Virus record (IMG/VR): IMGVR_UViG_3300020193_001177
Coordinates: 1 to 36,192 of that record
Source of the DNA: a virus
Length of the DNA stretch: 36,192 nt
Direction: 5' to 3' (one strand)
Positions within the stretch are counted from its first letter, which is position 1; each line of letters opens with the position of its first letter. Positions 1 through 36,192 of this stretch are shown piece by piece. The notes below the pieces were generated by a model. It made no database searches, was not told the origin of the DNA, and saw only the letters and a list, made by a program, of their open reading frames with translations. Both the position numbers and the translations under genes were made by a program.

Positions 1-1
1 A

Positions 2-81
2 AATTTATCGTAGTTTTCTTTACTTTTAACTAAAATATCTGTGTTGCCAAGCAAAACATCTTTTACGTTATGGAGCGGTGA
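2..81 (-). other. Open reading frame fragment at window edge without a visible start
   Basis: Downstream of the preceding truncated gene, another minus-strand frame is open from position 81 to the window edge. It reads through KDVLLGNTDILVKS and KENYDKF. It has no ATG; the only start-like codon is a TTG. It could be the beginning of a further gene, the continuation of the truncated protein in another frame, or part of an inserted element (the spacing of hydrophobic residues loosely recalls the beginning of a C-intein). The edge prevents a decision. Confidence 0.2.
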
Positions 82-500
82 TTATAAATTTTCAAGTTGG
101 GTGTTTTACCTAACCATAAATTTCTGGGTTTGTTGTTTAAAATAGGTGATCCTAATTGAACAAAGCCAACAATTTTTTTGGTGTTTTTTTCTTTCACGAA
201 AAATTTAATTTTTCTTCCTGGACTATTATTAATACTATGTGAAGACGTTATTTCAAGCAAGTTCTTGAATAATACTTCATTTGGATTTATATCTATTGTA
301 AAATCCATGTCTTCGGGATTAATTGAATAATCACTAAAAAAATAATCTGTTAAGGATTCACCTAATATTGGATCTCCTATTTTATCCATTCTTTGTTTTT
401 TCTTTGAAAGAAAATAATCATCAATTCTTCGGATATCATCAGGATACGCAGATTTTATTTTTTCATAAACGTAAATAGTTTGTTCTACCGTTAGATTCAT
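63..500 (-). CDS. Hypothetical protein, possible Mom/GNAT-like modification protein, apparently truncated
   Basis: A 145-aa protein whose C-terminal third holds a segment of the type GFVQLGSP (residues 112-119) followed by KPRNLWLG (124-131). I associate this signature with phage proteins of an acetyltransferase-like (Mom-like) family; the link is from memory and tentative. In those proteins the chain continues well past this point with a further conserved core. Here a TAA ends it 14 residues after the WLG motif, so the protein looks cut short by an insertion, frameshift or genuine divergence. The ATG at 500 is preceded by a weak GGA Shine-Dalgarno (SD). The upstream leader carries a 30-bp imperfect tandem repeat. 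It is the last complete leftward gene visible. No catalytic residues can be assigned. Confidence 0.5.
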   Translation of the reverse strand: MNLTVEQTIYVYEKIKSAYPDDIRRIDDYFLSKKKQRMDKIGDPILGESLTDYFFSDYSINPEDMDFTIDINPNEVLFKNLLEITSSHSINNSPGRKIKFFVKEKNTKKIVGFVQLGSPILNNKPRNLWLGKTPNLKIYNHRSIT

Positions 501-538
501 CTAAATTCCTAAGTTAACTTGTTATCAAGTACAAAACC

Positions 539-598
539 TAGACCAAGACTCAGACCCAGAATAATTCTTAGACCGAAATCCAGACCCAGAAACAATTT
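539..598. repeat. 30-bp imperfect tandem repeat in an intergenic leader
   Basis: Two adjacent 30-bp units agree at about 22 of 30 positions. Each contains AGACC twice, at 540, 552, 570 and 582 (spacing 12, 18, 12). The exact shared core is CAGACCCAGAA. The array sits in the 5' leader of the minus-strand gene that starts at 500. A related single copy, again followed on the minus strand by TGTACTTGA, lies upstream of the next gene near 986-1012. It may be a regulatory element or a duplication scar. Confidence 0.5.
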
Positions 599-627
599 TC
601 TTTCATAACGCACGTTTCTTCATAATT

Positions 628-936
628 TTATGGTACTAAATATTGCAGATCAACACTTTTCCACATCCAAAAATCTAAATCGGAATCATATTCATATTTC
701 ATCAATTCTACCATACGATTATTTTCAATGACTGCTTTATAATCTTCATCAATAGAATAAAAATATATTGTTTGCGACACAATTTGTTCTAAATTACATA
801 ATCCCTTTCCGTAAAATATATACTTAAGATATCCTTCACTATCAATATTATATCTTGTTAGAATGCGGTCAAAAGATTTTGTCTGGTAAACATTGTTTCC
901 TAGAAAATTTACTACAATTTCATCATACATTTCCAT
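628..936 (-). CDS. Hypothetical protein (102 aa)
   Basis: Not recognised. It is a small acidic protein rich in Tyr and Asp (YKYIFYGKG-like and YSIDEDY segments) with no transmembrane stretch or cysteine motif. The start ATG is chosen because a GGA element lies about 9 nt upstream. The next Met, two codons later, would also be possible. It is one of a run of leftward accessory genes, and codon use resembles its neighbours. No function can be proposed. Confidence 0.55.
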   Translation of the reverse strand: MEMYDEIVVNFLGNNVYQTKSFDRILTRYNIDSEGYLKYIFYGKGLCNLEQIVSQTIYFYSIDEDYKAVIENNRMVELMKYEYDSDLDFWMWKSVDLQYLVP

Positions 937-1087
937 AAAAAATTCCTATTTAAAATAAATCCCTGTTTTCATAATTTAAAATTCTCAAGTACACCCAATC
1001 TTAGACCCGATGAGATTGCTTAACCACCAGTCGCCGCATCTTTTCTTATATTTTTTAAGAATTATATTTAAAATATTATCTACCATA

Positions 1088-1390
1088 CTATTCCGAAAAA
1101 TCTTCTAAGTGCAACTCACTCCAAATTGAAGAAACACCTTCTTTACTGTCAAGATATTGATCAATCCACGATTGAACTTGTGTTAAAAAACAAGTATCCA
1201 TAAATGTAGTTTGTCTGGGTAATTCAAGGTAAGTAACATGACCATATTGATCAGTCATATTCTTAAACAAGATATAATCTTCTGCAATTTGCATTCCAAT
1301 TTCTGAAATTTCACATTTAAAATGATTATATTCTTTACTGGCACACAAAATCATTTTATCATTAATAATAAGTCCGTAATTTATAATCAT
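1088..1390 (-). CDS. Hypothetical protein (100 aa)
   Basis: Not recognised. It has an N-terminal beta-rich half (MIINYGLIINDKMILCAS) and a C-terminal half with Trp and acidic residues (SWIDQYLDSKEG, IWSELHLEDF). The ATG at 1390 has a good GAGGAT SD. A sigma70 promoter (TTTACA-17-TATAAT) ends 15 nt upstream inside the 3' end of the deaminase gene, giving a very short leader. It is therefore separately transcribed despite tight packing. Function unknown. Confidence 0.55.
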   Translation of the reverse strand: MIINYGLIINDKMILCASKEYNHFKCEISEIGMQIAEDYILFKNMTDQYGHVTYLELPRQTTFMDTCFLTQVQSWIDQYLDSKEGVSSIWSELHLEDFSE

Positions 1391-1401
1391 GTTATCCTCA
1401 A

Positions 1402-1800
1402 TTACATTATATGATATCCATTCTCAATTGTAAAATAAACTTTCTTAAAATTAAACTCAACAATTGCTCTTGTGCAACCCTCACATGGTTTAGATAATCC
1501 AAAAACCATTTTGTTATTTGAATTTTTAACTCTACAAATAAACAAATAACAATTTTTAAGATTATCTACCTCAACATGACGTAACGCATTTTTAATTGCT
1601 GCAATTTCAGCATGAAGATATATAGATTCTCGATTCCTGGAATATCTTTTCTGAAGAGGAGAAGATTTAGTTGAATTTACTCCAACACTAATAATCTTGT
1701 TTTTGTAGACAACTGCTGCTGCAATTTTAGCACCAGCAACTTTGTCGGTTGCAATTGCAACTTCTTTTAGAACATTAAATATCTTGACTGGATTAATCAC
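1402..1800 (-). CDS. Zinc-dependent cytidine/deoxycytidylate deaminase family protein
   Basis: A 132-aa protein of the CDA/dCMP-deaminase superfamily. The zinc motif is complete: HAE (residues 63-65, His ligand and catalytic Glu) and PCEGC (105-109, two Cys ligands). These enzymes hydrolyse the amino group of cytosine in nucleosides, nucleotides or nucleic acid. In phages the usual role is dCMP to dUMP for dTMP supply. The sequence between the motifs (YLFICRVK) is short, so the substrate (free nucleotide or RNA/DNA base) cannot be settled. The start is GTG at 1800, since it lies exactly 6 nt after a perfect TATAAT and no SD is present. This predicts a leaderless mRNA. The promoter overlaps the 3' end of uvsE. 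Confidence 0.8.
   Translation of the reverse strand: MINPVKIFNVLKEVAIATDKVAGAKIAAAVVYKNKIISVGVNSTKSSPLQKRYSRNRESIYLHAEIAAIKNALRHVEVDNLKNCYLFICRVKNSNNKMVFGLSKPCEGCTRAIVEFNFKKVYFTIENGYHIM
1406..1434 (-). promoter_or_regulatory. Sigma70 promoter for the 100-aa gene
   Basis: On the minus strand, -35 TTTACA (1429-1434), a 17-bp spacer and -10 TATAAT (1406-1411). It lies within the last codons of the upstream deaminase gene. The predicted transcript starts near 1399, leaving about 9 nt that include GAGGAT before the ATG at 1390. Confidence 0.7.
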
Positions 1801-1806
1801 ATTCTA

Positions 1807-1835
1807 ATTATATCATACAGCAAAAGCATTGTCAA
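1807..1835 (-). promoter_or_regulatory. Consensus sigma70 promoter, leaderless type, for the deaminase
   Basis: Perfect -35 TTGACA (1830-1835), 17-bp spacer, perfect -10 TATAAT (1807-1812). Six nucleotides then lead to the GTG start codon at 1800. Transcription should start at or next to the G of the start codon. The promoter lies within the coding end of uvsE. Confidence 0.8.
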
Positions 1836-2736
1836 CTTTATTGTTGTACAATGCAAGATATTTCTGAAGAGCAACTTCCTTAGCTTTGAGTTCTAGATCA
1901 ATGTCAATATCTTTGTTGTATGTGTTGACAATAGAAGTTGCAAAGTCAGAATGTGCTCTAGGATTACACTGAATGTTTTCATGAATAGACTTGGATTCAC
2001 TGTAATGAAATACTGGTGTAGTGTCCCAAGTAGAATAGGCAAGATTAAATGCATCATGTTCTGAAAGAGAACTTGGATGAAAGATGTGATGGAAATAATC
2101 AAAGGTGATAGGAAGATTGATTTGCTTGTAAATGTTGTCATATAATTGTTGTACCGAAAATTGTGCGGATTTGTCGTCATTCTCAACAACAAGACGTTGC
2201 TGAGTAGTATTATTAAGTCTGTGAAAGTTAGAAATGAAATTGTCAATAATTTTAGCAGAATAATTCATACCAACATGAATGTTAAGACAATTGTAGTGAT
2301 TAGCAGGAAAATTCATCATGGTGAAAATTTCGTCATGATGATGTAGATCATGAATAGCGTTGTTAACAACGTTTTGCTTGTCGGAACCAAGTTTAACAAA
2401 ATGATCGGGATGTGCGGTTACACGAATGTTTGCACGTCGAGCAATATCACCAGCAACAACAAGATTGTAATGGATTTCTGGATAATCTGGAAGATCAACA
2501 AGTTTATATTTGGAATGCCAGGGAAACATGTCAGAACTAACACGAAACAACTTGATGTTATTGCGTTGATTCCATAACATGATTTGAATAAGGTCATTGG
2601 TATTTTTGTAAGCAAGTTCTGAAGCATACTCAATACCACGTTGATTGTATGTAGCCTCACGCATGGTGCGATTGGTTGTAACACCATCGCCAGAAAGTTG
2701 TGTATTAAGACAGCAATAGCCAAAGTTAACAGTCAT
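1813..2736 (-). CDS. uvsE: UV damage endonuclease (UvdE/UvsE family)
   Basis: A 307-aa TIM-barrel enzyme that nicks DNA 5' of UV photoproducts and some other lesions, starting an alternative excision repair pathway. Family features in order are the N-terminal GYCCLNT (residues 6-12), FRVSSDMFPW (64-73), AHPDHF (108-113), NIHVG (152-156), VVENDD (183-188), FDYFHH (212-217) and VFHYSES (242-248). These supply the His/Glu/Asp metal ligands typical of UvdE. Length is normal for the bacterial family. The ATG at 2736 is the natural N-terminus because GYCCLNT aligns with the family start. There is no SD, and the -10 box ends 6 nt upstream, so the mRNA should be leaderless. It is isolated from the upstream RNA ligase gene by a terminator. 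Confidence 0.9.
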   Translation of the reverse strand: MTVNFGYCCLNTQLSGDGVTTNRTMREATYNQRGIEYASELAYKNTNDLIQIMLWNQRNNIKLFRVSSDMFPWHSKYKLVDLPDYPEIHYNLVVAGDIARRANIRVTAHPDHFVKLGSDKQNVVNNAIHDLHHHDEIFTMMNFPANHYNCLNIHVGMNYSAKIIDNFISNFHRLNNTTQQRLVVENDDKSAQFSVQQLYDNIYKQINLPITFDYFHHIFHPSSLSEHDAFNLAYSTWDTTPVFHYSESKSIHENIQCNPRAHSDFATSIVNTYNKDIDIDLELKAKEVALQKYLALYNNKVDNAFAV

Positions 2737-2742
2737 GATATT

Positions 2743-2771
2743 ATCGTATCACACTACAAGAGAAATGTCAA
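2743..2771 (-). promoter_or_regulatory. Sigma70 promoter, leaderless type, for uvsE
   Basis: Minus strand -35 TTGACA (2766-2771), 17-bp spacer, -10 TACGAT (2743-2748), then 6 nt to the ATG. The -35 directly follows the T-run of the upstream terminator. Confidence 0.7.
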
Positions 2772-2772
2772 T

Positions 2773-2801
2773 AAAAAGCGGAGTGGAACATTCCACTCCG
2801 C
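2773..2801 (-). terminator. Intrinsic terminator after the first RNA ligase gene
   Basis: Perfect 11-bp inverted repeat GCGGAGTGGAA / TTCCACTCCGC with only 2 nt between the arms (9-bp stem, 6-nt loop in practice). On the minus strand it is followed by CTTTTTATT. It separates the RNA ligase gene from uvsE. Confidence 0.8.
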
Positions 2802-2855
2802 TGGAGGTTTACTTATGCTAATCTTCAAATATACACTGAAACTATTTATAATACT

Positions 2856-3899
2856 TTAAATTTCACCATTTTTCATCATCAAGATTAATTTATCTGGATT
2901 CATATTCACGATGTATTCATACATATTTTTTATTTTCTTATTATACATTTCAAATAATGGTGTTGTGAACGTTGTATATTTTAATACTTCCTTAATAAAA
3001 TCTTTTTTGTTTGTTGTTGTTTTTTTAGCTAATTCGTATATTTTATCGTATTTTGAACAAATATCGTTTATTAAACCTTTGGTTTTAGTATAAATATCAA
3101 AAATTTCAGGAAATTCTGAAATGTTGTAATCATCACCAGTTAAAGCAATAGTTACTATTTTACGAAAATCAAAACTATTTTTGAATGTCTGAAGATTAAG
3201 GAATTGTTTGTTTTTGATTTTTAGTTTATTATTTTTTATATCGGATACAATTAAACCTTCAAACTTTCTTGGGTCTTGATTGTTTGTAAATTCTATTGCT
3301 TCTTCTATTGATTTAAATTTGTATGTGTTTGGAAGAAAATCTTTAAATTCTTTTAATTGTACTTCTTCTAAAGTATTGTTATTAATTGCGGTGATAAAGT
3401 ATAATTTAATTGTTTTATAATTAACTATCTTATTTGTAAATGGAGAACACAATTCAAATGTATAGGTATAACATTTATCAAGTAAGTTTATATATTTTTT
3501 ATGAAAATACTTAAAGAATAGTTTTTCAATTTGTTCGTCGTTCATGTCATATTTTGTTGATAAGTTCCATCTATTTTTATAATACCAAAGATGAACTGTT
3601 GTACCATCAATTTTTTCTTCGTATTTTAATTTTTTACCGAAAAGTTTGGTGTTTCTAAAAAGTAGATTTGGTGTTGCTACAATTGTTTTAAAGTCTGATG
3701 TGTCCACGTCAACAACAAAACCATTACAACAATTAATGATTGGATTTGATTCTGATATATTTTCAATTGTTGTAAATTGAAGCAATTTACCGTATGTGTT
3801 ATGTGTGTTTACCATTACACTTTTGGAATTTAGAAAATCGTGTTTTTCTTGGAAATTAGTTTGTTTATCAAGTAGATACTGTTGTAAAGCATTTTTCAT
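2856..3899 (-). CDS. RNA ligase, T4 Rnl1-like, first copy
   Basis: A 347-aa nucleotidyltransferase that should join RNA 5'-phosphate and 3'-hydroxyl ends through a lysine-AMP intermediate. Motif I is KIDGT (residues 96-100, nucleophile Lys96), motif III-like FELCSP (149-154), motif IV EGLIV (214-218) and motif V KLKIK (225-229). The C-terminal 110 residues are helical and unlike the catalytic core, as in Rnl1. It is clearly diverged from the second ligase in this window: no CRGIILD segment before motif I, but NGFVVDVD in its place. A near-consensus promoter overlaps the gene start. Likely role is repair of tRNA or other RNA cut by host anticodon nucleases; substrate not determinable. Confidence 0.85.
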   Translation of the reverse strand: MKNALQQYLLDKQTNFQEKHDFLNSKSVMVNTHNTYGKLLQFTTIENISESNPIINCCNGFVVDVDTSDFKTIVATPNLLFRNTKLFGKKLKYEEKIDGTTVHLWYYKNRWNLSTKYDMNDEQIEKLFFKYFHKKYINLLDKCYTYTFELCSPFTNKIVNYKTIKLYFITAINNNTLEEVQLKEFKDFLPNTYKFKSIEEAIEFTNNQDPRKFEGLIVSDIKNNKLKIKNKQFLNLQTFKNSFDFRKIVTIALTGDDYNISEFPEIFDIYTKTKGLINDICSKYDKIYELAKKTTTNKKDFIKEVLKYTTFTTPLFEMYNKKIKNMYEYIVNMNPDKLILMMKNGEI

Positions 3900-3906
3900 A
3901 GGCTAT

Positions 3907-3935
3907 GATATAAATATTTAGTATAAGATTGTTAA
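3907..3935 (-). promoter_or_regulatory. Sigma70-like promoter, near-leaderless, for the first RNA ligase
   Basis: Minus strand -35 TTAACA (3930-3935), 17-bp spacer, -10 TATATC (3907-3912), 7 nt to the ATG at 3899. The match is weaker than its neighbours, but the geometry is the same as at uvsE. It overlaps a plus-strand late promoter box. Confidence 0.5.
3909..3916 (+). promoter_or_regulatory. T4-type late promoter box (TATAAATA)
   Basis: Exact TATAAATA about 30 nt before the plus-strand gene starting at 3947. This is the gp55-dependent late promoter consensus and spacing. Confidence 0.65.
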
Positions 3936-3946
3936 GGGGAAATTAG

Positions 3947-5284
3947 ATGACAAGACAAGAAGAGACTTATGGTGATTTTTTGGAGCTTGTAATAGCTCAT
4001 AAAATATATCACATACTTAATCCACACAATCAAGAAAAGTTTCCTAAGGATATATATACAAAATCCGACACACCCTATGTTACGAACCCCTCAAATAAAT
4101 TTAATCCTGAGAAAATTGGTTTAAACAACATAATATCATCTGGGCCTAAAAAGTATATACTAGAATTTAATGGTAAAGAAATTGAGGATACAGTTCAAGC
4201 AAAGTTAAACCCAAGAACTAGAATTAAAGATTTAAATTTTTTCAAAAAAGATAAAAACAAATATAACTCAATTGTAAATATTGATATTTCAAAATTGAGA
4301 CAAATAAAAGACATTATACAGATGGCTAATCAATATTTACTTAATGAAACAATGCAAGAATTAGTTTTTACTGTAGAAATGACTGGTATTAATATTCCTT
4401 CTAACACAAAATCAATATCAATTTATAAAAAAGCAGATTTAACATTTAATTTAAATGTTAAATTTAAATATAAACGTAAAAATGAGGTTGGTGATGAAAT
4501 TGTAATTGATAATTCTGAAGAAAAGAATCACAAATATTCTGTAACTTTAAAATTATCAGACTCATCTTGGAATAAAAAAATTCAGCAAGGATTATTAGAT
4601 GGGTCATTTAAAGATAAAAATTTTTCAGAAGATAAATTGAAACCTTTATTGAAAAAATTATTTTTTGAAGTTGCTGAAGAACATGAAAATTTAGATCAAG
4701 AATATATCAATTTTAAAATATCAAATAATGAGATACATACAATATCAAAACCAATTTTTTTTGAAAAAATTAATAGCCTACGATTAGATACAATTGAAAC
4801 AGAATTGGTAACGTTAACTACGTTAACTAATTCGTTACCTGCTTTATTAAACAACAAATACTTCATAAATGCAAAAAATAAGGTTGAAGACGCTTTATGT
4901 AGTTTAGTTTCATCTAAAAAGAAAAATATTTTGAAACAATTATTTAACGGAAATTCTAATAATGTATTAAAAGAAATAAATAATAAACCATTGTTTATAA
5001 AGGTAAGTTGTAAAAACACTTCACAGCAGAAAAATAATATATTAAATGTAAGACTTGAAAACAGATATTATTTTGCTGCTGTAAAGTGTTTTTCTGTTCT
5101 TATAAAACAATTATTAGCACGAAAAGGTAAAGATAAACCCCCCTTATCTAAAGATGAAGTTAAAAAACTTCAAAATAAACAAAAAGAATTTGAAAACTAT
5201 GATTTAAATACTTATATTTACGAATATGGTAATTACATAAAAGATAAAAAAGATATCATAAAACAACCCAAAGATATTGAGTAA
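3947..5284 (+). CDS. Orphan 445-aa protein, possible PD-(D/E)XK nuclease fold
   Basis: Not recognised as any T4 core protein. It is a basic, Lys/Asn-rich protein. The start ATG has an AAGGGGA SD and a TATAAATA late promoter upstream. Around residues 165-205 a segment reads KADLTFNL, then after a spacer YSVTLKLSDSS. An Asp followed by an x-x-LK-x strand is the layout of many PD-(D/E)XK nucleases and would place a metal-binding Asp and catalytic Lys there, but this is only a pattern and not proof. The N-terminus (QEETYGDFLELVIAHKI) looks helical. A late timing would fit a DNA-processing or virion-associated enzyme. It is the only large plus-strand gene in the left third. Confidence 0.5.
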   Translation: MTRQEETYGDFLELVIAHKIYHILNPHNQEKFPKDIYTKSDTPYVTNPSNKFNPEKIGLNNIISSGPKKYILEFNGKEIEDTVQAKLNPRTRIKDLNFFKKDKNKYNSIVNIDISKLRQIKDIIQMANQYLLNETMQELVFTVEMTGINIPSNTKSISIYKKADLTFNLNVKFKYKRKNEVGDEIVIDNSEEKNHKYSVTLKLSDSSWNKKIQQGLLDGSFKDKNFSEDKLKPLLKKLFFEVAEEHENLDQEYINFKISNNEIHTISKPIFFEKINSLRLDTIETELVTLTTLTNSLPALLNNKYFINAKNKVEDALCSLVSSKKKNILKQLFNGNSNNVLKEINNKPLFIKVSCKNTSQQKNNILNVRLENRYYFAAVKCFSVLIKQLLARKGKDKPPLSKDEVKKLQNKQKEFENYDLNTYIYEYGNYIKDKKDIIKQPKDIE

Positions 5285-5290
5285 TAAAAA

Positions 5291-5503
5291 ATGATCCAAC
5301 TAAATCCACCCATTCCGTTAATCACACCAAAAGGAAAAGGTTGGGCTTTTTTCCTAATTGATCGTTCTCAAGAACATGATCTGGAGTGGGTGGTTTTTAT
5401 TGATGAGACTGGTGAATGTTGGACTTTCAAAAATCAACAAGTAAAAATCCAACAAAACATTACTATGAACAGAATTTACTCTACCCTTTCGGATAAAATT
5501 TGA
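5291..5503 (+). CDS. Small conserved phage/bacterial protein of unknown function (70 aa)
   Basis: A 70-aa protein reading PPIPLITPKGKGWAFFLIDR, then EWVVFIDETGECWTF and NITMNR. I recognise this as a widespread small family in phages and bacteria (ITPKGKG..LID.. / TGE.WT.. pattern) with no assigned function. It starts 6 nt after the preceding stop and is presumably co-transcribed from the late promoter. Its last 28 nt overlap the end of the convergent membrane-protein gene. Confidence 0.75.
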   Translation: MIQLNPPIPLITPKGKGWAFFLIDRSQEHDLEWVVFIDETGECWTFKNQQVKIQQNITMNRIYSTLSDKI

Positions 5504-5802
5504 ATTTGTTCCTGTCGATAATTTTTTATAATTCCAATCTCCAATTCAACATTTTGCACCTGAAAAGAAAAATAATAAAAAAATGTAGTAAGAAGTGTTA
5601 GTGCTACCATTACCGCTGATAAGATAATCCACCAACTAAATCCGTAGAATGATCCAAAAACAATCATAAAAACAAATAATCCCGCAAGAAAGCAGTGTTT
5701 AAGGATTGTTGCAATAAAAAACCATAAAACATCTTCCTTATGTTGTTCCAGGTGTTCATCTGTAACATTTACTAAATCGTCAAAATTAATCAAGTTCTTC
5801 AT
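5476..5802 (-). CDS. Small membrane protein (108 aa)
   Basis: Two hydrophobic segments separated by a short turn. The first is about residues 27-50 (FFIATILKHCFLAGLFVFMI), the second about 56-80 (WWIILSAVMVALTLLTTFFY). A charged C-terminal tail follows. It is predicted to sit in the inner membrane. No family recognised. SD GGAG 11 nt before the ATG. It overlaps the upstream SprT-like gene by 17 nt, suggesting translational coupling. Its 3' end overlaps the convergent 70-aa gene. Confidence 0.6.
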   Translation of the reverse strand: MKNLINFDDLVNVTDEHLEQHKEDVLWFFIATILKHCFLAGLFVFMIVFGSFYGFSWWIILSAVMVALTLLTTFFYYFSFQVQNVELEIGIIKNYRQEQIQILSERVE

Positions 5803-6193
5803 AATTTAAAATCTCCAATCCACACCTTGAAAATAAATCTTCCCACTGTATAAAACTTTTTGCATGACTTACTTTTCCTATTGTCAAATACTGATAAGCA
5901 TGTATCATTTCGTGAGACAAAACGCTAACAAAAAAAGAAAAATTGGGAAAAGTATCTGATATCTCTAATCTAATAAACTTATCAGATACTTTTGTAACAC
6001 CTTCACATAATCCCCAATGTTCTTCTGATTTTTTAATTACCACATCATTAAAATATGGTAAGTAATCATCAAAAAATATTAGGTTGATTATATTAAACCA
6101 TTTTTTTACTTTTCTTTTTGTTGTTTTGTACTTTACCGGTTTCATTTTCAGTTGGTTCTTCAACTGCTGTTTGTGCAAATTCTTCTTTTCCAT
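5786..6193 (-). CDS. SprT-like zinc metallopeptidase
   Basis: A 135-aa protein with the SprT/Spartan core. HEMIH (residues 94-98) carries two His ligands and the catalytic Glu, and the downstream VSHAKSF places the third His at 110. The preceding segment (FFDDYLPYFNDVVIKK, HWGLCEG) matches the usual SprT N-terminal layout. SprT-like proteases degrade DNA-bound or crosslinked proteins, and T4-like phages commonly carry one near the RNase H gene. The start at 6193 overlaps the upstream gene by about 100 nt and has an AGAG SD. A second ATG at 6145 is possible and would remove the basic N-terminal extension. No zinc ribbon follows the catalytic core. Confidence 0.8.
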   Translation of the reverse strand: MEKKNLHKQQLKNQLKMKPVKYKTTKRKVKKWFNIINLIFFDDYLPYFNDVVIKKSEEHWGLCEGVTKVSDKFIRLEISDTFPNFSFFVSVLSHEMIHAYQYLTIGKVSHAKSFIQWEDLFSRCGLEILNYEELD

Positions 6194-6623
6194 GATTCTC
6201 TTTTACCAAGGCCGGAAGATTTAATTCTGGAAAAATACAATTCAGAAATTCATTTGTTACATCATTTAACTTAAATGTTTTTGTTAAAACATTTTCTAGT
6301 AACTTTGCTTCTGATGGACTAATAGATTCTAGTATTTGTGCCAGAATATTCTTTTTTCTATTTATACCAACGTTTGTGTAGTTTTTTGTGAAAATATACA
6401 AACGTCTATATTCTTTTTGTAAAGATCCATAACTTAATCCAACTGGACTTGTATCTGGTTTATACAATGGAATTTCTGTGTCAAACTGGATTCTTTGGTC
6501 TAGTCCATATCTTAGAATTGTGAGTAGGGCGGGTGATTTGCTTTTCAGTAAGATATTCTTTTTATCTTCTAATGAGTTTTGTTTATCAACTAATTCAAAA
6601 ACTTCTGATAACATTAATGTCAT
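6093..6623 (-). CDS. DUF6433-type T4-like phage protein
   Basis: A 176-aa protein whose body (NILLKSKSPALLTILRYGL, then PLYKPDTSPVG, RRLYIFTKN and NILAQILESISPSEAKLL) matches a family of unknown function conserved in T4-like and cyanophages, which I know as DUF6433. The last 30 residues form a Lys-rich tail ending KKKSKKMV. SD AAGGAT before the ATG. A TATAAACA box, one mismatch from the late consensus, lies 26 nt upstream (6650-6657). It sits directly after RNase H, as in related phages. Confidence 0.75.
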   Translation of the reverse strand: MTLMLSEVFELVDKQNSLEDKKNILLKSKSPALLTILRYGLDQRIQFDTEIPLYKPDTSPVGLSYGSLQKEYRRLYIFTKNYTNVGINRKKNILAQILESISPSEAKLLENVLTKTFKLNDVTNEFLNCIFPELNLPALVKENHGKEEFAQTAVEEPTENETGKVQNNKKKSKKMV

Positions 6624-6662
6624 AATTATCCTTGTGGGTGGGAACTCAGTGTTTATATTGTT

Positions 6663-7517
6663 TTAAAAATCTTGAATATCTTCCATAAGATTTTTCAATT
6701 TAGCACTAACAAAGTAATTAAACATTTTATTTCTATCTACCACAAATTCTTTGTTATATGAATCCATAACATTATTTTTAATAACTTCTGGAATATATTC
6801 AAAATCAATTAATTTGCGATTTCTGATGAAACCCGCAATCATTTTTTCATCACAATAATCTTCTGGTTTCTGGTTTAGCCAAGTATTCAATTTTGCTGTT
6901 GTAATGGATTTCTGACGTTTTCCTGTGATGAATGTATCATCCTCTGATAAAAAGTTTGGAATACCATCACCAGAATCACCACGAATGATGTGTTCATAAA
7001 GAAACTTTTCTGGATCATCAATTTTAATTTTCTTTTTTGCAATTGGATTTAATTGATGTACGTTTTTATATTTTTGTAGCTGACTTAAATCTTTGTCAGC
7101 AGAAGCAACAAGAATCTTTTCCTTTGTATGAAATTGTTTAACTAGAACAGCAATAACATCATCTGCCTCTGCACCATATACATCAATTACTTTATATGGC
7201 ATAAAGTTAATAATTTCAGACTTAATTTTATTAAGGGAAACGAAAAATGATTCCCAATCAAGTCCAGAATTATCACGATCTTTTTTTCTGTTTGCTTTAT
7301 ATTGTGGAAAAAATTCCTTTCTCCAATATACTTTATTATCACAACAAATAATCATTTCACCATATCCAGCTTTGTTGTATTGAACAATGCTTCTAATTGT
7401 ATTTAGAATCATGTGTCGAAGTAAATCTTCTTCAACTGTAACTACAGACGATTTATTGATATTTATATTTTGAAATAAGCTTGAAATTGCGACTTGATTA
7501 AAGTCTAATAAAATCAT
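6663..7517 (-). CDS. rnh: RNase H / 5'-3' exonuclease of the FEN-1 family
   Basis: A 284-aa homologue of T4 RNase H (305 aa), the 5' nuclease that removes RNA primers from lagging-strand fragments. Acidic metal-binding motifs are visible: LLDFNQVA (3-10), the basic arch segment with WRKEFFPQYKANR (about 65-78), GAEADDVIAVL (about 115-125), ASADKDLSQL (about 138-147) and GDSGDGIPN (about 179-187). The C-terminus is divergent, as is normal. The ATG overlaps nothing and lies 1 nt from the stop of the upstream gene; its SD is weak, so coupling is likely. Confidence 0.92.
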   Translation of the reverse strand: MILLDFNQVAISSLFQNININKSSVVTVEEDLLRHMILNTIRSIVQYNKAGYGEMIICCDNKVYWRKEFFPQYKANRKKDRDNSGLDWESFFVSLNKIKSEIINFMPYKVIDVYGAEADDVIAVLVKQFHTKEKILVASADKDLSQLQKYKNVHQLNPIAKKKIKIDDPEKFLYEHIIRGDSGDGIPNFLSEDDTFITGKRQKSITTAKLNTWLNQKPEDYCDEKMIAGFIRNRKLIDFEYIPEVIKNNVMDSYNKEFVVDRNKMFNYFVSAKLKNLMEDIQDF

Positions 7518-7518
7518 T

Positions 7519-7833
7519 TTACTCTAGTCCTAATTTTTTCTTTAACTTACGACGAAGAACATTCAGATCCTTAATGTGAAGTTTCATAGCGTAATTTGGT
7601 TGCCGTTCCATTTTAGAAATATCCATTCTTGTGAAGACATCATTATCCTCTATCATTGGATGATAACCTTCTATATTTTCAACGCAATATCCTTCTCGCA
7701 ATTCTTTTGTTGAAATAATTTCTGAAATCCGACCAACACATACTTGTGTCTCTAACGGTTTATTCCAATCAAACCGATAAACAATATCACCAACATTTAA
7801 TCTTTCTACACCAAGTTCTTCACTAGTAAGCAT
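7519..7833 (-). CDS. Hypothetical protein (104 aa) with SH3-like beta N-terminus
   Basis: Not recognised. The first 60 residues (LNVGDIVYRFDW, VCVGRISEII, GYCVENIEGY) look like a small beta-barrel such as an SH3-type fold. The C-terminus is basic and helical (LHIKDLNVLRRKLKKKLG). SD GGAT 6 nt before the ATG. Its stop is adjacent to the rnh start and its start abuts the stop of the upstream 80-aa gene, so these form one operon. Confidence 0.6.
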   Translation of the reverse strand: MLTSEELGVERLNVGDIVYRFDWNKPLETQVCVGRISEIISTKELREGYCVENIEGYHPMIEDNDVFTRMDISKMERQPNYAMKLHIKDLNVLRRKLKKKLGLE

Positions 7834-8076
7834 TTAATCCTCATAATCATAATTTCTAATGTAATCACCATACAAAATAAAATTTGTATATCCATCTGGA
7901 TCAACAACTCTTTCAATATCTAGTGCTTCTCCAATTGAATACCAATTTTCACACATATCATCATTCAATTTATTATTAGGACTTTTGCAAATTTTACCAT
8001 TTGCTTTTTTTCGGTTTAACGCAATCTCCCAACCATTCATGATTAGGTATTCTTGCTCTTTAGTTAGATGACTCAT
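7834..8076 (-). CDS. Hypothetical protein (80 aa)
   Basis: Not recognised. A small acidic protein with KEQEYLIMNGWEIALNRK near the N-terminus and an aromatic/acidic end (FILYGDYIRNYDYED). The start is 3 nt past the upstream stop and has only a distant AAGG. Expression is probably coupled to the upstream 367-aa gene. No function is proposed. Confidence 0.55.
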   Translation of the reverse strand: MSHLTKEQEYLIMNGWEIALNRKKANGKICKSPNNKLNDDMCENWYSIGEALDIERVVDPDGYTNFILYGDYIRNYDYED

Positions 8077-8079
8077 ATA

Positions 8080-9183
8080 TCAAAATGCCTTCAACAAAAT
8101 ACAGTGTTCGTTTATCCTTCCGGTGGGTTTAATTGGTTTAGTTTTAAGACTTTCAAATGTCTTCTTGAATACCATTTTACCAGAACTTGTGATGATTGTC
8201 AATACTTCTTCAGGTTTTCTTAATCTTTTTCCAACAGAAGAATTTTCATCAAAATTCAACAACGTAGTACCCTTGACTTCAAAAGTTTTATTTTTTTCTG
8301 CAATGTAATTATACAGAATTTTATATTGTGTATTATACACCAATAAATTTGTGGTGTCTATAATTTTTTCTGGTTTAATACTCTTAATATTCAATTCATC
8401 AAATGACTGCATGAACTTTAATTTTTTAACTTGTTTTTGAGGAGACTTTGGTTTTTTTACTCTTTGTTTTATTACGGTAGTTTCTGGTACTGAAGAGGTA
8501 TTAATTGAATTCATGTCTTGGATAAATTCAATCAAGCTCATTTTTTTATCACTTGAAATATGACTATATGCTTCAATGTACACAGGATCATTGGAAAGAA
8601 TTTGTTCTTTAACAGAATTCCATTCTTTGATAATATTTAGGTGAACTTTTTTGGGCACGTTGTTTGTATCAATCCACTGTTTATAATCAAACTTTAATTT
8701 GGTTTGCTCGCTATTGATAAAATTTTGGATTTCATCGTTAATAGCATAAATTAAAGTTGAATTATATTCTTTTTCTTTTTCTTCTTTGAGAAAAGACTTA
8801 ATCTTGTTTATTTTTATTTTTTCTTCGAAAAGAAGAATGTGTTCTTTCTCAAGATTTTTTAATTTTGTGTTCAGTTTTTCTAGTGAAGTTTGTTTAATCG
8901 GACCACCCAACATAAAAATTCTAACGGTGGGTCCGTATGGAATAAACCTTTTTTCATTAACTGAATCAAGAGCTTCCTGATTGATTTCCGATACGTGTTT
9001 GTTGCAATAATCCATCACCCATTTCTTGTGTTGAGATGGTGATGCGTTGTAGTTGTACCAACTATAAGCAAATCCTAACTTCAAGAACTCATCTTCTACA
9101 GGAACATCCCACTTAGGTTCCCTTGAACCAAACGGATTAATCGTGTCCAGAATTCGTTCTCGCTTTTCTTCTATTTTGATCAT
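8080..9183 (-). CDS. T4-like phage protein of unknown function (367 aa)
   Basis: The N-terminal segment FAYSWYNYNASPSQHKKWVMDY (about residues 33-54) is of a type I recall from T4-like phage proteins of unknown role. The middle (about 115-200) is Lys/Glu-rich and probably coiled-coil. A basic Pro-rich linker (VKKPKSPQK, about 243-251) precedes a C-terminal beta-rich region. It is the first gene of the leftward 9.2-5.5 kb operon. The ATG has no SD and lies 6 nt from a perfect TATAAT, so its mRNA should be leaderless. It may be structural or regulatory; nothing catalytic is visible. Confidence 0.6.
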   Translation of the reverse strand: MIKIEEKRERILDTINPFGSREPKWDVPVEDEFLKLGFAYSWYNYNASPSQHKKWVMDYCNKHVSEINQEALDSVNEKRFIPYGPTVRIFMLGGPIKQTSLEKLNTKLKNLEKEHILLFEEKIKINKIKSFLKEEKEKEYNSTLIYAINDEIQNFINSEQTKLKFDYKQWIDTNNVPKKVHLNIIKEWNSVKEQILSNDPVYIEAYSHISSDKKMSLIEFIQDMNSINTSSVPETTVIKQRVKKPKSPQKQVKKLKFMQSFDELNIKSIKPEKIIDTTNLLVYNTQYKILYNYIAEKNKTFEVKGTTLLNFDENSSVGKRLRKPEEVLTIITSSGKMVFKKTFESLKTKPIKPTGRINEHCILLKAF

Positions 9184-9189
9184 ACCTTT

Positions 9190-9218
9190 ATTATATGGAA
9201 TGTCTATTAAAATGTCAA
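9190..9218 (-). promoter_or_regulatory. Perfect consensus sigma70 promoter, leaderless type
   Basis: Minus strand TTGACA (9213-9218), 17-bp spacer, TATAAT (9190-9195), then 6 nt to the ATG at 9183. It drives the leftward operon through RNase H and the SprT-like gene. Confidence 0.85.
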
Positions 9219-9241
9219 GCTAAAAAATATTTTTTTTTCTC

Positions 9242-9270
9242 TTGACAAACTTGTTTTTTTATGCTATAAT
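9242..9270 (+). promoter_or_regulatory. Perfect consensus sigma70 promoter (distal rightward)
   Basis: TTGACA (9242-9247), 17-bp spacer containing a T-run, TATAAT (9265-9270). It is divergent from the leftward promoter, with the two -35 boxes only about 23 bp apart, and is the first of two good rightward promoters before the HTH gene. Confidence 0.8.
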
Positions 9271-9348
9271 AAAAGTGTCGTTGACAGAATAGTATACTAC
9301 TATAGTAGTAGTAGAGAAAACAAAAATAACAAAAATATTAAAAAGTTC

Positions 9349-9377
9349 TTGACAGTTACGTAAATATATAGTATACT
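9349..9377 (+). promoter_or_regulatory. Near-consensus sigma70 promoter (proximal rightward)
   Basis: TTGACA (9349-9354), 17-bp spacer, TATACT (9372-9377). The -10 is part of the palindrome AGTATACT, which also occurs at 9291-9298. The leader to the ATG at 9435 is about 50 nt. Confidence 0.8.
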
Positions 9378-9434
9378 CAAAGTATAGTGATTGAAAAGAT
9401 CACAATCTAAAAACAAAAGGTTAATTATAAAAAT

Positions 9435-9665
9435 ATGAATACACAAACTACGAATCCTTTCCAAAGGGGTTCTCAGAATTTCCTTCTACTAAACGAGATG
9501 CGTCGGGGTAGAAAGATCACCAGTACAAACGCTGCTAGTCGATTTGATGTCATGAATCTAACTGCTCGTATTCATGAGATGCGTTCCAAGGGAGTAGATG
9601 TTGTTACAAACTACGTTACTCGCCCAAATGGTTCTCGTGATTCTTATTACACCCTAGCGGTGTAG
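9435..9665 (+). CDS. Small helix-turn-helix protein
   Basis: A 76-aa protein with a single winged-HTH-like domain: helix NFLLLNEMRRG, then ITSTNAASRFDVMNLTARIHEMRSKG, then VDVVTNYVTRPNG and SYYTL as the wing. This matches the small HTH_39-type proteins found in phages. Codon use is markedly richer in G and C than in the surrounding genes, suggesting high expression. It is the first gene after two strong promoters, so it is an early product and a candidate regulator of the divergent region. AAAGG lies 14 nt before the ATG. Confidence 0.75.
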   Translation: MNTQTTNPFQRGSQNFLLLNEMRRGRKITSTNAASRFDVMNLTARIHEMRSKGVDVVTNYVTRPNGSRDSYYTLAV

Positions 9666-9678
9666 TATTTTATGTAAT

Positions 9679-9699
9679 GGGGGGAGATAAACTCCCCCC
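9679..9699 (+). terminator. GC hairpin after the HTH gene (attenuator-like)
   Basis: GGGGGGAG (9679-9686), loop ATAAA, CTCCCCCC (9692-9699). There is no U-run; ATTTATAAAAT follows. It may be a partial terminator or transcript 3'-end stabiliser that lets the strong promoter feed mainly the HTH gene. Confidence 0.5.
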
Positions 9700-9712
9700 C
9701 ATTTATAAAATA

Positions 9713-9937
9713 ATGAATATATTTAATAAAAAACATTTTTTAAGATCTAGATCTCTATCTGATGGTTATAATAAATCTTATGTTTATTCTATTTGTAAAT
9801 CTGGTTCTAAATCAACAATTGATTCTGTGTTTATTATAGAAATAAGACAAGAAGATGTTTACTACAAAATTAAAATAAGATGTTCTTATTCGGGTATGAA
9901 TAATTATTCAGAATCCATGTGTAAATTTGATCTATGA
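9713..9937 (+). CDS. Hypothetical protein (74 aa)
   Basis: Not recognised. A small basic protein with a beta-rich centre (STIDSVFIIEIRQEDVYYKI) and three cysteines. The ATG at 9713 is preferred because an in-frame ATG at 9677 would make the GC hairpin encode the first residues; neither has an SD. Its stop overlaps the RNA ligase start (ATGA), so the two are translationally coupled. Confidence 0.5.
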   Translation: MNIFNKKHFLRSRSLSDGYNKSYVYSICKSGSKSTIDSVFIIEIRQEDVYYKIKIRCSYSGMNNYSESMCKFDL

Positions 9938-11043
9938 AAAATCAACTTTTAATACAAAAATGGTTGTTAGAAAACTATGATGATCGTGTAGAATTAACTG
10001 CTGTCTACGGTATTAATTCCTCACAACATAAAGTATATCCAAATTTATATCAATTCACATATGATCAGATTGAATCATCTAAAATAAAAGATCATCCAAT
10101 GGTAGTAGAGTGTCGTGGTATTATTCTTGATAGGGATAATAATTGGGAAGTAGTTGCTAGACCATTTGATAGATTTTTTAATTATGGAGAAACTGTATCA
10201 AATAATCAATTTGATTTTTCTTCATTGGTTGCTCAAGAAAAAATAGACGGTTCTTTAATTATTTTATATTTTTACAAGAATTCTTGGCATGTAGCAACAA
10301 AAAATAGTCCTAATGCATCCGGTAATGTTGGAAAAGAAACATTTACCTTTGCTGAATTATTTAAAAAAATATTCAACAGTAAAATGTATTCAACATTTTA
10401 TTTAAATCATAATAATACTTATATGTTTGAGCTAACATCAAAGTATAATCGTGTTGTTACGAATCAAATAGATAATGATGGTGAAATTACATTAATTGGA
10501 ATTAGACAAAATAAAACCGGAAAAGAATTTCCTGTATCGCAACATTCAGATTTATTTCCAATTGTAAGAAGTTTTAAATTGAATACAATTGATGATATTT
10601 TAACTGCCTCTAGAGAATTAGATCCTTCTAAACAAGAAGGTTTTGTTCTTGTAGATAAAAATTTCAATCGCATTAAAGTTAAGTCTGAGAAGTATGTTTT
10701 AATACACTATCTAAAAGATTCTTTGAATGACGAGAGATTGATTGAACTATTAAAGACTGGAGAAGATTCAGAAATATTTGCTTATTTTCCTGATCTTAAA
10801 AAGAAATACGATGTCTTTCAAACCGCATGGAATGACCAAATTAATGAGCTGAATGCTTATTGGTTTGGTTTACGTGATATTTGGTTTGAGAATCAAAAGC
10901 AATTTGCTTTGTATATTCAAAAGAATTATTATACCAAATATCACGCATTCTTTTACAGTATGCGTTCAGGTAAAAGTAAAAATGCAAAAGAATGGTTTAT
11001 AAATTTAAATAATAAAAAGATAGTAGAGATATTGTGTTTATGA
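9934..11043 (+). CDS. rnlA: RNA ligase 1 (T4 Rnl1/RnlA family), full length
   Basis: A 369-aa protein, almost the length of T4 Rnl1 (374 aa). Order of motifs: CRGIILD (60-66), ARPFDRFFNYGE (75-86), motif I KIDGS with nucleophile Lys103 (103-107), FELTSKYNRVV (165-175), motif IV QEGFVLVD (234-241) and motif V RIKVKSEKY (246-254). The C-terminal helical domain that gives tRNA specificity in T4 is present. The expected role is resealing of host or phage tRNAs cleaved in the anticodon loop, together with a kinase/phosphatase (Pnk) that is not in this window. The start overlaps the preceding stop as ATGA. The next gene starts inside its stop in the same way. Confidence 0.92.
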   Translation: MKNQLLIQKWLLENYDDRVELTAVYGINSSQHKVYPNLYQFTYDQIESSKIKDHPMVVECRGIILDRDNNWEVVARPFDRFFNYGETVSNNQFDFSSLVAQEKIDGSLIILYFYKNSWHVATKNSPNASGNVGKETFTFAELFKKIFNSKMYSTFYLNHNNTYMFELTSKYNRVVTNQIDNDGEITLIGIRQNKTGKEFPVSQHSDLFPIVRSFKLNTIDDILTASRELDPSKQEGFVLVDKNFNRIKVKSEKYVLIHYLKDSLNDERLIELLKTGEDSEIFAYFPDLKKKYDVFQTAWNDQINELNAYWFGLRDIWFENQKQFALYIQKNYYTKYHAFFYSMRSGKSKNAKEWFINLNNKKIVEILCL

Positions 11044-11495
11044 CTAAAGATTTACAAGAAAAACTTTTCAATAAGTATCCTAAACTTTTTACTCAGAAAG
11101 ATCTGAGTATACAACAAAGTCCAATGGCGTGGGGAATTACATGCGGCGATGGTTGGTACCGCATTTTGAATGTGTTGTGTAATAGGATTACTAAATATAT
11201 TAAATCGAATAAAAATGTTGTACTGGAAGCAAATGATACTTGGGAAGATAATGATCCTGAAAATCCAGTTCAAAATGATCCTGAAAATCCAGTTCAATTC
11301 GTTCAAATAAAAGAAAAGTTCGGAACTTTGAGAGTATATATTAATTGGGGCGATACAACAATTTATGAATTGATTGCGTTGGCAGAAGAGATGAGTTCTG
11401 TTACTTGTGAAGAATGTGGTGCGCCTGGAGAGTTGTATACTGGGGGTTGGTATAAGACTTGTTGTAGTATACACAAGTCTAAATCTGAATTTTGA
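11040..11495 (+). CDS. Conserved phage protein with C-terminal cysteine cluster, unknown function
   Basis: A 151-aa protein of a widespread phage family that I recognise by pattern but cannot name. It has EKLFNKYPKLF, then MAWGITCGDGWYRILNVLC, then VQIKEKFGTLRVYINWG, and a C-terminal CEECGAPG/WYKTCCSIH cluster that probably binds zinc. The ATG at 11040 overlaps the ligase stop (ATGA); a GTG two codons upstream is less likely. Residues of the variable linker are doubled (NDPENPVQ twice) by a 24-bp tandem repeat. Confidence 0.75.
   Translation: MTKDLQEKLFNKYPKLFTQKDLSIQQSPMAWGITCGDGWYRILNVLCNRITKYIKSNKNVVLEANDTWEDNDPENPVQNDPENPVQFVQIKEKFGTLRVYINWGDTTIYELIALAEEMSSVTCEECGAPGELYTGGWYKTCCSIHKSKSEF
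11250..11297 (+). repeat. Perfect 24-bp tandem duplication within a gene
   Basis: Two identical consecutive 24-bp units encode NDPENPVQ twice in the linker of the cysteine-cluster protein. Perfect identity suggests a recent slippage event that keeps frame. Confidence 0.9.
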
Positions 11496-11553
11496 AAAGA
11501 TGAAAATAACGAAATGTCATTATGACTAGAAATATTGTTTCTTGGTCTGATTC

Positions 11554-11582
11554 TTGACAAACATATCAACATCTGGTATAAT
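11554..11582 (+). promoter_or_regulatory. Perfect consensus sigma70 promoter
   Basis: TTGACA (11554-11559), 17-bp spacer, TATAAT (11577-11582). The start codon follows 20 nt later, predicting a leader of about 13 nt without an SD. Confidence 0.85.
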
Positions 11583-11602
11583 AAAAATGAGAAAATTTAA
11601 TT

Positions 11603-12001
11603 ATGTCTAAACCTTGGATACATTCTGTTTCTTCTGTAAGAAAATTTGGTGGTATTCCTGAAGATTATCTAGAGATTCATCAATTAATGGATTCATCTAA
11701 AGGAGCAATGCCTGATAATCGTCATCGTACACTAACCCACAATTCTTGGTTTCTTTCTACTATCCTAGAAAGAATCTTTGGTGTTAATATAAAGAATTCT
11801 GATAATAGAGATGTCTCCGTCAGAGATATTGGTGAGCAACATATTCTAGAAGATTTTGGGAATCGTTTTATTCCTTCTGCTTCTGATTACTTGGAAGAGA
11901 TGGAATATATTCCTTGGATGAATGCTGATAGAAAATCTGCACCTTCTTCACACAAGAAGATTGCGAGTAAAGTTAAAACAAAAACCATTTTAGTAGATTA
12001 G
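11603..12001 (+). CDS. DUF6915-type conserved protein
   Basis: A 132-aa protein matching, from memory, the DUF6915 family. It has SKPWIHSVSSVRKFGG at the start, PEDYLEIHQLMDSSKG, then the His-rich DNRHRTLTHNSWFL, VSVRDIGEQHILEDFG and IPWMN near the end. The conserved His/Asp residues suggest a metal-dependent activity, but none is established to my knowledge. It is the first gene behind a strong early promoter, with a very short leader and no SD. Confidence 0.75.
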   Translation: MSKPWIHSVSSVRKFGGIPEDYLEIHQLMDSSKGAMPDNRHRTLTHNSWFLSTILERIFGVNIKNSDNRDVSVRDIGEQHILEDFGNRFIPSASDYLEEMEYIPWMNADRKSAPSSHKKIASKVKTKTILVD

Positions 12002-12012
12002 GAGAATATATT

Positions 12013-12483
12013 ATGAATTTAGAAGATTTTAAGGTAATGAAAGATCGCTACAATACAATCGTAGCGGAGTATAAGAAGAATGTGGCGGATTTCGGTGAGG
12101 ATTTATTTTCTCAAACAACAAAGAATGTTTTTGAGAAAAATTCTAATCTAAAATCATTTTCGTGGACGCAATACACACCATACTTCAACGATGGTAGTAT
12201 TTGTGAGTTTGATGTAGATTATGAATATGACATGTATATTAACGATGAATACATCAAAGTCTACGATTTGGATAGCTGGTTAGAATCGGATTATTTAAAC
12301 GCACCAATGTTTAAATATTATGGATTTGCTACAATGCAAGAATTAGTTTCTGCTGTTAAAGATTTACACAACGTACTAGATCTTTTCAGTAAAGATGATC
12401 TAGAGATCATGTTTGGAGATCATGCAAGAATTATAGTATATAGTGATGGAGTAATCTCAGTAGAAGAACATATTCATGACTAA
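12013..12483 (+). CDS. Conserved hypothetical protein (156 aa)
   Basis: An acidic protein with the segment FSWTQYTPYFNDGSICEFDV (about residues 50-69), a pattern I have seen in phage and bacterial hypotheticals. No function is known to me. SD AGGAG 8 nt before the ATG. It sits 11 nt after the DUF6915 gene and directly before the tmRNA, and shares the promoter at 11554. Its C-terminus includes YSDGVISVEEHIHD. Confidence 0.65.
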   Translation: MNLEDFKVMKDRYNTIVAEYKKNVADFGEDLFSQTTKNVFEKNSNLKSFSWTQYTPYFNDGSICEFDVDYEYDMYINDEYIKVYDLDSWLESDYLNAPMFKYYGFATMQELVSAVKDLHNVLDLFSKDDLEIMFGDHARIIVYSDGVISVEEHIHD

Positions 12484-12526
12484 ATATATCTGATAGGTAA
12501 TGATCCGGATTGATTATTTGTTGGAC

Positions 12527-12556
12527 CCGGAGGGCAGTTCTCCGGCGTCTCCACCA
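12527..12556 (+). ncRNA. tmRNA acceptor piece: T-arm and 3' acceptor strand
   Basis: CCGGAG/CTCCGG pair around a 7-nt loop GGCAGTT, followed by CGTCTCC, discriminator A and CCA. The T-loop lacks the usual TTCRA start, so the T-arm is divergent. The acceptor pairs only with the sequence 11 nt downstream, which defines the permutation. Confidence 0.75.
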
Positions 12557-12653
12557 ACTTAACATGCGGGGACGAAATAGATTCGACAGCATTTAGGAGA
12601 GAAGGGGAATCTATTCGTGAAGCACTCACGTTAAACAAGAGCAAACTATAAAT

Positions 12654-12686
12654 GCCGATACGAAAGTATTTGCAATGGCTGCTTAG
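12654..12686 (+). other. tmRNA tag reading frame (ADTKVFAMAA)
   Basis: GCC GAT ACG AAA GTA TTT GCA then ATG GCT GCT and TAG, followed in frame by TAA TAA. It encodes the 10-residue tag ADTKVFAMAA, ending in the hydrophobic-Ala-Ala type degron. An A lies at -4 before the resume codon GCC. Resume at the preceding AAT (N) cannot be excluded. Confidence 0.7.
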
Positions 12687-12752
12687 TAATAAATAGCCTG
12701 GGTATTTTTGAAGTTTTTTCCTGGAAACAGAATAAAAACTTCATTAATAAAT

Positions 12753-12781
12753 TTGACAATATAATTTATATGTGATATAAT
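12753..12781 (+). promoter_or_regulatory. Perfect consensus sigma70 promoter for the cell-wall hydrolase operon
   Basis: TTGACA (12753-12758), 17-bp AT spacer, TATAAT (12776-12781). It drives the leader and genes from 12872 rightward. Confidence 0.85.
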
Positions 12782-12821
12782 AGAAATATAAATCATATTG
12801 TTAATTATTAAAAAAAAATTA

Positions 12822-12859
12822 AGGAGAATCTTAATAGGCGCAGATTCTGCGCTTTTTTT
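12822..12859 (+). promoter_or_regulatory. Leader with terminator hairpin and overlapping alternative hairpin
   Basis: The intrinsic terminator GCGCAG-ATT-CTGCGC is followed by TTTTTTT (12839-12859). AGAATCT (12824-12830), part of an AAGGAG SD-like sequence, can instead pair with AGATTCT (12842-12848) inside the terminator. The two structures exclude each other. The next start codon is 12 nt further on. It is either the tmRNA transcript terminator or an attenuator for the hydrolase operon. Confidence 0.55.
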
Positions 12860-12871
12860 ATTTTTAAAAAT

Positions 12872-13312
12872 ATGCTAGTAAGAATTATAGTAACAGTGAT
12901 GTTATGTGTGTTCCCAATGGCAGCTCAAAAAATTGATAAAGAAACAATGTGTATGGCAAAGAACATTTTCTTTGAAGCGGGAAATCAATCCTTGCAAGGA
13001 AAATTAGCGGTCGCCTGGGTAACGCATAATAGAAAAATTAACCCAAAATATCCAAAAACATATTGTGAAGTGGTTTATCAAAAAAATCAATTTTCGTGGA
13101 CGAAAAATAAAAATCTTAAAATAATAAAAGACGCAAGATGGTCCGATAGTCTTTATGCTGCAAAAATTTTCAAATTAACAAAAGATCCAACAAAAGGATG
13201 TTTATTTTTTCATGAGGAAAATATCAAACCATTGTGGGCAAGTAAATTAAAAAAAGTTGTTAAAATTCAAAACCACATATTCTATACACAATCTACACAA
13301 TCTAAATATTAA
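12872..13312 (+). CDS. Secreted SleB-type cell-wall hydrolase (probable lysis enzyme)
   Basis: A 146-aa protein of the Hydrolase_2/SleB family. The N-terminus MLVRIIVTVMLCVFPMAAQ is a short signal peptide or signal-anchor, so it should be exported by Sec. The core follows: MAKNIFFEAGNQSLQGKLAV (with the Glu of FFEAG as likely catalytic residue), AWVTHNRK, CEVVYQKNQFSWT, and WSDSLYAAK. C-terminal CLFFHEENIKP is also typical. Family members are lytic transglycosylases or amidases acting on peptidoglycan. In a phage this is a likely endolysin. No SD precedes the ATG; an AAGGAG lies upstream of the terminator hairpin. Confidence 0.85.
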   Translation: MLVRIIVTVMLCVFPMAAQKIDKETMCMAKNIFFEAGNQSLQGKLAVAWVTHNRKINPKYPKTYCEVVYQKNQFSWTKNKNLKIIKDARWSDSLYAAKIFKLTKDPTKGCLFFHEENIKPLWASKLKKVVKIQNHIFYTQSTQSKY

Positions 13313-13320
13313 TTATTAAT

Positions 13321-14337
13321 ATGAAATTATTAGATAAAAACATAAAAGCTAACTTTACTAAAGAATTAACTGATAAATTAACTAGTAAAGTAGTTGGACA
13401 ACCAGAAGGCATTGAAGCTATTTGTGAGTTTTATCAACTATATAAAACTAACTTGATAACAAAAAACAAACCAATATCAAATATGCTAATCGTAGGTCCA
13501 ACCGGAACCGGAAAAACTAGATTAATTGAATCTTTTGCCGAAAGTATTTTCGGTTCCGATAAAGCTATGATTAAAGTTGATTGTGGAGAATTTCAACATA
13601 GTCATGAAATATCAAAGCTGATTGGATCTCCTCCTGGATATTTAGGGCATAGAGAAACAAATCCAATTTTATCTTCAAAGAATATAGAACAACATAAAAC
13701 AGAAAAAAACAACTTTTCAATTATTTTGTTTGATGAGATTGAAAAATCTTCAGACTCTTTATGGAATTTATTATTAGGTATTCTTGATAAAGGTTATATT
13801 ACTTTAGGTGATAATAGTAGAGTTGATATGACATCAACATTTATATTCATGACCAGTAATATAGGTGCTCAAAAATTATCACAATTAAAGAACAAAAGAG
13901 ATTTAGGATATGTTCAAGGTGAAAAAAATAAATCAACAGAAGATATTAAAAAATTCACATTTACAGAAGTAAAAAAGAAGTTTACTCCAGAATTTATTAA
14001 TAGATTAGATAAAATAATTCATTTTAATGAATTGAAAGATTCAGATTATGCTAAAATTCTTGATATTGAGTTGTCAATACTACAGGATTTAGTAATGAAT
14101 AAAACAAAACAAAATATCTTTATACAATTTACCGATATGTGTAAAGAACATATTTTACTTAAAAGTATTAATAAAGAATATGGTGCTAGAGATTTAAAAA
14201 GAATTATTGATAAAACAATCAAAATTGCTATTAGTAATTTAATTGCAAGTAAACAAATTCAAGAATATGATATATTGTCAGTTGATTACACAGACGATTT
14301 TATGTTCTATTTAATGGAACCGGAGGATATAGTATAA
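13321..14337 (+). CDS. Single-ring AAA+ ATPase related to the ClpB/ClpA second domain
   Basis: A 338-aa protein equivalent to the D2 half of Clp/Hsp100 unfoldases. It has Walker A GPTGTGKT (59-66), pore-loop segment GSPPGYLG (102-109), Walker B ILFDEIEK (135-142), sensor-1 TSNIGA (178-183), FINRLDKIIHF with the arginine finger (about 222-232), and the D2-small domain with YGARDLKRIIDK (about 282-293, sensor 2). The N-terminal and D1 domains of ClpB are absent, and no ClpP-binding loop is obvious. It probably remodels or disaggregates proteins; the partner is unknown. It has no clear SD and sits 8 nt after the hydrolase gene. Its stop overlaps the next start (TAATG). Confidence 0.85.
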   Translation: MKLLDKNIKANFTKELTDKLTSKVVGQPEGIEAICEFYQLYKTNLITKNKPISNMLIVGPTGTGKTRLIESFAESIFGSDKAMIKVDCGEFQHSHEISKLIGSPPGYLGHRETNPILSSKNIEQHKTEKNNFSIILFDEIEKSSDSLWNLLLGILDKGYITLGDNSRVDMTSTFIFMTSNIGAQKLSQLKNKRDLGYVQGEKNKSTEDIKKFTFTEVKKKFTPEFINRLDKIIHFNELKDSDYAKILDIELSILQDLVMNKTKQNIFIQFTDMCKEHILLKSINKEYGARDLKRIIDKTIKIAISNLIASKQIQEYDILSVDYTDDFMFYLMEPEDIV

Positions 14338-14594
14338 TGCCATTTTATGATTTTAAATGTTCTTCAACAGAAGAAATCTATGAAAAAAGAGTTTCTTATG
14401 ATTATTTAGAAGAATACACAAAAGGAAAATGCCCCGTTTGTGGTGACAATGATATTGAAAGAATTGCACACACACTACGGATTGCAGATCCCGTGAGAAT
14501 CGGTGTTAGAAAGGTACCACAAGATTTTAAGGAAGGTGTTCTGGACAGAATTAAGCATTCTGTTCCCAAAAATACGCTAAAGAATAAATACTAA
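14337..14594 (+). CDS. FmdB-like zinc-ribbon protein
   Basis: An 85-aa protein with the FmdB-type start PFYDFKCSSTEE, then CPVCG (about residues 33-37) and IERI. The first half-ribbon has a single Cys (8) instead of CxxC, so metal binding may be incomplete. The C-terminal half (PVRIGVRKVPQDFKEGVLDRI) is of the type seen in T4-like phage versions. The start overlaps the AAA+ stop (TAATG), so it is translationally coupled. Function unknown; it may assist the adjacent ATPase. Confidence 0.7.
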   Translation: MPFYDFKCSSTEEIYEKRVSYDYLEEYTKGKCPVCGDNDIERIAHTLRIADPVRIGVRKVPQDFKEGVLDRIKHSVPKNTLKNKY

Positions 14595-14632
14595 TGATGG
14601 GTATTTTTCCCCTTACAATTAGTCTTTTCTAA

Positions 14633-14660
14633 AAAAGCACAGAGAAAATCTGTGCTTTTC
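14633..14660 (+). terminator. Intrinsic terminator
   Basis: Stem AAAAGCACAGA (14633-14643) / TCTGTGCTTTT (14649-14659) with loop GAAAA, ending in TTTTCTTC. It separates the hydrolase-AAA+-FmdB genes from phoH. phoH has no obvious own promoter, so read-through or leakage is implied. Confidence 0.75.
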
Positions 14661-14677
14661 TTCATTATAGGAGAACT

Positions 14678-15409
14678 ATGTCACAAAACAAAAAAAGAAA
14701 ATATAACGCTTCGATTGAAAATCCAACATCATTTCAAGGATTAAGACTACAAAACATCAATCCAAAAACACAAGCACAACAAGATGTTTTTGATGCGTTT
14801 AACGAAGGATATAACCTGTTTTTACATGGAGTTGCTGGTACAGGTAAAACCTTTATTTCTTTATATCTTGCCTTAAAAACAATCCTTTGTTCAAAGGAAT
14901 ATAAAAAAATTGTTATTATTCGATCAGCAGTTCCATCAAGAGATATTGGTTTTCTGCCCGGAACAGCCAAAGAAAAAATGATTATGTATGAGATACCATA
15001 CCAAGTTATTTGTAATGATTTATTTCAACGTGGTGATGCATACAACATTCTAAAAACAAAAGGTAATATTGAGTTTATTTCAACATCATTCCTAAGAGGA
15101 ATAACTCTAAATAATTGCATAGTTATTGCTGACGAAAGCCAGAATTATGCGTTCACTGAGTGTGATACACTTATTAGTAGAGTTGGTAATAATTGTAAAA
15201 TTATTTTCTGTGGTGATATTGATCAAACAGACTTATTAAAAAACAAGAATGATTTAACTGGATTACCTAAATTTATGAAGATTATAGAAAATATAAATAT
15301 ATTTGATTTTATTGAATTTGATACAAAAGATATTGTAAGAAGTGCGCTTGTTAAAGATTATATCATCGAAAAGAAAAAATTAGGATATGGTTCAGCATTT
15401 GAAATTTAA
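14678..15409 (+). CDS. phoH: PhoH-family ATPase
   Basis: A 243-aa P-loop ATPase with TQAQQDVFDAF (Q-motif-like, 31-41), Walker A GVAGTGKT (51-58), IIRSAVPSRDIGFLPG (80-95), FISTSFLRG (133-141), Walker B VIADESQN (149-156) and the sensor IIFCGDIDQTD. It closely follows the PhoH/PhoH2 core common in marine phages. Its biochemical role (RNA helicase or RNA metabolism) is not settled. SD AGGAG 6 nt before the ATG. Confidence 0.92.
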   Translation: MSQNKKRKYNASIENPTSFQGLRLQNINPKTQAQQDVFDAFNEGYNLFLHGVAGTGKTFISLYLALKTILCSKEYKKIVIIRSAVPSRDIGFLPGTAKEKMIMYEIPYQVICNDLFQRGDAYNILKTKGNIEFISTSFLRGITLNNCIVIADESQNYAFTECDTLISRVGNNCKIIFCGDIDQTDLLKNKNDLTGLPKFMKIIENINIFDFIEFDTKDIVRSALVKDYIIEKKKLGYGSAFEI

Positions 15410-15437
15410 TATGTGAGGATTTATCCTCCCCAATAAT

Positions 15438-16091
15438 ATGAAAAATAAACATTTTACTCACAAATTTATTGATTTACCTAAAATTGAAGAAACAACGATA
15501 AATCAAAAAAGATACTACAAAACACCAGAAAACAATTTATATCCTTCGGTCACAACAGTTTTATCTACAATGGATAAGACTGGAATAGAAGAATGGAAAA
15601 AACGTGTTGGTGAAGAAGAAGCTGCAAGAGTATTGAAGAAGGCTAATGAAAGAGGAACATTGATTCATTCAATGTCTGAAAAATACCTTCTTAATGAAGC
15701 TGTAACGCCCAATATGACGTTCCTACAGCTAAAACCATATTTGAATAGGATAAACAACATATATGGCCTAGAAGTGCCTTTGTACAGCAATTATCTAAAG
15801 ATTGCAGGACGTACTGATTGTATTGCAGAATACGAAGGAAAGCCATCTATTATCGACTTTAAAACCAGCAGAAGAATAAAAGAAAAAGACGATATTCTTA
15901 GTTATTTTCTCCAAGCAACTTGTTATAGTTATATGTTCGAGGAAAGAACGAACATTAAAATATCTCAATTAGCAATTATAATTGTTGATGATTATGGTGG
16001 AACAATACCTTATATTGAAAAAAGGAGCAACTATAAAGAACAGTTGCTCCAGGTGATTAGTAATTTTAGACAATCTGAGAAAAATTCTTGA
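15438..16091 (+). CDS. PD-(D/E)XK (RecB/MGME1-like) exonuclease
   Basis: A 217-aa single-domain nuclease. YPSVTTVLS (35-43) and GTLIHSMSEKYL (73-84) are the N-terminal motifs of this phage family. AGRTDCIAEYEG supplies Asp127, and SIIDFKTSRR supplies Asp140 and Lys142 of the D-x-K motif. QATCYSYMFEE is the Q-motif helix. Such enzymes degrade linear single- or double-stranded DNA, and T4-like marine phages often carry one near recombination genes. There is no good SD at the ATG; a GAGGA is locked in a small hairpin upstream. The 3' end overlaps gp46 by 26 nt, convergently. Confidence 0.88.
   Translation: MKNKHFTHKFIDLPKIEETTINQKRYYKTPENNLYPSVTTVLSTMDKTGIEEWKKRVGEEEAARVLKKANERGTLIHSMSEKYLLNEAVTPNMTFLQLKPYLNRINNIYGLEVPLYSNYLKIAGRTDCIAEYEGKPSIIDFKTSRRIKEKDDILSYFLQATCYSYMFEERTNIKISQLAIIIVDDYGGTIPYIEKRSNYKEQLLQVISNFRQSEKNS
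16017..16050 (-). terminator. Terminator of the uvsY–gp46 operon, inside the opposing gene
   Basis: On the minus strand, GGAGCAACT (16042-16050) pairs with AGTTGCTCC (16024-16032), followed by TTTTTTC. The U-run exists only in the leftward direction. The hairpin lies within the coding end of the convergent exonuclease gene, 16 nt past the gp46 stop. Confidence 0.75.
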
Positions 16092-17772
16092 TTTTCTGGA
16101 AACGAATAACGCTATTGAATTTATCAACAACTTGTTCTTTGTGTGAAATGATGTAAACAGTTGATCCTTTTATATTTTTGAACAGTATTTTCAAGAAGTT
16201 TTCTGTACCATCACTATCAAGAGAACCATCAAGAACTTCATCGAATATCAATAAATTAGTATTCGTGGAGTTCTTTTTCTTTGATATGTCTCTAAAAGCA
16301 AACAATATAGCCAAGTCAATTTTATTTTTTTCGCCTTCTGAGAATGATTCATAACTAAAATCGTCTCTACCCCGTGACTTCATACTTTCTTTAAAGTTCT
16401 CATCAAACTCAAATGAAATAAAAAAGTCAAGCATATCTAAATACTTATTGATTAATTTATTGATAACCGGAATATAATTGTTTATAATCTTTGTTTTAAT
16501 TCCGGTATCTTTTAACATATTACCAATTACTTCATAATAACTTTCATCGTCTCGCAGTTGTATTAATTGTTTAAGACAATTTTCAAGTTCACTTTTGGTT
16601 TGTTGCAATTCTTCTTTCTTAAATGGTTGTTCTTTTTCGGTAGTTATATTCTGTATATCAGATTCTAATTTATTATTGTATTGAGATAACGCTAATATAT
16701 AACTATTTTCTTGTCTTATTTCATCATTTATTTCTGTTAGAACATCAGCATATTCCATTAATTCTTTTATCTTTAATTCTATTTTGTTTAACTCAGATTT
16801 AGCTTCATTATGTCCAGTGGTTAATTCTTTCAGTTTTTCTTTTTTAGTTTTTTTAATGTCATTCTTATAAGTCTCATCAATAATCTGAGAACATGTTGGA
16901 CAAGAAATATTTTTATCAAAAAATTTAATGTCAGAATCAATCTTAGACATTAAAGACTCAAGTTTAGATATAATTTTATTGAAATCTAGACTTTTCTTTT
17001 CTAATGACTTTAATGGATTCAGTTTAGATTTATATTGTTTAATTTTTTCTTTTAGTTTTTCTATGTTATCTTCATGTACTGAAATTTTATTCGTATTTGA
17101 TGAATAATTTTCTTTGAGTTCTAGTAGTTTTTTATCACTATTCTGCTCAAGTTCATTAATATGTTTTTGGGTAATTCTTGCTCTTTCTTTTAAAATCTCA
17201 ACATTTGTATTAACCAAATTCATCTCAGAATGTAATTCAGCAACTCTTATTTTTAATGCAATATTCATTGCTGAAAATACTTGAATGTCAAGCAAGTCTT
17301 CAATAATAAATCTTCTATCAGCAGCAGATAATTGCATAAAAGGAACGTAATTACCAGTCCCCAATATAACAACTTGAATAAATGACTTAAAATTAAAGTT
17401 TAAGATTTGTTCTTCTAGGAATGATTGATAATCTTTTGCATCAGCAAATTGTGGTATTAAATTATCATTATCATATATTTCGAATACATTAGGTTTTAGT
17501 CCACGAATAACTTTATATTTTTTGTTATTTACAGTAAAGTTAATCTCAACAATACAATCATTCTGATTAATTGAATTTACTAATTGTGGTTTATTGATTT
17601 TTCTAAAAGGTCTTCCAAATAATCCAAAGGTTATAGCATCAAGTAATGTTGACTTACCTTGACCATTTCCTCCGACAATAATACCAACTTTCTTGGTATT
17701 TAAATTAATTTCTGTGTAATTATTACCAGTAGATAAAAAATTTTTCCATTTAACATTTTCAAATGTGGTCAT
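16066..17772 (-). CDS. 46: Recombination nuclease large subunit gp46 (SbcC/Rad50-like)
   Basis: A 568-aa SMC-like ATPase. It has Walker A GGNGQGKS (34-41), coiled-coil arms (about 170-290 and 300-400), a zinc-hook CPTC (about 289-292), signature motif FSEGEKNKIDLA (about 474) and Walker B LLIFDEVLDGSLD (about 500). It pairs with gp47 (Mre11-like) to resect DNA ends for recombination-dependent replication and host DNA breakdown. Length matches T4 gp46 (560 aa). The ATG overlaps the gp47 stop (ATGA). Confidence 0.95.
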   Translation of the reverse strand: MTTFENVKWKNFLSTGNNYTEINLNTKKVGIIVGGNGQGKSTLLDAITFGLFGRPFRKINKPQLVNSINQNDCIVEINFTVNNKKYKVIRGLKPNVFEIYDNDNLIPQFADAKDYQSFLEEQILNFNFKSFIQVVILGTGNYVPFMQLSAADRRFIIEDLLDIQVFSAMNIALKIRVAELHSEMNLVNTNVEILKERARITQKHINELEQNSDKKLLELKENYSSNTNKISVHEDNIEKLKEKIKQYKSKLNPLKSLEKKSLDFNKIISKLESLMSKIDSDIKFFDKNISCPTCSQIIDETYKNDIKKTKKEKLKELTTGHNEAKSELNKIELKIKELMEYADVLTEINDEIRQENSYILALSQYNNKLESDIQNITTEKEQPFKKEELQQTKSELENCLKQLIQLRDDESYYEVIGNMLKDTGIKTKIINNYIPVINKLINKYLDMLDFFISFEFDENFKESMKSRGRDDFSYESFSEGEKNKIDLAILFAFRDISKKKNSTNTNLLIFDEVLDGSLDSDGTENFLKILFKNIKGSTVYIISHKEQVVDKFNSVIRFQKIKNFSQIV

Positions 17773-18830
17773 TCTTTTTCCTCAATGGTCGCATCAAGAT
17801 ATATTTCTTTTAATATATTCTTTAATTTATTCTTATCCATATCTAATACCAAATCATCAACGTATGCATTCAAGATTGTTAAAGTATCTTCAGACATTTT
17901 TACATCAATTGAATTGTTCTGTAAATCAATTTTCTTTTCTTCAACAACCGTAACATCTAGAGGAGCAACGGCATAAATTGCATCTAAAAACGTACTGAAT
18001 TTTTTAGGATTAGTTGCCTCACTAACAATAACTTTAACATAACTGGAACTAAACTTATTAAAATATTCTTTTGAATATGTGTTACCTTCAACATAGATTG
18101 CTCTATAAAACATTCTATGTGGATTAGTGATATATTCAATTTCATTAGTATCTAGATCTAATATATGAAATCCTTTTTCTTCACCACAATCAGAAAATGT
18201 CATTTCATAAGGTGTTCCTAAATAAGAAATATTTCCACTACAATTTTTTGTATGGAAATGTCCAGTGTACACCATAGTAAAATTTTTATAAATATCTTTG
18301 TCTTCCCCATGATCACAAAATGCACCTTTATGCATTTCGTAACCACTTATTTCCAAATGTCCAAAACCAATTTTAGTTTTTGTTTTGGCAATAACTTCAT
18401 ATGATTGTTTAATATTATCAACAGTTAACCAAGGTATAAAAATACAATCTTTTCCTTTAATTTTAACTTCTGTTGCTATATTATCATACAAGTGTAGGTT
18501 ATTATATTCCAGCAATAAACCACGTAAAGAATTTACGGAATTAGTGTTTTTATAATAAACATCATGATTACCAACACAAACATACATGTCAATACCATAT
18601 TCTCTTAATTTATTGAAGAATATTTCTTTGAAATGATTTAAAGTATGTATATTAATCCATTTTCTATTATCAAACACATCTCCTAAATGAATAAGTGTAT
18701 CAATATTGTGCTGGATGAGATAGGGGAAAAATATCTCATTGAAAAATTTTTCCATATTTTTCATAAAATACACATTGCTATTTCTAACACCAAAATGTGT
18801 ATCTGCTATGATCGCAACTTTATTAGTCAA
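17769..18830 (-). CDS. 47: Recombination nuclease small subunit gp47 (SbcD/Mre11-like)
   Basis: A 353-aa calcineurin-type phosphoesterase with all metal motifs: ADTHFG (9-14), LGDVFDNR (48-55), VGNHDVYY (about 91-98), FGHLEISG (about 176) and TGHFHTK (about 195). It is the nuclease partner of gp46. The start is TTG at 18830. AGGAG inside the end of gp55 lies 6 nt before it, and the phosphoesterase motif begins only nine residues later, so no later start is possible. It overlaps gp55 by 8 nt. Confidence 0.95.
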   Translation of the reverse strand: MTNKVAIIADTHFGVRNSNVYFMKNMEKFFNEIFFPYLIQHNIDTLIHLGDVFDNRKWINIHTLNHFKEIFFNKLREYGIDMYVCVGNHDVYYKNTNSVNSLRGLLLEYNNLHLYDNIATEVKIKGKDCIFIPWLTVDNIKQSYEVIAKTKTKIGFGHLEISGYEMHKGAFCDHGEDKDIYKNFTMVYTGHFHTKNCSGNISYLGTPYEMTFSDCGEEKGFHILDLDTNEIEYITNPHRMFYRAIYVEGNTYSKEYFNKFSSSYVKVIVSEATNPKKFSTFLDAIYAVAPLDVTVVEEKKIDLQNNSIDVKMSEDTLTILNAYVDDLVLDMDKNKLKNILKEIYLDATIEEKE

Positions 18831-19362
18831 ACAATACTCCTAAGTTTAGTAACTCATTTTTTTGTTTTTTCTTTTTTTTTAATTCTTTTTCTTCAAAGTC
18901 CTTAATTAGATCACCAATATTATCTTGCATGAAATCAACATAATTATTTTTATAATCTTTATTATCATGTTCTTGAGTATCTAAAGTATTAATCTCCATT
19001 TTCTGAAGAAGCTTATATTTAATATAAGTTTGTTTACTTTCTTTTTGAATTCTTCTAATAAAAGCAAACTTAATAATTTGTGTTAAATATGCAAATGGAT
19101 TATTTGATTTATTAGGATCAAAATTGTCAATGTACAATAAACAATTTTCTACTGCATCACCAATCATTTCTTCCTTGAAAGTATAATTAATAAATCTTCC
19201 CTGGAAAGATAATCTTTGACTGATTAAAAGAATACATTCACCAACATAATCAGGTAGCTTTGGTTTTGGTTGATTATTTTGTTTTGATTCTAATACTTGT
19301 TTTTTATACTCACTTAAATCTTCTAATAACTTTGAGTTATTAACATAATTTTTAGTTTTCAT
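18823..19362 (-). CDS. 55: Late-transcription sigma factor gp55
   Basis: A 179-aa sigma70-region-2-like protein (T4 gp55 is 185 aa). The core reads ISQRLSFQGRFINYTFKEEMIGDAVENCLLYIDNFDPNKSNN then PFAYLTQIIKFAFIRRIQKE, the usual gp55 and region 2 layout that recognises TATAAATA on late promoters. The C-terminus ends LLNLGVLFD, resembling the hydrophobic sliding-clamp-binding tail. SD AAGGA before the ATG. Many exact TATAAATA boxes precede head and tail genes in this window, supporting its role. Confidence 0.93.
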   Translation of the reverse strand: MKTKNYVNNSKLLEDLSEYKKQVLESKQNNQPKPKLPDYVGECILLISQRLSFQGRFINYTFKEEMIGDAVENCLLYIDNFDPNKSNNPFAYLTQIIKFAFIRRIQKESKQTYIKYKLLQKMEINTLDTQEHDNKDYKNNYVDFMQDNIGDLIKDFEEKELKKKKKQKNELLNLGVLFD

Positions 19363-19372
19363 TCTTCAATCC

Positions 19373-19693
19373 TTATTGAATAGTATCAGTTGTAATAATA
19401 TCATTAATATCTGAGTCTTCTCCATTGACTGTTTTGTTGTAATATGTTAGAATTGATTTCGATGGATTACTATATGCTACAACATGACTTGGAACCAAAA
19501 ATATAATTTGATCACCATCTTCAACTAAAAACCACGAAACGAATCCAATTTTTAAATTACCATGTGAATCAACCATACTCATAATTTTATGTGTATTGGT
19601 TAACTTAAGAGTATAAACATTTTCATCTATTTTCAACTCTTCAACCTCAGCAATAATATCTTCACCATTCGTTAATTTCAATTGTCTAATCAT
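19373..19693 (-). CDS. Conserved T4-like phage protein, Sm-like fold suspected (106 aa)
   Basis: A beta-rich protein: RQLKLTNGEDIIAEVEEL, then VYTLKLTNTHKI, FVSWFLVEDGDQIIFLVPSHVVAYSNPS. This LTNGE...-VSW pattern is found between uvsW and gp55 in marine T4-like phages. The fold resembles a small Sm/SH3-like barrel, but the function is unknown. The ATG overlaps the uvsW stop (ATGA), so it is coupled within the uvsY–gp46 operon. Confidence 0.7.
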   Translation of the reverse strand: MIRQLKLTNGEDIIAEVEELKIDENVYTLKLTNTHKIMSMVDSHGNLKIGFVSWFLVEDGDQIIFLVPSHVVAYSNPSKSILTYYNKTVNGEDSDINDIITTDTIQ

Positions 19694-21165
19694 ATTTTTA
19701 TCTGATATACCTTGTGTTTAAATTTTTCCTCATTATATATTTTAACACGTTCTATGAAGTGTTGTAAAGTAAAATTCTTATATTTTTTATAAGAAAAATC
19801 ATCCGCTACATCAAATAATATAGCAGTGGTTTTATTATGATTTTTTCTTAACGCTCTTCCAATACTCTGTAGATTTCTTATTCTGGATTTACTGGGAGAA
19901 GAGAATATTACATTATGTAAATTCTTAATAGATACTCCTGTAGAAAATGTTCCATAAGAAGCAACAATAATTACATCATTATTTTTTTCTGTTATTGATC
20001 GTATTTGTTCTCTGTGTTCAGCAGATATTTCTCCAGAAACAAAAAACACTTTCTTGTTTTTTACTTTTTCTTTTATCAATTCAAAAAGAATTTTTCCATG
20101 TTTATCTACAAGATTATACAATATTAAAGTATTACCTTTACAATCAAGAGATAAGTTAACTATAAAATTATTTCTTTGTTTATGGGCAACAATATAATCT
20201 ATTTCTTCGGAATACTTCATCTTCCTAACGATTTTTCTTTCTTCTTCTTTGTACTCCAAAATACAACAATTAATAACAATGTCACTAATTTTTCTCTGAT
20301 CTATTAATTCTTTTGTTGTAATAACTTTTTCAACAGGACCAAATAAACCAGTTAAAACTAATTCATGTGTTTTTGTTCCATTCAAAGTACCAGTAGTACC
20401 AATCCGAATTGATGCTTTTTCACATTTTAAGATTATGTCTTGTAAAGATTTAGCTGAAAATAAGTGACATTCATCACCAATTATTACATCAAAATCTTTA
20501 AACCAATTTTTATTTAATTTGTAAATACTCTGCCAAGTACTTATAACAAGATTTGAATTATTGATTTTTTCATGACCTGAATAAATACGATGACAATTCT
20601 CTTCTGACCATTTAGGTATTTTTGTATATGATTGGAAATCTCCAAACATTTGTTCTACTAAAGATGTAGTAGGAACAACAACCAATATTTTTTTACCTAA
20701 TGATAGATAATATCTTGTTATAAAATAAATGATTAATGATTTTCCACTTGAAGTTGGAGACAGCAATACACCACGCTGATTATTAACACAATGCATAAAA
20801 GCATTTAATTGATAATCATGTGGTGTTATGTTAGGAATATCCAAAGAGGTTGCAAATTTTGCAACCTCTTCGTTTGTTATAATATTTTTTTGTTTTAAAT
20901 CTAAACTTTCAATAACAACATTATATTTTCTTTTTTTAGCAAAATCTAATACTTTTTTGAAAAGTCCTAAGTATATTTTCTTTTCAAAAAGAGAAAAAAG
21001 ACGAATTTTACCGTCCCATGTTTTCATTCTGAAGGCTGGTGTAAATGTATGACCGGGAACTAAAAATGTAAAATGTTCATTTAGTTCATATAGAATACCC
21101 AATTCAGCATTAATTTTTATATGATTTTCATTTAATTTGGATATGTATAAAGTATTATCTTCCAT
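19690..21165 (-). CDS. uvsW: RNA-DNA and DNA helicase UvsW
   Basis: A 491-aa SF2 helicase (T4 UvsW is 503 aa). It has an N-terminal DNA-binding region (about 1-100, with FKMTWDGKIRLF-like KTWDGKIRLF), Q-like HDYQLNAF, Walker A SPTSSGKS (about 136-143), VVPTTSLVEQ, DECH (Walker B, about 232), GTTGT, FVSGE, SYGTFSTGVSIK and QSIGRALRK. It unwinds R-loops, regresses forks and branch-migrates recombination intermediates, switching T4 from origin- to recombination-dependent replication. The start overlaps uvsY by 11 nt. Confidence 0.95.
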   Translation of the reverse strand: MEDNTLYISKLNENHIKINAELGILYELNEHFTFLVPGHTFTPAFRMKTWDGKIRLFSLFEKKIYLGLFKKVLDFAKKRKYNVVIESLDLKQKNIITNEEVAKFATSLDIPNITPHDYQLNAFMHCVNNQRGVLLSPTSSGKSLIIYFITRYYLSLGKKILVVVPTTSLVEQMFGDFQSYTKIPKWSEENCHRIYSGHEKINNSNLVISTWQSIYKLNKNWFKDFDVIIGDECHLFSAKSLQDIILKCEKASIRIGTTGTLNGTKTHELVLTGLFGPVEKVITTKELIDQRKISDIVINCCILEYKEEERKIVRKMKYSEEIDYIVAHKQRNNFIVNLSLDCKGNTLILYNLVDKHGKILFELIKEKVKNKKVFFVSGEISAEHREQIRSITEKNNDVIIVASYGTFSTGVSIKNLHNVIFSSPSKSRIRNLQSIGRALRKNHNKTTAILFDVADDFSYKKYKNFTLQHFIERVKIYNEEKFKHKVYQIKI

Positions 21166-21583
21166 TTATAAATTTTTCATAATCTAACATAATAGCAATC
21201 GCCTTATCTCTCCATTTAAATTTTTCAACAATCAGTTCAAGTGACATAATTAGTGTACCACATTCTTTCATTTCTTTTTCTAATGCAATATATTCTTCAT
21301 CAGATTTAACATAAGAATCAATTTGCGTTGTTCTCAGTTTTAATAAAAATGGTTTTTTTTGTTTATAAATTTCAGGATCACCTTGACCAGAATAATATTC
21401 TGATAATTTTCTTACCAGTAGTTTTTGTCGTATTTCAAGTTTATCAAGTTCTTCTTTGTGTTTAAGAAATAACTCAATATACTTAATGTGCCTCATGGCA
21501 GAATTATTAGGTTCATTTACTAAATCATCAATGTGAATTTCGTAATCTTTTTTAGAATTATTTAAAATTTCTTTGTATGTCAT
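21155..21583 (-). CDS. uvsY: Recombination mediator UvsY
   Basis: A 142-aa protein (T4 UvsY is 137 aa). Family landmarks are the helical LVRKLSEYYSGQGDPEIY (compare YYSGRGD in T4), a variable basic linker, then EYIALEKEM, LELIVEKFKWRDKAIAIMLDYEKFINGR. It loads the UvsX recombinase on gp32-covered single strands. The ATG at 21583 is preferred over the TTG at 21592, because the TTG lies only 1 nt after the -10 box and would not be fully transcribed. The predicted leader is only about 3 nt, with no SD. It is the first gene of the recombination operon. Confidence 0.88.
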   Translation of the reverse strand: MTYKEILNNSKKDYEIHIDDLVNEPNNSAMRHIKYIELFLKHKEELDKLEIRQKLLVRKLSEYYSGQGDPEIYKQKKPFLLKLRTTQIDSYVKSDEEYIALEKEMKECGTLIMSLELIVEKFKWRDKAIAIMLDYEKFINGR

Positions 21584-21593
21584 AATTATCAAT

Positions 21594-21622
21594 ATTATAC
21601 CATAAAATTATAACTATGTCAA
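21594..21622 (-). promoter_or_regulatory. Perfect consensus sigma70 promoter, near-leaderless, for the uvsY–gp46 operon
   Basis: Minus strand TTGACA (21617-21622), 17-bp spacer, TATAAT (21594-21599), then 10 nt to the ATG at 21583. The -35 touches the end of the adjacent tail-tube-like gene. Confidence 0.85.
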
Positions 21623-22147
21623 TTATAATTTTATTATTTCGTAATAACTATATTGAAAAGTTGCAGTAGCAGTTTTATAAGAACTATCATCTGTAATCGT
21701 AGAAAATTGAATAGAGGAAAGTGAGATTGGAAAAATGTTTTTGAAGTTAATTTTTAAGTTTGGGTTTGACGCATTACTGGTTATGTGTAAAGTTGCGTCC
21801 GAATATAAACCATTAGATTTAATATTTTCCAAATTACCATACCAATTTTTATCCAAATAATCACTTTGAGAAATAATCCAAGTTTGTATTTCTCTATAAT
21901 TAGTTAGATCTTCATCTAACAAAAATTCAATAACAAACTCATCAAAAGAAATTTTAGTTCCTGTAAATTGAATATTCTTTTTGGGTGTAGGATATTCAAC
22001 AGAAGGAACACTAATACCTGGAATATTAGCGGATTGACAAAAATAATCAACGGAATTTAATTTTGAAATATCTAATTTAAATCTTGATGTAGATAACAGA
22101 CTGATATTATCTGGTTGTTTATATAATGGACCCAGTGTACTTGGCAT
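21623..22147 (-). CDS. gp19-like tail tube paralogue
   Basis: A 174-aa protein with the tail-tube signature FCQSANIPGISVPSVEYP (about 36-53), ISFDEFVIEFLLDEDLTNYREIQTWI (about 66-91) and a C-terminal ATATFQYSYYEI strand. It shares layout with the canonical tube gene at 27.6-28.2 kb (MCQSANLPG, IINDEDF, YTCEFQYQWW). It sits between gp23 and uvsY rather than beside the sheath. Candidates are a baseplate-proximal or terminator-side tube protein (gp54- or gp3-like role) or a duplicate tube. SD GGAGG; one-mismatch late box TCTAAATA upstream. Confidence 0.75.
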   Translation of the reverse strand: MPSTLGPLYKQPDNISLLSTSRFKLDISKLNSVDYFCQSANIPGISVPSVEYPTPKKNIQFTGTKISFDEFVIEFLLDEDLTNYREIQTWIISQSDYLDKNWYGNLENIKSNGLYSDATLHITSNASNPNLKINFKNIFPISLSSIQFSTITDDSSYKTATATFQYSYYEIIKL

Positions 22148-22164
22148 AATATACCTCCAGTCTA

Positions 22165-22172
22165 TATTTAGA
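22165..22172 (-). promoter_or_regulatory. Late promoter-like box TCTAAATA
   Basis: One mismatch from TATAAATA, 18 nt upstream of the ATG at 22147 and directly after the gp23 terminator. Independent late transcription of the tube-like gene would need it. Confidence 0.4.
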
Positions 22173-22173
22173 C

Positions 22174-22203
22174 AATAAAAAGGGGAGCTTTTGGCTCCCC
22201 TTT
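22174..22203 (-). terminator. Intrinsic terminator of gp23
   Basis: AAAGGGGAGC (22179-22188) / GCTCCCCTTT (22194-22203), 10-bp stem with a 5-nt loop. On the minus strand it is followed by TTATTG after T's. It sits 20 nt past the gp23 stop, where a strong terminator is expected for the major capsid gene. Confidence 0.85.
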
Positions 22204-22222
22204 AGTTTATTTTTTACTAAGA

Positions 22223-23587
22223 TTATAGTAGGTTGTTGACCTTGACTAGTCTGTAGTAACCATTTGAAGCTGCAACAATTGCTGCGGCAGAGGCAAATGG
22301 AGCTGCGTTGTTGGCATAAGCTGCATTAAAGAACGGATTTGGCGCAACGCCATAACGTGTCTTGAACGCAATTTTTGGCTGGAAGCTGTTTGGATCTACT
22401 GCACGAACCATTTGTAGTGGAACGTATGGACAATAGAAGAAACCAGCGTCATAAGGAGAACTACCCTTATAACCAACCATCAGTAGTTCTGATGTGGTTG
22501 CAGGAGTAGTACCTTGTACGCCACCAGCAGCAGTTGCTGGACCGGAGATAAAGTACGGATCAACATAAACCTTATAGCGACCATTTAGGATACCAGCAAA
22601 GGTATTACCTGTGTCGTCTACAGTTAGATCACTCTTCATTGCAGGAGCGTAATCTAGAACACCAGCCATAGCTAGAGCAGATGCAACGTCAGAAGAGCAG
22701 ATGATAAAGTTACCCTTACCTCTACGTGTATCTTTGGCGATTGCATTAGCTTCACGCTCAACCTGGAATAATAGACCCTTGAACTTTTCAACTGACCAAC
22801 GACCATTAGAGTCAACGTCTAGGTCAAATGTTCCAGCAGTTGCTGTTCCGGCTTGAGCACCGACACGAGCAATATAATATAGGGTACGGATGATTTCACG
22901 GTTAATTTCAGCTAGAATTTCATTTGATAGAATGTTGGCTAGTTCGCCTTCTGCATCAAGACCATGAACTGCTTTTAGATCTTGTGCAATTTCCATCGTA
23001 TATTCTGCCTTTAGCGCACGGGTTTTAGCAGAAACAGTTACCTTGTCGATGCTAAACGCCATTTCGTTAAAAGCGGGTGAAGAAGATGTACCTAGAGCTT
23101 CAGCTTGGGCTGTAGTTAGACCAGCACCAGTGGTGAAGGTAGCATCAAATGGTGATAAACCAGCGTGTGCTGTACCGGAGTGACCAGTATTTGGGGAGGC
23201 TGGATTCTGACCAGAGAAGTCGGTATCAGCTTCTAGGAATAGAGCTTCGTTACCTGTCTGGCTTGTATAACGAGACTTCATGGCGAAGATTAGTCCTGTA
23301 GGACCAGTCATTGGCTGAACGCCGCAAACATCATAGGCCATTAGGTTTGGAAGAGTTCTGCGAACTAGAGAGATTAAGATTGGATCAAACGCACCAATGT
23401 TACCACCACCATAGTTGTTTGTTGGGGCAGCTTCATTAAGAATATTTGATTCTTGTCTTAGTGAAGATTCCTGATTTTCTAGAATTAGTGCAGTAACTGC
23501 TCTACGATAGTTATCCTGGATCTTAGGTAGATCAGGATGATCTAGAACAGGTGCCCACTTTTTCTGTAAGTTTTCAGTTAAATACAT
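22223..23587 (-). CDS. 23: Major capsid protein gp23
   Basis: A 454-aa HK97-fold major head protein. The N-terminal segment (about 1-65) contains the prohead protease site region (VTALILENQE, ILNEAAPTN). Then come LVRRTLPNLMAYDVCGVQPMTGPTGLIFAMKSRY, the conserved gp23 core, and YTMEIAQDLKAVHGLDAE, EILAEINREIIRTLY, CSSDVASALAMAG, GRYKVYVDPYF, YCPYVPLQMVRAVDP and FQPKIAFKTRYG. Codon use is richer in G and C than in neighbours, in keeping with very high expression. SD AAGGAG; late box TATAAATA upstream; terminator downstream. Confidence 0.96.
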   Translation of the reverse strand: MYLTENLQKKWAPVLDHPDLPKIQDNYRRAVTALILENQESSLRQESNILNEAAPTNNYGGGNIGAFDPILISLVRRTLPNLMAYDVCGVQPMTGPTGLIFAMKSRYTSQTGNEALFLEADTDFSGQNPASPNTGHSGTAHAGLSPFDATFTTGAGLTTAQAEALGTSSSPAFNEMAFSIDKVTVSAKTRALKAEYTMEIAQDLKAVHGLDAEGELANILSNEILAEINREIIRTLYYIARVGAQAGTATAGTFDLDVDSNGRWSVEKFKGLLFQVEREANAIAKDTRRGKGNFIICSSDVASALAMAGVLDYAPAMKSDLTVDDTGNTFAGILNGRYKVYVDPYFISGPATAAGGVQGTTPATTSELLMVGYKGSSPYDAGFFYCPYVPLQMVRAVDPNSFQPKIAFKTRYGVAPNPFFNAAYANNAAPFASAAAIVAASNGYYRLVKVNNLL

Positions 23588-23619
23588 GTATTATTTCTCC
23601 TTGAGATAGGGTTCTTTTA

Positions 23620-23627
23620 TATTTATA
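23620..23627 (-). promoter_or_regulatory. Late promoter TATAAATA for gp23
   Basis: Exact consensus on the minus strand, 32 nt before the gp23 ATG. Confidence 0.75.
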
Positions 23628-23639
23628 AAAATCTAAATT

Positions 23640-25085
23640 TTACTTAGAAATTCTTGAAAGTGAATCCATATAACGCTTCATTGAATTATCAACTGTAACT
23701 TCAGTTTCTTTCACTGGTTCAACAACATCTTCCATGACTAACTTTTTCGGTTCAGAAACTTCTTTTTTATTACAATGACCTTCACGAAGAATGTCTAGCT
23801 TTTTTCTAAATTCTTCTTCTGAAGTAAATTCAACAGATTTTGATAGTGAGATTAGTAATTCACTATCGGTTAAAGTTAGACCCGAAATAGCTTCCGATAC
23901 AACTTTATTTTTCTTTAGTGAATTAACTTCATCTAGTAATTTTGCATTTTCTGACATTAGAGTATCTAATTGATCATTAACTTCTTCTAATTCAGAAACA
24001 GCTTTTTCTGCAATATCAATTTTTTCTTGTGGAATAGAAACGTTATGTGTTTCAAATAAAGCTTTTAGACCAGATAAGAAATCTTCAAATAACTCATTTT
24101 TTAGCCCATTTTCAACAGCAAGTTCGTTTTCTTTAATCCAATTTTCAACAACGTAAGAAAGATACATATCAACTGTTGATTCTACTTTCTCTTGAATTAG
24201 ATTTGTAGCTTCAGTTAGTTTCTTATTGTAATCTTCTTTAAGTTCAGCAACTTTTTGATTTACTTTCATATTTACTGCTGATTCGAAAATTGTTGATGCT
24301 TTTGTTTTAAATTCTTCTGAAAGTTCTGTTTGATCAGCAAATAATTCAGATAGATTTACATCAGAAACATCAAAATAATTTTCTTCCTTCATAGTGATTA
24401 TTGAAGAAGTTCCCCTTAGTGAAGGTGTGGATTTCTTCATTTCATTAGCCTTGCGTTTTGCTTCACCCTTATCTAGAGCAGTAACAACAGCAGTTTTAAC
24501 GGTAGAAGTGCCTTTCTTGAAAGAAATGGTAAATGTTTGAGTTTCTTGAAGACCCTCAACATCTTCTTTCATTTCCTTATCTTCGTCTTCCTCTTCTTCG
24601 TCTTCGTCTTTGTCTTCGTCTTTGTCTTCTTTCTTAGACTTAGAATGGGCTTCCTTTATTTCTTCTTCTTTTTCTTCCTCGTCTTCGTCTTCGTCTTTGT
24701 CTTCTTTCTTAGACTTAGAACAGGCTTCCTTCATTTTTTCTTCTTTTTCTTTCTTGTCCATCATTTTTTTGATAAGCTTTTTATCTTCAGCTTCATCTTC
24801 ATGATCTTCTTTCTTTTCTTCTTTAACAACAGAAGCAGCAGCACCCTTCATTTCAATTGATTTAGCTGCTGATGTACTATTATCACCTTCTTTAGAAGAT
24901 TTCATAGAACCAGTTTCTGTTGATGCAACAGACGGTTTTGCTGTTGGTACAGGCATTTTTGACATACCTTTTGAATAATCAGGTAGAGAATCTGTTGGAC
25001 TTACAACTGCTGGTCCTAAATCATGCGTTTCCTCTGTTACAGGTTTTAGCATTTTTAAGATTTCTTCTTCAAGTCTTTTTGGCAT
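23640..25085 (-). CDS. 22: Prohead core scaffold gp22 with acidic repeat insertion
   Basis: A 481-aa scaffolding protein, longer than T4 gp22 (269 aa). The N-terminus (EEILKMLKPVTEETHDLGPAV) and a Ser/Thr/Pro-rich linker precede a highly charged Asp/Glu/Lys region (about 85-175) containing two 25-residue repeats with SKSKKEDKDED. The C-terminal half (about 235-480) is helical and coiled-coil: LFADQTELSEEF, KVAELKEDYNKKLTEATNL, and ends with YMDSLSRISK, the usual gp22 end. It forms the internal core around which gp23 assembles and is then digested by gp21. SD AGGAG; late box upstream. Confidence 0.88.
   Translation of the reverse strand: MPKRLEEEILKMLKPVTEETHDLGPAVVSPTDSLPDYSKGMSKMPVPTAKPSVASTETGSMKSSKEGDNSTSAAKSIEMKGAAASVVKEEKKEDHEDEAEDKKLIKKMMDKKEKEEKMKEACSKSKKEDKDEDEDEEEKEEEIKEAHSKSKKEDKDEDKDEDEEEEDEDKEMKEDVEGLQETQTFTISFKKGTSTVKTAVVTALDKGEAKRKANEMKKSTPSLRGTSSIITMKEENYFDVSDVNLSELFADQTELSEEFKTKASTIFESAVNMKVNQKVAELKEDYNKKLTEATNLIQEKVESTVDMYLSYVVENWIKENELAVENGLKNELFEDFLSGLKALFETHNVSIPQEKIDIAEKAVSELEEVNDQLDTLMSENAKLLDEVNSLKKNKVVSEAISGLTLTDSELLISLSKSVEFTSEEEFRKKLDILREGHCNKKEVSEPKKLVMEDVVEPVKETEVTVDNSMKRYMDSLSRISK
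24616..24750 (-). repeat. 75-bp direct repeat in the gp22 acidic region
   Basis: The 30-bp stretches at 24616-24645 and 24691-24720 are identical, and the next 30 bp agree at about 26 positions. This gives a 75-bp (25-aa) period encoding SKSKKEDKDED with acidic runs. Confidence 0.85.
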
Positions 25086-25104
25086 TTAAAACTCCTTTTT
25101 TAAT

Positions 25105-25112
25105 TATTTATA
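25105..25112 (-). promoter_or_regulatory. Late promoter TATAAATA for gp22
   Basis: Exact consensus on the minus strand, 19 nt before the gp22 ATG, inside the short gp21–gp22 gap. Confidence 0.7.
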
Positions 25113-25116
25113 AAAA

Positions 25117-25782
25117 TTAAATTTTTGTTAACTTTTCCATGAACTTATTGAAGGCATCTAATCTCATTGACTCAGAAATTTCTGTTTTTTTGACTGAAAA
25201 TGAATCTTCTACAATATCTTTGATTTCTGAAATTTGTGACTCTTTGAAAATACCATTATCATAAATCCACTCTTTTCCCTCCATAATTCCACGAACAAAT
25301 GCAGCAGTACAACTAGGATCAGCAACAATATCACCAGCGGTAGATAAATAATAATCATCCTGAACAACCGCTGATTCTCTCATTTGTTTAATACTACCGA
25401 TACCTCTTGTTGACATACCTAATTGCGCTCCCTCATCAATAAAATTTTTTACAATTTTTCCAAAAGGAGTATCTAAGATTTTAGCCTTACCAATAAATTG
25501 ATTGCCTTCTTGTCTTAGTGATTTGATAATATGTGATACTCTATCTAGATTGATCTGGGGATTTTCTGGGTGACCTAACTCACCAAAAGAACGATTCTTT
25601 GTAATATTTTCATTTGTATATCTAATAACTTCTCTTTCCAAGATGTGACGAGGATATACTCTTTTATTTCTATTTTCTCTTTCGGCTTCTAAGAATACAC
25701 CTTCAACATAATAATTCTTTTTACCTTCAGTTTCTTCGGTTAAAAATTTTATATCGTTGATTTCTTCTACAATTAACTTCAT
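25117..25782 (-). CDS. 21: Prohead core protease gp21
   Basis: A 221-aa serine protease (T4 gp21 is 212 aa) that processes scaffold and capsid proteins during head maturation. It has VEGVFLEAERENRNKRVYP (about 27-45), the His-bearing FGELGHPENPQ (about 66-76), LDTPFGKIVKNFIDEG (about 104) and the Ser segment LGMSTRGIGS (about 122), followed by IVADPSCTAAFVRGIMEG. These match the herpes/T4 prohead protease fold with catalytic His and Ser. It starts one nucleotide after the stop of the 50-aa core gene, whose end supplies GAGGAA as SD. Confidence 0.93.
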   Translation of the reverse strand: MKLIVEEINDIKFLTEETEGKKNYYVEGVFLEAERENRNKRVYPRHILEREVIRYTNENITKNRSFGELGHPENPQINLDRVSHIIKSLRQEGNQFIGKAKILDTPFGKIVKNFIDEGAQLGMSTRGIGSIKQMRESAVVQDDYYLSTAGDIVADPSCTAAFVRGIMEGKEWIYDNGIFKESQISEIKDIVEDSFSVKKTEISESMRLDAFNKFMEKLTKI

Positions 25783-25783
25783 T

Positions 25784-25936
25784 TTATTCCTCTGAATTTG
25801 TGAATAATGAAGAAGCTACTTCAGCTTTTCTTGTTTCTAGTGCTGTTTTTAATTTACCATGTATGGTGTTGTACACTAAATCCCGAAAAGCAGTTGCTTT
25901 TCCGGTTAAAGCGAGTTGTGTAAAATTATTATTCAT
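25784..25936 (-). CDS. Small prohead core protein, gp67/gp68-like (50 aa)
   Basis: A short ORF between portal and protease genes. It reads MNNNFTQLALTGKATAFRDL, then VYNTIHGKLKTALETRKAEVASSLF and ends NSEE. The pattern of a helix with a final KK/RKAEVA-x-x-LF segment resembles gp67/gp68 prohead core proteins, which occupy this exact position (gp20–67–68–21) in T4-like phages. The ATG has AAAGGT as SD, and an exact late box is 13 nt upstream. It is easily overlooked because of its size. Confidence 0.75.
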   Translation of the reverse strand: MNNNFTQLALTGKATAFRDLVYNTIHGKLKTALETRKAEVASSLFTNSEE

Positions 25937-25949
25937 AAATGACCTTTAA

Positions 25950-25957
25950 TATTTATA
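25950..25957 (-). promoter_or_regulatory. Late promoter TATAAATA for the gp67-like gene and gp21
   Basis: Exact consensus on the minus strand between portal stop and the 50-aa gene. Confidence 0.7.
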
Positions 25958-25959
25958 AT

Positions 25960-27591
25960 TTAGTAAGTTTTAATGCCTGATGCTCCACCAGGACCACTTG
26001 TTCTAATGATGTCAGGTATATCTAAAATTTTGTCTGGATGTGAAGAATCATCTTTCTTTTGTTTGAACGGTGCGGTTTTTGATGGTTGATTGGCTGAATC
26101 ACCAACTTCTCCATCTTGTGTTACTAAGTCACCAGAATCAATTTCTTCTTGAATTTGCTTATCCATCATTTCAATAGTTTGTGCATCTTGTTTAAATATT
26201 TGTGTTCTGATGTATTGGTTTGAGAAATATTTACCAATAAATGGTTCTAAATCTTGGGCAATCTGAATTCTTTCTCTAAGAACTTCAATGTTCTTGTTCT
26301 CAGTAAAATAAGAATCTCTTGCAAATTCATATTTAATGTTTTGACGAATCTTACCCCAATCAGATTTTGAAATATAACCTTTCAAAACTAATTGTGTGAA
26401 AAGTAAGTCATCAAATAACATGATGAATTTTGAACGTAAGTTTTCAATGAATTTGAAAAACTTTAATTCATCTCGTGAAATTTCTGATGCACGGCCAAGA
26501 TTAAAACCTTCTCCCTGTTGCATTCTTGAGATAGGTACATTTAATGATTTAAATAGTTTTTCTTGAAAATACTTAACATCTTCAATATCAGAAAGATTTT
26601 TGCCGCCCTCTAAAGTAGAAATTTCTGTGCCTCTAGCACCTTCTCTTCTAGGTAACCAATAATCTTCCAACATCGAATAATGCTTTTTATCGTCACGCAT
26701 TTCACCAGTAGAAGGATCGTAAACCAATTTATTTCTAAATTGACCCATGATATCCTTCATGTATTGTTCTGCTTTTAGTTTCGGTAAAGTACCAACGTCA
26801 ATATAAAAAATTCTACGTTCTGGAGCACGAACCAGTCTATAAATTACTAGTGCATCTTCCATCATTCTTAATTGATTTAATGGTTTAATTGCCTTATGTA
26901 AATGACTTAAAACCATGTTTCTTGTATTATCTACAAGACCAGAATGAACATAGCAGATACTATCTGGTGTAATTCTCATTCCGTAGTTACTTTGTGGTGC
27001 GTTACTTACAATACCTCGATCATTATATACATAATATTCATTTGAAACTTCTACTAACGGAACACCATACTGAGAAATTTTCTTTTGAATTTCTCTAACT
27101 TTTCTGATATTTCTTGGGTCAATGTAACGTAGTTCTTTAATGCCTTCTTCTGGCTTAGTTACATCAATAATTTTATGAAAATATAATCTACCATCTACAT
27201 ACCAACGACGAAAAATTTCTACAGAATTTTGTGTGAAGTCAAGCATATTTAAAATGCTTTGAAATTCTGTTTGTATAATCTTTTTAGTTTTATTGTCGTA
27301 TGGTAAGTTATCTGTTACAATTTTAATTGGTGAATTATTATCTTCTACAACAATAGATTCATTGACAATATCATTAATTGCTTGTTCTGTTTCTGGATGA
27401 AACGACATTTCACGATAACGATTAATAAGATCGTTTTCATTTTTTGCATTACCATCTAAATCAATATAACTGCCAGTGATACCACCAGCAGAAACAGTCA
27501 TTGCTCCATCTGTGTTCGTTGGAATGGCGAACGATGGAGTCTCCTCTTTTTTCTTGCGTCCTATTTGGAAACCGAATAATTCAATTGGCAT
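25960..27591 (-). CDS. 20: Portal protein gp20
   Basis: A 543-aa portal vertex protein (T4 gp20 is 524 aa). It begins MPIELFGFQIGRKKKEE, the usual gp20 N-terminus. Longer upstream starts would run into gp19 and are rejected. Core segments are SFHPETEQAINDIVNESIV, VDGRLYFHKIID, ELRYIDPRNIRKVREI, SHLHKAIKPLNQLRMMEDALVIYRLVRAPERRIFYID, NLSDIEDVKYFQEKLFKSLNVPISRM and REGAR-type REGARGTEI. It forms the dodecameric DNA gate and prohead initiator. No SD lies in reach; a GC hairpin ends 11 nt upstream. It probably shares the gp19/gp18 late transcript. Confidence 0.95.
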   Translation of the reverse strand: MPIELFGFQIGRKKKEETPSFAIPTNTDGAMTVSAGGITGSYIDLDGNAKNENDLINRYREMSFHPETEQAINDIVNESIVVEDNNSPIKIVTDNLPYDNKTKKIIQTEFQSILNMLDFTQNSVEIFRRWYVDGRLYFHKIIDVTKPEEGIKELRYIDPRNIRKVREIQKKISQYGVPLVEVSNEYYVYNDRGIVSNAPQSNYGMRITPDSICYVHSGLVDNTRNMVLSHLHKAIKPLNQLRMMEDALVIYRLVRAPERRIFYIDVGTLPKLKAEQYMKDIMGQFRNKLVYDPSTGEMRDDKKHYSMLEDYWLPRREGARGTEISTLEGGKNLSDIEDVKYFQEKLFKSLNVPISRMQQGEGFNLGRASEISRDELKFFKFIENLRSKFIMLFDDLLFTQLVLKGYISKSDWGKIRQNIKYEFARDSYFTENKNIEVLRERIQIAQDLEPFIGKYFSNQYIRTQIFKQDAQTIEMMDKQIQEEIDSGDLVTQDGEVGDSANQPSKTAPFKQKKDDSSHPDKILDIPDIIRTSGPGGASGIKTY

Positions 27592-27602
27592 ATTAGTATA
27601 TA

Positions 27603-27623
27603 GGGAGGCTAAAAAAGCCTCCC
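27603..27623 (-). other. GC hairpin between gp19 and gp20
   Basis: GGGAGGC / GCCTCCC with a 7-nt A/T loop, 14 nt past the gp19 stop and 11 nt before the gp20 ATG. No U-run follows in either direction worth calling. It may adjust gp19:gp20 ratio by partial termination or RNA processing. Confidence 0.55.
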
Positions 27624-27637
27624 CCAAGCTAAATAAA

Positions 27638-28213
27638 TTAAATTCTGCGAGCGATAGAACTTGTTGTTCCATCCGTAGAAGGAACAGATTCCCACCATTG
27701 ATACTGGAATTCACAAGTATAAGTTTCAATTGAGTTATTGGTTTCCCAACTTAGGTCAATTGCACTTACGTTTGTGGGAAATGCACCAACAAAGTTAACT
27801 ACTTTTAAGACATTTCCCACTTTTCCATATTGCTTTACTAGTAAGTTCGCACCATAACCATTGTTTACATTGGTCTGCGGAATACGAAGATTGCCAGCGT
27901 GACTATTAATAGAATTCATCCAGTTTTCTAGAGAATTTCTAATAGCAAAGTCTTCATCATTGATAATTGTAACTGTCCAAGAATCAAATGTTCTGTCTCC
28001 CGGAACCTTTACTTTTCTTCCAAAATAGCTAAGTTCGATTGAACCAACTGAACTTCCTGGAAGATTTGCGGATTGACACATAAAAGTTGCTTTTCTACCA
28101 GCATTTGCTCCATTAGCAACAAATGTTGGAAAATTTAGTGTTACTTCAAATAGGGTAGGACGTGCGCCCTGTCCAACCATTTGAGAGCGAAAATCTGTTA
28201 GATTGAAAGGCAT
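27638..28213 (-). CDS. 19: Tail tube protein gp19
   Basis: A 191-aa tube monomer in its standard place after the sheath gene. It has FEVTLNFP, FMCQSANLPGSSVGSIELSYFGR (about 44-66), DRTFDSWTVTIINDEDFAIRNSLENWM (about 73-99) and C-terminal YTCEFQYQWWESV. It polymerises on the baseplate as hexamer rings forming the DNA channel. Late box TATAAATA 24 nt upstream, SD AGGAG. Confidence 0.93.
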   Translation of the reverse strand: MPFNLTDFRSQMVGQGARPTLFEVTLNFPTFVANGANAGRKATFMCQSANLPGSSVGSIELSYFGRKVKVPGDRTFDSWTVTIINDEDFAIRNSLENWMNSINSHAGNLRIPQTNVNNGYGANLLVKQYGKVGNVLKVVNFVGAFPTNVSAIDLSWETNNSIETYTCEFQYQWWESVPSTDGTTSSIARRI

Positions 28214-28236
28214 TTATATTTTTTTCTCCTATATCC

Positions 28237-28244
28237 TATTTATA
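28237..28244 (-). promoter_or_regulatory. Late promoter TATAAATA for gp19
   Basis: Exact consensus immediately after the gp18 stop, 23 nt before the gp19 ATG. Confidence 0.7.
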
Positions 28245-30176
28245 TTAAAACTTACCAACTATTTCTTCGAATGCCACTCCTGTGCGAACAGCAACGAAAT
28301 TTAGTTGAATGAAGTTAATTGAACGAGCAGGTTTAATATAAATATCGCCAACAAATTCGTTACGATCAATTACTTCTGGTGTATTATTAGTTGCGTCACA
28401 AACAACTCTGAAATCAAAGATTCCTCTACGACCCTGGATGTCTCTTAGATATGGTTCAACTAAATTAATAAATGATGCTCTTGTAAATTCGTCGTTTAAT
28501 TCGAACAAGGTATACTTGGAAGCAATTGAAATTGATTTTTCTAGAATAATGAAAAGTCTACGAACATTAATTCTATCAAAAGCAGATGGCTTCTTTAGTA
28601 ATGTTTTGTCTCCGAAAAGAATAACACCTTGTCCTGGGAATGTAACAACAGGATTTACACCAACTGGATATAGTGTATCACGTTGAGCTTCTGTTGGATT
28701 CCAAGCAACTTTGATTGCATTTTTAACCGTACCACGATTAAATCCTGCTGGTGAGAACCACGCATCTCTCTCAAGATCTGTTCTAACACATAAACCAGCA
28801 ATATCTCCATTTAGTGGAATCCAACGGAATGTATCATTATACTTATCATACTGATACTTCCAACCAGAATCCATGATTGCATATGAAGAAGATTGTAGAA
28901 CATTTCTGTAAGCAACAACGTTTGTGGTAGGATCTGAAGCATTAACAACATCCACGTAACGAGGAGAAACAACAGCAATACAATCCTTTCTTGATTCACA
29001 AATATTGTTAATTATATAATTTGCAACAGCATATTCTGTACTAATAATTGAACCAACCGCTGACCCAACAACAGGAGGACAAATTGCAAATGAAATATCA
29101 ACTTCATCGGGGTTTTTGAATAAATCCCAACCAATTAATAGATCAGCATTGGTTGGTGCTCCACCAACACCACCAGATAAACTAGTTGTTAATACAGAAG
29201 CATTTGAAATTGTTGTTGCTGTAAAATCAGTTATAGCTGAAGAACCCCAAGCAGGACTTGCTGAAACAGCATGATCCATCCAATAAACATAATTTGAATT
29301 TCTAGAGATAGCAATAGCGTAATAAATTACGTTATTAGCACTATCTTTTGCATCTGATGCTAGTGATAAGAAATCAAATTTTTCTAGAATTGTTCCTTTT
29401 GTTCCTGTCCAAACACCATCTTCGTCTACCACAACAACGTGAACTTCATCATTAGAACCATCTCTTGCTAAAACATAATCAGATGTTCCGGGTGCTGTTG
29501 AAAATTGATTAGCATATTGCCAACGAGCAGTTGCTGAAGCAGAAGAAATTGCTGAAGATGAGAATGAAGCATCAACAGTTAGTGATGTGTTTGAACCAAT
29601 AGCAGTAACAGAACGTTCAACACCACTAATCGTGATTAATGAACCTACAACTAATTCTGTTGTAAATGCTGAACCCGTTGCAGTAACCGTGGTAGAACTA
29701 GCAGCAACGGCGAAACTTGAACCACCAGTTAGTGTTGTTGGTCCAAAAACAGTACCAGCAGGGCAAATAGAAACCTTCAAACTATTTCCTAATGTTCCTG
29801 GATATTTTGCTGCCCAAGGACCGACAGAACCTTCTCCTGTGGAATAATTTGCTTCGTATGAAACTAGATTTTTAATTAAAACGCCACTGCCATCAGAAGT
29901 TGCATTTCTTGATGCTGATGGAACAACACGAACAACTTTTAGATTGTTACTGTATGATAGAAAATTGGAACCTTGAAAAAATGTAGTTGCGCTGCTTGAG
30001 GTTGGTGAACTAAACTTATTTGTAAAAGTTTTTTCGTTATCAACCAGTGTTACAACTTCTACTGGTCCCCACTGAAACTCACCAACTAATCCTCCACCAG
30101 TCGAACCAACCGACGGTATAATGGTTGTGAGATCAATTTCACTTACGCTAACTCCAGGGGAAATGCGAAAAGCCAT
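28245..30176 (-). CDS. 18: Contractile tail sheath gp18
   Basis: A 643-aa sheath protein (T4 gp18 is 659 aa). The N-terminus RISPGVSVSEIDLTTIIPSV and GLVGEFQWGPVEVVTLV are the inner-domain landmarks. A Ser/Thr/Ala-rich protruding domain (about 140-330) is divergent. The C-terminal domain has SPAGFNRGTVKN, LYPVGVNPVVTFPGQGVILFGDKTLLKKPSAFDRINVRRLF (about 510-550) and GRRGIFDFRVVCD, ending with YIKPARSINFIQLNFVAVRTGVAFEEIVG. These are hallmark sheath segments. SD AAGGAG; late box upstream. Confidence 0.96.
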   Translation of the reverse strand: MAFRISPGVSVSEIDLTTIIPSVGSTGGGLVGEFQWGPVEVVTLVDNEKTFTNKFSSPTSSSATTFFQGSNFLSYSNNLKVVRVVPSASRNATSDGSGVLIKNLVSYEANYSTGEGSVGPWAAKYPGTLGNSLKVSICPAGTVFGPTTLTGGSSFAVAASSTTVTATGSAFTTELVVGSLITISGVERSVTAIGSNTSLTVDASFSSSAISSASATARWQYANQFSTAPGTSDYVLARDGSNDEVHVVVVDEDGVWTGTKGTILEKFDFLSLASDAKDSANNVIYYAIAISRNSNYVYWMDHAVSASPAWGSSAITDFTATTISNASVLTTSLSGGVGGAPTNADLLIGWDLFKNPDEVDISFAICPPVVGSAVGSIISTEYAVANYIINNICESRKDCIAVVSPRYVDVVNASDPTTNVVAYRNVLQSSSYAIMDSGWKYQYDKYNDTFRWIPLNGDIAGLCVRTDLERDAWFSPAGFNRGTVKNAIKVAWNPTEAQRDTLYPVGVNPVVTFPGQGVILFGDKTLLKKPSAFDRINVRRLFIILEKSISIASKYTLFELNDEFTRASFINLVEPYLRDIQGRRGIFDFRVVCDATNNTPEVIDRNEFVGDIYIKPARSINFIQLNFVAVRTGVAFEEIVGKF

Positions 30177-30221
30177 GTTTTTTATCTCCTTAAAATTTTA
30201 GTCTATTTAGACTTTCAATTT

Positions 30222-30229
30222 TATTTATA
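30222..30229 (-). promoter_or_regulatory. Late promoter TATAAATA for gp18
   Basis: Exact consensus on the minus strand between the terL stop and gp18 start. Confidence 0.75.
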
Positions 30230-30241
30230 ATTTCTAGATTT

Positions 30242-31984
30242 TCAGAAATAATTATTATAGTTTCCAATACTTTGCCAAAAATCGTTGTCTGGATCACCCT
30301 CAATTTTACTATCGTCATCATAAGATCCAAAAAATCCAATTGGTAATAAATCACGATCAACAACTTCTTCAGTTTCTTTTATTAGTTCTTTTCGAATGCT
30401 ATTATCTGTATATTCAGAAAAATTTTTCTGTGCAGCTAACCAACCAAACAACACTAAACACATTGCTAAGTCGTCATTATAACCTTCTTCAGCACCATAT
30501 TTACCGTCTGGATGTAAAACGAAAGTTGAAAGTTCGCTGATTAATTCAAAATCATTTAAAACAACTTTGTGACCTTCAACCAAGGTTTTCATGTTAGAAC
30601 AACCTAATCTTTTAGTAGTTCTAGTAGTTCTAATACCACGTTTAAATTTTTCTGAAGATAAACCTGTTGTTAGAATTTGATCGTTTGTATTATTTACAGA
30701 AAGAATATTTTCATATTCTAGATCATGATATAAAATATCAACAATCTGACCACCTACGTCATTAATTTCAACTAACACTTGAGCTTCATTATATTTTCTT
30801 GCAGCTTTACTAATAACGGTAGGATATGCCATTGGGACAATATCATTTCTTTTAAATGTAGCTACAACTTTATAAGGTATTTCTGATACATTTACAATAA
30901 TAAAAGCAGAGTAATTTTTACCAACCCCTCTGGCAACATCAACCATCATAAAATATTTTTGATTTTTCTTTGGTTCTTCGAATACTCTAAAACCATCTTT
31001 ATCATGTAGGGGATCATTAAATCTAAGAGATCTTAATGTTTCAGATTTAATCAGTGTATCTGCTGAACCTAAGAATTCATTTCCATATTCTTGACGAAAT
31101 CCAGATTCAGTAAGAGTGGAAACCATTTGTTCTTTCCACTTTTGATCTCTTCCAGGAACATCACTCCAATGAACTTCAATCGGAAAAAATTCATTTCTTT
31201 TTTCGGTTGCGTCTTTGTAAATTCTATAAAATAAATTTAATCCTCTTGGTGTAGAAGAAATAACAACTTTAGAAGATGTTCCAGAACTAACAACGGGAAA
31301 TGTTGATGTGAAAAATTCATCAGCACCTTCAACGAACGCAAATTCGTCAAGATAAAGAAAATTACACATGAAACCGCGAATTGATGAAGATGATGTGGAT
31401 GAAGCAATAATTCTTGAATTGTTTCCTAATTCAATAGAACCTTTATTAAAAGTTGTTGCTCCAGGTTGTAGGAAAAATGGAATTGTTTTGTAGGCTGTAA
31501 CAATTTTAGAAAGAATTTCTCTTGCAACAACACCTTTGTTTGCAAGAATTGCTACTGTTTTATCAGCATTAAAGAAAACATACCACAATATATAGCTTGA
31601 AATCGTAATGGTATTATGTGATAAAATATCATTTGAATAAAATCTGTGATTATCGGAATCAACAGTAATATCAAACATATTTTCTTTTCTAGTAGTTACA
31701 TAACATTTTGTAACTAAACTAGGACCATATTTTGTTTGTATGTAGGAAACATTTGGAACAAGATTTTTAATAAAAACTTCAGAAAAATTTTCATCAAACA
31801 AAATATGATCGTCCGCACATTCTAAATGTAGATAATTTTCTGTTTCTAAATACCAAACATCATATTCTATTGTTTGATGAATCTGGGAAATTGATTGAAA
31901 ACCAGTGTCTGTTTCAATTTCCCAATCAGAAATATCAATAGTGTCTATGAATTTTCTTTCTATTGTGTCAGATAATTTAAGCAT
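30242..31984 (-). CDS. 17: Terminase large subunit gp17, C-terminal part, preceded by C-intein
   Basis: A 580-aa precursor. Residues 1-124 are the C-terminal half of a split intein: ECADDHILF (block B, about 55-63), NMFDITVDSDNHRFYSNDI (block F) and LSHN at 121-124, with penultimate His and terminal Asn. From Thr125 the protein is terminase: TITISSYILWYVF, AILANKG, Walker B FLYLDEFAF, coupling motif ISSTPRG, then the RNase-H-like nuclease with MMVDVARG, VEINDVGGQ and DDLAMCLVLFGW. Thr125 is the +1 extein residue and completes the Walker A GKT of the N-terminal fragment. Trans-splicing would give an 85+456 = 541-aa enzyme, normal for marine T4-like phages. It packages DNA into proheads. SD is weak (AAAGA). 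Confidence 0.93.
   Translation of the reverse strand: MLKLSDTIERKFIDTIDISDWEIETDTGFQSISQIHQTIEYDVWYLETENYLHLECADDHILFDENFSEVFIKNLVPNVSYIQTKYGPSLVTKCYVTTRKENMFDITVDSDNHRFYSNDILSHNTITISSYILWYVFFNADKTVAILANKGVVAREILSKIVTAYKTIPFFLQPGATTFNKGSIELGNNSRIIASSTSSSSIRGFMCNFLYLDEFAFVEGADEFFTSTFPVVSSGTSSKVVISSTPRGLNLFYRIYKDATEKRNEFFPIEVHWSDVPGRDQKWKEQMVSTLTESGFRQEYGNEFLGSADTLIKSETLRSLRFNDPLHDKDGFRVFEEPKKNQKYFMMVDVARGVGKNYSAFIIVNVSEIPYKVVATFKRNDIVPMAYPTVISKAARKYNEAQVLVEINDVGGQIVDILYHDLEYENILSVNNTNDQILTTGLSSEKFKRGIRTTRTTKRLGCSNMKTLVEGHKVVLNDFELISELSTFVLHPDGKYGAEEGYNDDLAMCLVLFGWLAAQKNFSEYTDNSIRKELIKETEEVVDRDLLPIGFFGSYDDDSKIEGDPDNDFWQSIGNYNNYF
31613..31984 (-). other. Split intein, C-terminal half (124 aa)
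   Basis: Contains all Hint blocks after block A: WEIETDTGFQSISQIHQT, block B with the His of DDH, and blocks F and G ending SHN before Thr. With only 38 residues in the partner, the split falls before block B. That is the atypical arrangement described for Ace Lake TerL inteins. Confidence 0.88.
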
Positions 31985-31987
31985 TCT

Positions 31988-32385
31988 TTAATAACTTTTT
32001 CTGGATTCTGCAAAATATATATTAGTTAAATCATTTAACTTATCAGCAATTTCCCAAAATAATTTCTCAGAACTTTGCGTTGATACGCTGGATTTTTATC
32101 ACCTTCAACTCTTTTAGAACTATTTTCTAAGTAAGTTTGTGAACAAAGAGGACTGTTGTAAATATTTTTATATTGTTTTGCTGTTAAATTGTGTGTTTTA
32201 ATGTGTGATGATAGTTGATGTGAAAAAATACCACAAACTTTACAAGACACTTTAGTAGGATCTGGTTTTATTTTTGTTTTTAGTAGGTTTTGATCATAAC
32301 AATTAGTAGAACAAAATTTTGAATTAGGATGTCCTGTATAACTAACATCACAATTGCGACAATTCTTGGTTTTTAGTTTTTGCAT
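31988..32385 (-). pseudogene. Remnant of a free-standing homing endonuclease (Vsr-like type) between the intein halves
   Basis: The open part (to 32035) starts at the ATG at 32385, with GGGGA 5 nt upstream. It encodes two zinc modules: CRNCDVSYTG...CSTNC and CKVCG followed by LSSHIKTHNLTAKQYKN. It runs to EGDKNPAYQ and then an unrelated end. In another frame, from about 32077 to a stop at 31988, the sequence continues as SSEKLFWEIADKL and NIYFAESRKSY. I recall that pattern from just before the catalytic domain of the endonucleases found inside fractured phage genes. So an internal deletion with frameshift joined the zinc-finger part to a shortened C-part. The catalytic EDxHD region is gone, and the product should be inactive. 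Confidence 0.7.
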
Positions 32386-32464
32386 AAAAGTCCCCAATAG
32401 TACATTTTATAATTTCGCCTGTTTTTTTGTTTCTTAGGCTTATAATACTATTTGTGCAAAGGCA
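32348..32464 (-). other. Split intein, N-terminal half (38 aa)
   Basis: Block A begins with the nucleophile Cys, which directly follows the SGRQSGK extein end. It contains only block A; block B is in the C-half. The reading frame stops with QELSQL. Confidence 0.88.
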
Positions 32465-32719
32465 TTTTCCACTCTGACGCCCACTCAAAATTACGCTATG
32501 TCTATTATTATGAACAGATTCCACAATGTTTTTTTGATAAGTTCTTAGATTTAAAGGAACAAGACCCTTATCAATTGTGTTTACTTGAATATATTTCTCA
32601 ATAAAATAAATAGGATCTTGAGAACAGCGAATATATTCTTGAACCTGATCTTGAGTATAATTTTCAACGATTCCTGCTGCCTTAACAGAGGGATCTTTGT
32701 AATACGAAATATTGTTCAT
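32348..32719 (-). CDS. 17: Terminase large subunit gp17, N-terminal part, followed by N-intein
   Basis: A 123-aa precursor. Residues 1-85 are the start of TerL: a helical N-terminus, FIEKYIQVNTIDKGLVPLNL, RTYQKNIVESVHNNRHSVIL and the first part of Walker A, SGRQSGK (79-85). The chain then switches to an intein: Cys86 begins CLCTNSIISLRNKKTGEI, then CTIGDFYAKTK, stop after 38 residues. Extein and intein meet exactly between the Lys and Thr of GKT, a known intein insertion point in P-loops. The ATG lies 2 nt from the stop of the upstream structural gene. Its last 38 nt overlap the start of the endonuclease remnant. Confidence 0.92.
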   Translation of the reverse strand: MNNISYYKDPSVKAAGIVENYTQDQVQEYIRCSQDPIYFIEKYIQVNTIDKGLVPLNLRTYQKNIVESVHNNRHSVILSGRQSGKCLCTNSIISLRNKKTGEIIKCTIGDFYAKTKNQELSQL

Positions 32720-32721
32720 GA

Positions 32722-33372
32722 TTAAATGTAACGTCTAAATACTAATACGAATTCCTGTGTTGTTGATTGATTTAAGGCTGTACCTGAAGAATTAACCGAA
32801 ACTAATTTTAAGAATCTTACACCAGCTAATGCACCAAAGGGTAAATTAACATATGTTGATGAAGTTACTGGATAAGATAACTTTGCATTACTTTCATTAT
32901 AAACATCATAATAATTATCAGCTTGAGCAACACTTGTTACAGTAATAGTTACTGCTGTGTTATAATCACCAGTTGCAGTATTTGTTGTTGAAATCGTACC
33001 GGATACCATTTCAACAAGCATTCTACCTGTTCCGTTTGTTGTTGTTGCATTTAAAACATTTGCTACAGCACCACCGGAAAATGTAATTTGTGATTGCTTT
33101 AATCCATATTGTGAATTAAAGATAATATCATTTGGATTGGTTTGTGACGCTGTATAAGTAAATTCAACTAAAATAGTTGATACATTAGCATCTACTGAAC
33201 CTTTAAAAGCTAGACCATGATTTGTTCCATTTGTATTGGTTGACCAAGTAGAAGGAACAATAACACCAATTAAATTTCCTAGTTGATCAGGTTCAACTGC
33301 ACCAGAAAGTGAAGCACCGGAAGCAATCGTAACCTTTCTTGTTACTAAACCGTCATGAACATTTCTTGACAT
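32722..33372 (-). CDS. Probable virion structural protein (216 aa)
   Basis: A beta-rich, Thr/Ser/Asn-rich protein. Segments IGVIVPSTWSTN, YYDVYNESNAKLSYPVTSSTYVNLPFGALAGVRFLKLVS and EFVLVFRRY resemble a common phage structural family (VIVPSTW...FYDLYD...FIKLRSG...). Such proteins are often head or tail decoration proteins. It has its own exact late promoter and an AGGAG SD, and precedes the terminase genes. The function is inferred only from composition and place. Confidence 0.6.
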   Translation of the reverse strand: MSRNVHDGLVTRKVTIASGASLSGAVEPDQLGNLIGVIVPSTWSTNTNGTNHGLAFKGSVDANVSTILVEFTYTASQTNPNDIIFNSQYGLKQSQITFSGGAVANVLNATTTNGTGRMLVEMVSGTISTTNTATGDYNTAVTITVTSVAQADNYYDVYNESNAKLSYPVTSSTYVNLPFGALAGVRFLKLVSVNSSGTALNQSTTQEFVLVFRRYI

Positions 33373-33392
33373 TAAAATCTCCTAATATAAAG

Positions 33393-33400
33393 TATTTATA
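33393..33400 (-). promoter_or_regulatory. Late promoter TATAAATA for the 216-aa protein and terL
   Basis: Exact consensus 20 nt before the ATG at 33372; AGGAG lies between. Confidence 0.7.
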
Positions 33401-33407
33401 TTATTAA

Positions 33408-34004
33408 TTAGTTATATATTTTCCAATCACCAGAATTAAAAATCAACACAATTACTTTTTTATTGGCGATGATTGTATAATTATAATTTGGTGATTCATC
33501 TTGTGTAGAACTGATGATTCGGTGCTGGGCTAAAGAGCCTTCAATTGTATCATCACCTAATTTTTCTAATACAAAACCACTAACTAAACACGCTAATTGT
33601 ATTGAAGCACCTTCATAACCAGTAGGTAATTGAATTTTAAGTGTTAAAGGGGATGAATTGTTACCAGAGATAACATATTTCTTTTTAGCTTCTGCTGAAA
33701 AATTAGAATCTTTTAAAGTCCAATCAAAATAATCAGAACCAAGAGCTGCTGTTGTTTGTATTGAATTATTAGAAAATTTAATTCCAGAAGAAGAACAAGT
33801 TAAAAAACCACCAGTTAAGGTTACTCCACTTTGTGCTGTTAATAACATGTGTGAAATTAAACCAGAACTATTTGCAGTGCAAATGTCAGTATCGGATAAT
33901 GTTTCTTCCAATGCTGGTGTTATGTTTCGTTCAACATCCGATAAAGTATCTGGTGTAACTTCAGGTATATTTTCTTCTGGATTTATTACATAAATTTCTG
34001 ACAT
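33408..34004 (-). CDS. Hypothetical structural protein (198 aa)
   Basis: Not recognised with certainty. The N-terminus is acidic with Pro and Thr (YVINPEENIPEVTPDTLSD). The rest is beta-rich with Ser/Asn repeats (TGGFLTCSSSGIKFSNNSI), FDWTLKDSNFSAEAKKKYVI and a C-terminal NYTIIANKKVIVLIFNSGDWKIY. The last segments are like the small beta-sandwich found at ends of virion or fibre-associated proteins. It lies between late structural genes and 6 nt from the DUF7936-like gene. No SD is clear. Confidence 0.55.
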   Translation of the reverse strand: MSEIYVINPEENIPEVTPDTLSDVERNITPALEETLSDTDICTANSSGLISHMLLTAQSGVTLTGGFLTCSSSGIKFSNNSIQTTAALGSDYFDWTLKDSNFSAEAKKKYVISGNNSSPLTLKIQLPTGYEGASIQLACLVSGFVLEKLGDDTIEGSLAQHRIISSTQDESPNYNYTIIANKKVIVLIFNSGDWKIYN

Positions 34005-34010
34005 GGTAAA

Positions 34011-34376
34011 TTAATTTTTTACATCTTCTGAAACAATATCTTCAAGAACAGCATCCCAAGGTGCTGATTTATTGACTAGAGGTGGATTCTTTAAATTTTG
34101 AATAGAAGATGCAAGCGAAGTATCATATGATTGAACTACTTCTTCTGTAAGTTGATTGATTGTCCAAGTTTCAACATCTGATTTCTTTAACTTGTTGTAT
34201 TCTGTAAATTCTTTTGGATTAGGATCTGGTAAAGAAATAGATCCATAAACGTCAACAGAGAATGGTGAATCTGTTGCAATTCTGCGCCATTCATATGAAG
34301 AAATAACATCTTTAAGTTTATTTTGTAAAGGTTTTACTTTAAAACCAGAAAAATTCCATGTGTAAGTTATTGCCAT
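34011..34376 (-). CDS. DUF7936-like phage protein (121 aa)
   Basis: It begins MAITYTWNFSGFKVKPLQNKLKDVISSYEWRRI and contains FTEYNKLKKSDVETWTINQL. This is the pattern of a small T4-like phage family that I know as DUF7936, usually placed by tail-fibre genes. The C-terminus has NPPLVNKSAPWDAVLED, and a similar NPP..V.K.APW ends the next small protein. SD AAGGAT. A one-mismatch late box (AATAAATA, 34394-34401) lies upstream. Confidence 0.75.
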   Translation of the reverse strand: MAITYTWNFSGFKVKPLQNKLKDVISSYEWRRIATDSPFSVDVYGSISLPDPNPKEFTEYNKLKKSDVETWTINQLTEEVVQSYDTSLASSIQNLKNPPLVNKSAPWDAVLEDIVSEDVKN

Positions 34377-34393
34377 AATTTTATCCTTTTTAA

Positions 34394-34401
34394 TATTTAT
34401 T
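34394..34401 (-). promoter_or_regulatory. Late promoter-like box AATAAATA
   Basis: One mismatch from the late consensus, 17 nt before the ATG at 34376. Confidence 0.4.
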
Positions 34402-34565
34402 TACTGCCAGGGTGCTGTTTTGACCACAGTGGGTGGATTTTTCTTCTGTTCTATTTGATCTGCCAGCACCTGATCAATTGCAGCCACGTTGTCTGTGACT
34501 GGAAGTTCAGTTGGGTTAGCAGGATAATATGCCAGTTGTGTTGTCCAATCGTGGTCGATTGCCAT
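34401..34565 (-). CDS. Small protein (54 aa) beside the tail fibre, shares a C-terminal motif with its neighbour
   Basis: MAIDHDWTTQLAYYPANP, then TDNVAAIDQVLADQIEQ and the end KKNPPTVVKTAPWQ. The first half resembles the DUF7936 start in spirit (MAI..W) but lacks its middle. The ending NPPtVvKtAPW parallels that of the next gene. Base composition is GC-rich like the fibre gene and unlike the genes downstream. Its ATG is 2 nt past the fibre stop, so it is probably co-translated with the fibre. It could be a fibre assembly or adaptor protein. Confidence 0.65.
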   Translation of the reverse strand: MAIDHDWTTQLAYYPANPTELPVTDNVAAIDQVLADQIEQKKNPPTVVKTAPWQ

Positions 34566-34567
34566 GT

Positions 34568-36192
34568 TTAATTCCTTGCTTTCAAAGTGTCAATCTCTGC
34601 TTTGAGTTCCTGAATTGCCTTGACCAGAAGCGGGATCAGCTTAGAGTCGGACATTCCATAGAACTCTTCCTTGGTCCCGTCTTTCAGTTCAGTCTGGTTG
34701 CGCTTTACAACCGAATCCAGATAGGGCTGACCAGCAAGTGCTTCCTGCACATCCTGAGCGATAAAACCAACCTGGGTGCCTGTGTCGAAATTATGAATCT
34801 CGTGTTGCTTCCAGTTAAAGGAAACTGGTTTCAACTTACCGATCACGTCTAAGCCAGATCCAATCGGAGAGATGTTTTCTTTATAGCGGCCGTCAGAGGT
34901 TTCGATTGTAGTGCTGGTGGCGAAAATCTGACTGTTGACTTGCAGTTTAAAGTCGCCGTTGGAGGTCGTGTATCCAATTAAAACATAGCCGCTAGGGTTG
35001 ATACGCATGCGCTCTGAGAACGTCGCGGAGTTATGCCGGTTGCCGATGGCAAAATTAACACCACTAACTCCACCCATCTTCCAACCGTATCCAGATCCAG
35101 AAGGAGAATTCTTGAACTCCAAACCTCTGTTCCCATCCAAAGAAGCAGACTCCGTTGGGTCTTGAATTTGTATATATCCTTTGGTGGTGGCCTCTCCTGT
35201 GCCAGCAGAGTAACTACCAACGGTTAGAAGAGTTTGGGGACTCGAAGTTCCAATACCAACTTCCCCGGTGGAGAGGATACGCATGCGCTCATTGGCACCT
35301 CCGGTATAAACCTTGAAAGCCCCCTGCGTTAACATATTAAGATTTGGCCTCGTCGATAGGGTGTTGCGATTTAAATACTCCAGCACCCCACCATCCCACA
35401 CCCCAGCGAGTCCAGGACTGAACTCAAAATTTTCACCAGACGTGGAGACAGTAAATTTAGCATAAAGACTCGTCGTTCCAATACCTACATTGCCGCTGGA
35501 GTCGATATACCAGCTATTGCTGGGCGCACCCGCAGAAACTGTTACTGGATTGAGCCAACCACCGTCTGAAATTTTTCGCCGAGTTACTTGAAAAGGTCCG
35601 ACCGCAGTAAACGACCCTACCCACCACTCATATCCACTATCGGCAGGAGTAATATAAAGCGAACTTGTTCTTATGCCCCCCAGTACATCGAGCTTGTACC
35701 CTGGACTCAACGTCCCAATACCTACATTGCTTCCGAAAGGATTCAGGCACAACACATTAGATGCCGCCCCACCACCAATAGTGGTAACTTGCAGATACGG
35801 ACTATCACCAGTACCGATACCTGCATTTAACACCCACCCGCTACCGGATCTTGGCTGAATCGCAAAAGCAGCCTTGGTGTTGCTTTCTGCCAGTGTTGCA
35901 GCGGTGTTATCGGCCCCAACTATCACCAACTTTGCAACAGATGCTAGGCCGGATGGGTTAGAAGTGTTGATACCTACATTGCCGCTGGTGTCGATACGCA
36001 TTTTCTCCGCTTGGTTTACGCCAATACGAAGTATTTGATTATCCCCAGTACAAAATAAAGGGCTAGAGCCTTTTGTAATAAATATGTCGCCAGCAACATC
36101 CAGCGTCGTATTGGGACTCGCCGTTCCAATACCTACTTTGCCGTCGATCCCAACCCGAAGAACTGTTTGTGATAGGTTCTCAAATGACGCAA
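34568..36192 (-). CDS. Tail fibre/spike protein with S74 intramolecular chaperone, N-terminus outside the window
   Basis: The frame is open to the window edge; at least 540 residues are visible. The shaft consists of recurrent blocks of the type GNVGIGTSSP followed by LxV and variable stretches (such blocks at 36125, 35975, 35820, 35715, 35490 and 35255 on the map), interspersed with MRI-type strands (ERMRILSTGEVGIG). The C-terminus is a Peptidase_S74 endosialidase-type chaperone. It starts at TSDGRYKENISPIGSGLDVI, where cleavage before or at the Ser is expected, continues with VSFNWK and GFIAQDVQEAL, and ends in the helix LVKAIQELKAEIDTLKARN. The chaperone trimerises the fibre and is then released by self-cleavage. 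GC-rich relative to the rest of the window, so probably acquired recently. Confidence 0.9.
   Translation of the reverse strand, partial: ASFENLSQTVLRVGIDGKVGIGTASPNTTLDVAGDIFITKGSSPLFCTGDNQILRIGVNQAEKMRIDTSGNVGINTSNPSGLASVAKLVIVGADNTAATLAESNTKAAFAIQPRSGSGWVLNAGIGTGDSPYLQVTTIGGGAASNVLCLNPFGSNVGIGTLSPGYKLDVLGGIRTSSLYITPADSGYEWWVGSFTAVGPFQVTRRKISDGGWLNPVTVSAGAPSNSWYIDSSGNVGIGTTSLYAKFTVSTSGENFEFSPGLAGVWDGGVLEYLNRNTLSTRPNLNMLTQGAFKVYTGGANERMRILSTGEVGIGTSSPQTLLTVGSYSAGTGEATTKGYIQIQDPTESASLDGNRGLEFKNSPSGSGYGWKMGGVSGVNFAIGNRHNSATFSERMRINPSGYVLIGYTTSNGDFKLQVNSQIFATSTTIETSDGRYKENISPIGSGLDVIGKLKPVSFNWKQHEIHNFDTGTQVGFIAQDVQEALAGQPYLDSVVKRNQTELKDGTKEEFYGMSDSKLIPLLVKAIQELKAEIDTLKARN

What the first reader, a model, noticed from the sequence alone, without database searches (positions are those of the whole stretch)
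30242..32719. Terminase large-subunit gene fractured in Walker A by an atypically split intein
Seen: one ORF ends its terminase part at SGRQSGK and continues as Cys-initiated block A for 38 residues. A second ORF 360 nt downstream starts with blocks B, F and G, ends LSHN and continues T-ITISSYILWY, Walker B, coupling motif and nuclease. Joining K85 to T125 rebuilds a perfect P-loop (SGRQSGKT) and a normal 541-aa TerL. Known: fractured genes with split inteins were described from marine metagenomes, and an atypical early split was described for Ace Lake TerL. Inference: the phage depends on protein trans-splicing to package its DNA, and splicing completes the ATP site, so packaging ATPase activity would be strictly conditional on it.
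Basis: partly seen in the sequence, partly recalled or inferred. Interest (0 to 1): 0.88.

Follow-up and report, generated by a model that had tools for sequence, protein, structure and literature searches.

The report
Phage packaging motor rebuilt by protein trans-splicing
A marine-type virus of bacteria has the gene for its DNA-packaging motor cut in two by a split "protein intron" whose own DNA-cutting gene has decayed, so a working motor can probably be made only if the two protein pieces splice themselves together; this is a well-documented new case of a known arrangement.

Summary
The window (a T4-like myovirus fragment) encodes TerL as two ORFs: TerL 1-85 + 38-aa IntN, and 124-aa IntC + TerL 86-541, split inside Walker A (SGRQSGK|T). 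Joining gives a 541-aa TerL that aligns to T4 gp17 without a gap at the junction. Syntenic sister phages (82-84% nt) carry TerL uninterrupted, with exactly the predicted product (..SGRQSGKTITISS..), so the 852-nt insert is a removable element. IntC is predicted to fold as a Hint domain, all splicing residues are present, and TerL dN/dS is 0.05-0.10.

In intact relatives this gene overlaps IntN's end and, in 46 of 60, IntC's start by exactly 25 nt. The family is large (469 IMG/VR hits; 106 of 107 complete loci split) and also sits in gp46-like and DnaB P-loops. AceL/GOS-TerL is a distant intein at a different TerL site.

Best explanation: a functional split intein left by a now immobile homing element, a new member of the known "fractured gene" kind. 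More surprising, related TerL genes are broken two or three times; one spans four ORFs. Splicing itself was not shown.

The parts
32465..32719 (-). TerL N-terminal extein, residues 1-85, ending SGRQSGK (first part of Walker A)
   Evidence: phrog_5989 terminase E 3e-24; joined TerL aligns to T4 gp17; 94% identical to sister TerL L072
32351..32464 (-). IntN, 38 aa from Cys1 (CLCTNSIISLRN..); stop codon at 32348-32350
   Evidence: aligned with 50+ IntN sequences, Cys1 conserved
32080..32385 (-). Homing endonuclease remnant, piece 1: N-terminal zinc-finger-like part to GDKNPAYQ; its ATG overlaps the IntN 3' end by 38 nt (the ORF runs on to 32035 out of homology)
   Evidence: matches residues 1-~108 of the intact L001 endonuclease, E 1e-19; overlap
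32006..32074 (-). Endonuclease remnant, piece 2 (SSEKLFWEIADKLNDLTNIYFAE), in another frame
   Evidence: matches L001 endonuclease residues ~219-241, E 2e-10; L022 E 4.5e-9
31960..32010 (-). Endonuclease remnant, piece 3 (QNPEKVIKECLNYLTQ-stop); overlaps the IntC start codon and first codons by 25 nt
   Evidence: 81% identical to the last 16 residues of the L001 endonuclease; the 25-nt overlap is found in 46 of 60 relatives
31613..31984 (-). IntC, 124 aa (MLKLSDTIERKF..ILSHN)
   Evidence: profile matches gp41-1, VidaL and CatC inteins; AlphaFold pLDDT 91; Foldseek top hit VidaL
30242..31612 (-). TerL C-terminal extein, residues 86-541, from Thr+1: rest of ATPase plus nuclease
   Evidence: Terminase_6N and Terminase_6C; T4 gp17
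31613..32464 (-). Whole inserted element (852 nt), absent from sister phages
   Evidence: L072-L074 read SGRQSGKTITISS in one frame
32465..32485 (-). Left half of a tract of synonymous codon replacement next to the insertion (co-conversion-like footprint)
   Evidence: 12 of 16 codons around the junction differ from L072, all synonymous; the only such 16-codon window of 385
31586..31612 (-). Right half of the same synonymous tract
33393..33400 (-). TATAAATA, T4 late-promoter-like site upstream of the transcription unit that should hold both TerL halves; next one on this strand is 30222-30229; none in between
   Evidence: pattern only

Best explanation
The TerL gene carries, between the Walker A Lys and Thr codons, the remains of a composite mobile element: a split intein whose halves flank a homing endonuclease gene. 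The two halves are translated as separate proteins, probably from one transcript. The short IntN (38 aa) docks into the largely pre-folded 124-aa IntC and completes a Hint domain. Cys1 undergoes the acyl shift, the TerL N-part is passed to Thr+1, Asn124 cyclises with help of His123, and a GK-T peptide bond forms. That restores the P-loop and a 541-aa TerL, so packaging ATPase activity would depend on trans-splicing. The endonuclease gene has lost most of its nuclease region, so this copy can no longer home by its own enzyme. Shown: anatomy, homology, predicted fold, empty site in sisters, selection, endonuclease decay. Inferred: co-transcription, the splicing reaction itself, dependence of packaging.
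For: Exact empty site in syntenic sisters L072-L074. Joined TerL ungapped at the junction against T4 gp17. IntC profile hits gp41-1 E 9.9e-11 and VidaL 3e-9; pLDDT 91 model with VidaL as top structural match E 1.3e-7. Catalytic positions invariant across loci and present here. dN/dS 0.26/0.28 for IntN/IntC against L001 and 0.05/0.10 for TerL against L072. 106 of 107 loci with both halves are split in the same way. Delftia phage PhiW-14, a complete genome record with a named host, has TerL split at the same site. Three-piece endonuclease remnant.
Against: No splicing, expression or protein data. The endonuclease no longer leads the ribosome into IntC, and the IntC start has only a weak A-rich leader, so IntC translation is assumed. 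The record is a 36-kb fragment, so a second terL elsewhere cannot be excluded. Selection on TerL may partly predate the insertion. No independent second copy of this exact insertion was found.
Confidence: 0.9

Rival explanations
1. The fractured terL is a pseudogene being lost; the phage uses another terminase or the genome is defective.
For: The endonuclease between the halves is clearly decayed, and the record is a fragment, so another terL cannot be ruled out.
Against: Both TerL parts are open and under strong purifying selection, as strong as in neighbouring structural genes; all splicing residues are kept; many other phages carry the same split in their TerL.
Confidence: 0.04
2. Assembly or sequencing error in a contiguous intein or in a maxi-intein with an inserted endonuclease.
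For: Contiguous forms of the same intein exist (Ackermannviridae; L055).
Against: 106 of 107 loci from many metagenomes are split at the same place; several stops and frame changes separate the halves; intact relatives have a separate endonuclease ORF overlapping both halves.
Confidence: 0.03
3. The two halves act as unspliced subunits that associate without a peptide bond, as reported for a phage ribonucleotide reductase split by a homing endonuclease.
For: A precedent of an essential phage enzyme working as two peptides after endonuclease insertion is cited in PMC10448857.
Against: The break is between the catalytic P-loop Lys and Thr, both broken ends carry intact intein halves under selection, and the nearest sisters have one-piece TerL.
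Confidence: 0.02
4. The insert is removed at RNA level (group I or II intron, or trans-splicing RNA).
For: Phage homing endonucleases often sit in introns.
Against: No Rfam match at E<=1; both ends of the insert are conserved intein-coding sequence.
Confidence: 0.01

Closest known systems
Fractured genes with split inteins and free-standing endonucleases (Dassa et al. 2009, NAR 37:2560; paper not held, content from memory and from citing papers)
   Same: Essential phage enzyme gene broken in two by a split intein with an endonuclease gene between the halves; endonucleases of a Vsr-like family
   Different: As I recall, described for DNA synthesis and repair enzymes; here the packaging ATPase, and the endonuclease is a three-piece remnant
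AceL-TerL / GOS-TerL atypical split inteins and their consensus Cat
   Same: Split inteins in phage TerL with a short IntN (25-37 aa; 38 here) and an early split
   Different: Other intein family and other TerL site (before CxFLGSS, Cys+1); CatC matches L006's second intein at E 4.9e-17 but not the window's IntC; IntC 124 aa instead of 104
Contiguous TerL inteins of Ackermannviridae (Salmonella Maynard and Marshall, Klebsiella Magnus, Vibrio Kuja and BX-1)
   Same: Homologous intein; Kuja and BX-1 checked here at the same Lys|Thr site in T4-type TerL; intein annotated for Maynard
   Different: One open frame, no endonuclease, 30-45% identity to the window's IntC
Delftia phage PhiW-14 gp17
   Same: TerL split at the same Walker A site by the same intein family
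   Different: No endonuclease, short spacer, 34% IntC identity; the N-terminal ORF is not annotated
Mycobacteriophage TerL1-a inteins (PMC5050341)
   Different: Contiguous; terminase_1 family
VidaL and gp41-1 split inteins (PDB 6vgv, 6qaz)
   Same: Nearest solved structures by sequence profile and by fold
   Different: Low identity (27% and 18%)

Membership tests
Fractured gene with split intein (Dassa type) | Conserved gene broken in two, each part fused to one half of an intein | tested here: met
Fractured gene with split intein (Dassa type) | Free-standing endonuclease gene between the halves | tested here: met
   Present, but only as a three-piece remnant; intact in 60 of 82 non-identical relatives
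Fractured gene with split intein (Dassa type) | Halves ligate by protein trans-splicing | not testable with these tools
   needs co-expression or mass spectrometry
Mobile (homing) intein element | Intact endonuclease able to cut the empty site | tested here: not met
   about 110 and 78 residues missing, pieces in different frames
Intein / Hint domain with Cys1, terminal His-Asn and a +1 nucleophile | Cys1, block B His, block F, C-terminal His-Asn, Thr/Ser/Cys at +1 | tested here: met
   Cys1, ADDH, MFDITV..NHRFY, SHN, Thr+1; fold
AceL/GOS-TerL (Cat) family | Sequence family of CatC | tested here: not met
   window IntC has no CatC hit at E<=1; the family profile hits at 6.9e-6, against 4.9e-17 for a single intein at the other TerL site
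AceL/GOS-TerL (Cat) family | Early split with short IntN (25-37 aa) | tested here: met
   38 aa; published range
AceL/GOS-TerL (Cat) family | Cys at +1 (stated for GOS-TerL) | tested here: not met
   Thr+1 in the window; GOS-TerL Cys+1
T4-type large terminase | ATPase plus RNase H-like nuclease, colinear over full length | tested here: met

The most novel reading that the evidence does not exclude
In this phage group TerL is commonly assembled from two to four separately translated pieces by up to three trans-splicing reactions, and the split state persists after the endonuclease dies because trans-splicing has become a useful checkpoint that keeps the packaging ATPase off until all pieces are made.
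Probability: 0.1. Interest if true: 0.8.

Novelty: new member of a known kind. Interest (0 to 1): 0.52.

Why it matters
The window and its relatives form a natural series: intact endonuclease, internally deleted endonuclease, minimal split with a very short spacer, and contiguous intein, plus matched empty sites. That makes the origin and persistence of split inteins testable. It also supplies many new early-split inteins (short IntN, 124-aa IntC) for protein engineering, and shows that an essential phage motor can be encoded in pieces that ordinary gene annotation misses.

Tried and rejected
RNA-level splicing: no Rfam match. AceL/GOS family membership: rejected. The window's endonuclease remnant alone found nothing in IMG/VR; intact relatives came from the IntC search. 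Exact-match scans for a second copy of this insertion found none. A donor for the flanking synonymous tract was sought among the fetched loci; inconclusive (best partial match L003). Promoter-like sites in the region are no more than chance and no terminator was found. The endonuclease columns picked the wrong ORF and were redone. Some ExtN dN/dS values for non-TerL loci are meaningless (upstream of the gene start) and were ignored. Pfam's Intein_splicing model hits IntC only below its cut-off (E 0.037), so a single-sequence Pfam scan would have missed the intein. The paper on fractured genes and the GOS-TerL paper were not held.

Full report
What is there. On the minus strand the window encodes TerL in two ORFs. 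ORF 1 (32348-32719) is TerL 1-85 followed by 38 residues starting with Cys; ORF 2 (30242-31984) is 124 residues ending LSHN followed by TerL 86-541. The joined protein is 541 aa, matches T4 gp17 structures at E 3e-91 with no gap at the junction, and raises the Pfam Terminase_6N score from 59 to 78.9 bits. Gene content and the capsid protein place the phage among T4-like myoviruses, nearest to pelagiphage Mosig and Methylophilales phages Melnitz (63-64% capsid identity). Those isolates carry an apparently whole annotated TerL gene.

Empty site. The decisive comparison is with L072-L074, three IMG/VR contigs that are syntenic and 82-84% identical in DNA. Their TerL reads HSVILSGRQSGKTITISSYILWY in one frame, exactly the product predicted from joining K85 to T125 of the two ORFs. 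The three are identical over TerL, so they count as one phage lineage seen three times. The insert is therefore 852 nt (31613-32464) and leaves no extra residue. TerL dN/dS between window and L072 is 0.05 (N part) and 0.10 (C part), while the tail sheath gene shows 0.16, so TerL function has been kept. Because the insertion may be recent, this does not by itself prove function after the insertion.

The intein. The IntC profile from 38 loci matches gp41-1 (E 9.9e-11), VidaL (3e-9) and CatC (6.9e-6) inteins in the PDB. AlphaFold gives pLDDT 91, and the best structural matches are VidaL (E 1.3e-7) and other inteins. Across loci the block B A-D-x-H, the block F Asp and the final Ser-His-Asn are invariant, IntN starts with Cys, and the +1 residue is always Thr or Ser. 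IntN and IntC are under purifying selection against L001 (dN/dS 0.26 and 0.28). IntC synonymous divergence from L001 (0.57) is well below that of the adjoining extein (1.48), which suggests that the intein moved horizontally.

What lies between. Three collinear pieces match the intact endonuclease of L001: residues 1-~108 (window 32385-32080), ~219-241 (32074-32006) and 320-335 plus stop (32010-31960). About 110 and 78 residues are missing, including most of the nuclease region. Intact relatives match DUF559/MTES_1575 nuclease models or a T5orf172 (GIY-YIG-type) domain. Among 82 non-identical split loci, 60 have an endonuclease ORF of at least 240 aa; 55 of these overlap the IntN end and 46 overlap the IntC start by exactly 25 nt. 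The window keeps that 25-nt overlap although the gene is dead, because the same bases encode the start of IntC. Other loci show similar decay (L006, L041, L059) or almost no spacer (L031, L032, L035, L069, L188).

Homing footprint. Around the insertion, 12 of 16 codons differ from L072, all synonymously; this is the only such window among 385. Further out the flanks are much more alike. Co-conversion of short flanks during homing would leave this, but the donor was not identified, so it remains an inference.

The family. The profile found 469 IMG/VR relatives, of which the best 80 were listed. Of 107 loci with both halves, 106 are split and one is contiguous. After removing identical ones: 42 in TerL, 35 in gp46-like P-loop proteins, 5 in DnaB-type helicases (domain checks), always after the P-loop Lys. 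The labels come from P-loop motifs and a sample of Pfam hits, so the gp46-like group is approximate. Contiguous relatives sit in TerL of Ackermannviridae and, two or three residues earlier, of Campylobacter phages. Delftia phage PhiW-14 (complete genome record, named host) has TerL split at the same site without an endonuclease, its N-terminal ORF unannotated, with two in-frame stops in a row after IntN. That is the best available sign that such a split is compatible with a living phage.

Relation to AceL/GOS-TerL. CatC, the consensus built from AceL and GOS TerL inteins, hits the intein in front of CHFLGSS in L006 at E 4.9e-17 but not the window's IntC at E<=1. GOS-TerL has Cys+1; the window has Thr+1. 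So the window's intein belongs to a different family at a different TerL site with a similarly early split.

Multiply broken TerL. Several relatives carry a second and third intein in the same gene, near Walker B and before the CxFLGSS motif. In L004 TerL is spread over four ORFs; joining them across three split inteins gives a 543-aa TerL with no gap at any junction. L005 is 99.5% identical over 6 kb but lacks the third intein, a natural empty site. I know of no described natural protein that needs three trans-splicing steps; searches of the held library found none, which is weak evidence of absence.

Mechanism and limits. A TATAAATA site lies upstream of the gene before TerL, and the next on that strand precedes the tail sheath gene; none lies between the halves, so co-transcription is likely. 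Splicing, its efficiency, and the dependence of packaging on it are inferred from established intein chemistry. Insertions between the P-loop Lys and Thr of TerL are already known for contiguous inteins (PMC5050341), and an intein in the Maynard TerL was reported (PMC3868846), so the idea that splicing completes the ATP site is not new.

Verdict. Observation confirmed, interpretation supported with corrections. New member of a known kind; the unusual parts are the dead endonuclease with a preserved split intein, the matched empty site, and the multiply broken relatives.

Noticed in passing
L004 2649-7306 (and L005): A TerL gene broken by three split inteins into four ORFs (Walker A, Walker B, CxFLGSS sites); the joined 543-aa TerL aligns without gaps at the junctions. 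L005, 99.5% identical over 6 kb, lacks the third intein and shows its empty site.
   Followed up: yes
L006, L024, L033, L034, L039, L043, L046, L054: TerL genes with two or three inteins each, most of them split, with Vsr-like or GIY-YIG-type endonucleases in some gaps.
   Followed up: partly
IMG/VR relatives L001-L060, L152-L199: The endonuclease ORF overlaps the IntC start by exactly 25 nt in 46 of 60 loci with a long endonuclease ORF, regardless of the host gene: one stretch of DNA encodes both the endonuclease C-terminus and the IntC N-terminus.
   Followed up: yes
L011, L017, L044 and others: The same split intein family sits at the P-loop Lys of gp46-like (AAA_23) and DnaB-type proteins, so it has spread between unrelated P-loop ATPase genes.
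   Followed up: partly
L065 about 2050-2860 (Delftia phage PhiW-14, GQ357915): An unannotated ORF encodes the N-terminal part of TerL plus IntN; the annotated gp17 starts with IntC. A deposited phage genome with an overlooked split TerL.
   Followed up: yes
L067 (Salicola phage SCTP-2, MF360958): The annotated terminase ORF starts with IntC and ends in a further IntN-like segment near Walker B; TerL appears to be broken into at least three pieces, the N-terminal one not near by.
   Followed up: partly
window 23620, 25105, 25950, 28237, 30222, 33393: TATAAATA is twice as frequent as expected (14 versus 7) and several minus-strand sites lie just upstream of structural genes, resembling T4 late promoters.
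   Followed up: no
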